In this document: positions 1 to 64,000 of the stretch, in pieces
Layout: the number at the start of each line of letters is the position of its first letter
Numbering within the stretch: the stretch's first letter is position 1
Notes under the pieces: model-generated
The model's database searches: none
Seen by the model: only the letters and a program-made list of their open reading frames with translations
Told to the model about the DNA's origin: nothing
Assembly: GCA_019636375.1 (NCBI GenBank)
Contig: JAHBXS010000002.1
Location: 1-64,000 of the forward strand
Length of the DNA stretch: 64,000 nt
From: Pirellulaceae bacterium
Lineage (GTDB): Bacteria; Planctomycetota; Planctomycetia; Pirellulales; Pirellulaceae
Reading direction: 5' to 3'
Translations under genes and position numbers: made by a program

Positions 1-717
1 CGGTAAACCTGTCAATGCGGGATGCAAAGCCTGATATAAATTGCTGTCTGACTCCAAATTTAGTACCCGCCGCTGGATTTTCCCATCGTTTGCTGAAGAT
101 CATCGATCAACTTCAAATCGAATGTTCTCGCCTTTAATTGGCAGAAATTGAATGTTTTAGGTGAGATATTGAGTCAAACCTGGGACGAGTTACTTTTCAT
201 ATCGGAATTCCAGACTTTTTTTATGCAGCCGACTGACTTATTGAAACGAACGAGCTTCGTCGGGCATCATCGACTAGTTTCCCGATGAATGAAGCTCAAT
301 TTTTTACAAGTGGGAAATTTCCAGAGATCGCTCTTCATTGGATTCTAATATTATCAATTGGTTGTGTTTTGATACTCTAAACTTACCATCGTAGCGTGCG
401 GAATATCCCTCATGGTCGTTTTAGTTTTGGGAGTATTTCGGGCCAAGAGCACCCGTCGCTTTGTCGAAAGACGCGGAATCTCAAATCGCATGACAAACCT
501 TAAGTTCAGAAAATCGCTGTTCGTTTGGTTGCAGGTCTGTTCTTTTGAACCGTTCGCACCCCATCTGTGCGAATTCGCTCGGCAGTAAATCGCTTTGTCG
601 GAAATGCAGACGAAAAATGACCGATTTCGGAATAGTTCCAACTACATGGCATGTCTTTTGCAGTGAGTTTTTCAATCGTGCAATGGTGCATGGAGTTTTT
701 TAAAAGGCAAGTTTGCG
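1..717. other. Leading non-coding stretch
   Basis: No convincing gene is visible in the first 717 bases. The short open frames here have no recognisable motif, ribosome site or codon bias. The only structure I see is the terminator-like hairpin near position 280. The stretch is AT-rich compared with the genes that follow. Confidence 0.6.
252..306 (+). terminator. Probable intrinsic terminator
   Basis: GAGCTTC at 252-258 pairs with GAAGCTC at 291-297, and the inner TCGGG pairs with CCCGA. An alternative stem is TTCGTCGGG against CCCGATGAA, using one G-U pair. A run of six T (300-305) follows directly. This probably ends a + strand transcript from left of the window, since no gene inside the window ends upstream of it. 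Confidence 0.45.
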
Positions 718-1530
718 TTGGATTGTCAAACCAAAAATCTGGGTCAAAAGAGCTTGGGGAGTATTACGGTGTTTCGCCGATTTTCCGTTGTGTTCGCGAT
801 GGGCATTGCCTTGGCTGGCGGTAATGCAAGTGCATGCTCGGTGTCGAACTCAAGTGGTTCGGATTCTTCGCTAGAAATTTGGATTGAAATTGAGCATTTG
901 GAAAAAAGCCCCAGATTATCGATCGTGATTTCTTCGACTGAAAAAGTCGGCGCAGTGCAATTTGATTTGGTTTTTCCTGCCAACGATGTGCTTCAAAAGA
1001 TTGAACCAACAGAGCTGCTTTCATCAGGCTTGATGGAGTCCAATTTGATTCAGCCTGGGCGAATTCGCTTAGCCGTTGTTAGTAGCGAAGCGATTTTAGG
1101 AACTGGCGCCCTCGCAAAACTGACCTTCGATTACCTGTCAGTCTCGAATCCCGAATCAGAAATCCGCCTGGAAAATGTTAAAGGGTGGCATTTGGAGAGC
1201 CTAGAAGAAATTCATATCGAAGTTGGAGGGACAACTCTTATTGACTCAGAGACCGCACTGAGTCCGAATAAAAAAATCGACGCCCTGCTTCAGACAGATG
1301 AAAAAAAACTGGGCGGAGAGACTCTTCCAGGCTCTTTCGAGTCGATGGATCGCGGTGAAATTCGAAAAATGATCATCGAAATCATGCAAACAACGGAACC
1401 GATAACCCGGCCCGTGCAAATCGTATTGCCCGGTTGGATTTCCTTTGTAGGTGGTGCTGGCTCGATGTTGGCTCTTGTTCTGATGATTCAACTTTGTTGC
1501 TCGAAAAATCTATTATGGAGAAAGAAATGA
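718..1530 (+). CDS. Membrane-anchored cohesin-like protein
   Basis: This is a 270-residue exported protein, read from a TTG at 718; a later GTG or ATG near codons 25-28 is possible. A hydrophobic signal segment (about residues 22-38, ending NASAC) is followed by a beta-rich domain (about 50-170). Features such as 'GAVQFDLVFP' and 'LAKLTFDYLS' match the cohesin / carbohydrate-binding-module fold used in dockerin binding. A charged linker leads to a C-terminal membrane helix (about 239-262) ending in RKK, so the domain should face outward while tethered. Its stop overlaps the next start as ATGA, which points to translational coupling. The cohesin call rests on fold-like pattern only; a generic beta-sandwich is the alternative. 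Confidence 0.6.
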   Translation: MDCQTKNLGQKSLGSITVFRRFSVVFAMGIALAGGNASACSVSNSSGSDSSLEIWIEIEHLEKSPRLSIVISSTEKVGAVQFDLVFPANDVLQKIEPTELLSSGLMESNLIQPGRIRLAVVSSEAILGTGALAKLTFDYLSVSNPESEIRLENVKGWHLESLEEIHIEVGGTTLIDSETALSPNKKIDALLQTDEKKLGGETLPGSFESMDRGEIRKMIIEIMQTTEPITRPVQIVLPGWISFVGGAGSMLALVLMIQLCCSKNLLWRKK

Positions 1531-2945
1531 AACACTGCCTAACTTCTTTGATCGCAGGTTGTTTACTAGCAGTGACTGGGCCGGTTAGTATCGCACAGCA
1601 ACTCTTGATTGACTTGAAGGTCACCTTACAAAAAGAGTTGAGATGGTTGGATGATTCTTCGAAGCCTCCGACCGATTCAGACCGATTTGTCATTCCTGGT
1701 GCCGGTCAAGCCAAATTTACTTACAGCGGTGACCCTATGGTTGATGGCGGACAGTTGTTTGGCATTTCTTTAGAGTTTCCAGGCAGCGCAAGCGGCCTTC
1801 TTCCGGGCTCGACGGTTGATTCAAATGAAAAAGATCGAAAAAAATCCGTCGGTCAACCATTCGTGTGGATTTGGGTGCAGGAATTCCGCGAAGACCACAA
1901 AGGTACTGAGGTAATTTGCCATCTAAATGCGAGGCCAACGCATAAGTCGAATATCGAATGGATTTTTCCGGCACAAGATGCGCTGTTTCGAGTGGAATGG
2001 CTGGGTGACGGAAAGTCAGGAGGTGCGACTCACACAATTGCCGGAGTTTGGAAACACGGTGACGGCGGTGAAACCTGGACATTCACCGCGAACCCCGATG
2101 GAACATTCAAGGCTGAAGAACAAGGATTCGGTAATGCGCGAGGAACCGCCATGTTCTCCGGCAACAAAATTCACATCGAATACACAACTTCAGATGGAAC
2201 CAATGGCGAATACGATATTATCCTCGAACCGGACGGACGCTCGGGCAAGGGAACATGGACATCCGATTTGCCTGATTCCGGGACGCGGACATTTACAAGG
2301 GTTGAACCGATTGCTCCCACACAACCTCCTACCACAATTGACTCTAGCAAGTTCACGATTCAGGTTGCAGAGCATCGCCTAAACCCAGGTGAAACCAAAT
2401 CTATCCCCGTCGAGGTTCGGAATCCAGGGGATGTTTCGAATCTCAACATCTTGTTAGAGTTCGATCCCAGCGTGGTGAAGGTTCAGAGTAAACCCGCAGT
2501 CGGAAGTGTGGGTGGTCAGCGATTATTCGAAGCCAATTTCAGCGAGCCCGGGCTGGTTCGCTTGGGTTTTGCTGGCTCGACAGGCATCACACAAGATGGT
2601 GTTCTTGCAACCATTCCGTTTACTGCAATTGGTACCGCTGGAAATCGTACGCCAATCCACGCCAAAGTCACCCAAGCGAATCGATCGGATGGTCAAGCGA
2701 TAGAGGCTCAACTAATTCCAGGTACGATTGTGATTGTGGCGGGCGGCAAAGACTCGGAACCCGTTCAACCGCCACCTACTGTCGTTTCACCGCCTCGAAC
2801 CTTTACCACTGATGATGCTTTGAAGGCTCTTCGAATGTCAGTGAAGTTGTTGCCGGAAGATTTGGTGCTAGACGTTGATGAAAACGGCCAGATCACTTCC
2901 AACGATGCGCGGGTCATCTTAAAGCGTGTGACCAAACGCGAGTAA
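1527..2945 (+). CDS. Secreted cohesin-domain protein with dockerin half
   Basis: The protein has 472 residues. I chose ATG 1527 because GGAG (1517-1520) sits six bases upstream, a signal peptide follows (MKHCLTSLIAGCLLAVTG) and the ATGA overlaps the previous stop. The order is an unassigned N-terminal beta domain, a lipocalin-like repeat region with WTFTANPDGTFK, a cohesin-type domain (SIPVEVRNPGDVSNLNI to about IVIVAGG), a proline linker and a C-terminal segment with one calcium loop, DVDENGQITSND. The position where a first dockerin loop should lie holds only a proline/threonine linker, so this is half of a dockerin. It is a clear paralogue of the gene at 4889. Extracellular complex assembly is inferred, not shown. 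Confidence 0.7.
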   Translation: MKHCLTSLIAGCLLAVTGPVSIAQQLLIDLKVTLQKELRWLDDSSKPPTDSDRFVIPGAGQAKFTYSGDPMVDGGQLFGISLEFPGSASGLLPGSTVDSNEKDRKKSVGQPFVWIWVQEFREDHKGTEVICHLNARPTHKSNIEWIFPAQDALFRVEWLGDGKSGGATHTIAGVWKHGDGGETWTFTANPDGTFKAEEQGFGNARGTAMFSGNKIHIEYTTSDGTNGEYDIILEPDGRSGKGTWTSDLPDSGTRTFTRVEPIAPTQPPTTIDSSKFTIQVAEHRLNPGETKSIPVEVRNPGDVSNLNILLEFDPSVVKVQSKPAVGSVGGQRLFEANFSEPGLVRLGFAGSTGITQDGVLATIPFTAIGTAGNRTPIHAKVTQANRSDGQAIEAQLIPGTIVIVAGGKDSEPVQPPPTVVSPPRTFTTDDALKALRMSVKLLPEDLVLDVDENGQITSNDARVILKRVTKRE

Positions 2946-3029
2946 TGCAAACTGGTATTTCTAAAGCGAATTTCAATTTTTGATCAGCGTGTTCGTCAAC
3001 CTTCATTCAACCCACGATGGCCAATAAAT

Positions 3030-4838
3030 ATGTCTAACCAACTGTTAACTCGTTCAAGCCGGAAACTTATTTGGATTCCACTGATAGTTTTTGGATATTG
3101 TCTTGAACACAGAATCTTTGGGTTGGAAGCATGGGCGCAAGTGCCGACTGAAAAAGTCGAAAGTGGGCAACCGCCTGCCACACAAGATCGTCCCTTTTTC
3201 GGCGCGTTCTTGAAAGACGTTGATGACGAACAGGCTCGTGAGTTGGGAGTTACCGCGCTCAAGGGAGCAGTCATTACCCGCACGACAACCAATTCACCAG
3301 CCGCACAGGCCGGCTTGTTACCGGGAGATGTGATTATTGCCTGCGAGGGTGAACCGATTGACAACGCATTGGCTTTCTATCGCCTGTTTCGCAATCTCAA
3401 GCCGAGCCAAAAAATTAAACTGACGGTACTTCGAGGAGATCAAACACTGGAAACATCGTCCGTATTAACCACTTTGAAGATGCCAGTGCCTCAGCCAACG
3501 CCCACGCCGTCCGAGTCGGCCGTGGAAAAGCCCAAAGAGATGCCGGAAAGCATACCCGGACAGCAGATCGCTATGGCTTACACGCATCCCGAGTCGATCT
3601 TTCGAATTGAGATTCCGGCAGGTTGGCAGATCAACTACGGCATGAGAGGGCGCGTGCGTCAGGAAGGATTCGATACGCTGTCGCATGGAGCCACAGGCAC
3701 GTTCATGATTTGTCCTCACAAACCAATGCCGGGTTTACAAGGCATCGAGGGCTTGGAGGCATTTCGCCTTGAGCACCTCAAGACATTGGTGCACGAAGAG
3801 GTGCAGGCCACGGGGTATTCATTGAGTAAACTTGCCTGGATGGATATTTCTTACATCTCATCGGAAAGTGGTCAGCGTGTCGCGCGGCTGGCGACCTTTG
3901 CTCCGGACGGCAAGACCTATTTCTTCATGTTCGTTGGTCCGGAGAGCATGGAACAGCGAGCTTTTACCGAGTTGAAAACCAGTTTCCAGCAAGCGATTCG
4001 ATTCACGCAGCGACCGACTGATGTACTGACCAATAAACCGGAACTAAAAACCGTGCCCGAAACGGCTCTGCGGTTGAAGAATATTCTTCAATTGCAACCG
4101 CGTGTGGTTGGATTAACCGCAGTTTCTGCCGGGCACCAGAAAGCCATCGAATTAGGAATTGAAGCTTTTGCCGGTGCTGTGGTGACAGAAGTTCACGCCA
4201 ACACACCAGCCGCTCGCGCTGGGATGCATCCTAAAGACGTGATCGTGCAATTTGGTCTGCACGAAGTTCATACGCTCGAAGATTGTCAAGCAGCTATATG
4301 GACGTCCCCATTGAACTCGAATCAACAAGTCATTGCGGTTCGCGGAAATCAGCGTTTGAGGTTCGATCTCAGGATCGTTCCCGACGAAACTCAACGCTTG
4401 GTCAGCCAGCAATATCGGCATCCGACTGGCGGCTATCAGTTCAATTTCTTACCCCGTTGGAAACTGCATCCCAATGCTCGCCGAGACGAACGAACGAAGA
4501 GAGTTTACGATTTGATCGAGTCGGAATATGGCAGTTATCAAATCCATCTTTGCCAGGATCGTAAACCGGTGCTGGCTGCGGTCGATGCGTTGTATGACTT
4601 TATTGACGAAAAGAAACCAACCTTTCTTGATGGGAGTGAGACGGGTTGGTGCCGGATTGATCAGGTGCCAATGGCCTACGTTTCCGGACAGTCGCATCGC
4701 GGCCAATACACAGTGTACCGGATGGCTTTTGTGATCGATGGTTTTTTGTATGAAATCGATGTAACGGCTCCTTCGCTGACCGATCCGAGAACGCTGCCTT
4801 TGGCACTGCAAGCGACTCTTGGAAGTCTAAAAAAATAA
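3030..4838 (+). CDS. Secreted double-PDZ protein
   Basis: This 602-residue protein has an N-terminal hydrophobic export segment (about residues 12-30). It is built as a tandem duplication: PDZ 1 (about 56-145, with PAAQAGLLPGDVI), a PsbP-like alpha/beta domain (about 184-325), PDZ 2 (about 358-450, with PAARAGMHPKDVI) and a second PsbP-like domain (about 461-600). PDZ domains of this kind bind exposed C-termini, and in HtrA-type proteins they deliver substrates to a protease. No trypsin-like catalytic domain is present, so binding or scaffolding is the likelier role. It lies between the two cohesin/dockerin-type genes, which suggests shared function. The PsbP-like label is tentative. Confidence 0.7.
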   Translation: MSNQLLTRSSRKLIWIPLIVFGYCLEHRIFGLEAWAQVPTEKVESGQPPATQDRPFFGAFLKDVDDEQARELGVTALKGAVITRTTTNSPAAQAGLLPGDVIIACEGEPIDNALAFYRLFRNLKPSQKIKLTVLRGDQTLETSSVLTTLKMPVPQPTPTPSESAVEKPKEMPESIPGQQIAMAYTHPESIFRIEIPAGWQINYGMRGRVRQEGFDTLSHGATGTFMICPHKPMPGLQGIEGLEAFRLEHLKTLVHEEVQATGYSLSKLAWMDISYISSESGQRVARLATFAPDGKTYFFMFVGPESMEQRAFTELKTSFQQAIRFTQRPTDVLTNKPELKTVPETALRLKNILQLQPRVVGLTAVSAGHQKAIELGIEAFAGAVVTEVHANTPAARAGMHPKDVIVQFGLHEVHTLEDCQAAIWTSPLNSNQQVIAVRGNQRLRFDLRIVPDETQRLVSQQYRHPTGGYQFNFLPRWKLHPNARRDERTKRVYDLIESEYGSYQIHLCQDRKPVLAAVDALYDFIDEKKPTFLDGSETGWCRIDQVPMAYVSGQSHRGQYTVYRMAFVIDGFLYEIDVTAPSLTDPRTLPLALQATLGSLKK

Positions 4839-4888
4839 TTCAGGTAAAAATAATGATCCACCACGGCATTCTAGAGAGGGTTTTATCC

Positions 4889-6364
4889 ATGAACTTAACT
4901 ATCGCAGTCTCACGTATTTCCCGGGGCCTACTCACTGTTTACCTATTGATCGCTGCAGCATTCCTCCCGTCATCAACGGTCTTAGGGCAGAAAACTGGCA
5001 ATGCCGGTTTGCCACTGGAACTGAAAATCAGCACTCCCAAATATGTGGTTAAGGGGCCTGATGTTCACCAACAGATTCCAACCGAGCGAGGAGTGTTTCG
5101 AATTTCGGGGCCGGGGATTCTCCGGATCACTTGGATTGTAAAAAAAGACTTCGACGACTTTGCCCCTCGTGGCGGATTCACACTGTCTTGGCCGGGGCAG
5201 CGTCAAGCGACTTTTCCGGGCCGTCCGATTGGTCAAAGTTCAGAACCAGAGAAAGCATCAGCGGGCAAGCTTCAGAAATTTGTCTGGCTGTGCGAAATTC
5301 CGGCGGACGTCGCGGATATTCAATTCGATGCCACGCTGGGCGCCTATTGGTATCCGATCATGGATCAGAATCCCTGGGCGGGCATTGTCATTTATCCCAA
5401 CCAGCAAGCATTCCTGGTCGATTGGTTGGAGTCGTCAAGCGTGAAGAACCTGTCTGGCCGATGGTCTGGAAGCACGAGCACGGGTTTCGGAGTGGATATT
5501 ATCCTGCAGGAACAGGACGACAATCTCACCGGCACCTTGGGAGGTAATCCGATCACAGGCAAACGGAATTCCGACGGGACCATCGAATTCGTTTCGACGA
5601 CGCCCAAGCAAAGTTATCGCGGAACATTCAGTCCAGAGACCGGTACGATCAAAGGGACGTTCGACTGCGAAGTAACTCCGGCGAAAGACGTGGGCTGGGA
5701 AGCCACCCGAACGACGTTCGAGAACAACCCGATACTAGCCGGTGGCAATATTGAACTACCCACCGAACCGACTCATTTCCCGAGCGGAGCTCTAATCGTC
5801 CAATCCGGTTCGAGAAAGGTAAACGCAGGAGAGAATGTCCTGGTTCCAATCGAAGTATTGGGTGGGAAGGGTCTCGGCAACCTCAATGTGGTGATCGAGT
5901 ATGACAGCAAAGTTGCTCAAGTAAGTCAGAAAAGCAAAGCAGGTGAGATTCTAGCGGGCAAATTATTCGAATCGAATCCGCAAGACTCTGGAGTATTTCG
6001 TTTCGGATTCGCAGGTAATGAAGGACTAGCAGGCGATGGTGTCTTGACCATGTTGCCGATAACCGCCATCGGCAAGCCAGGAGAAAAGTCGCAGTTAACG
6101 GTAACCGTAACGGCCGCCAATGATTCGGATGGCCAGGCACTGGAGAGCACAGTGATTTCAGGCGAAATCGAAATTGTCTCAACCGGTGGGGCCGGCAGCG
6201 GAGACGTCAATGATGACGGCCTGGTCAATGCCCTGGACGCATTGGCTGCCTTGAGAATGTCAGTGAAGTTGATCCGAGAAAATATGGCCGCCGACATGGA
6301 TCAAGACGGCATCGTCACTTCCAATGACGCTCGACTGATCATGCTCAAATTCGTCGGACGATAG
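4889..6364 (+). CDS. Secreted cohesin-domain protein with full dockerin
   Basis: The protein has 491 residues from ATG 4889, chosen because GAGAGG (4873-4879) precedes it and a clean signal peptide follows (ending near STVLGQ). The ATG at 4853 would add 12 residues. An N-terminal beta domain is followed by a lipocalin-like section (GRWSGSTSTGF), a cohesin-type domain (VLVPIEVLGGKGLGNLNV onward) and a type I dockerin-like end. That end has two calcium loops, DVNDDGLVNALD and DMDQDGIVTSND. It closely parallels the protein at 1527, but here both dockerin loops are intact. Having cohesin-like and dockerin modules in one chain would permit self-assembly or chain formation; this is inference. Confidence 0.75.
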   Translation: MNLTIAVSRISRGLLTVYLLIAAAFLPSSTVLGQKTGNAGLPLELKISTPKYVVKGPDVHQQIPTERGVFRISGPGILRITWIVKKDFDDFAPRGGFTLSWPGQRQATFPGRPIGQSSEPEKASAGKLQKFVWLCEIPADVADIQFDATLGAYWYPIMDQNPWAGIVIYPNQQAFLVDWLESSSVKNLSGRWSGSTSTGFGVDIILQEQDDNLTGTLGGNPITGKRNSDGTIEFVSTTPKQSYRGTFSPETGTIKGTFDCEVTPAKDVGWEATRTTFENNPILAGGNIELPTEPTHFPSGALIVQSGSRKVNAGENVLVPIEVLGGKGLGNLNVVIEYDSKVAQVSQKSKAGEILAGKLFESNPQDSGVFRFGFAGNEGLAGDGVLTMLPITAIGKPGEKSQLTVTVTAANDSDGQALESTVISGEIEIVSTGGAGSGDVNDDGLVNALDALAALRMSVKLIRENMAADMDQDGIVTSNDARLIMLKFVGR

Positions 6365-6404
6365 GAACTTAGAGACCATTTTTGTTTTAAAGATCTACGC
6401 GGCA

Positions 6405-7190
6405 TCAACTTCGATTGCTTTCCTTTCGTATTCGTAGTTGCAATTGCACGAATAGAAGCGTGTAGCCCAACATGATCATGAGACACACCACCGAGACGAT
6501 GTACTCACGATACGGACTTGACCAATGCTCTGTATTGGCCCATTCAACAAGTTGTTGTGGAAATGACACAAGAATTATCAGGCTGGTTCCCAGCGTATAC
6601 CCCCGCGCCTGCAACCACAAATTGGGCCGGACCATGCCGACAATGGCAGCTGCCGACAAAACAGCGAGCTGATGTCCTGCAATCTGCGGAAAATTGAGAA
6701 ACACAAAAGCTGCGTTCCAAACAGAGTACTCGACGATCCACTTTCGGTTCATGCCGAGGTAGATCATGTCATGCTGCTGCGATCTGAGATCGATTTGTAT
6801 ACATCGTCGAAATGAGGGGAGTGTGACGACCAATAACACTCCGGAGATCACTAACAACCAATGTGCCAAATGTTGTCCGGTCGCGTCTTGGATAACTGCT
6901 TCAAAAATGTTGATGATCAACAAACAGGCAATGGCCTGCCGCCACCAAGTCTTGCGCCCAAGTTCAGTAAATCGTGCGATTGTTGCCCAAGTCAGAAAAG
7001 TGAGTACGGAATACAACTTGAACCAAGGAAACAAACCGATCTGAGGATTGTTTTGAATCCACCAAGGTGTTAACAAGATCGGCAGGAGGCCAAAAACAGC
7101 CATCCCTAACCAAAACCCACCGCGGCGAAAGAGTTCGTTGGATGCAACAAACGCACCCGTCAACAAAATTAGTTTGAAGAGTAAGATCAC
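6405..7190 (-). CDS. Integral membrane protein, unknown function
   Basis: This 261-residue protein has about seven hydrophobic helices spread over its length (for example LLPILLTPWW, LLVISGVLLVVTL, TSLIILVSF). I recognise no catalytic motif and cannot name a family with confidence. Tryptophan-rich loops and a short arginine-rich tail suggest an ordinary inner-membrane protein. It is convergent with the dockerin gene, 40 bases away, and follows the oxidoreductase on the same strand after a 130-base gap. No operon partner is evident. Confidence 0.55.
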   Translation of the reverse strand: MILLFKLILLTGAFVASNELFRRGGFWLGMAVFGLLPILLTPWWIQNNPQIGLFPWFKLYSVLTFLTWATIARFTELGRKTWWRQAIACLLIINIFEAVIQDATGQHLAHWLLVISGVLLVVTLPSFRRCIQIDLRSQQHDMIYLGMNRKWIVEYSVWNAAFVFLNFPQIAGHQLAVLSAAAIVGMVRPNLWLQARGYTLGTSLIILVSFPQQLVEWANTEHWSSPYREYIVSVVCLMIMLGYTLLFVQLQLRIRKESNRS

Positions 7191-7323
7191 GGGCTCGCAA
7201 GTCTCTCAGTTGAAAAGTCAATAGCGGCGAATAATCGATTTCTTGAACATGTTTTACAATTTGCCAATATTTGAAAGCAATGAAATGCCTTTTGAGGAAC
7301 TTTTGCTCAAAATCCATTCCACA

Positions 7324-8448
7324 TCAGCCCTTCCAGATTCCGGCAGCTTGTAGAGCGGTTGCGTGTACATCGATGTCGTGTTGGTGGCTCCATTCGAAAG
7401 CCTTTTGATTGCGAATCACGCTCGCAAGGTCCGCGAACTCGCCGTCGTATCGGCCGTTGTTTATGGGGAGTTCAACCATTTGCTCCCCCTTCGAATATTC
7501 TCCTCGTGCTTGGGTAAGCGATAGACGAATCTTGCCCGATTCAAGTGGCGTTATCTCAAAACTTCCTTCCGTTCCGGTAACATTAAATCGACGGCGCGAC
7601 GAGCCAAAGGGATCGGCAAAGTTCGTGCGCACCACGGCGGTCGCATGAGGGTAGCATAACACGGCACACTGATTATCCGACACGCCTTCTCGAGTGGACG
7701 GCGTGTTGAAGCCTTCGACCTTGTCGGGGCATCCGAGAAAACGAACGATGATATCGATTAGATGGCAACCGATTTCAAACATCGCACCTCCAGGTTGCTC
7801 GCTGATCAAACGCCTAGTTGGTTCATCGGCAAGTTTCCCCATCGCCGCATCGATCTCTAAAATCTGCCCAAGCCAGCCTTCCTGAACCGCTTGGAACAGC
7901 AACTCAAAGGCCGGGTTATACCGCAGCATGTAGCCCATTTGTACCGTGAGCCCTCGTGATTCGGCGGCGCGGTGCATGGCGACAAAGGATTCGTGATCGA
8001 TGCCACCTGGTTTATCCAAGTGAATATGTTTGCCGGAGCGGAGCGCCTCGTGAGCCATCTCGGTCGCATCGTCCAATCGGGTTTCGATGGCCAATGCCAC
8101 GACGCCTTGGTGCTGCAAGAGTTCCTCTACTGTCAGTTGCGGGACGCGATTGTAGGGAGCTTTGGTCGCCGCGATTTGTCGTAAGTCTGGGTCTGTTTCA
8201 GCCCACCCGACCACTTGCCAGTCGTCCTTGGCCGACAGCATCGCAGACAATTTTCCGTCAGCATGAGGATGCGCCGCACCGATTTGCCCAATCGCCAAGG
8301 GGGCGTGAGGCATCTCTATACGGTCCGAATGACCGAGTTGAAGCGATGGAAGACTTGGCCACGAAATCGCCGCCGCAGAAATTCCGAGAGTATTTTTAAA
8401 AAAATTGCGACGCGATAGGTTCAAAAAATTCATCGCTTTGGCGGCCAT
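7324..8448 (-). CDS. Gfo/Idh/MocA-family oxidoreductase, Tat-type leader
   Basis: This NAD(P)-dependent sugar or inositol dehydrogenase-like protein is about 374 residues from ATG 8448; ATG 8433 is an alternative. SRRNFFKNTLG near the N-terminus is a twin-arginine export signal, common for this family in planctomycetes. A Rossmann segment follows (IGQIGAAHPHADGKLSAML). The family EKP motif appears as LDKPGG, with Asp replacing Glu, and a GCHLIDIIVRFLG helix lies in the substrate domain. The family oxidises or epimerises sugars; the substrate cannot be told here. A low-quality TTG extension upstream to 8511 would precede the Tat signal and is probably not used. Confidence 0.85.
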   Translation of the reverse strand: MAAKAMNFLNLSRRNFFKNTLGISAAAISWPSLPSLQLGHSDRIEMPHAPLAIGQIGAAHPHADGKLSAMLSAKDDWQVVGWAETDPDLRQIAATKAPYNRVPQLTVEELLQHQGVVALAIETRLDDATEMAHEALRSGKHIHLDKPGGIDHESFVAMHRAAESRGLTVQMGYMLRYNPAFELLFQAVQEGWLGQILEIDAAMGKLADEPTRRLISEQPGGAMFEIGCHLIDIIVRFLGCPDKVEGFNTPSTREGVSDNQCAVLCYPHATAVVRTNFADPFGSSRRRFNVTGTEGSFEITPLESGKIRLSLTQARGEYSKGEQMVELPINNGRYDGEFADLASVIRNQKAFEWSHQHDIDVHATALQAAGIWKG

Positions 8449-8687
8449 CAGTTTTTCAACGGCTAAATAAAGGTCAAGTCTAAAAAAGAAAAACAGCACC
8501 GTACACCCCAACTAAACGTTTGGCTTACCCGATCTGCGAGGTTCAGCGTTTCCGCATTCAATTTCCTTTGAACCAATCCAAGTTGGCGTTCCATGCTGGA
8601 AACAGCTCGTGACGCCAAGTTTTCTTTTTGCGTTGCTGGCGAACGGCATGCAGTGCCCCTTTTTTTCAGATTTTTCCAAAAACATGC

Positions 8688-8716
8688 TTGTCAAAGGTGC
8701 CCCAGCTCGATACTAT
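8688..8716 (+). promoter_or_regulatory. Sigma-70-type promoter of padR-like gene
   Basis: TTGTCA (8688-8693) and TACTAT (8711-8716) are separated by exactly 17 bases. They lie just upstream of the regulator's ribosome site GGAG (8739-8742) and start codon (8752). Confidence 0.6.
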
Positions 8717-8720
8717 GGCA

Positions 8721-8736
8721 TACATACTATACTGTA
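8721..8736. promoter_or_regulatory. Candidate PadR operator dyad
   Basis: TACA at 8721-8724 and TGTA at 8733-8736 form a dyad with an 8-base spacer, directly downstream of the -10 box. PadR-family proteins are known to bind short ATGT/ACAT-type dyads of similar spacing and often repress their own gene. Binding here is inferred from position and symmetry. Confidence 0.4.
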
Positions 8737-8751
8737 AAGGAGCACAGAACC

Positions 8752-9108
8752 ATGAAAATTGAACGAGAAATGATGCGGGGGGCCGGGCCGACGGCGGTCA
8801 TGCAACTGCTACTGCGCGGCGAGATGTATGGCTACGAAATTGTCGAAACGCTCGAAAAACAATCGGAGGGGGTGTTCGAATTGGGACAATCGACGCTGTA
8901 CCCGATGTTGTACAACCTCGAAGCCAAGGGGCTGGTGACCTCCCGCAACAAAGTCGGCCCCAACGGTCGCGAACGACGATACTACCGGCTTACCGACGCC
9001 GGCAAGAAACAACTTGATCGCGATCGGCAGCAATGGGCGGCACTGGTCAAAGGCATGAGTGCTCTTGGCGTGACACGCAACGTGGGTGGTTTGGCTTGGG
9101 AATCCTGA
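8752..9108 (+). CDS. PadR-family transcriptional regulator
   Basis: This 118-residue winged-helix DNA-binding protein begins at ATG 8752, preceded by GGAG nine bases upstream. Diagnostic PadR features are LLLRGEMYGYEI (helix 2), LGQSTLYPMLYNLEAKGLV (recognition helix) and the wing RRYYRLTDAGK. PadR proteins act as dimers, usually repressing their own promoter and neighbouring membrane-protein genes. The next gene on the same strand, 261 bases on, has an N-terminal region of the kind often paired with PadR regulators. The chain is short compared with long PadR proteins, fitting the minimal subfamily. Confidence 0.92.
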   Translation: MKIEREMMRGAGPTAVMQLLLRGEMYGYEIVETLEKQSEGVFELGQSTLYPMLYNLEAKGLVTSRNKVGPNGRERRYYRLTDAGKKQLDRDRQQWAALVKGMSALGVTRNVGGLAWES

Positions 9109-9129
9109 AACCGCCAATTTCCGGTTTAA

Positions 9130-9228
9130 AGCCTATCCCAAAAGGGGTCAGACCCTCTCCGGCGATGAAACAAAAAACGTAAATTCTGGCCTAGCCTCCA
9201 AAGGGTCTGACCCCTTTTGGGATAGGCT
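9130..9228. repeat. 27-bp perfect inverted repeat (REP/MITE-like)
   Basis: The arm at 9130-9156 is the exact reverse complement of 9202-9228, with a 45-base spacer. The core is GGGGTCAGACCCT. Both arms could form a long hairpin in the padR-partner intergenic RNA. The motif resembles REP-like or miniature elements mobilised by an IS200-like transposase, though no transposase gene is here. Confidence 0.75.
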
Positions 9229-9275
9229 CTTTGTACTTTTTGACAGCCAAGAATTTGGGTGGGTGCTCCAAAGCT

Positions 9276-9297
9276 CCGCCGCTGGGGACAGCGGCGG
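9276..9297. repeat. Small GC-rich hairpin, REP-like
   Basis: CCGCCGCT (9276-9283) pairs with AGCGGCGG (9290-9297) around a GGGGAC loop. It lies in the same intergenic region as the 27-bp inverted repeat. A T run does not follow, so it is not a typical terminator. Confidence 0.55.
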
Positions 9298-9369
9298 CTA
9301 CCGTAGGTCAGCCTGTCCCTAGGCGGACGAGCTACCGGATTTTTTGTTCCAGTCCACTAGAAAAATTTT

Positions 9370-11238
9370 ATGTCAACCGAGCGAAACAAATTTTTAGCCC
9401 GATGCGACTGGCGTGACACGTTGCGTGAGGCGGATTTGGATCGCTCTGTTTCCGAATTGGTCGAACAAGTCGTCGTGGCGACTCGGTTGAGCCGGAACGA
9501 AAAACAACAAGTCGCCTCGGAGTTGATTGCTCATTTTCAAGATGGGCTCGAACGAGGCATTGCCCCTGATACGTTAATTGGCGAATTTGGCGAGCCGCAA
9601 TTGGCGGCAACCCTAATTCGACGCGGAAAAATAAGGAATCGAACAATGGCAAACAAATTCTGGCAGTTTGGTGCGTATGGTGGACTTGGCGTTTTGGCCG
9701 CATATGTATTTATGTCTTGGTATTTCTACCGAGGGATGCCCCAACCGACATTAGACTACATGGCCCAGATCAACCAAGTCTTTGCCGACGTGCCAGAAGA
9801 TCAACGGGCGTGGCCTGTGTACCGTGATGTGATGAGGAAAATGCAATTCATCGAGGGGCCTGGCGGTCGATTTGAGGAAATCTATTTTCGCGACCTAGAA
9901 AAACCGGATGACTTACGATTGGTCGAAGCGACCGACGGGGAGCAGTGGCAACGTGCGATCGACAAATTGGCCGATTCGAAAGAGCTTTTGGACGCCCTGC
10001 GACTCGGTGGTCAGCTACCGATTTTGGGCCTTGAATTGAAATCCAATCCTTTTGATTATTCGCCTGAGGATCAACAAACTCTGTTCCCCAACGGAATCCC
10101 CAGCGATGGATTTTATGGCGATCTCAAGCAAGAATTCTCGCCGCGAGCGGCCAAACTCGTTGACGGATCATTTGGCCTCATGTTGTTGCCCCACACGCAA
10201 ACGATGAGGAACTGCGCGCGAATTCTGACTGCCGATACTCGGTGGGCTGTCGAAACGAAAGATTGGGAGCGAGCGGTACAGAATGTCGAGGCGATGTTCG
10301 GCTTAGCGCGTCAAGCCGCGGAGCCAGGTTTTTATATTGGAAATCTCGTAGCCTGTGCAATTTCCGAGTTGACTTGCGACACACTTTACGAGGTGGTGGG
10401 TGCCGGGGCAGAACAACTAAGCGATAACCACCTGGAACGTTTGCAACGGGCCGCCGAGCGGGATTCTATGTGGGACCTTGTCAAATTCGAAACTGAACGT
10501 GCTCTCTTCGATGACATATTGCAAAGAACATTTACCGACAACGGAAACGGCGACGGTCGAATAACGGCAGCAGGCTTGGAGTTTCTAACGAAGTCTAAAG
10601 AACTTGGTGCTATCTCACCCGAGGCAAATCAGTATCTTCAATCTTCGTGGGGCTCAATGTATCTTCGTGTTTTGGGACCAACTGCATTAATTTGGATGCC
10701 GAACCGGCGGGAATTCACTGCGGCTGCAGACGATTTTTATACAATGTTGGAACAACGATTTTTCAGCCCCTATCATTTAGATCGAATGGACGAAGTGGAA
10801 ACCAGTGAGGGATTTCAGTACCAGATACTTTCACGTTTGTTGCCATTCGTAAAACAATTCCGCGGATCAATCGCCAGAGCGGAAGTCAACCGGCAGAGTG
10901 TGGCCGCGGCGGTCGCCATTTACCGCTTTCACCGCCAGCACAATCGTTGGCCGAACTCGGCGGATGAAGTTGTTGGCAAGTATTTAAATTCGTTTCCCAT
11001 CGATCCCTTAAACGGCCAACCGTTGGTCTATTTACCGAAAAGCGACGGTTTCGTTCTGTACGGTTTTGGCATCGACGGCGACGATGACGGTGGCCGGCCC
11101 TATCTGGTCTCGAAGGAAACTGGCCAACCTGCGCCAGAATTGGACGAAAAGGATTTGCGCCCTCATCACGCCAACGAGTTTCACTTTCGAATCGCCCAAG
11201 AAACCGACGGCGACTGGATCGCCTGGCCGAGAAAGTAA
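9370..11238 (+). CDS. PadR-associated membrane protein, planctomycete type
   Basis: This is a 622-residue protein. The first 90 residues (RLSRNEKQQVASELIAHFQD, then GEFGEPQLAATLIRRG) look like the HAAS-type helical region commonly encoded next to PadR regulators. One membrane helix follows (about 103-120, GLGVLAAYVFMSWYFY). The long outside part has no catalytic motif I recognise. Its end (IYRFHRQHNRWPNSADEV, FPIDPLNGQPLVYL) resembles the substrate-like tails of many secreted planctomycete proteins. Signalling across the membrane under PadR control is an inference from gene order. Confidence 0.6.
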   Translation: MSTERNKFLARCDWRDTLREADLDRSVSELVEQVVVATRLSRNEKQQVASELIAHFQDGLERGIAPDTLIGEFGEPQLAATLIRRGKIRNRTMANKFWQFGAYGGLGVLAAYVFMSWYFYRGMPQPTLDYMAQINQVFADVPEDQRAWPVYRDVMRKMQFIEGPGGRFEEIYFRDLEKPDDLRLVEATDGEQWQRAIDKLADSKELLDALRLGGQLPILGLELKSNPFDYSPEDQQTLFPNGIPSDGFYGDLKQEFSPRAAKLVDGSFGLMLLPHTQTMRNCARILTADTRWAVETKDWERAVQNVEAMFGLARQAAEPGFYIGNLVACAISELTCDTLYEVVGAGAEQLSDNHLERLQRAAERDSMWDLVKFETERALFDDILQRTFTDNGNGDGRITAAGLEFLTKSKELGAISPEANQYLQSSWGSMYLRVLGPTALIWMPNRREFTAAADDFYTMLEQRFFSPYHLDRMDEVETSEGFQYQILSRLLPFVKQFRGSIARAEVNRQSVAAAVAIYRFHRQHNRWPNSADEVVGKYLNSFPIDPLNGQPLVYLPKSDGFVLYGFGIDGDDDGGRPYLVSKETGQPAPELDEKDLRPHHANEFHFRIAQETDGDWIAWPRK

Positions 11239-11491
11239 TCGATCTAGTATCAATTTGTGCGTAACCGTTCAGGAAAAGGTAGAACAATAGCCCCCAATTG
11301 CTCTGCGGTCTCGGTGAATGCTTTTTAACATCTCTTGTGTTCTTTTGAGAGTTTCCTTCCGGCAAAAGGGAGTGGTGGCGAGGCATTTGCAATGCGAGAC
11401 ACTAAAAGGAAGCGGGTTCTGTATTGCCAGAGCTTGCGAGTTGCCGTTACCATTTTCTAATTCAGCGAGATGATTGAGAAATCGGTGATTG

Positions 11492-12967
11492 ATGATTCGT
11501 AGAAGTATTTTTTGGGTGGTCGGTTTTGCCCTGAGTTGCCAAGGGCAAATAGCCTTGGGTTGGCAAGAATTTATGGCGGGATTGGGCCAAGAACGTGCAG
11601 GGGCAATTCGAGTCGAGGCGCTTGCCGCACTGCCTGATTCGCTGGGAGTTGCAGGGCCGTTTTGTGGTGTGGTGAATCAAAGCCTCATCGTGGCTGGCGG
11701 TGCAAATTTCCCGGCGGGGATGCCGTGGGAGGGGGGAACTAAGGTTTGGCATACCGCCATTTATCGATTGGACGAGCCTCAAGGGACTTGGGAACAAGTC
11801 GGTGAATTACCTCGCCCACTTGGCTACGGAGTTTCGATCTCGATCCCCGAAGGCTTGCTGCTAATCGGTGGCTCCGATGCCAATCAGCATTTTGCGAATG
11901 TCATGCTTTTGCAAATCAACGATGGTCGCTGCGTGTTTCGCGAGTTGAGACCGTTGCCGATTCCACTGGCCAATAGTTCGGGAGTATTGGCTGGAAATCA
12001 TGTTTTTGTGGTGGGGGGATCGGATCAGCCGGGCGAACAATCGGCCTCCAGTCGAGTGTTTTCTCTTGACCTCGGTCCCAGCACAAACCGAACACTGGAC
12101 GCAGAGTGGGCGGAGCAACGCAGCCTCCCTGGACGAGGGCGAATTTTTCCGGGAATCGCTTGCCTGGACGACGAGCTGTTCGTGTTTGGAGGAGCGACGA
12201 TTGAAATGTTGATGGGTGCGCCTCGCCGCAGCTATTTGGTAAGCGGCATTCGGGGAAAACTGACGGGCTCTGGAGACAAATCGATTGCCGACTGGCGACC
12301 GATGGCGGATATGCCGATGCAATTAGTCGCCACACCAACTCCATCACCGGCAATTGGTCTCGATCATTTTCTGGTTTTTGGCGGAGACGACGGCAGCCAG
12401 CGCCATTTGTCTTCGCAGACAGAACATCCGGGCTTCAACGGTACTTGCCTGACTTACCACCGGCTGACCGATACTTGGGCCAAACGGGGTTCGCTGGAAT
12501 CGCCATCCGTCACTACCAACATTGTTCCCTGGCGCGGGAGTTGGGTGATCCCCAGCGGGGAACTTAGGCCCGGGGTCCGGACACCGGCAGTCACAGCGGT
12601 CCGCTTTGAGTCGTCAGCTCCGCAGTTTGGCGTGCTGAACTATTTGACGCTGATGGTCTATTTGTTCGTGGTGTTTGGCGTCGGATTGTTGGCTGCCGGG
12701 AAGATCGTGAACACGAATCAGTTCTTTCGGGCTGACCAAAGCATTCCGTGGTGGGCGGCGGGGTTGGGACGAAGAGTTTGGTGGCTTGTTTTATTTTCGG
12801 GATGTCGAAAATCGCCCTGTACAGGAATAATGGCACGACATGAAGTTTTGGTGGCCACACGACGAAGCGATCATCGCTTGCCTGATGGCTTGGCAATTGA
12901 CCGGGAATCCCCAGTACGCCCGCTGGCATCAGATGGTGCACGACTGGAGTTTCCGGCATTTTGCTGA
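11492..12967 (+). pseudogene. NanM-type mutarotase / sodium-solute symporter fusion, truncated
   Basis: An exported kelch-type propeller (about residues 45-375, with repeated GG pairs such as LLLIGGSDA, VFVVGGSDQ, FVFGGA, FLVFGGDDG) matches the N-acetylneuraminate mutarotase family. It continues into the first helix of a sodium:solute symporter (YLTLMVYLFVVFGVGLLAAG, then FFRADQSIPWWAAGL). At about 12766 the symporter homology stops; the frame then reads through unrelated sequence to 12967. Normally roughly 450 more symporter residues would follow. The propeller could still be made, but the transporter is lost. ATG 11492 was preferred over the adjacent TTG. The fusion architecture is typical for planctomycete sialic-acid loci. 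Confidence 0.8.
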
Positions 12968-13106
12968 CCCTGAGCATGGTGAATGGTTCGGCTATTTGCA
13001 CCGCGATGGACGGGTTTCGACGCAGGCCAAAGGGAATCTTTGGAAAAGCTTCGTCCATCACCCCCAAATGTTGTGGAAGTCCGCAAGCTTGCTTGGGTCG
13101 GCCTAG
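12762..13106 (+). pseudogene. N-acylglucosamine 2-epimerase, 3' remnant
   Basis: In the frame beginning GWDEEFGGLFYF, this encodes the last ~114 residues of an AGE-family epimerase, including MKFWWPHDEAIIACLMAW with the conserved His and Glu. The N-terminal ~270 residues are absent, and the sequence joins directly to the symporter fragment. An in-frame TAA (12828-12830) interrupts the expected tyrosine in PVQE(Y)WHDMKFWW. AGE enzymes interconvert N-acetylglucosamine and N-acetylmannosamine in sialic-acid catabolism. Both the truncation and the nonsense codon make this a clear pseudogene. Confidence 0.85.
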
Positions 13107-13346
13107 GGGCATCAATACTGTTCGTATTATTTCGCTTGGCTCTTAAAAATTTACTAGTGGAAGCCAAACAAAGTCTACTCAGAGCAGCCAGGCGATTTAT
13201 GAAAAAATCTTCAATTTGATCCTCGGGGTTTACATAGTATTCTTGACGGCAAGTTGAATCCTAATACCATAAGGCTTGATTGAGTTGGCAAAAGTGATGC
13301 GTTTCGGACCAACTCGATTTTGACCCACATCTAGGAGACTCGCCAA

Positions 13347-15083
13347 ATGAAAACCGCTTGCCATCTAAACATCAAACAAATTTTGTTAAGTTTTTTGGGC
13401 GTATTAATACTCACCTCTGGTGTCGTGACAGCCCAGACCGGTATGCCTGGAATTTCAAGTTCTAACAGCGGCCCGAACGCCTTTAGTGGTGTTAATGTTA
13501 ACGAGTTGCTGGGAGCCAACCGTTTTTACTCCGAAGGCTACACGGGAACTCGTGCGATTGTGGCCACGATTGAAGGACCAGTGCCGAGAACGACTCACAC
13601 GACGATGTCGAACGTGACCGAGCTTGTATTTGGAACAGGGGTCGCCAATATTGATTATGGAAACAATCATAATCACGCGACGGCGGTCTCTCACATGATG
13701 TCAGGAAGATTAGTCGGTCCGCCAACTCCGGGAACGTACTATGGTTATGGGATTGCTTATGGGGCGGAGACCTGGGGAGGTGCGATTGCGACCGGTTTCA
13801 ACGCCAACGGATCTTATCAGCTTACTTGGGAGTCGTTAACGAGCCCTTATTCCGACATGCTTGTTAGGGGAGTTAATGGGCGGACGGTCGATGTCATTAA
13901 CAGTAGTTGGTGGTATGGCGACACAGCAGGCAATAGCCGAGGCGCAGTAGGAGTTGATGGTTTAGCATTTCAAACCGGAAAAATATTAGTGCATATTGCC
14001 GGTAATGGCGGTCCTGGTGCCAACACGGTCAACGGGTTTGGCTCTGGCTATAACGGGATCACTGTCGGTTCGCTCGGTTCCGACACTAACAACCCTCCTT
14101 ATGAAACGGTTTCTAGTTTTTCAAGTCGCGGTGCCAGCGATTTTGCGCAGGCCCTATCACCCTCGACCTGGTCAATCATTCCAGCAAACATTGCTCGAAG
14201 AGCCACGGTCGACATTTCGGCGCCTGGACAAAACCTGACAGTCGCCGTCCCATCTGGTGGTAACACTTGGTTTGGCTTTAACTGGCAAGGGACCAGCTTT
14301 GCCGCCCCAATCGTCGCTGGTGGTGCGGGGTTGTTGGTAGATGTGGGACGCGACATCTATGGCTCGACCGCTGCGATCGATGCTCGCGTGGTAAAGGCAG
14401 TTTTAATGAATTCCGCCTCCAAATTGCCGGGCTGGAATAACGGGCAACAACTCGTTGGCTCGTTGATCACCACTGATCAGGCACTTGACTTTAATACGGG
14501 AGCAGGACGATTGAATTTGTCGCAAGCTTATGATCAGTATGTTCACACCAACTTGGGCGGAGTGGCGGGGACTTCGGATGTCGCAGGAACATTTCGCGGT
14601 GATTTAGGAATCGTCGACGCCGTTGGTTGGGACTTCGGGGTCGTTGATACGCCGGGGACAAATCTCTACTACATCGACAACATGCTTCGCGCCAATTCAA
14701 ACTTTACTTCAACCCTGACTTGGTTTTCAGATCGAGATCCTGGTGACCTCGACAACTTTTTGGGAGCTGGAGAACGAAGTTTGGCTAACTTGGATATGCG
14801 AATTTTTGAGTTCGACAATTTGATTGATCGTAATTTTGTTGGTTACGTTGCCGAATCGGTCAGCCTCTACAACGTAAGCGAACATTTGAGTTTTTTGATT
14901 CCGTCCAAGGGATACTTTGGAATTGAAGTCAGCTTTACCGGCTACCACTGGAACTTTTTCGGCAGTTCCGAAGTCGCTTATGGTTTGGCTTGGAGCGGTA
15001 CTTCCGTTCCAGAACCAGGAGCTATTTCCTTCTTGATTGCCGCGGGAATCCTCGTGATTTCGCGTCGCAGGCGTAGGGCTTAG
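13347..15083 (+). CDS. Subtilisin-fold (S8-like) protein with PEP-CTERM anchor
   Basis: The protein has 578 residues with AGGAG upstream of ATG 13347. A signal peptide (to about TAQ30) is followed by an S8-like domain. The Ser motif is intact (GTSFAAP, Ser317), as is the oxyanion Asn (AGN, Asn220). The His motif is weak (HATAVS, His110), and the Asp of the usual DTG is Glu76 (ATIEGPV). The C-terminus is a textbook PEP-CTERM signal: VPEPG, a hydrophobic helix, then RRRRR. PEP-CTERM proteins are processed by exosortase and sent to the surface. Whether it still cuts peptides is doubtful, given the Asp-to-Glu change. Confidence 0.85.
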   Translation: MKTACHLNIKQILLSFLGVLILTSGVVTAQTGMPGISSSNSGPNAFSGVNVNELLGANRFYSEGYTGTRAIVATIEGPVPRTTHTTMSNVTELVFGTGVANIDYGNNHNHATAVSHMMSGRLVGPPTPGTYYGYGIAYGAETWGGAIATGFNANGSYQLTWESLTSPYSDMLVRGVNGRTVDVINSSWWYGDTAGNSRGAVGVDGLAFQTGKILVHIAGNGGPGANTVNGFGSGYNGITVGSLGSDTNNPPYETVSSFSSRGASDFAQALSPSTWSIIPANIARRATVDISAPGQNLTVAVPSGGNTWFGFNWQGTSFAAPIVAGGAGLLVDVGRDIYGSTAAIDARVVKAVLMNSASKLPGWNNGQQLVGSLITTDQALDFNTGAGRLNLSQAYDQYVHTNLGGVAGTSDVAGTFRGDLGIVDAVGWDFGVVDTPGTNLYYIDNMLRANSNFTSTLTWFSDRDPGDLDNFLGAGERSLANLDMRIFEFDNLIDRNFVGYVAESVSLYNVSEHLSFLIPSKGYFGIEVSFTGYHWNFFGSSEVAYGLAWSGTSVPEPGAISFLIAAGILVISRRRRRA

Positions 15084-15218
15084 CGTATCGAACCCGGAAC
15101 CCCCGTTAAAAAAAGGGACGATTTAAAGTAAACTGTTAGGGCGAATTTCGCCAATTCGATTCGTTGTAAGAATTCGAATTTGGAAGTCGCTTATTTTGCC
15201 TTTTCAGAAAAGACTTTT

Positions 15219-15818
15219 ATGACCGCTACCACCTACAAACAAAAGACTTTGGTTTTCTCTGTTGTTTCAGCCGACGCGATCGTGCGGAAGGTGCTGTTGG
15301 CCCTGACGTTTAGTTGGCTCATCGCCGCGGCGGCTCAAATTGCGTTCCCCATTCCGGGAACGCCTGTACCAATCACGGGGCAGTCGTTTGCGGTGTTATT
15401 GACGGGCGTGTTGCTCGGGCCGCGCTGGGGAGTTGCGGCGGTGTTGATGTACCTGGCACAGGGTGGTTTGGGTCTGCCGTTCTTCCGCGCCGGTGCCGGT
15501 GGGATGAATCATTTGTTGTTTGCGGTGACATCGGGCTATTTGTTGTCGTTCCCCTTCGCGGCGGCTTTGACGGGTTGGTTGGCAGAACGGGGTTGGGACC
15601 GCAATGTGTTGACAGCGATGGCAGCGATGGGACTGGGTTCGTTGGTGGTGCTGGGCTGCGGTTGGATTTGGTTGTCAGCAGCGACCGGCTCAGCGGCTTC
15701 TGGATTTCAGACAGGCGTGCTGCCGTTTTTGATTCCGGATGTTGTTAAGATCAGCTTGGCTGGTTGTGCCTTACCTTTGGCTTGGCGGTTTCACGACAAG
15801 GTTTCCAGCAAACGCTGA
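15219..15818 (+). CDS. bioY: Biotin transporter BioY
   Basis: This 199-residue S-component of the biotin ECF transporter is an inner-membrane protein with six predicted helices. The family hallmarks are visible: PVPITGQSFAVLLTGVLLGPRWG, the loop GGLGLPFFRAGAGG, and GYLLSFPFAAALTGW. ATG 15219 is chosen over the upstream TTG at 15180 because the extension lacks family sequence. BioY can act alone or with an EcfA/EcfT module; neither partner lies nearby. It ends 25 bases before the sialidase start, so the two may be co-transcribed, but no functional link is known. Confidence 0.92.
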   Translation: MTATTYKQKTLVFSVVSADAIVRKVLLALTFSWLIAAAAQIAFPIPGTPVPITGQSFAVLLTGVLLGPRWGVAAVLMYLAQGGLGLPFFRAGAGGMNHLLFAVTSGYLLSFPFAAALTGWLAERGWDRNVLTAMAAMGLGSLVVLGCGWIWLSAATGSAASGFQTGVLPFLIPDVVKISLAGCALPLAWRFHDKVSSKR

Positions 15819-15843
15819 TCTGACAAACTCAGTAGGGGTTTAC

Positions 15844-17106
15844 ATGAACGGAAAGTTTCGCTTTCTCGTTGTGGCGGTTCTCTGCGGAGGACTCATCGCG
15901 CCGATTCTCGTTTCGAACTTGGCCGTTGCTCAGAATCAAACGGCCGCAGAAGACCCCGGCAAAAATCGCGATTTCACGACGGGAATCGGTTGGCATCAAG
16001 ACAACAACTTGTACAAACCCGCGAGTGCCCATGAGGGACAGATCGAGGCGTTCCTCAAACCGGCGGCTTTCGAAACCCAATCGCTGTTTGCAAAGGATCG
16101 CTTTCCGACGTTGGTTATTGCGATGGACGGGACAGTCATCGCAGCTTGGAACAACGGCCTGATTCGCCGCAGTTCGGATGGCGGTACGACGTGGGACGAA
16201 CCGCTGACCATCGCCGAGGGCTTCATGGGGGGCGGCTATCTCGTCGACGAGATTTCGGGCGATGTTCTTGCCTTCATCGAGGATGGTCACCCGCCGACAA
16301 AGCTGCGGATTTATCGGTCGAAGGATCATGGCCTGACTTGGAATCAACAAGAAACGGTTTTGTTTCCCAACTCCTTCGGCCACATCCCACACATGCACAT
16401 GAACGAACATGGAATCACTTTGCGGCACGGCCAGTACAAGGGTAGGCTTGTGCGTGCCAGTCGTTGGTATGGTCGTTCGAACTATCCAGTCGAGAATTTT
16501 CACACGCATTACACAAACGCAATTTTCAGTGATGATGGCGGGCTGACTTGGAAAGCCTCTGAGCCATTTCCCGTCATGGGAACCGGCGAAGCCTGCATAG
16601 TCGAACTGTCGAATGGGACGCTGCACTACAACACGCGACGGCATTGGGCTCCGGAAGCCGAAGACGCCTTGTGGCGGTGGACTGGCGAAAGCGAAGACGG
16701 GGGGCAGACTTGGCAAAACCCGATCCGTTCAGCGGTATTGCCCGACGGCGACCCGGCGACAACTTACGGATTGATGGGTGGGCTCGTGCGGCTACCCGTG
16801 CTTGGTCGCGATGTTCTGATTTACAGCAACATCGTCAGCCCCAAAGGACGGCGCAACGGGCATGTTTGGGCCAGTTTTGATGGCGGTAAGACGTGGCCTG
16901 TTCGCCGACAAGTTTTCGACGGGACTTTTGCTTACTCTTCGCTAAATGCGGGGCGAAAAGGAACGCCTTCCGAGGGCTGGATTTACCTCTTATATGAAGG
17001 CGGACGGCAAGGTGCAGGGACCGTTTGCCGGTTTAATCTCTCCTGGATACTTACCGGTGGGGAGTTGACCGGGGATGGGGAACTATCGGATTGGCTTGAA
17101 AAGTAG
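15844..17106 (+). CDS. Exo-alpha-sialidase (GH33-like), secreted
   Basis: The protein has 420 residues from ATG 15844, with a signal peptide ending near AVAQ. Five Asp-box repeats (SSDGGTTW, SKDHGLTW, SDDGGLTW, SEDGGQTW, SFDGGKTW) mark the six-bladed sialidase propeller. Other family features are RFP (Arg86, the FRIP-type arginine), ELSNGTL with a probable catalytic Glu (about 254), FAYSSL with the presumed nucleophile Tyr (about 364), and LLYEGG near the end. It would release terminal sialic acids from glycans outside the cytoplasm. Its neighbours include broken sialic-acid uptake and epimerase genes, so released sugar may no longer be used through them. Confidence 0.88.
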   Translation: MNGKFRFLVVAVLCGGLIAPILVSNLAVAQNQTAAEDPGKNRDFTTGIGWHQDNNLYKPASAHEGQIEAFLKPAAFETQSLFAKDRFPTLVIAMDGTVIAAWNNGLIRRSSDGGTTWDEPLTIAEGFMGGGYLVDEISGDVLAFIEDGHPPTKLRIYRSKDHGLTWNQQETVLFPNSFGHIPHMHMNEHGITLRHGQYKGRLVRASRWYGRSNYPVENFHTHYTNAIFSDDGGLTWKASEPFPVMGTGEACIVELSNGTLHYNTRRHWAPEAEDALWRWTGESEDGGQTWQNPIRSAVLPDGDPATTYGLMGGLVRLPVLGRDVLIYSNIVSPKGRRNGHVWASFDGGKTWPVRRQVFDGTFAYSSLNAGRKGTPSEGWIYLLYEGGRQGAGTVCRFNLSWILTGGELTGDGELSDWLEK

Positions 17107-17294
17107 AATTCGAAAAAACCTACTGAAACGATTAAATTGCATTGCCCATTCAAAAGTAGGGTCGAAATTTAGGGGATTTGGGGTCCCGATTCTTGAAAAC
17201 CGCCAAATTACTGCTATTCTATGTAATCGGCTTGTTTTTCCTGCTTTGCCCGATCCTCGCAAAGCTACAAGTCTCACAATGGAGCAATTTTGGT

Positions 17295-18425
17295 ATGAAA
17301 AAGACGTTTTTTGCCTTTTGTTTTGCCGCGATTTTGGGACTAACAGTTTCAACCGCTTCGGCGAATGATTCGTTCGGTTCGTGGGGGGGTGGATCCTCCG
17401 GCGGGAGCTTTGGCGGTTCGAGTAGTGGCTTCGGCTCAAGCGGCGGATTTGGTTCAAGCGGTGGCAGTAGCGGCGGAACTCGGCGCGGTTTGCTCGGCGG
17501 CTGGACTCCCGTTCGCAATCTGCTTGGCCGCGTTCACGACCGAATTCATGGTCACAGTCGCGGTTCCAGCAATGGAAACTGGGGCTCGTCCGGTGGTTCT
17601 TCCGGAGGCAGCAGCGGTTATATGAGTAGCTCAAGCTTCTCTTACGGCTCCTCAGGCGGATCGTCGGGTGGCAGCGTCGGCTATAGCTCAAACTTTGGCG
17701 GCTACCAGCCTTATGCAAACGTGAACAATACTCCGGTCATTTACGGTTCAAGCGAACTTACTCAGCCCTACACCGAAACAAATTATGTACCGATGAACAC
17801 GGGCTACCCTCCCTACACAGCCCCTTCGTACGGAAATGGAACTGTCGTTCCTGCCTACGATCGCGGTTACGAATCGCCCCGACCTGAAAACGTCCAACCA
17901 TCGGAAGACAATTCCGCGACATTGATCCGCGTGCGAGTACCTGCGGAAGCCAGAATCTATGTGAACGACAAACGGACGACTTCGACCGGTGAATTCCGCG
18001 AGTTCGTTGCCCGTAAGTTGGTACCTGGCAAGGCCTACACGTTCCCGGTCAAAGCTGTTATCGAGCGAGACGGCCAAGTCATCGAGCGTCAGGAAATCGT
18101 TTCTGTTCGCGGTGGCGAAGAAGCTTCGGTTGCTTTTAATTTTGAAATGCCTGCCGAACGGTTTACCGCGATTGAAGTCAACTTGCCAGAAAACGCTAAA
18201 TTGACTTTGGCGGGGAATGACTCCAATCGCACGGGTTCGAAACGAGTTTTCTCAACTCGTCAACTTCAAGAGGGCGAATCGTGGGACGACTATAAAATCG
18301 TAGCGACCATCGAAAAGGATGGCGAGACAATTACCCAAGAGAAAACGCTGACGGTTGTTGCTGGTGAGGTCTACAAAGTCAATTTTGATTTTGACGGTGG
18401 TGACGTTCGGGTCGCCTCCAAATAG
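17295..18425 (+). CDS. TIGR03000-type secreted Gly/Ser-rich protein
   Basis: The protein has 376 residues, with GGAG ten bases upstream of ATG 17295 and a signal peptide (MKKTFFAFCFAAILGL, cleaved near ASA). About 115 residues of GGSSGG/GFGSSGG-type low-complexity sequence follow, then a Tyr/Pro-rich stretch. Two copies of the planctomycete TIGR03000 domain come last: 'IRVRVPAEARIYVNDKRTTS' onward, and a more diverged copy starting IEVNLPENAKLTLAG. The function of the domain is not known; the repeat character suggests a structural cell-surface role. A strong terminator follows the stop. Confidence 0.82.
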   Translation: MKKTFFAFCFAAILGLTVSTASANDSFGSWGGGSSGGSFGGSSSGFGSSGGFGSSGGSSGGTRRGLLGGWTPVRNLLGRVHDRIHGHSRGSSNGNWGSSGGSSGGSSGYMSSSSFSYGSSGGSSGGSVGYSSNFGGYQPYANVNNTPVIYGSSELTQPYTETNYVPMNTGYPPYTAPSYGNGTVVPAYDRGYESPRPENVQPSEDNSATLIRVRVPAEARIYVNDKRTTSTGEFREFVARKLVPGKAYTFPVKAVIERDGQVIERQEIVSVRGGEEASVAFNFEMPAERFTAIEVNLPENAKLTLAGNDSNRTGSKRVFSTRQLQEGESWDDYKIVATIEKDGETITQEKTLTVVAGEVYKVNFDFDGGDVRVASK

Positions 18426-18459
18426 TTCTTGCGGTAACGTTTTATTCAAACAGTTCTCC

Positions 18460-18492
18460 GGCCGTTGACCCTTGTGGCAACGGCCTTTTTTT
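18460..18492 (+). terminator. Rho-independent terminator
   Basis: GGCCGTTG (18460-18467) pairs perfectly with CAACGGCC (18478-18485) around a 10-base loop, followed by seven T. It lies 35 bases after the TIGR03000 gene. Confidence 0.92.
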
Positions 18493-18746
18493 GTTGGCGA
18501 CTTGCAGACCCAATTTGCACCGTTTTTCTGTGCGATTCCGCCCGCTTTATGCGACTTTATGGCCAATGAAATTTCAAAAAGTCGCCCGATCCCCAACAAC
18601 GTGAGCGGATTCGCTGTTTGTTTCATTTTCGAAGAATAGTTCCCATCGCGATTGCCATTAGTGACGATAATCAATTTGGGGGTATCATGGCTGAATCGCA
18701 TTGATCGTTTTGGGATTTACCTCACGAATTTTCCTACTGACTTAAA

Positions 18747-19496
18747 ATGGCCAAACAACCGAAGAAATTACCGAGCAGTGAACCAAGTGTCTTTTGGTCA
18801 CCCATTAAACGAGGTGTGGTTTCGATTGTGCTGGTGTGTTACCTGTTGGTATTGTTCTTTGGACCAATGACGAATCCGATTGCTACGGAGGAACTAACGG
18901 TTCCGATCGCGAGAACCCTGCGTCCTGCTCATCAGGCATTATTTCTGGGGCACGGTTATCGATTCTTCGCTCCGAATCCCGGCCCAAGCCATCGTGTGCC
19001 CTACAAAATTTATAATGGTGCTGAACTCGTCGCCGAAGGTACGTTTCCTGACCGCGAGCGGAATTGGCCGCGTGTGATTTATCACCGCTGGTTTATGCTG
19101 AGCGAAACACTGTTCGAAGAGTTGAACCAAACCCCAGACCAAGAGAGTTTCGACGAGTCGCAACGCTTTATTCAAGAGCAGATTGAACGATTTCAGCAAG
19201 CAGGGCAGGGGAGGCTCGCGGCACCTTTAATTGCTCGACACGAACGTTTCGAACGAATGTATCCTCAGACCCTCAAACGCATTGACGGACTCAAGCAATC
19301 GATTGCACAGAAGTTGATGGAGCAATTCGGAGGGACACGTATCGAGTTGTACGTTCAAGAACGGGGACTTCCCACACCGGCTCAAATCGTCATCGGAGAA
19401 AAACTGAATGACAGTCGAAGATTGAGCGAACCAATTTTGATCGGCGAATATCGTCGTGATGATGAATTGCCTCCTCCTGAGGTGAAGCAACAATGA
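18747..19496 (+). CDS. Membrane-anchored partner of HTTM protein, unknown
   Basis: This 249-residue protein has one membrane helix near the N-terminus (GVVSIVLVCYLLVLFFG). It then has a short conserved-looking block (LGHGYRFFAPNPGPSHRVPYKI) and a helical, charged middle that may form a coiled coil. I do not recognise an enzyme motif. Its stop overlaps the start of the HTTM gene by four bases (ATGA), so the two are almost certainly translated together and probably work together. The same two-gene arrangement may be general in planctomycetes, but I could not check. Confidence 0.6.
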   Translation: MAKQPKKLPSSEPSVFWSPIKRGVVSIVLVCYLLVLFFGPMTNPIATEELTVPIARTLRPAHQALFLGHGYRFFAPNPGPSHRVPYKIYNGAELVAEGTFPDRERNWPRVIYHRWFMLSETLFEELNQTPDQESFDESQRFIQEQIERFQQAGQGRLAAPLIARHERFERMYPQTLKRIDGLKQSIAQKLMEQFGGTRIELYVQERGLPTPAQIVIGEKLNDSRRLSEPILIGEYRRDDELPPPEVKQQ

Positions 19497-20419
19497 ATGG
19501 TGAACTATTGGATGTCAAAACATACGGAAGGGCTTGGCTCGACGGCTGGAACCGATTTTGGTTTCTACCGGCTGATCCGCTGACCTTGGGGCTGTTGCGA
19601 TTGTTGGCCGGTGCGGTGATTTTTTATACGCATTTGGCTTGGACCTTTGAGCTGGAGACCTTTTTCGGCAGTCGGGCAATCATCCCCGCCGAGCATCGCG
19701 CTTTGTTGAATGATGGAATGAGCTTCACATGGAGTCACTTCGATTGGCTTCCTTCAGCTTTGTTGTGGCCGGCACATCTTTCGGCACTAGTGGTGATGGC
19801 CATGTTTATGGTGGGATTTAAGACGAGAGTCACCTCGGTCATCACCGCTTGCCTAGTAATTTCTTATGCCAATCGAGCAACGGGCGCACAATTTGGGCTG
19901 GATCAAATCAACGCATTTTTGGCGATGTATTTGGCGATGGGCCCCTCCGGGGAATCGTTCTCAGTTGACCGCTGGTTGAAGGCTCGAGCGGGAATTCCGC
20001 TCGCTTCTCCATGCGTCATGGCCAATTTGTCCCTGCGGTTAATTCAGGTTCACATGTGCGTCGTCTATTTCTTTGCGGGCGCTGGAAAGCTATTGGGAGA
20101 AACTTGGTGGGAAGGGACCGCGATATGGGGCGCGGTTGCCAACCTGGAGTACCAGACACTCGATTTGACTTGGCTGGCCAGCGAATTGTGGTTGGTAAAT
20201 ATCCTCACCTGGAGCACCCTGTTTTGGGAGGTCAGTTACCCCTTCTTGATCTGGCCCAAGCTAACGAGACCGCTATGGATTCTGATGGCGGTCGGTGTTC
20301 ACTTGGGAATCGGGCTCGCGATGGGAATGATGACGTTTGGACTGATCATGGTCGTGGGGAATTTTGCCTTTTTGACTCCGGCATTTGTTCGCCGCTGGGC
20401 TGCCCCGCTCGCCCGTTGA
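19493..20419 (+). CDS. HTTM-domain membrane protein
   Basis: This 308-residue polytopic protein resembles the HTTM (horizontally transferred transmembrane) domain, which is related to vitamin K-dependent gamma-carboxylase. The visible features are PLTLGLLRLLAGAVIFYTHL at the first helix, FFGSRAIIP, the fourth-helix region with LIQVHMCVVYFFAGAGKLLGETWWEG and a later FWEVSYPFLIW. The reaction of most bacterial HTTM proteins is unknown. It begins at ATG 19493, overlapping the stop of the upstream gene. Confidence 0.82.
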   Translation: MNGELLDVKTYGRAWLDGWNRFWFLPADPLTLGLLRLLAGAVIFYTHLAWTFELETFFGSRAIIPAEHRALLNDGMSFTWSHFDWLPSALLWPAHLSALVVMAMFMVGFKTRVTSVITACLVISYANRATGAQFGLDQINAFLAMYLAMGPSGESFSVDRWLKARAGIPLASPCVMANLSLRLIQVHMCVVYFFAGAGKLLGETWWEGTAIWGAVANLEYQTLDLTWLASELWLVNILTWSTLFWEVSYPFLIWPKLTRPLWILMAVGVHLGIGLAMGMMTFGLIMVVGNFAFLTPAFVRRWAAPLAR

Positions 20420-20489
20420 GCAAACGACCTGTCGCTCTCTATAATCAGGGTTTGTTTTTAGACCTTCTTTCAGTTCAAGGATCAACCTG

Positions 20490-21518
20490 ATGTCGCTGCG
20501 AATTGCGGTTGCGGGAGCAACCGGCATGGTCGGCTCAATTGTTTTAGAGCAGTTGGCCGCGCGCCATTTAGAATTTGCGAGTTTAAAACTGCTGGCCTCT
20601 GCGAATTCGGTGGGTAAACGAATAAAATTCCGCGATCAAGAATTGCCCGTGGAGTTGCTGTGCCCGGACGCTTTCGCCGATGTCGATCTGGTGATCGGAT
20701 CGACTCCTGATGAGGTAGCTGCCGAGTTTACCCCGTGGGCCGTCGAACGGGGAGCGATTGTGGTGGACGAAAGTGGCTACCATCGCATGTTGGACCATGT
20801 TCCCTTGGTGATTCCTGAAGTCAATCCTCATGCGATTGCTCAGCATCAGGGGATTATCGCGAGCCCCAATTGCTCGACAACTCAGTTGGTGATGGCCCTC
20901 AAACCGTTGCATGATGCTGCGCGAGTCACCCGTGTGGTCGTATCGACTTATCAGGCGACCAGCGGAGCAGGGACGCAAGCCCAACAAGAACTGCTCGACT
21001 CAACCCGCTCGGCTCTCGATGGAAAAACTGCGGCACCTCAGATTTTCCAACATCCAATTGGTTTCAATCTGATCCCTCAAATCGGTTCGCCAAAGCACGA
21101 AGGCTACACCTCCGAAGAAATGAAAATGGTGTGGGAGACTCGCAAAATCCTGGAAGATGACCGCATCGAGGTCTGCCCAACGTGCGTGCGTGTTCCGGTT
21201 TCGAATTGCCACAGCGAATCAATCATGGTCGAAACAGAACGCCCGGTATCGGTCGCCGAGGCGCGTGAGCTGTTTGCGGCCTTCCCCGGCTTACGAGTTG
21301 TCGATGATTTGGCAGCGAAAGAGTATCCGATGCCACTAAATTGCGATGGCCGCGACGAAGTGTTTATCGGGCGAATTCGCCGCGACATTAGTCATCCGAG
21401 TGGATTAGCTTTTTGGTGCGTCAGTGACAACTTGCGGAAGGGAGCTGCGACCAATGCCGTTCAAATTGCCGAACTGATCATGTCTGGCAAATACGCCCCA
21501 TGCGTTACTTCAAACTGA
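20490..21518 (+). CDS. asd: Aspartate-semialdehyde dehydrogenase
   Basis: This 342-residue cytoplasmic enzyme reduces beta-aspartyl phosphate to aspartate semialdehyde in the Lys/Thr/Met/diaminopimelate pathway. The Rossmann loop is AVAGATGMVGS. The catalytic cysteine is Cys128 in SPNCSTTQ, and the substrate-binding region includes CVRVPVSNCHSES. The length is normal. It overlaps truA by 19 bases, so the two are expressed together. Only the Asd step of the pathway is in this window, apart from pheA in aromatic synthesis. Confidence 0.95.
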   Translation: MSLRIAVAGATGMVGSIVLEQLAARHLEFASLKLLASANSVGKRIKFRDQELPVELLCPDAFADVDLVIGSTPDEVAAEFTPWAVERGAIVVDESGYHRMLDHVPLVIPEVNPHAIAQHQGIIASPNCSTTQLVMALKPLHDAARVTRVVVSTYQATSGAGTQAQQELLDSTRSALDGKTAAPQIFQHPIGFNLIPQIGSPKHEGYTSEEMKMVWETRKILEDDRIEVCPTCVRVPVSNCHSESIMVETERPVSVAEARELFAAFPGLRVVDDLAAKEYPMPLNCDGRDEVFIGRIRRDISHPSGLAFWCVSDNLRKGAATNAVQIAELIMSGKYAPCVTSN

Positions 21519-22261
21519 CCGTCGCCTACGATGGCAAAAGTTACGTCGGCTGGCAGGCTCAAAACAACGGCCTCTCGGTGCAAGTCACCTTAGAGCAGGC
21601 TTGGCTTAAGTTGACGGGCGAGAAGCGGCGGATCACGGCCAGTGGACGAACCGACTCTGGAGTTCACGCAGAAGCTCAAGTTTGCAGCGTGCGCACAGAA
21701 TCCTCTCTCCCATCATCGGTCTTCCTCAAGGGACTGAATGCATACTTGCCCGACGACATCGTGGTGATTGGGGCCGAAGAAATGCCCGGCGACTTTCATG
21801 CGATTCGAGATGCCCTCGGTAAGACCTACCGCTATCAAATTCAATCGGGGCCGATTCGAAACGTGCTGGCTCGGGATTTTTGGTGGTACGTTCCCCCGCA
21901 TTTAGACGTTGCCGCCATGCGTTCTGGGGCTAAGTTTTTAGTCGGCAAACATGACTTCGCGGCCTTTCAGACTACCGGTTCAGACCGCCTGACCACGGTC
22001 CGGACGGTGACGGAATTGCGGTTGGAGTACCGCGAAGAGCCCCCATTTCAATGGGTGCAAATTTTTATTTCGGCAGATGGCTTTCTCTATAATATGGTTC
22101 GCTGTATCGCCGGAACGCTGGCTGAAGTGGGTAAAGGCAAACACCCTCCTGAGTGGTGCCGTGAAGTTTTGCAATCGTGCGACCGCACCCGTTCTGGCCC
22201 CACCGCACCGCCGCACGGCCTGTGCTTGATCTCGGTCGATTATCCCAAAACTTCCCCCTAA
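21500..22261 (+). CDS. truA: tRNA pseudouridine synthase A
   Basis: The protein has 253 residues and modifies uridines 38-40 in the tRNA anticodon arm. The catalytic aspartate is Asp52 in SGRTDSGVHA. Other family blocks are YDGKSYVGWQAQ, KTYRYQI and FLYNMVRCIAGTL. The start at 21500 lies inside asd (19-base overlap), fitting translational coupling. Its TAA overlaps the TAG of the convergent glycosyltransferase gene, leaving no room for a normal terminator. Confidence 0.95.
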   Translation: MRYFKLTVAYDGKSYVGWQAQNNGLSVQVTLEQAWLKLTGEKRRITASGRTDSGVHAEAQVCSVRTESSLPSSVFLKGLNAYLPDDIVVIGAEEMPGDFHAIRDALGKTYRYQIQSGPIRNVLARDFWWYVPPHLDVAAMRSGAKFLVGKHDFAAFQTTGSDRLTTVRTVTELRLEYREEPPFQWVQIFISADGFLYNMVRCIAGTLAEVGKGKHPPEWCREVLQSCDRTRSGPTAPPHGLCLISVDYPKTSP

Positions 22262-23166
22262 GTCTTACTGCTTTTTTTGCGGAGAGCATTCAAACGGCCT
22301 TGAGCCAAACCCCAATTTGCAAGATGAGCGAACCAGGCTGGCGATGGCGTTGTATTTTGGGTTAGTCGATAACGCATTGCATACCATTTGGCGAGAACCC
22401 ATTGTTTCCAAGTTGATCCATTTTCCGCGCGGCCCAAACGTTCGCCCTGTCCAACGAAGTACCGCCAAACATACTCGGTAGAAGCTCGCGACTTCGGAAT
22501 CAAATGTTGGACCGGGTTGTTCGGGACCCAACTCCCGACATGCCCATCGGCAAGCAAACGCCGCATCATCTCGAGTTCATCTTCGCCGAGTACCCGGTCT
22601 TCCTGGCGTCCTAAATCGGTATCAAATCGGTATTTTTTTTGCACATCGGTGCGAAGTGCAAAATTCGCTCCGTAGGGCAAACATTCTTTGGTAAAAGCAA
22701 GCGAATCATTTCCCAAATCGCGTGCAGCAAAACATCCGGAAACCGCAGGCCAGTTTTCTTCAATCCACGCAGGCTTGCCGCCCACAAAAACAGGCTCAAT
22801 TGCCGCGCCCCAAAACGATTCGTGAGCGTGACTTTCGGCGCGTCGAATGTAGGCTTCTAACCATTGAGAGGGAACCAGAACATCATCGTCGGTCCACACA
22901 ACAAGCTCGCCTTGCAAATTGTCCACTGCTCGATTCCGCGCGTGGGTGTGTCCGAGCACAGGTTCGTAGAGTGGGACGATTTCGAGGGACGATTCGCGAA
23001 GCGATTGAATGAGTTGCGACGTCCCATCGGTTGAGTTGTTATCGACAATTAGGATGCGACGTTTCCAACCGGCGGGCAGGGTCGTTTTAAAAATCGAATC
23101 GACCGTTGCCTCCAGCATTGCGGCTCGATTCCAAGTGCAAATGGCCACCTCAATCGTCTTGACCAT
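22258..23166 (-). CDS. Family 2 glycosyltransferase
   Basis: The protein has 302 residues from ATG 23166, supported by the upstream GGAGAGG; an ATG at 23193 that overlaps the previous stop would add nine residues. The GT-A fold is clear: VAICTWNRAAMLEATVDSIF, IVDNNSTDGTSQLI and the metal-binding VVWTDDDVLVP. A C-terminal region after about residue 240 (WRYFVGQGERLGR) is typical of GT2 proteins making surface glycans. It closes a - strand operon of glycan genes. Donor and acceptor cannot be told. Confidence 0.88.
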   Translation of the reverse strand: MVKTIEVAICTWNRAAMLEATVDSIFKTTLPAGWKRRILIVDNNSTDGTSQLIQSLRESSLEIVPLYEPVLGHTHARNRAVDNLQGELVVWTDDDVLVPSQWLEAYIRRAESHAHESFWGAAIEPVFVGGKPAWIEENWPAVSGCFAARDLGNDSLAFTKECLPYGANFALRTDVQKKYRFDTDLGRQEDRVLGEDELEMMRRLLADGHVGSWVPNNPVQHLIPKSRASTEYVWRYFVGQGERLGRAENGSTWKQWVLAKWYAMRYRLTQNTTPSPAWFAHLANWGLAQGRLNALRKKSSKT

Positions 23167-23189
23167 CGCTACATTCCTCTCCGACAGGG

Positions 23190-24317
23190 TCATTGAGTGA
23201 GGGCAATCAATCGCTTGCCGAATTCCTCGATTGGATCAACCGAATATTTTGCTCGGATCGAGCGTCCGGCTTCTTCGCCAAGCTCACGCCATTGTTCGCG
23301 TTTGGCCCAGGCTCGTTCGAGTGCCTCATCAAGCAAATCGATGGTCGCGTAAGGGGCGATAAAACCGGTGTGGTCCGGGCGCAATAATTCCGAGTTCCGC
23401 CCGGTGTTGGTGGTGATCGCCACGCGGTTACACAGCATTGACTCGACAACAACAAGTGCCGCACCTTCGTATCGCGATGGGAGCAACAGAGCATGGTTCT
23501 TTCGCCAAATATCTTCGACCTCGGTCATGAATCCGCCGAGCTTCAACTTATCTTCGAGCCCATGCATTTTGATGAGTTCCACCAACTGCCGCTCGTTCCC
23601 TTGGTCTTTGCCATAAAACGTGATCTCAATCGGTCGCTCGCGCCATTTGGGGCGACTCATCACATCGACGACCAGGTCTTGTCCCTTGGATTGAAAATGA
23701 ATTCGCCCGACACAGGCCAGTCGAAAAACGCCATCATCCGCTGGCCAATCGATTTTTGCATCTCGATCCACGTTGAAAGGGTTATCAACGATCTCAGCGT
23801 TGGACAGTTTCATTGCCAAATTGGTTTCGACCTTGTGTTGATTCTCTTCCGAAACGAAGAAAACTTTTTTAGCGCCTGAGTACCAGCGCCGATAGGAATC
23901 GATCGTGTCGCTGTGGATAAAAAAGAAATTACTTGCGCTTTGCACATTGATCGCGTAAGGGACCTTGGCAGCAAGGCATTCGTCGGCCACAGGAATTCGG
24001 TCAGGGTGATAACCCAAGGTGACGAGTACCGCATCTGGTTCGATTTCTTCGACCCAAGACGGGCCGCGCTGACTTCCACGGATTGCAGTAAAACGTTGTT
24101 TTTGTGTCTCCCAAAAAGTTAAAGGACGATCACGGAACCAAAGCTCTCCACCGCCACGCCCTAGTTCATCGAGTTGATCAGCCGCCTTGGGCCACCATTT
24201 GAAATTGACTCCCACCTGATGCTGTTGCTTTTGCAACCAGCGCGCCGTGCGGTACCACAGTTCCTCACTGCCACCCCAAGGGACGCCGGACATGCAAGAG
24301 TAAAAACCGAATTTCAC
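23190..24317 (-). CDS. Family 4 glycosyltransferase (group 1)
   Basis: This 375-residue protein has the GT-B fold. The N-terminal half carries SGVPWGGSEELWYRTARWL. The C-terminal nucleotide-sugar domain has FRLACVGRIHFQSKGQDLVVD, LGGFMTEVEDIW and PSRYEGAALVVVESMLC, with the conserved E-x7-E-type region there. Such enzymes transfer sugars from activated donors during polysaccharide or glycolipid synthesis. Its stop abuts the family 2 transferase, and it follows the sulfotransferase by 30 bases, making one transcription unit. Confidence 0.9.
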   Translation of the reverse strand: MKFGFYSCMSGVPWGGSEELWYRTARWLQKQQHQVGVNFKWWPKAADQLDELGRGGGELWFRDRPLTFWETQKQRFTAIRGSQRGPSWVEEIEPDAVLVTLGYHPDRIPVADECLAAKVPYAINVQSASNFFFIHSDTIDSYRRWYSGAKKVFFVSEENQHKVETNLAMKLSNAEIVDNPFNVDRDAKIDWPADDGVFRLACVGRIHFQSKGQDLVVDVMSRPKWRERPIEITFYGKDQGNERQLVELIKMHGLEDKLKLGGFMTEVEDIWRKNHALLLPSRYEGAALVVVESMLCNRVAITTNTGRNSELLRPDHTGFIAPYATIDLLDEALERAWAKREQWRELGEEAGRSIRAKYSVDPIEEFGKRLIALTQ

Positions 24318-24347
24318 AGACGACTCAATATGAATAAAACGTAAGGA

Positions 24348-25061
24348 TCAACAAATTTTTTCGGACACGGCTCGGTGATTCTCTGCCGCAAAATCATAAA
24401 CTTTTTTCAATAGCGGATAATCCGAGTAGAATTGATCTCGCAAAGACTCGGGGACTTTTTCATCGTAATTCGAAACGTTCATGTGCGGCAGGTCTCGCTC
24501 GGGCTTCCCCAATATTTTGGCCAAATTTCTGAGCGTTTGCTCCATATCTTCGAAAATTCCCATGTAAACGAACCGCTCGGAAAGCACTTGCTGATAGTTG
24601 ATGAGCGACACATTTTGCGGCAAATGGTGGTACAGCCAGTAGGGGTAACCACGTACATACTCCGAGACAGACGGAAACTGTTTCGAGAAATCGACCTGTT
24701 CACCACGAAACCAAAACTTCCCCTCTTTGCTTCGCCCTTTAGCAAAGAAGTACATCGACACGATCAAATCGAAGGGGTCGCGGAGGATCGTGAAATACTG
24801 CGTGATCTCTGGATAGTAGTAAGGGAGCCCATACCCTCGTCCATGATTGAAATGTCCGTGAATGCACTTGACATTCGGCAACCAATTTCCATTCGCATCA
24901 AGAGCCTCAACTTTGGGAAGCAAAATATCTTGCGTCTCATCCTGATTCAACTTGTGATAGGCTGGCCCGAACCATTCCTTGAGCAACCGGACCACGCTGG
25001 TCCCAGCACACTTGGGTATGTGCGTGTAGATAATCGGTTCCTCTGGATTGTAGGTCTTCAT
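24348..25061 (-). CDS. Sulfotransferase family protein
   Basis: The protein has about 237 residues from ATG 25061; the TTG at 25115 is a weaker alternative. The 5'-phosphosulfate loop is THIPKCAGTSVV and the 3'-phosphate region is FTILRDPFDLIVSMYFF, both diagnostic of the PAPS-dependent sulfotransferase fold (carbohydrate, family 2 type). It would transfer sulfate from PAPS to a glycan. Between glycosyltransferase genes, it suggests a sulfated surface polysaccharide. The gap before it is 96 bases. Confidence 0.85.
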   Translation of the reverse strand: MKTYNPEEPIIYTHIPKCAGTSVVRLLKEWFGPAYHKLNQDETQDILLPKVEALDANGNWLPNVKCIHGHFNHGRGYGLPYYYPEITQYFTILRDPFDLIVSMYFFAKGRSKEGKFWFRGEQVDFSKQFPSVSEYVRGYPYWLYHHLPQNVSLINYQQVLSERFVYMGIFEDMEQTLRNLAKILGKPERDLPHMNVSNYDEKVPESLRDQFYSDYPLLKKVYDFAAENHRAVSEKIC

Positions 25062-25157
25062 TAATACAGACTTGTCAACGGTCAATTGGCTATCAGTACA
25101 TCTCACATAAAACAATAGTTTATCGCAAATCGCGGAGCGTGAGTAGTTGTCTGAAGA

Positions 25158-26531
25158 CTACTCACTCTCACCCTCCGTCGTTTCAGAACCGGCTTCTTGT
25201 TCGGTTTTCCCTGGAGCAGGATCACCTAAACGAAACACCCCTGTTCGCCATTTTTTTAATCGCTCTTTCGCAGCATCCAGGCGGTCTTTTGTGCTGTTGT
25301 ACTTGTTCTGTAGCTCGTCGATGCGTTCGTTGCGTTCGTCAAGTTGTTGCAAAACTCGATAGAGTTGGTCGGGAATTTCCTCCAGACGTCCCTTTAGCAA
25401 ATTCAATTCCAACTGTAATTGTTCCAGATCGGAACTTTTGAGAATGGGGTTTTCAGGATACAGTTGCGAAAGGTCATAGCCCGATTCAACCGGCGAGAAA
25501 CCAAATCGCTCGTCTGTCAGAATGCGATGAGGAAACTCTAACGGAGTCCCAGCCGTGCGTGATTCCTGTCCGACTTGTATCATCCGCTCGATCAATTCGA
25601 TAAGGCGAGGGGTAGCCGGTCCGTTGCATTCGAGCTGGTCATGCAGCACGTGGTTTTGAAACAGCATCTTTGCTGCGGGGGGATCGGCCAGTTCCCTTAA
25701 AATCGCGTTGAGGTGTTTCGGTGCATTGATCATCCAAGGCGCTGGGACGTAATGCGGTGTATTGTGGAAGTCGAGCACGGCGGTCGGACGCCCAAGTAGA
25801 GCACTTTCCAAAAAGATCGTTGACGGAGTTGTGATAACCGCATCGACTTGAGCAATCACATCATGTAACGGTGGCAATTCATCCAGCGGCGGCGCGTCTG
25901 GCAGGCCCACTTCTTCGTTCAGGCCATCGGTGAGTCGCCATACAACCTCTGTCGGACGCCCATTGACTAGCGGGTTTTCTGTAAGACGTTCTCGGAGGTG
26001 CTGAAGAGATTCGACGACGGCGGCACGTTGAACTTCGGTAAATGCTGGTTTGTTGGCGCTGCAGATTAAGAGACGAAACGGACCTGTCTTTGCGGGAGGT
26101 TCTGGAGTCGCCGTCAGCAAGCGATCCAAACGCGGGTAGCCGACCACTTCACACTTGCCGATGTTTCCCCACGACTCAACAACTCGCACTTGGCCCCGGC
26201 CAATACACGCCAACTTATGTCCCATCAGCGGCTGGAACACCGAACCATCGGCCAACTCAGGGTGCTCAAAGATATTGCGGTATTCCAAAATCCCGTCGGC
26301 CAGAATTAAGATCGGGATCCTTCCGTCGACTAAGATTCGCCGCAATGCCCCCACTTCATCCCAACGGTAATGAAGATGGGTCACGATCAAACCGCAATCG
26401 TCCGGCGGTATCCAAGTCCCTGGAAATTCTTGCACCACTTCGTAAGGGCGCGTGAGCGACTGGAGCCAGCTGAGATATAGCTGGCTTTCCAACGCAAACC
26501 GACACAGAATGTAGACTTTCAACTCCGCCAT
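25158..26531 (-). CDS. Glycosyltransferase-like protein with C-terminal coiled coil
   Basis: The protein has 457 residues. The first ~350 look like a GT-B or CDP-glycerol-transferase-like fold: FRLLICSANKPAF in the middle and DAVITTPSTIFLESALLGRPTA, the usual acceptor-side signature of such transferases. Residues ~370-430 (LEQLQLELNLLKGRLEEI and onward) form a long coiled coil, followed by a charged disordered tail. The coiled coil suggests oligomerisation or docking to a partner. It shares the operon with the sulfotransferase and both transferases. The enzyme activity is not certain. Confidence 0.6.
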   Translation of the reverse strand: MAELKVYILCRFALESQLYLSWLQSLTRPYEVVQEFPGTWIPPDDCGLIVTHLHYRWDEVGALRRILVDGRIPILILADGILEYRNIFEHPELADGSVFQPLMGHKLACIGRGQVRVVESWGNIGKCEVVGYPRLDRLLTATPEPPAKTGPFRLLICSANKPAFTEVQRAAVVESLQHLRERLTENPLVNGRPTEVVWRLTDGLNEEVGLPDAPPLDELPPLHDVIAQVDAVITTPSTIFLESALLGRPTAVLDFHNTPHYVPAPWMINAPKHLNAILRELADPPAAKMLFQNHVLHDQLECNGPATPRLIELIERMIQVGQESRTAGTPLEFPHRILTDERFGFSPVESGYDLSQLYPENPILKSSDLEQLQLELNLLKGRLEEIPDQLYRVLQQLDERNERIDELQNKYNSTKDRLDAAKERLKKWRTGVFRLGDPAPGKTEQEAGSETTEGESE

Positions 26532-26543
26532 TCAGATTCTTGA

Positions 26544-27464
26544 CTACTCGTCGTTCTTGGGAGAAGCCTCATTGGATTTCTCGCGCGCCAAGACTCGGCA
26601 CCGTTGTGCTTGCTCGCGCATTTGATCGGCCAATTCGAAAAGACTATTTTCCTCTAAGTCATTTGCCATGTCATCTATCCGCCGCGCGAAATCTCGTAAT
26701 TTTTTGACCTCGCAGATTCTTGTTGGCTGGCTGTTTTGTGGTCGGTTCTCCCCTAGATTCGGCGCGGAGTTTTGCCATTGTTGTGGACCGCCAAAATCTC
26801 TCGCTGCCGTACGAAACGTATCGGGCACATTGAAGTGTTGGGAATGCGGAGTTTGATTGTTCGGAAAGCTTGGGGGAAGGAGTTCCCCCTGCGGACCAGA
26901 ATATCCAGGTGGTGCTGGAATGAATGGCGGATATTGTGGTACATATGGCAGGTGGGGATGAGCAGGATTCCAATTTGCCGTCGGTGGTTGAGGAGATGGC
27001 GGGGGAGGCAGCGTCGGCCCCCACGGCTGTGGCTGAAGCGAAGGCAACTGATCCTGAGCAGGATTTGACGCGATTCGAAGCAACTCTTCGCGAAATACTT
27101 CCTCAGTTTGCTCACCCTTGAATTCATCGCCAAGAACCTCTGCGACAGCCGAGCCGATTTGACGTCGGATCTCGACGAGCTCGTTTGGAAGATGAACCTG
27201 CTGTCCCTTCGCGGCATCCGAAACAGCTACATGAGGCACTGGTCGTTGCCCCTGTCGTTTGTCATGAGTCGGGTGAAGTTCTTGTGGGCGACTAATTGGA
27301 ATGCGAGTATAAACCTCGGATTTATCTTGCGGATTATGAACTGCGGCACTGACGGTTGAATTTGATTTTCCAGAAATCCCTTGTCCGCCAGCAAAAACCA
27401 AAACTGCTCCAAAGACCCCCAACACAACCAACCGCATTCCGCCAATTAAATACTTGCTCATCAT
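26544..27464 (-). CDS. Proline-rich exported protein
   Basis: This 306-residue protein starts with a signal/anchor helix (LVVLGVFGAVLVFAGG). A helical section (VEIRRQIGSAVAEVLG) precedes about 90 residues rich in Pro, Gln, Asn and His (LPPPPSPQPP, PQYPPFIPAPPGY). The C-terminal section has charged helices (KKLRDFARRIDDMANDLEEN). I recognise no family. It is the first gene of the glycan operon, 12 bases before the glycosyltransferase-like gene. A scaffold or surface-attachment role is plausible. Confidence 0.65.
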   Translation of the reverse strand: MMSKYLIGGMRLVVLGVFGAVLVFAGGQGISGKSNSTVSAAVHNPQDKSEVYTRIPISRPQELHPTHDKRQGQRPVPHVAVSDAAKGQQVHLPNELVEIRRQIGSAVAEVLGDEFKGEQTEEVFREELLRIASNPAQDQLPSLQPQPWGPTLPPPPSPQPPTANWNPAHPHLPYVPQYPPFIPAPPGYSGPQGELLPPSFPNNQTPHSQHFNVPDTFRTAARDFGGPQQWQNSAPNLGENRPQNSQPTRICEVKKLRDFARRIDDMANDLEENSLFELADQMREQAQRCRVLAREKSNEASPKNDE

Positions 27465-27858
27465 CGTTTCCAGTTGCTCTCAATCATTTAATTTCCGCCA
27501 AGCTGAGGGCTAAGTGTACCTTGGTGGGGCCGCAACTCCCAACGCCATCATCGAGCAGACGCTAGCAGTGGCCTGCCGCGCCAGCAAAAAAACGTCATTG
27601 GTATTTTTGGTCGGCTGAAGTAGCTTATTGGCCTCGAAAGGCGGGCGGGTTCTCGAACCAATTGTTCGGGGCATGCGTAGTCTTTCGGTTAAGCCGAAGT
27701 CTAGGATGGACTTGGGCCAGAATTGATGAGTCGCTCGATCTTAAGTATGTGGCACTGTTGTCGTTGTCGCGATTGTTTGAGAAGTGAGCAACTTACCAAG
27801 CGCGTCTGAATTTTTTCACGCCTTGCCAGATGGTTTTGGCGTTACAGGAGATTTGAGC
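27465..27858. other. Divergent intergenic region
   Basis: These are the upstream sequences of the glycan operon (- strand) and the metallopeptidase-like gene (+ strand). I see no gene, RNA or clear repeat in them. Both promoters must lie here, but no strong -35/-10 pair stands out. Confidence 0.6.
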
Positions 27859-28956
27859 ATGGATGCTCGTCGAATTGACTTGATGGCACTCGCCATCAGT
27901 TTCTTGCTTGTGAATTGGTGTGTAACCGCCCAAGCTCAAACAGCGTTTAGAGCTCAATCGAAAAACTTTGTCGTCACAGCGGCAGATGAAGTGCTGGCCA
28001 AACAGGTCGCTCACGAGGCCGAACGTTACCGACGTGAACTGGCCCTGGAATGGCTGGGGCACGAGATTGCAGATTGGCACCAAAAATGCCCGATCCAAGT
28101 CGAACTTGGCCCTCACTCCGGTGGCGAAACGACGTTTGTATTTGTTGGACCTCCAGGACAAGCCCAACCGACCGAATGGTCGATGAAGATTTTTGGGCCG
28201 GCCAATCGTTTGCTCGATGCAGTCTTGCCCCACGAAGTCACCCACACGATTTTTGCCACGCATTTTGGTCGCCCCTTGCCGCGTTGGGCCGATGAAGGCG
28301 CCTGCACAACCGTCGAACATGAGTCCGAGCGGAAAAAAATCCAAGGCTTGCTGATGGACTACCTGACGGCTCGCCCATCCCGCGGAATCCCATTCAATCG
28401 ACTGTTTCTGTTGATGCAGTACCCGGACGACATGCTGCCGCTGTATGCCCAAAGCTATTCGCTTGCCCAATTTTTGGTTTTGCAGCAAGGGCGACAACAT
28501 TTCATCAAGTTTGTCGAACGCGGGCTGGCGTTATGTCCGCGAGACATGACGACACCTGCTTGGGACCTTGCTCTACGCGAGTTTTACGGATTCCAAGATC
28601 TCTCCGAATTGCAAGTCGCGTGGGTCGATTGGGTCAAGGCTGGCAGTCCCGACACGATTCGCGTCGTCCCAGCAATTGCGGCCAACGACCCAAATGTCGG
28701 TTCGCCTGCCTCGACACGTGTTGGTTCGTCAATCAACCCTGGCGACAACACAGGCACTACGTGGTATCATCGTCAAATGACGGTGACGAACTCGCCGGTG
28801 CGTGACGGCGAAAATATTTCATCTCGTCACGAAGTCGCAGACAATCAAACTTCTGAACAAAATTCCGGGACGACAGTGGTTGGTTCCGATCCAGTTTTTT
28901 CGCCACGCATCAACAGCATTGACCGAGAACCGGCAACTAGAATATTGCGGAGATGA
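27859..28956 (+). CDS. Exported gluzincin-type metallopeptidase-like protein
   Basis: The protein has 365 residues from ATG 27859, chosen for AGGAG eight bases upstream and the signal peptide (LMALAISFLLVNWCVTAQA). The zinc motif is HEVTH (HExxH), and a second glutamate follows in RWADEGACTTVEHE, as in gluzincin peptidases. The C-terminal 90 residues are low in structure. A secreted peptidase is likely; the substrate is unknown. Its TGA overlaps the next ATG (28953), so it is coupled to the downstream gene of unknown function. Confidence 0.72.
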   Translation: MDARRIDLMALAISFLLVNWCVTAQAQTAFRAQSKNFVVTAADEVLAKQVAHEAERYRRELALEWLGHEIADWHQKCPIQVELGPHSGGETTFVFVGPPGQAQPTEWSMKIFGPANRLLDAVLPHEVTHTIFATHFGRPLPRWADEGACTTVEHESERKKIQGLLMDYLTARPSRGIPFNRLFLLMQYPDDMLPLYAQSYSLAQFLVLQQGRQHFIKFVERGLALCPRDMTTPAWDLALREFYGFQDLSELQVAWVDWVKAGSPDTIRVVPAIAANDPNVGSPASTRVGSSINPGDNTGTTWYHRQMTVTNSPVRDGENISSRHEVADNQTSEQNSGTTVVGSDPVFSPRINSIDREPATRILRR

Positions 28957-29681
28957 TGAACCCGAGGCCCACCATGCTAGAAAAAATATGGCAATGGTGG
29001 CGTGCTAAACGACGCTTTGAACTTTACCAAGACGCCTACTCCTTGGATCAGACGACCAAAGAGCATTCACTTCTATCAGCGGCGCGGCGGCGACTTGAAA
29101 TGGACCAAGCGGTCCTTGTCTTGGCCCACTTTCCTTCAACCTTTTTCCGGATTCAAGACTTGCTGCACGAGGCGTCTATTCCCTACGCGATCGGGAATCA
29201 AACGTTAACGGCATCTAATGTCCAAGAACATCACGATCAAAATCGCCGGTCGGTGCTGTTGTTATTGGCCGACACGATTCAAAGGGTGGAGGCAAGGCGA
29301 ATCGCCGCTCCCTCTTTTCCAGTAGAGATCAACGTGCTGGTCGCCGAGCGTTACCCGTTGTACCATCGCGATGAAGTTCTGGAAAACTTCCTCAAGCAAC
29401 TTCCTTTTTCGATTCGGGTCGGCTATTTTTTATCGCTCGAAGATCCATTGGTTCGCGCGGCAATCAACGAAACTTTGGTTCGATTGATGCAGCAAATGGG
29501 ACTGAAACCCGGCGAAATGATTTCCAGTCACCTTGTCTCGCGCCGTCTCAATTCGTGGCTCAAAAGGGTTGCGCGACAAGTCACTCAGGAGCTCAGCGCC
29601 AATTCACCCGCTGAATGGCTTGAACAGAATCTCTGTCTTACTTTATCACCAAATACTCATGAAAAAAATCGTCTTCCTTGA
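28953..29681 (+). CDS. Conserved-looking protein, unknown
   Basis: This 242-residue protein has no signal peptide or membrane helix. It is alpha/beta-like and charged (LARRRLEM-type helices, LVLAHFPSTFFRIQDLLHE, INVLVAERYPLYHRDEV). I do not recognise the family. The C-terminal section (LNSWLKRVARQVTQELSAN) looks helical. It overlaps the metallopeptidase-like gene upstream by four bases and the hydroxypyruvate reductase downstream by 23, so it belongs to one operon. The start at 28953 is preferred; ATG 28956 or 28974 are possible. Confidence 0.55.
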   Translation: MMNPRPTMLEKIWQWWRAKRRFELYQDAYSLDQTTKEHSLLSAARRRLEMDQAVLVLAHFPSTFFRIQDLLHEASIPYAIGNQTLTASNVQEHHDQNRRSVLLLLADTIQRVEARRIAAPSFPVEINVLVAERYPLYHRDEVLENFLKQLPFSIRVGYFLSLEDPLVRAAINETLVRLMQQMGLKPGEMISSHLVSRRLNSWLKRVARQVTQELSANSPAEWLEQNLCLTLSPNTHEKNRLP

Positions 29682-30603
29682 CCGCGAAAGTCTGATCGCC
29701 GACATTCGTCCCCCGGCCTTTCCACATCAGTGGTGTGACTACCCGTCCACTTTCGCGCATGATGTCGTCGAACGACTACAGGGTGCTCAAATTGCAATTA
29801 GCAATAAAGTGCCTCTGGACCGAGCCTCTCTTGAGCAACTTCCAGAACTCAAATTGATCGCCGTTGCAGCAACGGGCACCAACAATGTGGATTTGGCTTG
29901 TTGTCGCGAACGGGGAATTGCCGTTTGCAACATTCGCGGCTATGCCGTGAATTCCGTCCCAGAACATGTATTCGCTTTGACATTAGCTTTGAAGCGGAAC
30001 CTAATCGCCTACCGCGAGGATTTGAACGCAGGGGTTTGGCAAAAGTCGCAAACGTTTTGTTACTTCGGTGCTCCGATCAACGATTTGGCAGGGAGCACGA
30101 TGGGAATCGTCGGTCACGGGTCGATCGGTCGCTCTGTGGCAATAATCGCCGGTGCGTTTGGAATGAATGTTCTGATCGCCGAGCACAAAGGGAATGAGAC
30201 TTGCCGACCGGGCTACACGCCGTTTTCCAAGGTGCTTTCCGAGTCCGACGTGTTGACTTTGCATTGCCCGTTGACGCCAAAAACCGAAAATCTAATCTCC
30301 GCCAATGAATTTCGAGCGATGAAATCGTCGGCATTGCTGATCAATACCGCTCGCGGTGGCTTGGTCAACGAGGAAGACCTGCTGGTGGCCTTGGGCGAAA
30401 ACTGGATTGCCGGTGCCGGGTTCGATGTGTTGCGAACCGAACCGCCAACCGCCGGTTCTGCGCTTCTCGATTATCGTGCACCAAATTGGTTGGTAACACC
30501 TCACGTGGCTTGGGCAAGTCGGGGAGCGATGCAACGATTGGCCGACCAGCTTGTCGACAACATCGAAGCCTGGAATAGCGGCCAGCCGCAAAATTTGGAT
30601 TGA
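29659..30603 (+). CDS. D-2-hydroxyacid dehydrogenase (hydroxypyruvate reductase type)
   Basis: This is a 314-residue NAD(P)-dependent cytoplasmic enzyme. Hallmarks are IAVAATGTNNVDL, the Rossmann loop GIVGHGSIGRSVA, the catalytic Arg region NTARGGLVNEEDL, the Glu region DVLRTEPP and the catalytic His in VTPHVAWAS. Glycerate kinase follows four bases after the stop, so reduction of hydroxypyruvate or glyoxylate to D-glycerate is the likely reaction. The start at 29659 overlaps the upstream gene by 23 bases. Confidence 0.9.
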   Translation: MKKIVFLDRESLIADIRPPAFPHQWCDYPSTFAHDVVERLQGAQIAISNKVPLDRASLEQLPELKLIAVAATGTNNVDLACCRERGIAVCNIRGYAVNSVPEHVFALTLALKRNLIAYREDLNAGVWQKSQTFCYFGAPINDLAGSTMGIVGHGSIGRSVAIIAGAFGMNVLIAEHKGNETCRPGYTPFSKVLSESDVLTLHCPLTPKTENLISANEFRAMKSSALLINTARGGLVNEEDLLVALGENWIAGAGFDVLRTEPPTAGSALLDYRAPNWLVTPHVAWASRGAMQRLADQLVDNIEAWNSGQPQNLD

Positions 30604-30607
30604 AGTC

Positions 30608-31840
30608 ATGCGGATTTTAATTGCTCCGAATTCGTTCAAGGGAACCCTCACCTCAACCGCTGCCGCCAAGGCGATGGCCGCAGGGGTGGCAACTTCTTTT
30701 CCCGACGCCGAAATAATTTGCTGCCCAATGGCAGATGGTGGTGAAGGAACGGTGGAGGTAATCACAAACGCTTGCAGTGGCGTTCTTGAACAATTCCAAG
30801 TGCTTGACGCCGAAGGGGAATTGATCGAAGTAACTTTTGGCTTGATTCCAAAAACGGGTCAAGCTCCCTTGGCTGTAATCGAGGTTGCCGAAGTTGTTGG
30901 CCTCACTAGACTCTCGCAACCTCCACTACCTGTTGAATGGCGAACGACGTTTGGAATAGGACAGCTGCTGACACATGTCACGGCGATGGGCGTTTCGGAA
31001 ATCATGATTGGCCTTGGGGGCTCCAGTACAAACGACGGCGGGGCAGGGATGCTGTTCGCTCTGGGAGCCAGATTTCTGGATTCACGCGGAGTATCGTTGC
31101 TGCCTTTGGTTGGACAATCTCAACCAGATCAGTCCATTCCTGATGCGTTGCAGTCACGTGTCGAGCGACTGAAACAACGAATTTGCACCGCGGGAAAAAG
31201 AGTTGAAGTCCGGCGGGGGACTTTACCAGATGTCCGCAAACTCGATTTTTCAGCAATTGAAGCTTTGTTAAATTCCAATTGGCCAAGATTGACAATCCTC
31301 GCGGATGTGCAGAATCCACTGTGCGGAGTCGCAGGATCAACCGCCGTGTTCGGACCACAAAAAGGGGTTGCGACTGATCGGATTGAAGCGATTGACGGCC
31401 TACTCAATCGACTTGGCGAATTGGGAGATACATGGAAAGGGGAGCCGATCTCCCCTCGACCGGGTTCAGGTGCAGCCGGGGGATTAGGGTACGCATTGCA
31501 ACTCATCGGCGGGCAAATCAAATCCGGTGCGGAAGTTGTCTGTGAGCTAAGCGGTTTCGATGCAGCTCTTCCATTTGCCGATTGGGTGATCACAGGCGAA
31601 GGACGGAGTGATCGACAAACGATGGATGGCAAAGCACCGGCGATCATCGCCGCCAAGGCTCGCGAGGCAAACATCCCGGTCACTCTCGTTTCCGGTCAAA
31701 TTGAGCCAAACGCAATCGTCGACCTACAAAGAATTTTTTCAGGCGGCAGCTATAGTGTATCGGAGACAGGACCTGCACCGAGCCCCGAAGAAGCCAGTTC
31801 TAACCTCCGCCGCGTTTGTGAAACGTTACGACCGGTTTAG
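30608..31840 (+). CDS. Glycerate kinase
   Basis: The protein has 410 residues and phosphorylates D-glycerate to phosphoglycerate using ATP. It is the GarK/GlxK-type family: MRILIAPNSFKGTLTSTAAA at the start, PMADGGEGT, IMIGLGGSSTNDGG, PGSGAAGGLG and ITGEGRSD. ATG 30608 is chosen from the N-terminal signature. Together with the upstream dehydrogenase it forms a glycerate-salvage pair linking two-carbon or photorespiratory-type intermediates to glycolysis. The length is typical of the family. Confidence 0.93.
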   Translation: MRILIAPNSFKGTLTSTAAAKAMAAGVATSFPDAEIICCPMADGGEGTVEVITNACSGVLEQFQVLDAEGELIEVTFGLIPKTGQAPLAVIEVAEVVGLTRLSQPPLPVEWRTTFGIGQLLTHVTAMGVSEIMIGLGGSSTNDGGAGMLFALGARFLDSRGVSLLPLVGQSQPDQSIPDALQSRVERLKQRICTAGKRVEVRRGTLPDVRKLDFSAIEALLNSNWPRLTILADVQNPLCGVAGSTAVFGPQKGVATDRIEAIDGLLNRLGELGDTWKGEPISPRPGSGAAGGLGYALQLIGGQIKSGAEVVCELSGFDAALPFADWVITGEGRSDRQTMDGKAPAIIAAKAREANIPVTLVSGQIEPNAIVDLQRIFSGGSYSVSETGPAPSPEEASSNLRRVCETLRPV

Positions 31841-32034
31841 GCCACTACGGCACCGAGCGCGAAAAGGTTCTCGCTTTTTGTTTTATTTCTGTCACTGAAG
31901 GCACAGATTCAAAATTGCGAACTAAATATCACACACACCAAATTTTTTTGGAACCGACTGCACCGATTTGGCGTCACTTAATCGATCAAAACCGCGTGGT
32001 TTTGAAACGCAATTTTTTATCTAGTGAGGTGATG

Positions 32035-32199
32035 ATGTCTATTCACAAATTTGTGTTGGGTGCGATGTTACTTTGTTTTTGCATTGCTATGAGTGGCTGT
32101 TGGGGCGACAAGCCAGTCAATCAAGGAAGGACCGAAAAAAACACTCCCGCTTCCGGGCCAGGCGAAGACGCTCCAACCAAACCAGAAGTTGCCAAATAA
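32035..32199 (+). CDS. Small lipoprotein
   Basis: This 54-residue protein starts at ATG 32035, with GAGG five bases upstream (an adjacent ATG lies at 32032). The signal sequence ends in the lipobox AMSGC, so the mature chain is about 30 residues (rich in Pro, Lys, Glu) after lipid attachment. I see no recognised domain. It is typical of the small lipoprotein genes scattered in planctomycete genomes. Confidence 0.65.
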   Translation: MSIHKFVLGAMLLCFCIAMSGCWGDKPVNQGRTEKNTPASGPGEDAPTKPEVAK

Positions 32200-32239
32200 C
32201 ATCACGCATCGTCTGAGGTTTGGGTTAGAATTGAAGTAG

Positions 32240-32273
32240 CCGTTCACGGAATAAAACGACATTTCGTGAACGG
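32240..32273. repeat. 9-bp inverted repeat
   Basis: CCGTTCACG (32240-32248) and CGTGAACGG (32265-32273) pair across a 16-base spacer; a further TTCGTGAA follows at about 32279. No T run follows, so it could be an operator or RNA hairpin rather than a terminator. Confidence 0.5.
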
Positions 32274-32429
32274 TTACGAATTCGTGAAGGTTTCAAAATA
32301 CCTGACACTGAATTTTTCCTAAGATTTGAGCCCAACTGGGTCATTCGATTTCTCTCCGTATACGCTGGAGTTGGGGGTAGTACGATAGTCAACAAACAAT
32401 CCTCTCGCGATGAGCGTGCCATCTCGCAA

Positions 32430-32726
32430 ATGCGGAATTTGGGGCCAGCGTGCGAGCGAGACCTCAATGCGGTCGGGATTTTTACGGCCCAAGAATTAAT
32501 CGACATCGGCGTCGAAGGGGCGTTTCTTAAGTTACTGCAAGGACGTGTTGCCCGCGGACTCGGCACCAACGGCTGCAATGCGGCCTATCTGTTTGCTTTG
32601 TACGGAGCGGTTCACGAATGTGATTGGCGAGAAGTTCCAGAAGCCACAAAACTCGCCTTCAAACATTGGACCGCCGAAATTCGGCAAGCGGGAACGTTCG
32701 GCTCGCACAACAAACGGAACAAATAA
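32430..32726 (+). CDS. TfoX C-terminal domain protein
   Basis: This 98-residue stand-alone helix-hairpin protein matches the TfoX/Sxy C-terminal domain: MRNLGPACERDLNAVGIFT, then AQELIDIGVEGAFLKL and a C-terminal helix with WREVPEATK. The domain is linked to competence control in gammaproteobacteria, but its molecular role is not well defined. No TfoX N-terminal domain is encoded beside it. The start could lie slightly upstream. Confidence 0.82.
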   Translation: MRNLGPACERDLNAVGIFTAQELIDIGVEGAFLKLLQGRVARGLGTNGCNAAYLFALYGAVHECDWREVPEATKLAFKHWTAEIRQAGTFGSHNKRNK

Positions 32727-32924
32727 CGACAGCCAACGAGCCCACTCTTCATCTATTCGTCTAAGTCTTTGGTTTGGATGAATATCTGACCCTATGGGAG
32801 TCGCGTGGCAGACGTTAAAATGCAGGCGAAGATTTTATTTTCTTTGAGCCGACTCGCACGCGATCGCGGCGATGCAATGGTGATCGTAACAAGCACCAAA
32901 TCTTTTTATATCCCCAAGCGAACA

Positions 32925-34076
32925 ATGGACGCGGAATCAACAAAGACGAACCTTGAAGCCAACGCGGACAGTCCTGTTCAAGCCGATTTGGCAGATCTGC
33001 GACGTCAAATCAATCTCCTAGATGAACAACTTATCCTGTTGATGAACGCCCGAGCACAATTAGCTGTGAGCGTTGGCAAATACAAACGAGAAGCCGGGAT
33101 TCCGGTCTATGCTCCACATCGTGAGGCAGACGTTTTGCGAAGGGTTCGAGAACTCAACCACGGCCCGCTCAGCAATCAATCCCTCGAAGCGATCTACCGC
33201 GAGATCATGAGTGGAAGTTTTTCTTTGGAACTTCCGCAACGGATCGGCTATCTCGGTCCGCCGGGAACCTTCAGTCACCTAGCAGCCAGTCGTCAGTTTG
33301 GTTCGAGCGTTGACTATCAAGACCTCCACACGATCGATGGCGTTTTTGAGGAGGTCGCTCGTGGCCATGTTGATTATGGTCTGGTGCCGATTGAAAACAG
33401 CTTAGGCGGCGGCATCGCCGATACGCTGGATGCCTTTCTCTCGTTTCATCAACGAATCAAAATCTACGGCGAAGTCCAATTGGCCGTTCACTTCAGTCTC
33501 CTCGCACATTGCCAACCGCAGGAGATTCGCCGAATTTTCTCGCGTCATGACGCATTCGCCCAGTGCCGCAATTGGATCGCAACGCAATATCCGGCGGTAG
33601 AGCGGATTCATGTGGAAAGCACCTCGACAGCGGTCCGACATGTTCAAAAAGAACAGAGTGAAACAGGCTGCAGTTACAGCGCTGCAATTGGGAGCAGCCT
33701 GGCAGGTGAGTTGTATCAAGTCCCCGTCCTGTTTGAAAAAATTGAGGATCGCATCGGAAACGTGACTCGATTTTTGATTTTGTCACGAAACGAAACGCAA
33801 CCTTCGGGAAATGACAAAACTTCTTTGATGTTTACCACTGACGACCGCCCGGGTGCGTTGGTCGATGTGTTGAACGTTTTTAAGAATGCCGCCGTAAACT
33901 TGACGCACATCGACAAACGCCCCAGCCGCGAAACGAATTGGGACTACACGTTTTTCGTTGATGCCCTAGGGCACCGCAGTGACCCGAAAATGGCGGAGGT
34001 CATCGGCCAAGCCCGCGCTTATTGCAAACGCCTTGTGGTACTGGGAAGTTACCCCATCAGCAAACACACACTTTAA
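32925..34076 (+). CDS. pheA: Chorismate mutase / prephenate dehydratase (P-protein)
   Basis: The protein has 383 residues from ATG 32925; longer GTG/ATG versions (32805, 32877) add an unlikely leader. The chorismate mutase domain comes first (LRRQINLLDEQLILLMNARA, VGKYKREAG). The prephenate dehydratase domain has GYLGPPGTFSHLAA, VPIENSLGGG and VESTSTAVRHV, with GNVTRFLIL near its end. A C-terminal ACT domain (TDDRPGALVDVLNVFKNAAV) gives feedback control by phenylalanine. It makes phenylpyruvate on the way to phenylalanine. Confidence 0.94.
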   Translation: MDAESTKTNLEANADSPVQADLADLRRQINLLDEQLILLMNARAQLAVSVGKYKREAGIPVYAPHREADVLRRVRELNHGPLSNQSLEAIYREIMSGSFSLELPQRIGYLGPPGTFSHLAASRQFGSSVDYQDLHTIDGVFEEVARGHVDYGLVPIENSLGGGIADTLDAFLSFHQRIKIYGEVQLAVHFSLLAHCQPQEIRRIFSRHDAFAQCRNWIATQYPAVERIHVESTSTAVRHVQKEQSETGCSYSAAIGSSLAGELYQVPVLFEKIEDRIGNVTRFLILSRNETQPSGNDKTSLMFTTDDRPGALVDVLNVFKNAAVNLTHIDKRPSRETNWDYTFFVDALGHRSDPKMAEVIGQARAYCKRLVVLGSYPISKHTL

Positions 34077-34245
34077 GCTGATCCAAAATTTAAGGTCGCG
34101 AAATTTGTGCGACGTCTAATTTCACGACTTGGTTGAACGGAATTAACGATCTGAATTCGTTCCTTGAGATGAGCGAGGAATTGTGTTTTCGAAAACACTC
34201 GGTAATCGGCCAGCCCTTCTGGAAAACCAAATTCCACAAATCGGG

Positions 34246-35544
34246 CTATTTCATCGGCAACGAATCAAAATCGATCTGCGGCCGCTCTTCTGCCGATGAT
34301 TGCCGTTCGAACATTTCACCCGGTTTTCCGGTATCGGAAAAGAAACCGCAGTTTCGCATGAAGAAAGATTTTCCGTCCGCTCCCCCAGTGAAATCCAAAC
34401 GATGACCACCTCCCCCTGTGGCATCGACGGAAAACCGAGCGGACAGACACTCGTGCCAGTTTCCTTCGGTGTCTCGCACCCAGACGTTTTGGTGTTGGCC
34501 ACGCCGCTGAAGGTGCCCCGTGGTCGGATCAAAATTTTCAAGGAACGAGTGAAATCCTTTAAGCGATGTGTCGGTTTTGGGACGCCGAAAACTGGCGATC
34601 AATCGCCACTCTCCCGCAGACTTGTCGCCGAACCAACTGGTGTACTCAGTGTTCCCCTGGCCGTCGGGTACGACACGTGTCAAAAATCGATACGTCTTTC
34701 CTGCCTCCCAGGGATACACCAGATAGCTTTGCCCACCTGATCCCTCGTTGCCAAACTCGCCTGTTTTGACATCCGGGCCTCGGGCCAAAAGTGTCACCCG
34801 CTGGTCTTCGGGAATATCGCGAGGATTATCGGTCTTAAAGGGACTCCACACGGAGAACAAAACCCGCCTCTCCAGCTCGCTGTTGACTTGGATCCCGAAA
34901 TAGCCTTCCGCAAATCCATTGGCCATGAAGTAAGAACCGATTGGGTCATCACCAGGCGCTACGGTGATTTCACTATAGGCGTATTCAATTTCCACATTTC
35001 GCGGGACCGAATATCGCAAATGCACCGAAGGACCCCGCCGCCCCCAATAGAACATGTTCCCATCATTCGTTGAAACGCAAGTGAGTTGAAGATCAGATGT
35101 CGTCGAGCGGACAATCAGTTCGCGAATCTCAGCAAACACGTCTCCGCTTCGCTCGAGCCCTTGCAACTCAACCCGCACGTAGCAAGGTTCAGATACTTGG
35201 ACTGTGCCAATTCCATGTTCGGCAAACTCTCGATTGTCTCGTTCAAGCTGAAATTCTTGATCGGCTACGGCAACCCGAAGTTGAGATAAACCTCGGGGAA
35301 CCCGCGCCACAAACCCAAGTTGCAATTCAGCCGCGCGATCGACTCGAAAGTAGATCGCGAAAACTTCACTGGAATCAGCCCAAGTCAACAGCCCGTCTCG
35401 CTTCAAACCTCGATGTTTGAAATCGGGAGCGAGCCGAAACGTGTTCCCTCCGGCAGGAACTTTCCACTCTCGGTCCTGAGCAGCAGCCAAGGTGCTTAAA
35501 CCAATTGCAAGGAAAAATATCAGCGAAAAAATTGGGCGTCTCAT
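34246..35544 (-). CDS. Secreted DUF3472/DUF5077-like protein
   Basis: The protein has 432 residues from ATG 35544 (MRRPIFSLIFFLAIGL), exported. The N-terminal ~140 residues (EWKVPAGGNTFRLAPDF) resemble the DUF5077 region. The rest, with YFMANGFAEGYFGIQ, WSPFKTDNPRDIP and FHSFLENFDPTTGH, resembles DUF3472, a family seen on surfaces and near glycan-degrading genes in planctomycetes and Bacteroidetes. Its biochemical function is unknown. It is followed 13 bases on by the isomerase gene on the same strand. Confidence 0.7.
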   Translation of the reverse strand: MRRPIFSLIFFLAIGLSTLAAAQDREWKVPAGGNTFRLAPDFKHRGLKRDGLLTWADSSEVFAIYFRVDRAAELQLGFVARVPRGLSQLRVAVADQEFQLERDNREFAEHGIGTVQVSEPCYVRVELQGLERSGDVFAEIRELIVRSTTSDLQLTCVSTNDGNMFYWGRRGPSVHLRYSVPRNVEIEYAYSEITVAPGDDPIGSYFMANGFAEGYFGIQVNSELERRVLFSVWSPFKTDNPRDIPEDQRVTLLARGPDVKTGEFGNEGSGGQSYLVYPWEAGKTYRFLTRVVPDGQGNTEYTSWFGDKSAGEWRLIASFRRPKTDTSLKGFHSFLENFDPTTGHLQRRGQHQNVWVRDTEGNWHECLSARFSVDATGGGGHRLDFTGGADGKSFFMRNCGFFSDTGKPGEMFERQSSAEERPQIDFDSLPMK

Positions 35545-35589
35545 TCCTATCGCTACCATTGGCCGCGAATCACACATTTAACAACTCCG

Positions 35590-36468
35590 TCAATCCTTGA
35601 CCGTTTTAGAGGTTATGCGATGGAAATTAACAACACATTGGCCGATTTCGGGAAGGGACTCCAACCAATTGTGTTCGTACTCGATCGAAACGGGGCCTTG
35701 AAAATTCTGGCGTTTCATTTCGGCGATTAGGGCTGGGACGTTCGCTTGGCCTTCGCCCCAGGGTACATCGTGAGCTTCACGCCCCATCTTGTTGAGGTCT
35801 TTGAAATGGAAACTGACGATTCTCCCGTCAAGTTTTCGCAAACACTCCAGCGGCTCTAAGCCCGACCGCATCCAATGCCCGGTGTCGGCACAGGCTCCGA
35901 TCCATGGGCTACGGCCTTCGATGGCTTCGAGCACTTTATCGGGACTCCAATAGTAGGACGGGGCAGGGTGGTTGTGCAGGCCGACCTTGATTTGATATTC
36001 CTCGGCCAATTTTTCCAGCGTATCAAAGGCGTCCTCGCGAACTTCGGTGTTGATCACGCCGATGCCGAATTGTTTGCAAAATTCAAACGTTCGACGGCTC
36101 TCGGCTTCGTCCGCGCTCAAACCGGTGACACCAAAGGCCACGAGTTGCACACCGGCCTCTTCCAGTTTTCGTTTCACATTGGCAAACGCTTCATCGCTCA
36201 TCCCCGGTCCCATTTTTTCTTCGGAGTCGGTTGAGATTTTTTGGCCGGGATACGCTTCGGCATACTTCAGGCCAACCGATGCCGCTTTGTCGATGGCTTC
36301 GAACAGCGTAAAGCGGTTGAAGCTGTAGGTCTGGACTCCCAGTTTCCAGCCCAACTTCTCAGCCGCCGCATCGTCGACCGAGGCGTCTTGCCCGTGAACA
36401 ATTCCGTTAAATCCCACCACTATTGTCAACACGAACACCAAACCAACCAAACGTAACCTTGTTTGCAT
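35590..36468 (-). CDS. Exported sugar-phosphate isomerase/epimerase-fold protein
   Basis: The protein has 292 residues from ATG 36468, with GGAG eight bases upstream and a signal peptide (VFVLTIVVGF, cleaved near VHGQ). It is a TIM-barrel of the xylose isomerase-like family: GVQTYSFNRF, KVGLHNHP, GACADTGHWMRSG, VSFHFKDL and VSIEYEHNW. Such proteins bind a divalent metal and isomerise sugars or keto-sugars. Secreted versions are common in planctomycetes, alongside Gfo/Idh oxidoreductases such as the one at 7324. Confidence 0.86.
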   Translation of the reverse strand: MQTRLRLVGLVFVLTIVVGFNGIVHGQDASVDDAAAEKLGWKLGVQTYSFNRFTLFEAIDKAASVGLKYAEAYPGQKISTDSEEKMGPGMSDEAFANVKRKLEEAGVQLVAFGVTGLSADEAESRRTFEFCKQFGIGVINTEVREDAFDTLEKLAEEYQIKVGLHNHPAPSYYWSPDKVLEAIEGRSPWIGACADTGHWMRSGLEPLECLRKLDGRIVSFHFKDLNKMGREAHDVPWGEGQANVPALIAEMKRQNFQGPVSIEYEHNWLESLPEIGQCVVNFHRITSKTVKD

Positions 36469-36821
36469 GAGTTTTCTCCAGAATTTATAGAACATTTAGT
36501 CCCAGTATACTCGATCGCTCGACTGGCTTGGCTCGATCCTGCGAAACAAGGAAAAAATCGCTGGTCGGAAACGGAAACAGTTTTGGAGTCGAGTTGGCAA
36601 ACAGATAAGCGGATCGTAGAATCTCGGCTCTTTTTCGGTTTAAGGCTTGTTTCGTCGCTCGAAACTACCATAATTTAGCTTTTCAGTTGGGCTCTCAACC
36701 GTTATTGCTAACCCCCAACCTTGAAGCTAGGAGTTCGGGCGATGAACGTTGAATTAAGTCTTTCAAGACCGCCTTTGAGTCGGCCATCGCATCACCAAAT
36801 ATTAGCTTAGTCAACCGTGAC
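36469..36821. other. Intergenic region without visible gene
   Basis: This is the upstream region of the isomerase (- strand) and thioredoxin-fold gene (+ strand). A TATACT sequence on the - strand lies at 36504-36509 but lacks a matching -35 box. I see no repeat or RNA gene. Confidence 0.5.
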
Positions 36822-37580
36822 GTGGCGAAATTTTTGTATGCCGAATGGATTTTTGATATGCGCGAGGGTAAGCGGATTTTGAATGGGCGTCTGGAGGCCT
36901 TGCGTCAAGACGAACCGCAAAATGCAGAACAAATTCGGTATTGGGAAAATTGGCTCGCTCAGATTAACAGCATTGAAGACTTGGATGCGCTTGAGAAACG
37001 AACAGCGGAATTGCTAGAAGAAGTCGCCAATTCCAATCACGGTTTTCGCCGTCGCACTTTACGCAGTTCCGAAAAATCTCAATTTATACTGCGAATTGAT
37101 CGCGAAGCCACTAGCCACCAACCGTTGATCAGCGAGTCGGCAGAAAGGCTGTTGCACAAATCGAGGTTTCTTCTCCCCGGCCGGGAAATGGCTGATTTCG
37201 AGGTCACGCTGCACGACGGTAGCAAGTGGCGTTTGCAAAATCAGCGGGGCAGGGTGGTCATTATTCAGTTTTCCTTTGTGGGCTGCGGCCCTTGCGCGCG
37301 GACGTATCCCGAGCTCTCTGAAGTTCAACAGAAGTACGGCGATAAGGTCAGCGTTCTTACGATCATGCAGGACCCTCCCGAGTCGGTTGCTGAAGCAATC
37401 AAAACGCACGCGATGAGTTGGTCGGTCTGTGCCGATGGAAATCCCTCGCCGCTCGTCAGCCAATGGTCGGTGGTCGGATTCCCGACCGTCTATGTGGTTG
37501 CCCCTGACGGGATCATTATCGACCATGATCCGCTGAGTGTTTCCTACGATGAACTGGTCGCTAAGTTGCTGGATCGTTGA
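36822..37580 (+). CDS. Thioredoxin-fold (TlpA-like) protein
   Basis: This 252-residue protein begins at a GTG. A helical N-terminus (about residues 15-80, with LNGRLEALRQDEPQNAEQI) is followed by a thioredoxin/peroxiredoxin domain. The redox motif is CGPC in VGCGPCARTYPELSEVQQ, with a later cis-proline region (WSVVGFPTVYVV). No signal peptide or lipobox is visible, so it may be cytoplasmic. The gene ends ten bases before the heptanucleotide array. Confidence 0.78.
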   Translation: MAKFLYAEWIFDMREGKRILNGRLEALRQDEPQNAEQIRYWENWLAQINSIEDLDALEKRTAELLEEVANSNHGFRRRTLRSSEKSQFILRIDREATSHQPLISESAERLLHKSRFLLPGREMADFEVTLHDGSKWRLQNQRGRVVIIQFSFVGCGPCARTYPELSEVQQKYGDKVSVLTIMQDPPESVAEAIKTHAMSWSVCADGNPSPLVSQWSVVGFPTVYVVAPDGIIIDHDPLSVSYDELVAKLLDR

Positions 37581-37590
37581 TTCGCTCAAT

Positions 37591-37828
37591 CTCAAATCTC
37601 AAATCTCAAATCTCAAATCTCAAATCTCAAATCTCAAATCTCAAATCTCAAATCTCAAATCTCAAAGCTCAAAGCTCAAAGCTCAAATCTCAAATCTCAA
37701 AGCTCAAAGCTCAAAGCTCAAAGCTCAAAGCTCAAAGCTCAAATCTCAAATCTCAAAGCTCAAAGCTCAAATCTCAAAGCTCAAAGCTCAAAGCTCAAAT
37801 CTCAAAGCTCAAAGCTCAAAGCTCAAAG
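37591..37828. repeat. Heptanucleotide tandem array, 34 units
   Basis: There are thirty-four perfect-phase 7-bp units, 16 CTCAAAT and 18 CTCAAAG. The first ten are all T-type; later units alternate in short runs. The array fills the convergent gap between the thioredoxin-fold gene (stop at 37580) and the four-helix-bundle gene, whose stop (37830-37832) lies just beyond the final unit. The open frames across it (repeating NLKSQIS) are by-products, because seven-base units cycle the frame. Confidence 0.95.
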
Positions 37829-37829
37829 C

Positions 37830-38363
37830 TCATTCGTCTTCATTCGGCTCACGATTCTTTTGTTGTGCTTTTGCCTTGAGTTTTGCCTCGAACTCTTCTC
37901 GCCATCGGCGATGCTCATCAAGTGCCGCCTGTTGACGTCGGTGATTTTCGAATCCACGTCGCGTTTGATCGTTTAAATGCCTTTGCCCCTTGATCTCCGA
38001 GTTCTGCAGGCTATTCGTCCAACCACGGATTTGACGGGAAATGGATTCTGCGGTGGACGAGTAATTGTTGATTTCCTCTTGCAGGTATTGATACTTTTTG
38101 CTCAACCGCATCAGCGCGAGCATGCTGCGGACTTCGCCAGAGGAGCCTCGCGCGTGATAGAGGAAATTGATGAGTTGGTTGGTCGTGCCGAGTTCGAAAC
38201 CTTCGGCGATATTGTTGGAGATGGAAAGAGATGCCCGTTGCAATTGACTTGCCAAATCACCCACTCCGCGAAAGTGCCCCTCGTCAGCCCAGTCGATCAT
38301 GTCTGCCCCAAACTGTGCGGCCAATTTCCACACGGGCAGGTCCTCAAAGCGGTCATATTTCAT
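37830..38363 (-). CDS. Four-helix-bundle protein (23S rRNA intervening-sequence type)
   Basis: The protein has 177 residues. The first ~115 match the four-helix-bundle family known from 23S rRNA intervening sequences: FEDLPVWKLAAQFG, LASQLQRASLSISNNIAEGF and SSGEVRSMLALMRLS. The family's role is unresolved, and members are often encoded outside rRNA. The extra C-terminal ~55 residues (RRGFENHRRQQAALDEH and onward) are highly charged. The gene is near the 16S rRNA but not inside an rRNA, and 23S is absent here. Heptanucleotide arrays lie on both sides. Confidence 0.88.
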   Translation of the reverse strand: MKYDRFEDLPVWKLAAQFGADMIDWADEGHFRGVGDLASQLQRASLSISNNIAEGFELGTTNQLINFLYHARGSSGEVRSMLALMRLSKKYQYLQEEINNYSSTAESISRQIRGWTNSLQNSEIKGQRHLNDQTRRGFENHRRQQAALDEHRRWREEFEAKLKAKAQQKNREPNEDE

Positions 38364-38823
38364 AGCGACACTCCTTCAAAAATAAGACGATCGAGCAAAA
38401 AGAAACGCTTGTGGGGTAAAGTTTCACACCCCCAACTAAGTGTAGTGGTGTTCAGAATGCGTTTCAAATCAGTCGCAACCGAAATTTCTCGCCAATACTG
38501 GGAAAACTTGGATTGCTTGTGGAAAGCCGCAAAAAACTGTGGAAAGTTGAGCATGAAAAACCGTGAAAGAAAATGAAGGTTCATCAGGCGAGCGGCAGAA
38601 TTTAATTTACCCGTGGCTACAGACGGATGAGGGCATGTAAAAAACCACCGGCTGGCGACGATTGCTAACGGGAACGTTTCACCTGCGGCTCGCCTAAGCA
38701 CCGTTTTTCGTAAAACAAAAACCTTCGTTTTTTAAAAAATGCTTTTGTCGGAAGTTCGCTCGCGAAAACCACGAAACTCCGGCGAATTTGGATGCAAAAG
38801 TCCGCCAACGCCGCAATTCAAAT
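38364..38823. other. Intergenic region upstream of four-helix gene
   Basis: I see no gene here. The sequence is A-rich and carries the promoter side of the four-helix-bundle gene. No strong promoter or RNA structure stands out. The second heptanucleotide array starts at its right end. Confidence 0.5.
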
Positions 38824-38928
38824 CTCAAATCGAAACTCTCAAATCTCAAATCTCAAATCTCAAATCTCAAATCGAAACTCTCAAATCTCAAATCGAAACT
38901 CTCAAATCGAAACTCTCAAATCGAAACT
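38824..38928. repeat. Heptanucleotide array, two unit types
   Basis: There are fifteen units in strict 7-bp phase: CTCAAAT (10 copies) interleaved with CGAAACT (5 copies), preceded by a partial TCAAAT. It shares the CTCAAAT unit with the array at 37591 and lies about 460 bases upstream of the same four-helix gene. Confidence 0.93.
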
Positions 38929-39009
38929 CTGCAAACCGCCACCTACGTTTCGCCATCAAATTTGTGGCGAATCGCGTACCTGATTTGGGGGAACCACCGT
39001 TACTTTAGC

Positions 39010-39121
39010 GGGCGAACATCACACTACTGGCAGCACATCACTCTATCTGGCAAACGTCAATTTCGCGGGCGGACATCAATAGATTGGGCGAGCGTCAATA
39101 GATTGGGCGGACTTCAATTGG
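39010..39121. repeat. Degenerate ~19-bp tandem repeat
   Basis: Six units of 17-20 bases (39010-39028, 39029-39048, 39049-39066, 39067-39085, 39086-39104, 39105-39121) share the plan GGGCGgACaTCAaTa. Units four and five differ at only three positions. It lies just downstream of the 16S terminator. Confidence 0.7.
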
Positions 39122-39186
39122 GAGGACAAACGTGACCTGACGGGTATTTGACCAGGTGACTGCCAGACGGGTGGGCTATAAAAACA

Positions 39187-39232
39187 AAAAACCCGTTGGC
39201 GGACCTGGCTTGTGTCCGACCAACGGGTTTTT
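39187..39232. terminator. Strong bidirectional terminator of 16S
   Basis: AAAAACCCGTTGG (39187-39199) pairs perfectly with CCAACGGGTTTTT (39220-39232). A/T runs on both sides make it work in either direction. It lies about 150 bases past the 16S 3' end (- strand) and stops transcription before any 23S gene. Confidence 0.93.
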
Positions 39233-39373
39233 GTTATCAAAATAGTAGTTTCTTTTTTCAAGCAGATCTCTGCCATTAAGTTCGATCAAAAAAGTGGTTT
39301 AGGCTTTTCGGATCGAGTTTCACAAGATCGGACCCCACGGATAAATCTGTTCATGTCACCATGAGCAGAAAAA

Positions 39374-40893
<1,520 letters not shown>

Positions 40894-41050
40894 GTATGCA
40901 TGCTGGAAACTGTTCCGAAGAACAATCCCAGACGACTAGCCATTTTGAAGTTAACGTTTGACCATTACGATCTGACTGAGTGGAATAAACCCAGTCAAAT
41001 CAATTTGGTTTGCCTGATCTTGTGCTGGCTATCATTTCAAAAGAAATGAC

Positions 41051-41079
41051 TAAATAAGAGATCACTACTAAATTGTCAA
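41051..41079 (-). promoter_or_regulatory. 16S rRNA promoter 2
   Basis: On the - strand, TTGACA (41074-41079) and TATTTA (41051-41056) are separated by 17 bases, about 160 bases upstream of the 16S 5' end. Confidence 0.6.
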
Positions 41080-41121
41080 AGATCAAATGCGATTCAGACA
41101 ATGCTGACTCGCGAGCGGACA

Positions 41122-41149
41122 ATCTTATGCTTTCGGCTTGTCCTGTCAA
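41122..41149 (-). promoter_or_regulatory. 16S rRNA promoter 1
   Basis: On the - strand, TTGACA (41144-41149) and TAAGAT (41122-41127) are separated by 16 bases. It lies upstream of promoter 2, giving the tandem layout usual for rRNA genes. Confidence 0.65.
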
Positions 41150-41452
41150 CGGCTTTAACAAAAAATTTTTAGAAAAATTTTCCGCACCTCTCAAACGCCT
41201 CCGACTTTCGTCGCGACGCCAGATGTTCTACCGTCTAAAAAAGCTTGAGCGGTATTAGCCGCTGCTGAGTGTTACTGTAGCAGATTGGCGATTGCCCAGT
41301 AAAGGGGGTCCCGCAAAATTCAAAAAATTGTTTAGAATTGCGAATAACGCGGGACTTATTGGGTTTTACCACCAACAAATCATGCATTTCCCTAGACACG
41401 TGCCACTTCGACGCAGCGCCTTTCAGGCAAGTTCCCAAACCCCAGGGTTTTT

Positions 41453-42832
41453 ATGAAAAAAAAACGTCGACACTTCGCCAAACCGCGCCTGCAACATCAC
41501 CAATCAATCAATCCACTGGACACTCCGGAACGATCAGGCCACGCAAACACACAAGGCAAACCCCTACTCCTTCAAGCCTCCCAATCCCTTCCCGCCGTTT
41601 TCCTGAACTCTCCGGTTCGCCAACCTCTCGTTTATCGCAAACGAATTCGACAGATCGATCCGCAAGCAAAAAGTGGCGATTTAGTTGCGGTTTACGCTGA
41701 TTTTTCTCGGGATGACGAGCCCAGTCGAATTGATTTGCTCGGCTACGGATTCTTAAACCGCAAAGCTGAAATTGCGTTGCGCATGATCCGGTTCGGAACG
41801 GAACTACCAGACGAATCGTTTTGGGACGCCTTGTTGGCCCAAGCCGTAGAACTTCGCCGCGATATTTTGAAACTCGATGAATTCACTAACGGCTACCGTT
41901 TGATTCATGCTGAAAGCGATGGACTCCCTGGCTTGGTTGTTGACCGCTACGGCGACGTTTTATGTGCGGAGGTCTTTGCACTGGCGATGTCTCAACGCGT
42001 GCTGCCCCTCATCGAGAAGCTTCAGCAAATCAGCGGTGCAAAACACTATCTCATTCGGGGTGCGCCTCACACGCTGGCTCAAGAAAGCTTTCAGCAACCA
42101 ACACTTCGCTCGACGGATCTACCAGAATCAACCACCATCGAAGAATACGGTACTCGTTTCTTTGTGAGCCATTCAGACGATTCACACAAGACCGGATTCT
42201 TCTGCGACCAACGCGAGAACCGCAAACGTCTCGCAGCATATTGCGCTGGAAAATCTGTCCTCGACCTTTGCTGCTACACCGGCGGGTTTGCCGTGCAGGC
42301 GAAGCGACTCGGCAATGCCAGTGAAGTGATTGGTGTTGATCTTGATGAAGCCCCTCTAAAAATCGCCAAACAAAACGCCAACCTCAATCAAGCCCAAGTC
42401 CGGTTTGTAGCCACCGACATTTTCCCCTACATGCGAGACATGATTCGCCAAGGGAGGCAGTTCGACGTCGTGGTACTCGACCCGCCGAAACTCATCCGGA
42501 CGCGCAGTGAATATGAGGAAGGCAAGCGGGCTCACTACGACATGAATCGCTTGGCTCTGAGATTGGTGAAGCCAGGTGGGATTTTTTTCACCTGCACCTG
42601 TGCCGGCCTTCTCGAAACAGAAGAATTCCAGAAATTGGTTTTGTCGGCGGCACGAGGGAGCACGCGGTCGGAGGCTGCCGAGGCAGACCCAATCCAAGCG
42701 GCATTGTCGTCAGCCACTCCGTTGAGAATTTTGGAGCGGACCGGGGCAGGCGGGGACCACCCGATCGCAGCGAATGCCTTAGAAACCGAATATTTGCGGG
42801 GAATTTGGTGCCAGCGAGTCCCCTTCGCTTAG
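41453..42832 (+). CDS. RlmI-type class I rRNA methyltransferase
   Basis: This 459-residue SAM-dependent enzyme is of the RlmI/RlmK-like family (23S rRNA cytosine-5 methylation). A basic N-terminus (MKKKRRHF) precedes a PUA-type RNA-binding section (SGDLVAVYADF) and the methyltransferase core. SAM binding is at SVLDLCCYTGGFAVQAKRLG. FDVVVLDPPK is the catalytic-loop motif, and FTCTCAGLL supplies further conserved residues. ATG 41453 is taken; the first ~45 residues may be extra relative to the family. Substrate identity is by family only. Confidence 0.87.
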   Translation: MKKKRRHFAKPRLQHHQSINPLDTPERSGHANTQGKPLLLQASQSLPAVFLNSPVRQPLVYRKRIRQIDPQAKSGDLVAVYADFSRDDEPSRIDLLGYGFLNRKAEIALRMIRFGTELPDESFWDALLAQAVELRRDILKLDEFTNGYRLIHAESDGLPGLVVDRYGDVLCAEVFALAMSQRVLPLIEKLQQISGAKHYLIRGAPHTLAQESFQQPTLRSTDLPESTTIEEYGTRFFVSHSDDSHKTGFFCDQRENRKRLAAYCAGKSVLDLCCYTGGFAVQAKRLGNASEVIGVDLDEAPLKIAKQNANLNQAQVRFVATDIFPYMRDMIRQGRQFDVVVLDPPKLIRTRSEYEEGKRAHYDMNRLALRLVKPGGIFFTCTCAGLLETEEFQKLVLSAARGSTRSEAAEADPIQAALSSATPLRILERTGAGGDHPIAANALETEYLRGIWCQRVPFA

Positions 42833-42995
42833 CCCCAGTTTGTGGGCCTTCGCTCATCATGGGCATTTGATTTTTTCGGCATTCGTCGGACTTGGGGGCA
42901 GTTTACGCAAACAACAAAGCCCGCAAAATCGTCTTTCTCGATGGAACCCAACGGGAGCTAGGACCGGGAAATGTCCGCTTTTTCGGGGATTTTTG

Positions 42996-43024
42996 TTGAC
43001 CAATTTTTCGAATCCGAATATCCT
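42996..43024 (+). promoter_or_regulatory. Promoter of the giant surface protein gene
   Basis: TTGACC (42996-43001) and TATCCT (43019-43024) are separated by exactly 17 bases, about 100 bases upstream of the start codon at 43121. Confidence 0.55.
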
Positions 43025-43120
43025 AAAGGGAACTTTTTCGTCTATAACTGTTATGCCGTAGACGTAGTTTTTATCAATTTCGTTCTTAACCTCACTTCCA
43101 ATTTCACAGGACTGCTGCTC

Positions 43121-46100
43121 ATGAGTCGCAAGTTGTCACGCCATCGTTCACGCAAGAACAACACCATGCCGGTTAGAAAATCAAATCGCTTTTCTAGTTC
43201 TCTCGACTACTCCAAATTGGAAGATCGCCAATTGCTGGCAACGGATTTGGGGCTGAACCTTACCGCACACACGAAGGCGACTCACTCCGACGTTGAAGAC
43301 CCCAACATGGTCGGCGACATTGGCCCCACACATTACATCGAAAGCATCTACGATCGGATTTCGATCTTCAATCGCAACAACGGTGCACGCACGCTGAACA
43401 AAACCCCGAATCAATTTTTCGTTGACATCGGGGCGACCGTGACTTCGACAATCACAAACATCCAGGTCATATTTGACCGCTTCGAAAATCGCTGGCTGGT
43501 GCTTGGAGAAGGCAGCGGCGGTGGCAACTGGTTGTACTTGGGTATCTCGGAAACCTCGAATCCAATGCAAGGCTGGCGCTCGCTGCGATTCGTTGGAGAC
43601 TCGCAAGGGATTCGGCACAACGGCGAACTCAACATCGCGGTGGACGCAGATGCACTGATCATCACATCGCGGAACACCGGCACGATTGTGGGAATTCCGC
43701 TCAGCAGTTCGATCTACACGATTCCCAAGGCCAACTTGTATTCGGGAAATCCAACCCTCACCAACATGAGCCGGTTTGAGAATTTACCGCCGACTTTCTA
43801 CGGCGATTTCTTGCGACCTGCGATCAATTTCGGCGTTTCAGACAATCGCGCGACGATCTTGGGGAGTCGCGGTGTGAACTCGATTAAGACCGATATCACC
43901 GGCGTTCGAAATGCCGGAGCAACGCTGGGAATGCCTGTTGAAATTGATTTTAACCCTAGTGAACTGATTATCGACTTGCAAAATTTTGGTTTAGGCGCAA
44001 AACCACCTAACGCTCGTCAAGACCATGCAAATATCACGATAGATCCTTTTGTAAATACCACAGGCCCCAAAACGAACGCGCCTGACGTGATGAACAGTCC
44101 CTTCATTTATGATGGCGGGCTGTGGTTTGTGCAAGGAGCACGGGTGCAATACACCTCGGGTGTTGCACACGGTATTTTCTGGTACGAAGTCGATCGCAAC
44201 ACGAATCAATTGTTGCAAGCTGGTGTCGTCCCGCCTCCTGCGATTGGGCAACCGCATGAGTGGGATATGTACAACCCTTCGTTTTCGATTAACAACTTTG
44301 GTTTGTTGCAAGTCAATTACACCGTCTCCAGCCGTCAGAACAACGTTAATCCAACGGCTGCTTCTTCGATCGCCCAACATGTTAACGGGTTGGCAATTTA
44401 CGACCCGATCTTCGACACAATTTATTACAACAACGAAGAACCGGGCAAGGAAAGTCGCAACACTCAGTTCGAGCGACCGCAGTTTATCCAAAACGGCTTG
44501 TCGGTTTACAACAACAATCCAACCAACATTTCAAGCTGGAGTTGGCGTGCATCAGCCGGATGGGACCCCACGAACTACAACCGCTTTTGGGCCAGCACTC
44601 AGTGGTCAAACACCCAATCGCGATGGAGCACCCAAGCGACTCAATTGATCCCCGTCGATATGGAGCCGATCATTACGGCTGACGACAACGACAATTTCAT
44701 CGTGATTCGCCGCAAAGCTGGCTCGCCCGAATTGATGGAAATTGAAATTGACGGACGCGTCACCGATGTTTTGCCTTATGAGCCATTGGGACGAGTCATT
44801 ATCAATGGATTTGATGGCGACGATGTGTTCTTTATCGACTACTCCAACGGCGACCCAATTCCAAAGAACGGTTTGGAGCTGAACGGGATGCGAGGCGCGA
44901 ACCGGCTAGAGACCAACAATCCAGCGGGAAGTTACTTCCTGGTTAATGGAAATTTCCGCAATATCTACAATCAGGCGACACAGGGGTCTGGTCTTTACAA
45001 TAACAAGACTGGATTTACGGGAATGACCGATTTGCATGGCGGCCCGGGTCCTGATACTTTCGAGGTTACGGACGTTTGGAACCTAAACCAACCGCAACAG
45101 CCCTACACACGAATCTCGCAAGGCTATCTCCCTGGATCGATGGTTGGTAATGGTGGCGACGACACATTTAAATTTTCCGAGCTAGGTGCGATTGGGGACA
45201 GCATCGATGGGGGCTCTGGCTTCAACACTTTGAGCTTTGAAAATCGTTGGGCTGGTGGACCGAAACCTGAGTTTGGTGGACGCCAAGACGCGCCGGTGAT
45301 CATTCAATTAATTGGCCCATCAGAAAACGGTGGCTTTGATGGATTCGGACCAAACGATCCGATGTGGGTTCCTGCGGTAGTAAGTCCTCTGGGGAACGAT
45401 CCTGGTCAAGACGGTGACTTGTTCCGCAACATCAACTTTGTTCGCGGCGGTCTATTCTCTTTCCAAGACGTGCGGGGAACTGACGATCAAGCCTACGTTT
45501 TCGTCGATGACGAGAATTCTTATTACGAAGCTGGCGGTGGTCGCTTGGGCTTCTTCCAAATCAACGGAATTTCTGGCTCAAATTTCGACGACCACTTTGA
45601 GGCAATTCGCAACACCGTGGACCCGCTGTTCTTAAGGGGCCGAGGTGGCAACGATCTGTACGAGTTTGGAAATAACGGCAATACCGCAGAACTCCGCGGG
45701 CTGTTATTCGCAGAAGGCGGATCGGGTGCCAATATCATGCGGGTCGATAACCGCAATGGTCAAGCTGTCGATGCCCTGATCCTCAACAACCGTTTTTCGG
45801 GTGGATTAGGCGAAATCGGTTACTCGGCTGTTGGCGGCAACTTTGCGTTGACCGTTTGGGCTTCCGAGTTTGCCGATCACATTGACCTGCACTCGTTCTT
45901 CTTCACGAATACGCTCGACCTCTATCTGCTTGGCGGCAATGACACCATGTCGATTCAAGACTTGAGCAAGGCAGTGATCAATATTTACGGTGGCGCTGGT
46001 GATGACATCTTCACGATCGAAAAGATTCAAGGAATTGACCTGCGAAACTTGTCGATCATCGACAGCGTTAACGCTGAGCGAGACCGAGTCCAGTTACGGG

Positions 46101-48229
46101 GCACGATTCTCGATGAGGTCTTCACGATTGGGCAAAGTACCTTTGATGACCTGAACCTTGTAATGATCGGAATCGAATGGTTCGGCCTAGAAACAATGAA
46201 CGGAAACGACATCATCAACTTGACGGGCTTCGATTTCGAGTTCTACGTCAACACAGGCAACGGAAATAACATCATCAACATCTCATCGAATGCCCCGACT
46301 AATACGGGTCATACCAATGGGTTCTCGAAGCCGATCACGATTGAGACCGGTAATGGACGAAATGAACTGCGGGTTTCCAACCAATCTGGTAGCGGTCGCA
46401 ACGTGCAGATTCACAACAACCAAATAGTTGGGATGTTGGACGCCCCGATCTTCTTCGATTCGGGTGCAGGCCGCTTCGATCTAGCGTCTGGTATCGGTGG
46501 TATCACCCTGTGGGGCTCTAATACCGGTAATGACACGTTCACCGTGCTCGGTCTAAATGTCGATGACTCATTGCGAATCTTTGGTGGCGGCGGCAATGAT
46601 GCGTTCGTCGTTGCAGCAAATGCCTTGGGTAGTATCGAACTTGATGGCGGAGCAGGGACCGACTCGTTTGCTGTCAATTTGGTAAACTCGACCTCGACAT
46701 CTCGTGCCGTCCGCGTGCGTGATGACGCTACGGGCTCACTAACTGTTAACGGAACCGCTGGCACCGACGTGATGAGTTTGGTCTCGGGTAGTCTTTCTCG
46801 AGGCAATCAAACCGTTCAGTTGTTGACATCGATCAATGATTACAACATCTTTGGTCTAGGTGGAAATGACACGATCTCGATCAACTGGTCGACCGGCGTT
46901 GCTGAGATGAATGTCATGGGTGGTGACGGCAACGACACGATCAGTTTGAACGTGACCCAACCCACAACCTTTGCCACGATTTTGGGTGGAAACGGTGATG
47001 ACAGCTTGAATATCGGGCCCAATGTTTCCGGCAACGTTTTAGTAGACGGACAAAACGGCAACGATCGTACTTGGGTTAGATTCCAAAACTCAGGTAATCG
47101 CCAAGTCGATGCTCGTGACACCGGAACGACTGGCTCCAATCAAGACGTCTTATTCGTTGTTGGCTCAGCAGGAAATGACCAAATCGAACTCCGTTCCAAT
47201 GTGGTCAATCGCCAAGATCAACGTGTTCAATACGATGTCAATTCAAACCGATTGATTGTGCAAGGACTCTCTGGTGACGACACGATTGACGTGTACGGAT
47301 CAGTCGCGGCAACGACACAAGTGCAAGGCGGAACCGGAAATGATCGCATCAATGTCTTTTCAACGACTGGTGCGACTCAATTGACGCTCGACGGCAATGA
47401 TGGCGACGACCAATTCTTGGTGGTACGTACGGCAGTGGAAACCAACACGATCCTTCGTGGCGGCGGCGGTGACGATCGCTTTAACATTGGTTCTACGTTC
47501 GAAGAAAACAGTGGGAATCTTGGGTTGATGCGAGGCCGTATCAAGGTCGAAGGGAACACAAGTACTCCTGGCGGTGAAGACCGGTTGTATATCAACGACT
47601 TTAACGTCAATGTGCCTTACAACTACCTTGTCACGCCTACGGCCGTTCGCGGTTTCGCAGGTCCAAACAACGTGCCTCGGCCGCAGTTCGCTGGGATTTT
47701 CTTTGACGGAACAATGGAATTTGTCCGCTTGGATGGAACGATTGCACCAAACTGGTTCTCCGTTTTCCCAAGCCAAAATACTCGATTCTATTTGGATGGA
47801 AACCTCCCCAGCCCACTTGTTGGAGCCGGTGACACGGTGTTCCTCAACGTTTCGCCAGGTGACGGTCACCAATTGACGATCACCGATGCCCCACGAGGTC
47901 GCGGATTCTGGTCGTTTACCAATGGGAATCAAGAGGTTCGGTTTGACGGCATTGAAACAACGTTGACCGGTGGCGGCGGTGGGTTCACGGGTTTGATGCC
48001 TCCACTTAATCCTTCCAACGGTGAAGACGAAGGTGGAAGCGGTGGTGGGTTCATGTTCTTTGCTCCATCAATTGTTGGGGTCGAGAACTCCGATTTAGGT
48101 TTTGATTCCTTGGCCGGTTCGATCTCGCTCGACGACAGCCTCGGCCTGTGGGACGAAACCTCGCTGGCATCGAGCGACTTGGATTTGGCAATTGCCTTAA
48201 TCGGCGACGACTTGAACCTCGAAGTTTGA
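43121..48229 (+). CDS. Giant calcium-binding-repeat surface protein
   Basis: The protein has 1,702 residues from ATG 43121 (MSRKLSRHRSRKN). Next comes the planctomycete export motif LEDRQLLATD (residues ~33-42), which stands where a signal peptide would be. Residues ~60-520 form an unassigned extracellular domain. A region of RTX/hemolysin-like calcium repeats follows, densest around ~1150-1460 (GGNDTISINW, GGDGNDTISLNV, GGNGDDSLNIG, GGAGTDSFAVNL). The C-terminus is acidic (SLDDSLGLWDETSLASSDLD), without PEP-CTERM. Calcium is probably bound outside the cell. A strong terminator follows. Confidence 0.85.
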   Translation: MSRKLSRHRSRKNNTMPVRKSNRFSSSLDYSKLEDRQLLATDLGLNLTAHTKATHSDVEDPNMVGDIGPTHYIESIYDRISIFNRNNGARTLNKTPNQFFVDIGATVTSTITNIQVIFDRFENRWLVLGEGSGGGNWLYLGISETSNPMQGWRSLRFVGDSQGIRHNGELNIAVDADALIITSRNTGTIVGIPLSSSIYTIPKANLYSGNPTLTNMSRFENLPPTFYGDFLRPAINFGVSDNRATILGSRGVNSIKTDITGVRNAGATLGMPVEIDFNPSELIIDLQNFGLGAKPPNARQDHANITIDPFVNTTGPKTNAPDVMNSPFIYDGGLWFVQGARVQYTSGVAHGIFWYEVDRNTNQLLQAGVVPPPAIGQPHEWDMYNPSFSINNFGLLQVNYTVSSRQNNVNPTAASSIAQHVNGLAIYDPIFDTIYYNNEEPGKESRNTQFERPQFIQNGLSVYNNNPTNISSWSWRASAGWDPTNYNRFWASTQWSNTQSRWSTQATQLIPVDMEPIITADDNDNFIVIRRKAGSPELMEIEIDGRVTDVLPYEPLGRVIINGFDGDDVFFIDYSNGDPIPKNGLELNGMRGANRLETNNPAGSYFLVNGNFRNIYNQATQGSGLYNNKTGFTGMTDLHGGPGPDTFEVTDVWNLNQPQQPYTRISQGYLPGSMVGNGGDDTFKFSELGAIGDSIDGGSGFNTLSFENRWAGGPKPEFGGRQDAPVIIQLIGPSENGGFDGFGPNDPMWVPAVVSPLGNDPGQDGDLFRNINFVRGGLFSFQDVRGTDDQAYVFVDDENSYYEAGGGRLGFFQINGISGSNFDDHFEAIRNTVDPLFLRGRGGNDLYEFGNNGNTAELRGLLFAEGGSGANIMRVDNRNGQAVDALILNNRFSGGLGEIGYSAVGGNFALTVWASEFADHIDLHSFFFTNTLDLYLLGGNDTMSIQDLSKAVINIYGGAGDDIFTIEKIQGIDLRNLSIIDSVNAERDRVQLRGTILDEVFTIGQSTFDDLNLVMIGIEWFGLETMNGNDIINLTGFDFEFYVNTGNGNNIINISSNAPTNTGHTNGFSKPITIETGNGRNELRVSNQSGSGRNVQIHNNQIVGMLDAPIFFDSGAGRFDLASGIGGITLWGSNTGNDTFTVLGLNVDDSLRIFGGGGNDAFVVAANALGSIELDGGAGTDSFAVNLVNSTSTSRAVRVRDDATGSLTVNGTAGTDVMSLVSGSLSRGNQTVQLLTSINDYNIFGLGGNDTISINWSTGVAEMNVMGGDGNDTISLNVTQPTTFATILGGNGDDSLNIGPNVSGNVLVDGQNGNDRTWVRFQNSGNRQVDARDTGTTGSNQDVLFVVGSAGNDQIELRSNVVNRQDQRVQYDVNSNRLIVQGLSGDDTIDVYGSVAATTQVQGGTGNDRINVFSTTGATQLTLDGNDGDDQFLVVRTAVETNTILRGGGGDDRFNIGSTFEENSGNLGLMRGRIKVEGNTSTPGGEDRLYINDFNVNVPYNYLVTPTAVRGFAGPNNVPRPQFAGIFFDGTMEFVRLDGTIAPNWFSVFPSQNTRFYLDGNLPSPLVGAGDTVFLNVSPGDGHQLTITDAPRGRGFWSFTNGNQEVRFDGIETTLTGGGGGFTGLMPPLNPSNGEDEGGSGGGFMFFAPSIVGVENSDLGFDSLAGSISLDDSLGLWDETSLASSDLDLAIALIGDDLNLEV

Positions 48230-48294
48230 CATCAAGGTATTTCCTCGAAATATTTCCTCGAGGGAAATAGCCGCACTTCAAACTAGCATATTTC

Positions 48295-48322
48295 AGCCCG
48301 CCGTTTCGGCGGGCTTTTTTTT
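48295..48322 (+). terminator. Rho-independent terminator
   Basis: AGCCCGCCG (48295-48303) pairs with CGGCGGGCT (48307-48315) around a TTT loop, followed by eight T. It ends the giant surface protein transcript. Confidence 0.93.
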
Positions 48323-48598
48323 CACTTAACATCGAGTGCCACTTGGACTCTGAATACGCATCACCGTAACGTGAAAGGTGAGCATTGGTTTCTTTGGGAA
48401 GGTGATTCGAGCCCGCAAAAAAATCAGCCCCACCCATTGCTCAAGCCAACCAAGATTAAATTCCCGAAATAGCTGAGCCAGATCCAATGGTAATTGGAAA
48501 TTTCTTCAAATGTTGTCGGCGAGCATGATGGTTATTCCGACTTACTCGAGCAGCAGGTGCGTGAAGTTGCGGCTACAAAAGCCTGTATTCCTTTCGAA
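48323..48598. other. Intergenic region between convergent genes
   Basis: This lies between the giant gene's terminator and the end of ftsK on the other strand. I see no gene, RNA or repeat in it. Confidence 0.55.
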
Positions 48599-51463
48599 TT
48601 ACCGATCGTCGTCGAAATCGTCCTCGTCGTAGTCTTCGTATTCGAAGTCGTCGGCGGCGGCGAGGTCGAAAGGGGGTTCGTCGTCGGCTTCAGCCGAGAA
48701 CTCTAGGTCGTGAGTGCCTCGCTGATGATCGTGGGTATCATCGTCCTCTTCATCGTCATCGTCTTCGTCGTATCGCGACGGAGGGGCAGGGGGGCGAGAT
48801 TTTTTGGCAGGGGGCGCGGCGGACTGCGATGCGGCCAGTTTGGTATTTCGTCGAGCGGAAGTCGTTTCAAGCGGACGAATTGGGGTGGGAGCTGCTTCGG
48901 CAACCGCTCCATCTTCGTCATCACCTCCAGATTTAATCGCTTGCCATTGGCTCATCGTCATTACGACGTCGCGAGCGTTCGAGCCATTGTAGGCCCCGAC
49001 GATGCCGTCCTCTTCCATGAAGTCGATCAAACGGGCGGCGCGACCATAGCCGATTCGCAACGCTCGCTGCAACAACGACACCGAGCCACGTCCCTCGCGA
49101 ATCACAATCTCGATGGCTTCATCGTACAAGTCGTCGCGGGCGGGAAGGCTGCGCGTGTCACCCGACGGCTCGTCCTCGCCTTCCTTCTTGACCTTAATAT
49201 GGATCAACTCTTGTACGAAGTGTTGCTCGCCTGTGCTGACCGAAGCTGTAACACCTTCGATCTCTTCGTCGCTGAGGTAGGTCCCCTGGCCGCGCAGCAA
49301 ATTGCTGGTCCCCGGCCAGAGGAACAGCATGTCGCCGTTCCCCAGGAGTTTGTCGGCTCCCATCGCGTCCAAGACAACGCGGCTATCGACCTTGCTGGCA
49401 ACTTGGAACGCAATCCGGGCGGGCAAGTTCGATTTGATCAAGCCGGTGATGACATCGACGGTCGGTTTTTGCGTGGCGAGAATCAAGTGAATCCCCACGG
49501 CACGACTCTTCTGAGCAAGGCGAATAATGTGCTGCTCGACTTCTTTCCCCGCCGTCATCATCAGGTCGGCCATTTCGTCGGCCACAATCACGATGAACGG
49601 GAGGTGAGTCGGTATTCGGTCGCGAGCCTCTTGGTCTTCCGGCTGGAGACGGTTCATGATTTCGTCTTCGCCGAGTTGATTAAAGGTCGTGATGTGTCGC
49701 ACACCGGCTTGGGCAAGAAGTTTGTAACGCTCCTCCATCTTGTCGACCGCCCAAGCCAGAATCGCCTCCGCCTTCCGCATGTCGGTCACGACCGGATGCA
49801 TCAAATGTGGTAAGCGACCGTAGCCGGACAGCTCGACCATTTTGGGGTCGATCATCAACATCCGGACTTCGTCAGGGCGTCTCGTCATCAAGATCGACGT
49901 GATGATGGCGTTCAAACAAACACTTTTCCCCGTTCCGGTTCGTCCGGCGATCAGCAAGTGAGGAAGTGACGCAAGGTCGACGACCATCGGTGCCCCCACG
50001 GCATCTTTCCCGAGGAACAAGGGGATTTTCATCTTCTTGGTCTTCTCGCCGCTCTGTTCGATGACTTCGCGGAGTCGCACTAGCTCGCGAGTTTCGTTGG
50101 GGACCTCGACCCCGACGGTGTTCTTCCCTGGAATCGGTGCGACGATCCGCACGCTGGGGACGCGCAGGGCAATCGCTAGGTCGTCGGCCAGGGCGGTGAT
50201 TTTTTGCAATCGCAGTCCGGCCTCGAGTTGGATTTCGTATTGCGAGATGACTGGCCCAGTTTCGATTTCGACAACGCGGACGTTGTAGCCGAATTCCTTG
50301 CAGGTCTTTTCGAGCATCTCGGCCTTTTCAAGGGCCTCTCGTTTTTGATCGTCGAATGAAACCGCTGTCCCTGTCCGCAACAGCTCGATGGACGGCAGCG
50401 CGTAGTCGGTTCCGCTGTCGGTGTCGGCTGCTGCGTTGAGTTGCAAAATTACTTCATCCCGTTCCGAAGGGGGCTTCGCAGGTTTCGTCGCGGCTGGTTT
50501 GGTGACGGGAAAATGAGGCTTGATGGGGATACTTGTGGGTTCTGGTTCTACTGCGGCGGGGGTTTCAACAATTTCAGGCTGCGCTGTCTCCTCATCGTCG
50601 ATCTCAATTGCTGTTGGTGTCTCGACAACAGGGTCTACCGAACGCTTTGTAACGGTCGGCTTGGAAAGGGTTGAGCCAGCACCAACATCGCTTCCCCGCA
50701 GTCCATAAGTAACCTCAGCCGATTCACCATCGCTCCCCTTGACTCGAATCGCGCGCGGCAAGTCAGAACCAGCGGTGAAGTCCACATTGCCTGCCTCGGT
50801 TGTTTCGGCGTTCCCAACCGCTCGTCGATTGATCCAAACGAAAAATCGATGCAACATTCCAAACGGCAATAATCGCGAGCTCGCCACCAAGGCAGGAGCG
50901 ATCACAGCCTTCCCCGCGCGGAAAATCAGGTAGTCAGTCCACATCATGAGCCCTGTCACTGTGACGACGGCCGCGATCAGTACTCCACCCAACGTCGCCA
51001 CATGTCCGGCCAACAACCGCTGTGTCATTGACCCCAACAAACCACCGGCCCCAATCGGAATCGCGGTCAGCGTTTGAGGAACCAAAAAACTGAACAGGGC
51101 GGTCAACCCGAGCAAACTCAAACCCCACCCGATTCCTCTGATCCAGGGGTGGTTGAGGGACTGCTGCCGGAACAATGAAATCTGCAAAGCGATCAAGCCA
51201 ACGATCAGGTAGTAGGCTCCGAATCCGAGAGCGTGTACTAAGAGGTCGGCGGTCCAAGCCCCCAGGGAACCGCAGGCGTTTTGAATCTCGCGATTCCCTG
51301 GATAGACGAGTTGATCGGGATGGTAGACCGCCGTTAACCACGCCGGAAAAGCCGCCATGTTATCGGCAACGTCGTAGGTTGCCAGCGAGGCGATCAAGAA
51401 GACCACCAAGGCCAACAACAACACGACGCAAATGTCGGCGGTCACTTTACGGTTTGCAGCCAT
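48599..51463 (-). CDS. ftsK: DNA translocase FtsK
   Basis: The protein has 954 residues from ATG 51463 and pumps chromosomal DNA at the division septum. Four N-terminal membrane helices (to about residue 180) are followed by a Pro/Glu-rich linker, then the RecA-like motor with Walker A (LIAGRTGTGKSV, about 500) and Walker B (FIVIVADEMADL). A gamma winged-helix domain (DDLYDEAIEIVIREGRGS, about 778-843) normally ends the protein and reads KOPS-type DNA signals. Here a further ~110 residues, rich in Asp and Glu (EDDDDEEDDD), extend past gamma. That extra acidic tail is unusual. Confidence 0.95.
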   Translation of the reverse strand: MAANRKVTADICVVLLLALVVFLIASLATYDVADNMAAFPAWLTAVYHPDQLVYPGNREIQNACGSLGAWTADLLVHALGFGAYYLIVGLIALQISLFRQQSLNHPWIRGIGWGLSLLGLTALFSFLVPQTLTAIPIGAGGLLGSMTQRLLAGHVATLGGVLIAAVVTVTGLMMWTDYLIFRAGKAVIAPALVASSRLLPFGMLHRFFVWINRRAVGNAETTEAGNVDFTAGSDLPRAIRVKGSDGESAEVTYGLRGSDVGAGSTLSKPTVTKRSVDPVVETPTAIEIDDEETAQPEIVETPAAVEPEPTSIPIKPHFPVTKPAATKPAKPPSERDEVILQLNAAADTDSGTDYALPSIELLRTGTAVSFDDQKREALEKAEMLEKTCKEFGYNVRVVEIETGPVISQYEIQLEAGLRLQKITALADDLAIALRVPSVRIVAPIPGKNTVGVEVPNETRELVRLREVIEQSGEKTKKMKIPLFLGKDAVGAPMVVDLASLPHLLIAGRTGTGKSVCLNAIITSILMTRRPDEVRMLMIDPKMVELSGYGRLPHLMHPVVTDMRKAEAILAWAVDKMEERYKLLAQAGVRHITTFNQLGEDEIMNRLQPEDQEARDRIPTHLPFIVIVADEMADLMMTAGKEVEQHIIRLAQKSRAVGIHLILATQKPTVDVITGLIKSNLPARIAFQVASKVDSRVVLDAMGADKLLGNGDMLFLWPGTSNLLRGQGTYLSDEEIEGVTASVSTGEQHFVQELIHIKVKKEGEDEPSGDTRSLPARDDLYDEAIEIVIREGRGSVSLLQRALRIGYGRAARLIDFMEEDGIVGAYNGSNARDVVMTMSQWQAIKSGGDDEDGAVAEAAPTPIRPLETTSARRNTKLAASQSAAPPAKKSRPPAPPSRYDEDDDDEEDDDTHDHQRGTHDLEFSAEADDEPPFDLAAADDFEYEDYDEDDFDDDR

Positions 51464-51993
51464 GTTATTTCTTGGGAACGATCCCACCGTGCGATATTCC
51501 CGGCAAGCGTCTTGCTTGATCCGGCGTTCGGGGCTCTTCCGGCAGCTTCCTTGCGACCGAATGACAGACTTACACACCATCAGTTTCGGCCTTTTCGCAA
51601 GCACTCCCGAACTCTACCAGCCAAGATCGAAAAAACGGGCAAAACCGTGAAAACAGGAGCAATCGTTGTGCCGCAGAACAGGAATCGTCTACTTTATTTC
51701 GTCCAATCTGTCGCTCTCAAAATGGACTTGGGAAATTTGTTTTGTGTTGAAGCCGATGTGCCTTCCCCTCCTTCGGCGACTTTCGTGCCCGTTAAACCGC
51801 CCTAATGTTGCCTGAGACTTCTTTAAGGCTTCTTGCACACCGATTTCACCCACATAAAACGCCGTTACTTTCAGTTCGTTAAGACATTGGATCATCGCAG
51901 GCTTCATTGACCTTTTTTGCCGAGATTGATAGATTCGCAAGGGTTAGGTTTGTACTGGAAAAATGAATTAGGAAAACAAGGAACCTCGTCGCG
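51464..51993. other. Divergent region, ftsK and ppdK
   Basis: This region lies between the two divergent starts. A small reading frame (51512-51805) shows no family signature, and I regard it as chance. Promoters for both genes must be here, but no canonical pair is obvious. Confidence 0.55.
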
Positions 51994-54741
51994 ATGGCAA
52001 AAAAAACTGCGTCTAAGCCCAAAAAAATGATTTACTTCTTCGGCCCGTCGCGAACTGACGGAGCGGGTGACATGAAGGCCCTGCTCGGCGGCAAGGGGGC
52101 GAACCTCGCGGCCATGACTCAAATCGGCTTGCCTGTCCCTCCAGGCTTCACCATCACCACGGAAGTCTGCGTTCACTTCTACGAAAATGGAAAGGCCATC
52201 CCCGAGGGCTACGAGCGCGAACTCGAACGAGCCGTGACCTGGATGGAAAAGGAAACTGGCAAAAAATTCGGCGACCCGAAAAATCCACTTCTCGTTTCCG
52301 TCCGCTCTGGTGCTCGCGATTCAATGCCCGGAATGATGGACACGATCTTGAACTTGGGGCTCAACGACGAAACCACCGAAGGGCTTGCCAAGGCAACCGG
52401 GAATGGGCGTTTTGCTTGGGATTCCTACCGCCGCTTTTTGCAAATGTACGGTGACGTGGTGATGGGCGTGCAAAAGAAACACGAACACGACCACGAGCCG
52501 TTTGAAGAGGTCATGGACCAACTCAAGCGGGAAGTCAACGTCAAAGAAGACGTCGATCTCACCGAAGAACACCTTCGCGAATTGGTGAACCGCTACAAGC
52601 AATTGATTAAGAAGTGGACTGGCAAGGCCTTCCCGACCGACCCGATGGCTCAACTCGACGGCTCGATCAAGGCCGTGTTTGGTTCTTGGATGAACGAACG
52701 GGCGATGGTTTACCGCCAAAAGTACCGCATTCCCGACAACTGGGGCACGGCGGTCAACGTTCAGGCGATGGTGTTCGGCAACATGGGTGACGACAGTGCC
52801 ACAGGTGTCGCCTTCACCCGCGACCCAGCGACTGGCGAAAACGTATTTTACGGCGAGTACTTGATCAACGCCCAGGGCGAAGACGTCGTGGCCGGAGTCC
52901 GCACGCCACTGCCTATCTCTCAGATGGCCGACGACAAAAACATTGGTGCAAGCTTCAAGCAACTCGAAAAGGTCCGCAAGATTCTCGAAAAGAACTTCGG
53001 CGATGTGCAGGACTTCGAGTTCACCATCGAAAAGAAAAAACTCTACATGCTGCAAACGCGGAACGGTAAGCGGACGGCCCTCGCCTATGTGAAGATCGCT
53101 CACGATATGGTCAAAGAAAAACTGATGACCCCCGAACGAGCGATTTTGTCCGGAGACGCAGAAGCCCTCAATCAACTGCTGCAACCGATTTTCGATACCA
53201 AGGAATACGCCAAGGCGAAAAAAGAAGGGCGTCTGATGGCGACCGGCTTGGCCGCTGGCCCGGGTGCTGCGTCGGGCGCAGTTGTGTTCAGCGCCAACAA
53301 AGCCGAAGAGTACGCCAAAAAGGGGAAGGACGTGATCCTGGCCCGTATCGAAACCAGCCCCGAAGATTTGCGGGGAATGATCGCCTCAAATGGCATCCTC
53401 ACTTCGCGCGGTGGAGTTTCCAGCCACGCTGCTTTGGTGGCTCGCCAAATGGGGAAGGTCTGTGTGGCCGGGGCAGGGGAAATCGAAATCGATTACCACA
53501 AGGGAACCCTGAAATGCAATGGCGTGACCCTCAAGGAAGGTGATTCGATCAGCATCAACGGTTCCACCGGTGAAGTCTTCAGCGGTGCGATCGGCACCAG
53601 CGACAGCGAACTAAAACAAGTTCTCGTCGCCAAGACCATGAACCCAAAAGACAGCAAGGTCTATCAGTATTTCAACTTCATTATGCAATTGGCTGATAAA
53701 TACCGCACGATGGGGATTCGGACCAACGCCGACCAGCCAGATCAAGTCGCCAACGCGATTTCGTTTGGTGCCGAAGGGATCGGCCTTTGCCGAACCGAGC
53801 ACATGTTTTTTGAGGGTGAGCGAATCATTGCCGTTCGCGAGATGATCTTGGCAGAAAAAGAAGAGGACCGCCGCAAGGCTCTCGCCAAACTGCTCCCCTT
53901 CCAACGCGAGGACTTCGAAGCGATCTTCCGTTCGCTGGAAGGACGCCCGGCCTGCATCCGCTTGCTTGACCCCCCATTGCACGAGTTTCTCCCTCAACAC
54001 GATAACAAAAAGGGCCAAGAAGAAGTCGCTCAACAATTGGGAATTTCGGTCGCTCAAGTCAAACGACTGGTCGAGGAGCTTCACGAGTTCAACCCAATGT
54101 TGGGCTTCCGTGGCTGCCGCTTGGGGATCTTGCGTCCGGAAATTTCCGAGATGCAAGCTCGGGCGATTTTCGAAGCTGCGGCAACGGTCGCCAAGGAAGG
54201 AATCAAGGTCAAACCAGAAGTGATGGTACCGCTCGTCGGTTTCAAACGCGAATTGGACTTGCAGGTCGAGATCATTCACCGCGTCGCCAAAGAGGTGATG
54301 AAAGAGCACGGCAAGAAGTTTAGCTACTCGGTCGGAACGATGATCGAAGTTCCTCGCGGTTGCATCACCGCCGACGAAATCGCTCAGTCCGCTGAGTTCT
54401 TCTCGTTCGGAACGAACGACTTGACGCAAACAGCGATGGGAATGAGCCGCGATGACTCCGGGACGTTCCTGCCGTATTACCAAGAAGCTGAAATTATTCG
54501 CAACAATCCATTCGCAACGATTGACGTACGGGGTGTTGGTTCGCTGATGAAAATCGGCGTCGAGAAAGGGCGAACGACTCGGCCTGACTTGAAAATCGGC
54601 ATTTGCGGCGAACACGGCGGCGATCCCGACTCGGTGGTCTTCTGCCACCAAATCGGTTTGAACTACGTGAGTTGTTCGCCGTTCCGCGTTCCAATCGCTC
54701 GCCTCGCTGCTGCACAAGCCGCCTTGCGAGATCGCGGCTAA
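51994..54741 (+). CDS. ppdK: Pyruvate, phosphate dikinase
   Basis: The protein has 915 residues and reversibly converts pyruvate, ATP and phosphate to phosphoenolpyruvate, AMP and pyrophosphate, through a phosphohistidine. The N-terminal ATP-grasp domain begins [20 protein letters not shown] and contains [17 protein letters not shown]. The central domain carries the phosphorylated His478 in [16 protein letters not shown]. The C-terminal PEP domain includes [14 protein letters not shown], a KPEVMVP stretch and a FGTNDLTQ end motif. The chain is slightly longer than usual. It is the only phosphoenolpyruvate/pyruvate enzyme in the window. Confidence 0.97.
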
Positions 54742-54762
54742 TTGGGGAAAGTGGTTGTTTTG

Positions 54763-54789
54763 GTAGGACAGGTTGCCAACCTGTCCTAC
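54763..54789. repeat. 27-bp near-perfect palindrome, REP-like
   Basis: GTAGGACAGGTT (54763-54774) pairs with AACCTGTCCTAC (54778-54789) around GCC, 21 bases after the ppdK stop. A related, weaker hairpin (AGGACAA and TTGTCCT, 54824-54846) follows. Without a T run it is not a standard terminator. Confidence 0.75.
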
Positions 54790-54865
54790 GCACCGATCAA
54801 AAACCTGAATTGATCACTTTGGAAGGACAAGCTGGCATCGTTGTCCTGTAATTAGGGGATTCGTC

Positions 54866-55189
54866 ATGACTGACAATCGAATTTTGGATTTGGAAAACGA
54901 AGCGGAAAAACTTCGCGGAGAAGGAAAGCACGCCGAGGCGATTGAAAAAATCAAAGAGGCTTTGGCAATCGATGAGTCCTTCACGCGGGGCCATTTGGCT
55001 TTGGCCGTGTTGTACCACTACACCGGGGACTACGAGGCGTCCTGCAAGCATGGCGAACGGGCTTGTGAACTAGAGCCCAACGACCCCTTCAATTTTGTGG
55101 CCCTTAGCGTGACCTATCAGCGAGCCTTCGAGGGGACCCGCGACCCGATCTACATCCAAAAAGCCGAAATGGCCAAGGCCCGCAATTAG
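54866..55189 (+). CDS. Small tetratricopeptide-repeat protein
   Basis: This 107-residue protein has about two TPR motifs: LENEAEKLRGEGKHAEAIEKI and a second run with LALAVLYHYTGDYEAS, then ACELEPNDPF. TPR domains mediate protein-protein contacts. It has no signal or membrane segment. The start is ATG 54866. It lies after ppdK with a REP-like palindrome between, so co-transcription is uncertain. The partner is unknown. Confidence 0.82.
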   Translation: MTDNRILDLENEAEKLRGEGKHAEAIEKIKEALAIDESFTRGHLALAVLYHYTGDYEASCKHGERACELEPNDPFNFVALSVTYQRAFEGTRDPIYIQKAEMAKARN

Positions 55190-55244
55190 GGCATTAAGGC
55201 AAGGGGGTGTTGGGAGACGTGTAGAGCGAAGAAAAAGTATTGAA

Positions 55245-55288
55245 CGGGCAAGATGCCTGCGGCCCCGGGATCGCGGGCATCTTGCCCG
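55245..55288. repeat. Inverted repeat, REP-like
   Basis: CGGGCAAGATGCC (55245-55257) pairs perfectly with GGCATCTTGCCCG (55276-55288) around an 18-base GC-rich spacer. It lies in the gap between the TPR gene and the - strand membrane protein. Confidence 0.7.
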
Positions 55289-55367
55289 CCCAATCATATT
55301 ACAAACACACTCCAAACCAATATCCGCGCGACGATTCGACAAACAAAATCCTGCGTCGTTGTTCTCG

Positions 55368-55868
55368 CTACTCAATTCGGATGTCAGCAGCCTTTAGTCG
55401 ACGCATCAGGTCTTGGCGTAGATGTTCCATTTGGTCGGCACTCAGTTGCTGCCCAATGCTGGCGACGACGTAAATTCCGATCCAACTCAACCCGCTCGCC
55501 AGGGCGATCCAATAACCCCAAGGGTACTCGCCCAAGAACTGCTGGGACCAAGCGACCATCAAGGCAAAAAACAGGCTGAACACAGCCAAAAGATAAGCGA
55601 TCCAAACGACGCTCCAAACGTGAACCCTCGGTGCAAAGCGCCCATGCAGACGACTATGGTCTTTTTCTTCTTGAATATGCCACGAAAGATGGGGCGACCA
55701 AAGGCGATGCTCCCGTTCTGGCAAATGTAACTCGCCATACTCCCCATACACGAGGAGATTTTCGTCAGATCCGTCGGCTTTGAAGTTCGTTTTAATCTTT
55801 TCTAAAACAACGTCCAAAGGCTCCTGCAAAACGACAGAAAACGTCGGGCGTAAACGAATCCAGAACAT
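55368..55868 (-). CDS. Small membrane protein, unknown
   Basis: The protein has 166 residues from ATG 55868; an upstream GAGG supports this rather than the much longer frame to 56093. The N-terminal ~75 residues are soluble (RLRPTFSVVLQEPLDVVLEKI), followed by two membrane helices (about 90-135, WSVVWIAYLLAVFSLFFALMV and a second) and a charged helical end (DQMEHLRQDLMRRLKAADI). I do not recognise the family. A signalling or regulatory role would be a guess. Confidence 0.55.
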   Translation of the reverse strand: MFWIRLRPTFSVVLQEPLDVVLEKIKTNFKADGSDENLLVYGEYGELHLPEREHRLWSPHLSWHIQEEKDHSRLHGRFAPRVHVWSVVWIAYLLAVFSLFFALMVAWSQQFLGEYPWGYWIALASGLSWIGIYVVASIGQQLSADQMEHLRQDLMRRLKAADIRIE

Positions 55869-56184
55869 CGGCCTCTTCCCTCGTCGGGCATTTTTTATTC
55901 GACATGTCTCCAATAATTTTAGTTTATTGCTACATCGTACGTGAGTATACGAACGTTTTCGTTTTCTCCGCATTTTTTTCCGAAATTCGCGAAGAGTATC
56001 GCTTGCTGATGTCGATTTGTCGGAATTCGCGATCGCGCGGAATTGGCACAGAAGGGGTGCTTGCCAGTAGAAAATGCCCTGCGTCCGAATCAAAAATTCT
56101 TCGGATCGCAGGACACTTGAGAGAGCAACTGGTCTATGGAATATCTACGCAGGAGAGATGTCCCATGACGAAGAGAGAAGTCGT

Positions 56185-58380
56185 CTAGTCAGAAAATTTG
56201 CCGACGTTAAACAACTGAGTCTCACCAAAGATCGCTGTCCCATCGTTGTCAACGATGATCCAGACGTCTTGATTCGGCAGAACGGCGACTCCTTCGACTT
56301 TTTCTAAAACAGCTCCGTTGGGTGCCTCCATATCCGGAAGGATATCTCGCCAAAGTTGTTTATCGAGGATCGGCAACGCCTCACCGTGCGGTCGGAATTC
56401 AACGCCGGTAATGTCGACCTCATAAAGCCGCTTGACCCTGGCATCGGCACCCGCTTGATTATCGCGTTCTAGAATCAGAAGCGTGTTCTCGTCGATGGCC
56501 GTGATTTCAGATAGCCCGACCCAGTTCGTCCCCGGATAGGGAGAAGTAGGCGTGTCCAACGGGTAACGGGCAAATGTCCATTCCTCATTGGCCACATCGT
56601 AACGTCCAATTTTGCAAAAACCGGCCGGATCGTCTTGCCAAGCCCGTTGGATGCAAACGTAGACAATTTCGTACCCATTTTCGTCCGTCACGCATGTCAC
56701 CCCTTCGAAACCAAAGCGAATCTGAAAGGCTCGCAGTGATGCGGGTAACAGAATTTCTTGCTCGACCACGCCGTCGTGGGCAACCAGCAGCAATTGATCG
56801 TTGATGATTTCGGGGGTCTCAGGAGGAGTATTCCCCTCAGTAGCGACCCAAAAGCCGCCTTGAGGACGAGCGGCCACCCCTTCGGGATCAACATTGATCA
56901 GACCTAGGGGCAAACTACTAATTGCCCCTTCGTTGATCAGAGGAATCTCTTCGACAATCCTAGGAATTTCAAACGCGAGGTCGATCTTTAAAATCGTGCT
57001 GTTTCGGTAGCGATTGTCATAGACCGCGTACATGATATTCGAATCGAATGGGTCAGCCGACAAACCGGAAATCCCCGCCCAAGGAATCGGAGTCCCATCG
57101 GGTCGGTTGGCTGATTCCAAAGTGGGATAATCGGGACTTCCGGGTTGGAGTTCATACAAAGAAATTCCTGAGCGAAATTTGCCAACGCGGTTGTCCAGGT
57201 CGGTGGAGACGACAATCAGATTGCGAGAAGGAATGGCCAACAATCCACTCGGACTTCGTTGGGTTGCCAACGTTTGACAATAAGTCGGGACGTCCCCCTG
57301 CATCGTGTACACCCCGACCATTCCGGCCGCTTTTCCACTTGCGAACAAATAGTCTTTGCCACCAAACTTCGCGAAAGCCACTGCATTAGGTTCCGCTCCC
57401 CAAAACTCAGCTCGTTGCTCGGGAAAATGCCCGATCCTCGCTGCCAAATGCTCAAACTGGTTGCCCGAATCGTATCGGACTTGGCCTTGTCGATCAAAAA
57501 TACTGAATCCGCGGCTGTCGCGATTCGCGGTAGCCAGTGTATTGGGCGAAAGCCAAGTGACTCCCGCCGGAGTCCGAGGCTCATTGGGTAGAGTCTCAAC
57601 GAGTTCCACTAAAGCGTTTCGAGTCGCGTCGACTTGCTCCAAGTTGACAGTTTTGGCGTCCCAAACGCGTTCAATCTTAGCCCCATTGACCAGTTGCGGA
57701 AGAATGGCGTTGAACAAAATTCTCCAGCCACGTTTTTCAGAAAAATCCAAAATAGCTACCTGATTGGAGTTGGTCAAAGTAGCCGCACAGCGACCATTCG
57801 AATGGATTGAGACCGACGTCGGTTCGGGATCGCTGATTTCCCAATTGAGGCGGACAACGCGAGTCGGCCATAAAACGGCAAATGGCGTGATCGCATCAAT
57901 AATCAAAATCTCGCCTGTCGATTCAATCGCGACAGCAGCGTATTGGCCGGACGAATTGACGTTCACATCACTTGGCGGCCCGGATAGCGGAATCGTCCGC
58001 ACCACCTTAGATTGGTTAAGGTCAACCAACTGAACGTTTCCATCCTCAGCGCCAAGATGGTTTGCTACGACGGCAATGTTGCCAATAACCCCCAAAGCCA
58101 CTGGCGACCCATTGATGGCGAGCGTCCCGGCGGCGATTGGATTTGATGGGTTCGTGATATCGACGAAACCCAATTTCTCCTGAATCGGATCCGTGTAAAT
58201 CAATCGATTGCCCGTAGCATTCGCGGCGACCTGAGATGCTACGGCCTGGACGGTGATGTCCGTATTTTCAAAAACCGGAAACGTCGCCACTCGCCGAAAA
58301 GTCTCTTGAGCGTGAGCGCTCACGACGCTCAAGAGCGTCATGCCAACAGCCATGACGCATTTTGTAAAACAATTCTTCAT
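56185..58380 (-). CDS. Secreted esterase-like/phytase-family protein
   Basis: The protein has 731 residues from ATG 58380, with a signal peptide (MAVGMTLLSVVSAHAQ). The N-terminal half is a propeller with repeats like GNRLIYTDP, GNIAVVANH and GQYAAVAIES, then WLSPNTLATANRD. The C-terminal half (LINVDPEGVAARPQGGFWV, GLSEITAIDENTLLILERDN) matches the esterase-like/phytase family, with the EG and ERDN motifs. Substrates may be phosphate esters; this is inferred. It is alone on its strand in this stretch. Confidence 0.8.
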   Translation of the reverse strand: MKNCFTKCVMAVGMTLLSVVSAHAQETFRRVATFPVFENTDITVQAVASQVAANATGNRLIYTDPIQEKLGFVDITNPSNPIAAGTLAINGSPVALGVIGNIAVVANHLGAEDGNVQLVDLNQSKVVRTIPLSGPPSDVNVNSSGQYAAVAIESTGEILIIDAITPFAVLWPTRVVRLNWEISDPEPTSVSIHSNGRCAATLTNSNQVAILDFSEKRGWRILFNAILPQLVNGAKIERVWDAKTVNLEQVDATRNALVELVETLPNEPRTPAGVTWLSPNTLATANRDSRGFSIFDRQGQVRYDSGNQFEHLAARIGHFPEQRAEFWGAEPNAVAFAKFGGKDYLFASGKAAGMVGVYTMQGDVPTYCQTLATQRSPSGLLAIPSRNLIVVSTDLDNRVGKFRSGISLYELQPGSPDYPTLESANRPDGTPIPWAGISGLSADPFDSNIMYAVYDNRYRNSTILKIDLAFEIPRIVEEIPLINEGAISSLPLGLINVDPEGVAARPQGGFWVATEGNTPPETPEIINDQLLLVAHDGVVEQEILLPASLRAFQIRFGFEGVTCVTDENGYEIVYVCIQRAWQDDPAGFCKIGRYDVANEEWTFARYPLDTPTSPYPGTNWVGLSEITAIDENTLLILERDNQAGADARVKRLYEVDITGVEFRPHGEALPILDKQLWRDILPDMEAPNGAVLEKVEGVAVLPNQDVWIIVDNDGTAIFGETQLFNVGKFSD

Positions 58381-58565
58381 CGAAAATTCCCTTTCCAAAG
58401 CTCCCAACTAGTCATTACAAGGTTGCATCGCTTGCAACCAACTAGGCGGCGATTATGCTCGCGGAAATTAAGTTCCGATGAACAGTCAGCGAGGATTTAA
58501 TAAATCAAACACGTTTTTTTTCAACCAAGCCCGCCGTTGGACTTGGGCTTTTCGAAAGGAATCAA

Positions 58566-59435
58566 TTAGTCGTCAATTTCGTCGTCGCCGATCATTAGTT
58601 CGGCTCCCTTGGAATCAAGGGAAAAGCGTGTGATCTTCTGGGCTTGTCCGGTCCGCTGGTCGATGTCCAACATGGCCCCGTTTAGCCTCACATCGGATTT
58701 GGCGACCGTAAACGGAACGGGCTTGAAAGTCAACGTCGCGTGCAAGACGTTCTCGATTTGCCGACCAAGTATGCTCTCGTGAGGCCCTGACATCCCGACA
58801 TCGCACTGAAACGCCGTCCCCTTGGGCAACACCTGCTCATCGGCCGTCGGGACATGCGTATGAGTCCCCAAAACCGCTGAAACTTTTCCATCGAGGAAGC
58901 GGCCCATCAGGTATTTATCGCTAGTCGCCTCGGCATGAAAATCGACAATGCGGACCGCAATATCGTCGGGAATCTCGCTCAGTACCCGCTCGGCGGCACG
59001 GAACGGGCAATCGACCGGCTTCATAAACACCCGACCGATCAAACTGATCACCGCCACGGGGACTTTGTTTTCGGTCGTGAAGGTCGTCCAGTTTCGCCCG
59101 GGAGCCTCAGCGGGAAAATTAGCCGGTTTAACAATCCGGTCACTCGATTCGAGGACGTCGATGATTTCCTTCTTCCGATAGATATGGTCTCCCAACGTCA
59201 CGCAATCGACACCCGACTTGAGGAGTCGTCGAAAGATACTGGGCGTCAGCCCGGAACCGCCGTCCGCATTCTCAGCGTTGACAATCACGGCGTCGATCGA
59301 TTGCTGACGCCGCAACGCTGGCAACGTTTCGCAGACCAATTCGGTCCCGCATTTTCCAACGATATCACCTAAAAAAAGAATTCTCAACCGACGATCACTT
59401 TCTACTTCAAGACTGGAGAGCGAGTTACTTGGCAA
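58566..59435 (-). CDS. ymdB: YmdB-type metallophosphoesterase (TIGR00282)
   Basis: The protein has 289 residues and belongs to the calcineurin-like metallophosphoesterase family described as a cyclic-nucleotide or RNA-linked regulator. Metal-binding motifs are [21 protein letters not shown] and [11 protein letters not shown], with [10 protein letters not shown] near the end. The start lies within the end of the RNase Y gene (11-base overlap). The rny-ymdB order is well known from Firmicutes, where the two act together in RNA turnover and biofilm control. Its role here is inferred from that conserved pairing. Confidence 0.93.
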
Positions 59436-60966
59436 CTTCGATAAATCGTGATTCCCGAATCACGGTGACCTTGATCTCACCGGGATAAGTCAAACGTTCT
59501 TCGAAAGCATCCGCGATATCGCGGGCAACCTTCGCGGCCTTCAAGTCGTCAGTGTCTTTGGAACTGATGATGACGCGAAGTTCCCTTCCTGCTTGAATAG
59601 CAAACGCTTGCTGAACGCCGTGCATCTCCAACGCGATGGCTTCGAGTTCCTCCATCCGTTTGACGTAACGTTCTAGGGACTCGCGCCGGGCGCCAGGGCG
59701 TGAGGCGCTGCAGGCGTCCGCAGCGGCGACGATCACCGTGTAAGGATGCTCGATTAGGATTTGATCATGGTGTCCGAGTGCCGCGTGGACGACTTCGGCT
59801 CCTTCGTTATGCCGCTTAAGGATGTCCGCACCGATTTGCGGATGCCCCCCTTCCATTTCGTGATCAGCAGCTTTGCCGATATCGTGCAACAAACCGCAAC
59901 GTCTGGCGAGGTCGCCGTCCAGACCAATCATTTCGGCGATCATGCCGGAGAGAAACGAGACTTCGACGCTGTGCCGCAATACGTTTTGACTGTAACTGGT
60001 GCGGAAATGCAATCGCCCTAATAACTCGACGACCCGAGGATGGAGTCCGTGAACGTCGACTTCGAGAGCAGCTTCATTCCCCTTGCGATTCATAAAAGTC
60101 TGAATTTCGCCAGTGGTATGCTTGACGATTTCCTCTATCCGCGAAGGGTGAATGCGTCCGTCGTCAATCAATTTTTCCAGCGATTGCCGGGCAATTTCCC
60201 GCCGTACGGGATCGAAGGCACTGACGATCACCACGCCGGGAGTATCATCGATGATCAAATCAACCCCGGTTTCTTTCTCGAAGCTCCGAATGTTACGACC
60301 TTCGCGACCAATGATTCGACCTTTCATATCGTCATTCGGAATATCGACCGTACTGGTTGTCGTTTCGGCAGTGTGAGCGGCGGCAAACCGCTGAGTGGCC
60401 ATGATCAGGATTTCGCGGGCCTTTTCCTCGCAGGTTTCTTTAATCTGCTGCTCGTGTTTGATGATTCGCGAACCGACTTCGTTGGCCAAGTCGTCTTCAA
60501 GGAGTTTCAAAAGCCTGGCGGTGGCTTCTTCTTTGGAAAGCCCGGTGATTTTGTGAAGCTGTTGTTGCTGGCGATCGTAGATTTCTTCCAAGTCTTTACT
60601 GCGTTGGTTGGCTTGTTCCAACTTGGTCTTCAAGCGATTTTGAGTCTGCTGGACAATCGCCTCTTGTTTACGGAGGTCTTCAGCCTGTTGGTCGATTTGA
60701 TTTTTTCGTTTGTCGAGTGCTTTTTCGCGCTCGTGCTGAGCCTCGCGGGCTTCGTTGCGAAGTTTGTCGACTTCGGCCTTCGCATTGAGTTGGGTCTCTT
60801 TGACCCGTAGTTCGGTTTCCTTCAGCGTGTTTTCAGAATTTCGCTGAGCTTCGTCCAGCAGGGCCTTCGCCTTGGTCTTGGCGTCGGTCTTGGTGAGGAA
60901 CCCCACCAGCCACACTCCCAAAGATCCGAGGACTGCACCCGCTATTCCATAGATCCATTCGTTCAT
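59425..60966 (-). CDS. rny: Ribonuclease Y
   Basis: This 513-residue membrane-bound endoribonuclease starts RNA decay. A single N-terminal helix ([19 protein letters not shown]) is followed by a long coiled coil to about residue 190, a KH RNA-binding domain ([17 protein letters not shown]) and an HD domain with the metal motif [20 protein letters not shown] 60966 is chosen because GAAGG lies upstream. It overlaps ymdB downstream, so the two are translated together. Confidence 0.96.
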
Positions 60967-61538
60967 TATTGAGCCTTCACCATCATCGGTTGATCGCAGA
61001 AGCAACCCACTGGGGCCGGTGGCTCAACCCGCTCGACGAACGCAGCAAACTTTTTTTGAATGGTGTACGCTAAAACTGGGAATCTTCATTCCCCCGCAAC
61101 TGCTCGGCAGCAGCAGGGGAGGGAACTCTGGAAGGATTCGGTCTCCGCCGATGGAGGATCACCGGCAACAACTCCGAACAACCACGGAGATTCCGCACCG
61201 CCACGAAGTCACGCCGTCGAATGCAGGAGTTTCCTCTCGCACTCACGCGGCACAACTCGACGGACCGTCCACAATCCAGCGAGTTCAGGAAAAACCCGAA
61301 CCCACTGAGAATTAATGCCAGTCCCAAGACGAGGATGAAAAATTCCATGGTTAACGACGATTGAAACGAGTTAGCAAGTCAAAAAAGTTCCTTTGGTCGA
61401 GCCGAGAAGCCACCGTGGGCCGATCCAGGGGATACAGCGCGGTTTGATTCATTCTTGGCCGAAAAACAGTCGAAAACCTGAAACGGCTTTCGGCTGACGT
61501 TGAGCCTCCTGGCCCAACTTCCTGTCATAATATCAGAT
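60967..61538. other. Divergent region between rny and tilS
   Basis: This lies upstream of rny (- strand) and tilS (+ strand). A 92-codon frame on the - strand (61070-61348) starts with a hydrophobic stretch (MEFFILVLGLALILSGFGFF) and could be a small membrane protein, but it lacks a ribosome site. I see nothing else. Confidence 0.4.
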
Positions 61539-62582
61539 ATGAATTCACCTGAGAACCAGCTTAACGACCCGAAGTTGCCCCCTAAAGCCGACTTGATGGA
61601 CCAAGTCCTGCGACAGTGGCCGCTGGATCGTTGGGGAACTGCCCCGATTGTCGTCGGAGTATCAGGGGGGGCCGACAGCGTGGCCCTGCTGGCTTTGTTG
61701 CGGCAGACGCTCAAGAAACATGGCTTGCCCACTCGATTAGTCGTGGCCCACGTCAACCACGTTTTGCGAGGGACAGACTCAGATGCGGACCAAGAATTTG
61801 TCGCTCAATTGTCGGCTCGCTGGGATCTTGAGTTCCGCTGCTTTTGCCCAGAAAAACCTGCTGTTCAACGGGCTCCCAGCGAGGAAGCCCTGCGGGATGT
61901 GCGGTACGCTTTTTTTCGCGAAGTCGCCCAAGACGTCGGCGCCAGATACGTAGCGACTGCACACCACGCTGACGATCAAGTCGAAACGGTTCTGTTTCGG
62001 ATGTTTCGCGGTACGTCCGTAAGCGGCTTGGCGGGAATTCCAAAATTCCGCTTGTTGAGCCCCGACATCACGCTGGTTCGCCCGCTGTTAGGCATCCGCC
62101 GCAACGAGTTACGAGAGTTCCTGGCAGGCATCGGCCAGGATTTTCGCGAGGACATCTCCAATGACTCTGGGCAGTACACGCGCAACCGAATCCGGCATCA
62201 AGTCCTCCCGCAACTCGCGCAGGAATTCAGGGTCGAAGTATCGGATCGGTTGCTGTCCCTGAGCCGCCAAGCCGCCGAGGTGCGAGACTTGTTAAGCACT
62301 TTGGCTCGCGACGCCTTTTCTGAAATCGTCATCTACCAGCGCCCCGAAGAGGTAGGCGTCGATGTCACCGCCTTTTGCCGACTTGCTCCTGTTATCCAAC
62401 GCCAATTCGTCGTTGAACTCTGGGACCAACAAGGCTGGCCGCGTGGCGATCTCAACGAGTCCGACATCCTCGACATCGTCGCCTGCATCGAGTCCCCCAC
62501 CTCCACCTCCCTCCGCCACCAATTCCCGGGCAGGATCACCATTGACGGAACTTCAAACAACAAATCAATTCGACAAAGTTAG
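61539..62582 (+). CDS. tilS: tRNA(Ile)-lysidine synthase
   Basis: This 347-residue enzyme converts cytidine 34 of tRNA(Ile) to lysidine, which lets the tRNA read AUA. The PP-loop ATPase motif is VSGGADSVALLAL. Other conserved blocks are VVAHVNHVLRGTDSD, TAHHADDQVETVLFRM and RPLLGIRRNELREFLAG. The ATG at 61539 follows a poor upstream site. It lacks most of the larger C-terminal domains of some TilS proteins. Confidence 0.93.
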   Translation: MNSPENQLNDPKLPPKADLMDQVLRQWPLDRWGTAPIVVGVSGGADSVALLALLRQTLKKHGLPTRLVVAHVNHVLRGTDSDADQEFVAQLSARWDLEFRCFCPEKPAVQRAPSEEALRDVRYAFFREVAQDVGARYVATAHHADDQVETVLFRMFRGTSVSGLAGIPKFRLLSPDITLVRPLLGIRRNELREFLAGIGQDFREDISNDSGQYTRNRIRHQVLPQLAQEFRVEVSDRLLSLSRQAAEVRDLLSTLARDAFSEIVIYQRPEEVGVDVTAFCRLAPVIQRQFVVELWDQQGWPRGDLNESDILDIVACIESPTSTSLRHQFPGRITIDGTSNNKSIRQS

Positions 62583-62778
62583 TCTTGAAAAGTCACTTGA
62601 TAGATTTTTTTCGCGTTAAATTTGCGTTTTCGTGACCAAATCCCGATGACTAAAAAAGAGATTTGGATTTTTAACGATTGATGGCGATTGATTCGTCAAT
62701 AAAAGCAGACGCAAGAATGGGTTGATCTTACGATTCGATTGATCAAACGTTACTAGGAAAGTGTAATTAGAACGCCGA

Positions 62779-63006
62779 TTAAGGGGTTGGAATGTCGGGA
62801 TCTGTCAAAGGGTCGGAGGATTGCGGTGTTGTGGGATCGGAAGAAGTGGTTGAAGGTGGGGACTTTGGATTGAGGCGTTGGCGGACGGCTTCGCGGAGTA
62901 GGTATTCGATCTGGCCGTTGACCGAGCGCATTTCCTGATCGGCCCAGCGTTTGAGTTCCTCAAACAGGGCAGGGGAAATTCGCAATGGAAACGACTTTTT
63001 GTCCAT
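62779..63006 (-). CDS. Ribbon-helix-helix (Arc-like) protein
   Basis: The protein has 75 residues from ATG 63006; the longer frame to 63069 would include repeat sequence. The first ~50 residues ([20 protein letters not shown], then [16 protein letters not shown]) match the Arc/MetJ-type ribbon-helix-helix DNA-binding fold. A Pro/Ser/Thr-rich tail follows. It may repress its own gene or be an antitoxin, but no toxin gene is seen. Heptad-like repeats begin 15 bases upstream of its start and continue to the SPFH gene. Confidence 0.7.
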
Positions 63007-63020
63007 GTGGGAAATGAGTT

Positions 63021-63162
63021 TTCGGTGTTCCGTGTTCAGTTTTCGGTGTTCAGCCAAGCAACCGAACATCGAATCCCAAACACCACCAACCGTTAACCAA
63101 ATTCAGAACACCGAAAACTGCCAACTAAAATCCGCTTACTGAAATCTGGACTCCGAACACTT
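63021..63162. repeat. Degenerate heptanucleotide repeats
   Basis: The run at 63021-63055 divides into 7-bp units TTCGGTG, TTCCGTG, TTCAGTT, TTCGGTG, TTCAGCC. On the other side, 63107-63162 reads AACACCG, AAAACTG, CCAACTA, AAATCCG, CTTACTG, AAATCTG, GACTCCG, AACACTT. AGTTTTCGGTGTTC occurs twice (63017-63030, 63038-63051) and, inverted, at 63106-63119. The right block ends exactly against the SPFH stop codon (63163-63165). Confidence 0.7.
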
Positions 63163-64000
63163 TTAATGATGCAACGTCCCAGCGTTGACGACTGGTTGAG
63201 TGTCGTGCTCGCTGCACAGGACGACCAACAAGTTGCTGACCATCGCAGCGCGGCGTTCGTCGTCGAGTTGAACGACGTTCTTTTCCGATAACTCGTGCAG
63301 TGCCATTTCGACCATGCTGACGGCTCCGTGTACGATCTTTTGCCGTGCAGCAATAATGGCTTCGGCCTGCTGACGACGCAACATCGCTTGAGCGATTTCG
63401 GGAGCGTAGGCCAAATGCACGAGTCGGGATTCTTCAACAAAGACTCCGGCATTCGAAAGACGCTCTTGGAGTTCCTTGCACAGGTCCTCGACGACACTAC
63501 ACATACCGCCTCGCAAAGTGACCTCCCCTTCCTCGCCATCATCATAGGCATAGCGACTGGCCATTTCTCGAACCGCCGATTCGCTTTGCACCGATACGAA
63601 CTCTTCGTAGTTGTCGACATCAAACAGAGCTTGAGCCGTGTCCATTACCCGCCAAACCACCACCGCACCAATTTCAATTGGATTCCCGCGACGGTCATTG
63701 ACCTTGAGTTTGGGGGTATTGAAGTTGCGGGCTCGCAACGAGATTGCGATTTTCGAAATGAATGGATTCGTCCAATGGAATCCGCTTGTCCGTTCAGTGC
63801 CAATGTAGCGGCCAAACAAGACCAAGGCCCGCCCTTGATTTGGCTGCAAAGTGAAGAAGCCGTTGGGAATGATGAGGGCCACAACGGTCAATAAAATCGC
63901 ACCCGCTAGTCCCCACAGATTGATGATTTGGCCTGCAGGCAGACGGATTCCAGAATTGATAATCATGTACCAAACGTAGGCAACAACCGCCAAATAGGCG
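63163..64000 (-). CDS. SPFH/band 7-domain protein, 5' end beyond window
   Basis: At least 278 residues are visible; the frame stays open to position 64000, so the start is outside. Membrane helices ([18 protein letters not shown]) precede the SPFH domain ([39 protein letters not shown]), then a helical region ([19 protein letters not shown]) and [17 protein letters not shown]. Members form ring-like membrane scaffolds. It is the last gene of the window and ends against the heptanucleotide repeats, with the ribbon-helix-helix gene next on the same strand. Confidence 0.85.

What the first reader, a model, noticed from the sequence alone, without database searches (positions are those of the whole stretch)
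718..6364. Four-gene cohesin/dockerin/PDZ surface-assembly cluster
Visible order: a membrane-anchored cohesin-like protein, a soluble protein with cohesin plus dockerin half, a duplicated PDZ protein, and a soluble protein with cohesin plus full dockerin. The first two overlap as ATGA. No glycoside hydrolase is present, so this is not a cellulosome. A small, self-assembling surface complex with a membrane anchor and PDZ adaptor would fit. Cohesin-dockerin binding is established in cellulosomes; assembly here is inference.
Basis: partly seen in the sequence, partly recalled or inferred. Interest (0 to 1): 0.68.

Follow-up and report, generated by a model that had tools for sequence, protein, structure and literature searches.

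The report
Membrane-tethered cohesin–dockerin gene pair
A planctomycete carries a small set of neighbouring genes for what looks like a membrane-anchored plug-and-socket protein complex unrelated to cellulose digestion; its two-gene core recurs side by side in scattered relatives, which makes a long-standing question about such proteins testable.

Summary
Bases 718-6364 carry four same-strand genes: g1, cohesin-like domain plus C-terminal hydrophobic helix; g2 and g4, apparently secreted proteins with cohesin and dockerin (first dockerin loop lost in g2); g3, two PDZ domains. g1/g2 overlap as ATGA. g1's domain misses Pfam, but a low-confidence single-sequence model matches the Archaeoglobus fulgidus cohesin 2xdh first.

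The four-gene order is not conserved; the core pair is. A membrane cohesin ("mem") lies beside a cohesin-dockerin protein ("sol") at 12 of 13 distinct loci including the window; the thirteenth is cut by a contig end. Mem and sol cohesins separate in a tree (12 of 12; 14 of 14). In 8 genomes, all 13 cohesins that Pfam detects lie at the pair locus, though Pfam misses some pair cohesins. PDZ is adjacent in 2 of 12 loci.

Best explanation: sol's dockerin binds mem's cohesin and tethers sol's variable domains to the outer face of the cytoplasmic membrane. Nothing here tests binding; the precedent is A. fulgidus ORF2375/ORF2376. It is a new variant of a known kind, not a cellulosome. Placement on the cell surface and a PDZ adaptor role are not shown.

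The parts
718..1530 (+). g1 (mem): N-terminal hydrophobic segment, cohesin-like domain, linker, C-terminal membrane helix. Start codon uncertain (TTG 718 is the longest).
   Evidence: hydropathy; relatives
868..1257 (+). cohesin-like domain of g1
   Evidence: model pLDDT 56.5; Foldseek best match 2xdh E 2.6e-4, ranks 1-8 cohesins or cohesin-like; hhalign; no Pfam hit; no cohesin by phmmer on PDB
1444..1500 (+). hydrophobic segment of g1 (residues 243-261), the likely membrane helix, followed by a 9-residue tail with 4 K/R
   Evidence: hydropathy
1527..2945 (+). g2 (sol): N-terminal hydrophobic segment, unnamed N-terminal beta region, cohesin, degenerate dockerin; ATG overlaps g1 stop (ATGA)
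2034..2228 (+). middle region of g2, sub-threshold resemblance to DUF5640
   Evidence: E 0.013, below cut-off
2355..2729 (+). cohesin domain of g2
   Evidence: PF00963; phmmer to 2xdh 1.3e-4
2802..2942 (+). degenerate dockerin of g2: first calcium loop lost, second loop kept
   Evidence: alignment; no Dockerin_1 hit
3030..4838 (+). g3: two-PDZ protein with an unnamed region after each PDZ; not part of the conserved core
   Evidence: relatives without detectable cohesins beside them
3195..3455 (+). first PDZ domain of g3
4104..4370 (+). second PDZ domain of g3
   Evidence: (two stretches)
4853..6364 (+). g4 (sol): paralogue of g2 (31% identical over 499 columns) with cohesin and complete dockerin; start could be ATG 4889
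5807..6175 (+). cohesin domain of g4
   Evidence: PF00963; Foldseek
6200..6340 (+). dockerin of g4, the only Dockerin_1 match in the genome at E 0.001

Best explanation
It is a membrane-tethered, non-cellulosomal cohesin-dockerin module. The mem protein (g1) is exported, keeps its cohesin on the outer (periplasmic) face of the cytoplasmic membrane and is held by a C-terminal helix. The sol proteins (g2, g4) are exported; a C-terminal dockerin plugs into mem's cohesin and so holds sol's variable N-terminal domains at the membrane. Because each sol carries its own cohesin, usually only a few residues before the dockerin, a docked sol offers a new socket, so a short head-to-tail chain could grow from mem. 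In this window g4 (full dockerin) would be the efficient docker or chain unit and g2 (one loop lost) a weaker docker or end-cap. SHOWN: domains, fold, hydropathy, adjacency, separation of the two cohesin kinds, Pfam-detectable inventory. INFERRED: export, binding, calcium dependence, chain growth, roles of g2 versus g4, cargo function.
For: Core pair at 12 of 13 distinct loci, the 13th (G882) cut by its contig end, under 10 family labels. Three of these (G854, G907, G846) come from a later sample not used to form the idea. ATGA overlap in 4 of 12 (window, G094/G1037, G488, G668), in both gene orders. Tree: 12 of 12 mem cohesins and 14 of 14 sol cohesins are each one side of a branch (support 97/92 and 91/80), and the genomes split 5/7 the same way on both sides, weakly supported among mem (83/54). 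C-terminal hydrophobic segment in 12 of 12 mem and 0 of 14 sol; K/R exceed D/E at the start of the tail in 11 of 12 mem. All cohesins that Pfam detects at E 0.001 in 8 genomes (own 2; 11 in 7 others, G094 left out as a mixed bin) lie at the pair locus, and the own genome has one Dockerin_1 place, g4, so the likeliest partners are here. Cohesin-dockerin linker of 3-7 residues in 11 of 14 sol (my reading). Precedent: A. fulgidus dockerin of ORF2375 with cohesin of ORF2376, reported strong and specific (PMC9705933, passages).
Against: No binding was tested and no complex was modelled. g1's cohesin is divergent (no Pfam hit; no cohesin by phmmer; model confidence low). Pfam inventories are incomplete: PF00963 saw 12 of the 16 pair cohesins of eight genomes (missed G029 mem, G094, G393 and G574 sol) and two of three in the window, so unseen cohesins elsewhere in these genomes are possible; PF00404 likewise missed the pair dockerins of G029, G188, G393 and G668. 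Matrix correlation between mem cohesins and sol dockerins is weak (r 0.28-0.29, p 0.05-0.06) and shared ancestry could explain it. With 2xdh added, support for the sol group falls to 60/73 and the 5/7 split among mem is unresolved. The pair is rare (a strong sol hit in 4 of 396, 5 of 392 and 6 of 248 genomes; samples overlap) and P0004 finds nothing in 4 of 4 congeners, so it is not essential. Cohesin-like matches outside such pairs exist: 37 of 392 genomes match the mem model at E 0.001, only 5 of them strongly. G393 has 43 dockerin places outside the locus, whose partners are unknown.
Confidence: 0.58

Rival explanations
1. Cohesins here are structural beta-sandwich or adhesion domains that no longer bind dockerins; adjacency reflects a duplicated gene, and the dockerin is a calcium-stabilised C-terminal cap.
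For: g2 and G668 sol have lost the first calcium loop, and loops of G188 (first) and G393 (second) carry substitutions; g1's cohesin is strongly diverged; mem G029, mem G000, mem G188 and sol G668 have long branches.
Against: 12 of 14 sol dockerins keep both loops in recognisable form, with conserved helix positions (my reading); the pair stays together under 10 family labels while the gene order flips.
Confidence: 0.2
2. The dockerin binds the cohesin of its own polypeptide or of another sol copy, giving a self-associating sol polymer, and mem is only a nearby paralogue that caps or competes.
For: Cohesin and dockerin lie on one chain in all 14 sol; in matrix tests sol cohesin and sol dockerin track each other best (r 0.72-0.73, p 1e-4), though being one gene suffices to explain that.
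Against: Linkers of 3-7 residues in 11 of 14 make folding back look awkward (inference, not modelled); the reported A. fulgidus pair binds between proteins.
Confidence: 0.15
3. A general docking site (compatible with the best explanation): in dockerin-rich genomes the pair's cohesins capture many secreted dockerin proteins, as a small scaffold does.
For: G393 has 43 Dockerin_1 places, none at the pair locus, but its only Pfam-detected cohesin is there; G488 has a third gene with dockerin and PASTA domains next to the pair.
Against: The 5 of 43 G393 dockerins that I read have another helix sequence (DAxxxxxxWG against DALxALKMSV); own genome, G029, G188 and G610 have no Dockerin_1 place outside the locus.
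Confidence: 0.1
4. The first reader's four-gene surface complex with g3 as PDZ adaptor.
For: g3 lies between g2 and g4, 14 bases before g4; G188, whose mem groups with g1 (93/79 and 97/74, with a long-branch warning), has a small PDZ gene right after its mem (L065:7964-8428, PDZ_6 1.1e-9).
Against: PDZ adjacent in only 2 of 12 loci, several of them cut close to the pair; the 14 genomes checked hold 11-41 PDZ_6 matches each; g3 relatives occur in stretches without detectable cohesins.
Confidence: 0.12

Closest known systems
Archaeoglobus fulgidus ORF2375/ORF2376 non-cellulosomal cohesin-dockerin pair (structure 2xdh)
   Same: Consecutively numbered genes; dockerin in ORF2375 (residues 432-506) and cohesin in ORF2376 (29-162) (PMC9705933 passages). 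2xdh is the best PDB sequence match of both kinds of planctomycete cohesin profile (1.2e-16 for mem; 4.2e-18 for sol).
   Different: That ORF2375 also carries a cohesin, and which ORF 2xdh comes from, are recall; whether ORF2376 has a membrane helix was not tested. Zinc-ribbon tails and the planctomycete cargo domains were not compared with it.
Planctosome proposed for freshwater Nemodlikiaceae (PMC6461901, passages)
   Same: Planctomycete; cohesin and dockerin on one adaptor protein; no role in cellulose proposed.
   Different: There the anchor is a 2,210-residue lamin-tail/P-domain protein and the dockerin clients are peptidases; here the anchor is a small one-helix protein and the own genome has one detected dockerin.
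Clostridial cellulosome
   Same: Cohesin and type I dockerin domains.
   Different: No multi-cohesin scaffoldin and no dockerin-bearing glycoside hydrolase detected: two Pfam cohesins and one dockerin in the genome.
Cohesin/dockerin proteins of ANME archaea (PMC9012536, section 32 read)
   Same: Cohesins and dockerins in organisms without a cellulose role; function open.
   Different: There up to five cohesins per protein, and transporter binding proteins with dockerins.

Membership tests
Cohesin domain (PF00963) | Match over curated cut-off, g2 and g4 | tested here: met
   g2 44.3 and g4 35.6 bits against 24.1
Cohesin domain (PF00963) | Match over curated cut-off, g1 | tested here: not met
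   No hit for g1; the other 8 of 9 mem proteins hit at E up to 0.1. Filed as cohesin-like by fold and kinship only.
Cohesin domain (PF00963) | Cohesin fold, g1 | tested here: met
   2xdh first, E 2.6e-4, ranks 1-8 cohesins or cohesin-like; model confidence low
Type I dockerin (PF00404) | Two calcium-loop repeats | tested here: met
   g4 only; g2 lacks the first loop and the Pfam hit
Cellulosome | Scaffoldin with several cohesins | tested here: not met
   Two Pfam cohesins in the genome, on separate proteins
Cellulosome | Dockerin-bearing carbohydrate-active enzymes | tested here: not met
   One Dockerin_1 place in the genome, g4, with no catalytic domain found
A. fulgidus-type non-cellulosomal pair | Adjacent cohesin-only and cohesin-plus-dockerin genes | tested here: met
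   12 of 13 distinct loci, the other cut; that ORF2375 has a cohesin too is recall
A. fulgidus-type non-cellulosomal pair | Dockerin of one binds cohesin of the other | not testable with these tools
   No two-chain modelling; reported for A. fulgidus
A. fulgidus-type non-cellulosomal pair | Membrane anchor on the cohesin-only protein | not tested
   Hydrophobic segment in 12 of 12 planctomycete mem proteins; A. fulgidus ORF2376 was not examined
Planctosome | Lamin-tail anchor and dockerin-bearing peptidases | tested here: not met
   No such domains in the four proteins; one Dockerin_1 place in the genome, without a peptidase domain

The most novel reading that the evidence does not exclude
The pair is an ancient bacterial transmembrane nucleator or sensor: sol subunits chain outward from mem through cohesin-dockerin links, and mem reports occupancy to the cytoplasm. 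Four of 12 mem proteins (G393, G488, G610, G846) carry paired CxxC motifs, zinc-ribbon-like, after the helix, on the cytoplasmic side if the topology reading is right. That would be a use of cohesin-dockerin binding for signalling or templated assembly rather than enzyme display.
Probability: 0.12. Interest if true: 0.78.

Novelty: new variant of a known kind. Interest (0 to 1): 0.5.

Why it matters
What cohesins and dockerins do outside cellulosomes has stayed open (PMC5244752, 2017, passages, says the function is not known). A two-gene unit that recurs side by side, and that holds every cohesin Pfam detects in the genomes checked, narrows the usual ambiguity about partners: few cohesins, few dockerins, one locus. 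It is a small system in which non-cellulosomal binding, membrane tethering and chain growth can be tested with a handful of purified domains. It could also add binding pairs for protein engineering, for which the A. fulgidus pair is already used (PMC9705933 and PMC6394049, passages).

Tried and rejected
Rejected: cellulosome and planctosome (see membership test). Rejected: conserved four-gene order. Rejected: G094 as an independent locus. Its contig is essentially the same as one in G1037 (12,970 of 14,740 31-mers occur in the 13,000 bases fetched), so one bin holds a foreign contig; its cohesins group with G574, G846, G854 and G907, three of these four drawn from the class sampled with G1037. 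I count it once and drop G094 from the inventories. Set aside as other architectures: cohesins in proteins of about 1,640-2,250 residues (G285, G577, G734, G038, G175, G097; three of these six are in the tree and lie apart), the middling hits (G991, G875, G873, G865, G853, G845; E 1e-11 to 1e-16) and the many weak ones. The limit of E 1e-20 for a strong hit was set after seeing the gap in the lists. In some searches only the best 7-13 first-look candidates per genome were scored, so some loci may be missed. One search (class of G488) held only 2 genomes and gave nothing new.

Led nowhere: full-length g4 model from two sequences (mean pLDDT 38.3), useful only for its cohesin; the N-terminal domains of sol remain unnamed (A5 against PDB matched only cohesin and dockerin stretches at E 0.01). 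The genome-contig scan returned one KSB1 locus. The reciprocal mem search is circular: its 5 strong hits are all in the model. Alignments A7 and A8 misaligned g1's N-terminus and were not used. Promoter-like sites were fewer than in shuffles (4 against 7.7) and terminator-like sites more (14 against 8.3); no operon ends could be set. Peer et al. 2009 is not held. Confidence in the best explanation was lowered from 0.60 to 0.58 on recounting how many pair cohesins Pfam misses.
Full report
WHAT IS THERE. Four same-strand genes fill 718-6364. g1 (718-1530) has an N-terminal hydrophobic segment, a beta domain, a linker and a C-terminal hydrophobic segment at residues 243-261 with a short K/R-rich tail. 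g2 (1527-2945) starts at an ATG that overlaps g1's stop as ATGA. g3 (3030-4838) holds two PDZ domains. g4 (4853-6364) is a paralogue of g2, 31% identical over 499 alignment columns. Pfam finds Cohesin in g2 and g4, Dockerin_1 in g4 only, nothing in g1. g2's C-terminus keeps the second dockerin loop but not the first. The window starts at base 1 of contig C2 of its assembly, 5.24 Mb in 8 contigs, so upstream context is lost. The 16S gene at 39384-40893 carries perfect sites for the probes PLA46, PLA886 and EUB338-II and none for EUB338-I; the probe sequences and their planctomycete meaning are recalled. This agrees with a planctomycete; the genome is otherwise unnamed.

IS g1 A COHESIN? By curated cut-off, no; nor does phmmer of g1 on PDB sequences find a cohesin. 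By fold and kinship, yes. A single-sequence AlphaFold model of its domain, free of alignment bias but of low confidence (pLDDT 56.5), finds 2xdh first in the PDB (E 2.6e-4, the only match under 0.001) and cohesins or cohesin-like modules at ranks 1-8. Of the nine mem proteins first collected, eight hit PF00963 (E up to 0.1; best 1.5e-15) and g1 is the miss. Profile comparison of those nine against the sol cohesin-dockerin alignment gives 98.6%; g1 alone 75%, E 2.5e-5.

WHAT IS CONSERVED. I searched for g4 or the sol cohesin-dockerin part in 149 genomes of the family, 396 of the order, 392 of the phylum and 248 of the class of G668. Most hits are weak; I took as strong those below E 1e-20 that cover both domains, a limit set after seeing a gap in the lists. 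These are G029, G094, G188, G393, G488, G610, G574, G668, then G1037, G882, G854, G907, G846. G094 and G1037 hold the same contig, so with the window there are 13 distinct loci. In 12 a mem gene (cohesin, then C-terminal hydrophobic segment) is immediately beside sol. In G882 sol begins at the contig end, no mem lies downstream in the stretch fetched, and upstream cannot be seen. The order is mem then sol in 4 (window, G094/G1037, G854, G907), sol then mem in 7 (G029, G188, G393, G488, G610, G668, G846) and convergent in 1 (G574). An ATGA overlap occurs in 4 of 12: window, G094/G1037, G488, G668. The idea formed on the first nine loci; G854, G907 and G846 were independent tests and agreed, G882 could not be judged. 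A looser relative in G853 has two ATGA-overlapping cohesin genes without a dockerin hit. Four of four congeners lack a match to g4.

SHARED INHERITANCE. In a tree of 12 mem, 14 sol and 3 other cohesins, the mem cohesins are one side of a branch (97/92) and so are the sol cohesins (91/80); in both, G094, G574, G846, G854 and G907 separate from the rest, with weak support among mem (83/54). Adding partial 2xdh keeps mem (96/96), weakens sol (60/73), and leaves the split within mem open; mem G188 with g1 may be long-branch attraction. Matrix correlations are modest: mem cohesin with sol cohesin r 0.32-0.34 (p 0.02-0.03), mem cohesin with sol dockerin r 0.28-0.29 (p 0.05-0.06). So the two cohesin kinds are old and distinct; finer co-evolution is not shown.

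INVENTORY. The own genome has two Pfam cohesins, both here, and one Dockerin_1 place, g4. In eight relatives all 12 Pfam cohesin places at E 0.001 lie at the pair locus; leaving out G094 it is 11 in 7 genomes, 13 in 8 with the own. This is a lower bound: the same search saw only 12 of the 16 pair cohesins of those eight genomes (missed G029 mem and the sol of G094, G393 and G574) and two of three in the window. Dockerin places: G029 0, G188 0, G610 1 (the pair), G574 2 (one in the pair), G668 1 (elsewhere), G488 4 (two at the locus), G393 43 (none at the pair), G094 34 (one in the pair; bin mixed); again the pair dockerins of G029, G188, G393 and G668 are below the cut. The five G393 dockerins that I read (of 43) and four of G094 (of 34) have other helix sequences than the pair's. 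G854, G907, G846 and G882 were not inventoried. Other cohesin-like matches exist in the phylum: 37 of 392 genomes match the mem model at E 0.001, 5 of them strongly.

MECHANISM. The A. fulgidus pair is the guide: the dockerin of ORF2375 and the cohesin of ORF2376 were chosen as the most specific and strongest pair and used for attachment on E. coli (PMC9705933, passages). 2xdh is the nearest PDB sequence to both planctomycete cohesin profiles. By analogy sol docks on mem. All 12 mem proteins have the C-terminal hydrophobic segment and 0 of 14 sol do; at the same threshold an N-terminal segment is seen in 8 of 12 mem and 10 of 14 sol, one of the four other sol (G574) being cut at its N-terminus. 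The first 20 tail residues have more K/R than D/E in 11 of 12 mem (G846 has two of each), which puts the cohesin outside the cytoplasmic membrane. In 11 of 14 sol the dockerin starts 3-7 residues after the last cohesin strand (my reading), so a docked sol would present its own cohesin as a further socket: chain growth is possible but inferred. The cargo varies: among ten sol, one has CBM96, one PD40 and one DUF4214 (which does not name the member; by reading, G393 for CBM96 and G574 for the others); G907 has PD40, DUF4214 and a laminin-G-like domain; otherwise there is an unnamed N-terminal beta region. Four of 12 mem tails hold paired CxxC motifs (G393, G488, G610, G846); three of nine mem proteins hit Pfam zinc ribbons (G846 not scanned).

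PDZ. g3 sits in the middle of the cluster. G188 has a small PDZ gene right after its mem. My PDZ profile found no other adjacent PDZ gene in 14 fetched loci, the nearest being in G574 about 3.9 kb from its mem; the flanks of G610, G393, G574 and G854 are cut close to the pair. A tblastn of g3 against the pair loci gives one further hit, to a FecR-domain gene in G188, outside the PDZ parts (2.5e-6). With 11-41 PDZ_6 matches per genome, two adjacent cases in 12 loci is suggestive at most.

KNOWN OR NEW. Non-cellulosomal cohesins and dockerins are known in diverse bacteria and archaea (PMC9012536), and in planctomycetes a different complex has been proposed (PMC6461901, passages). I saw no description of this membrane-cohesin/cohesin-dockerin pair in planctomycetes in the listings of searches of the open-licence library or in the passages opened; subscription papers are missing from it, so this is weak evidence of absence. 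I rate it a new variant of a known kind.

Noticed in passing
L009 (G094:C290) and L178 (G1037:C267): Two genomes of different families hold essentially the same ~14.8 kb contig (12,970 of 14,740 31-mers shared with the 13,000 bases fetched), so one bin is contaminated; by reading its ORFs (no search run) it carries a nitrate-reductase-like cluster beside the pair.
   Followed up: partly
L067:8609-10930: Third gene next to the G488 pair: dockerin followed by two PASTA stretches, a possible extra docking partner.
   Followed up: no
L066, L067, L068, L182 (mem genes): Zinc-ribbon-like paired CxxC tails after the membrane helix of a cohesin protein in 4 of 12 mem proteins.
   Followed up: partly
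L184:6100-8492: G853 has two ATGA-overlapping cohesin genes, both with C-terminal hydrophobic segments and no dockerin hit.
   Followed up: no
L071, L072, L073: Proteins of about 2,000 residues with two cohesins around a weak dockerin-like stretch, a separate cohesin group in the tree.
   Followed up: no
L126:6003-6602 (G516): Small cohesin-like protein with a lipoprotein-like N-terminus (my reading) and no sol gene found in the 10.6 kb fetched.
   Followed up: no
L065:2593-4611 (G188): FecR-domain protein with a short stretch like the non-PDZ part of g3 (blastp 2e-8), about 4 kb from the pair.
   Followed up: no
window 39384-40893 (-): 16S rRNA gene; ARAGORN found no tRNA in the window.
   Followed up: no
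window 42971-48229 (+): 1,752-residue ORF without a Pfam match at E 1e-4.
   Followed up: no
window 718-1530: g1 (813 bases) has lower G+C (0.456) than any of 81 1,400-base stretches sampled downstream in the window (minimum 0.474); the lengths differ, so the comparison is rough.
   Followed up: no
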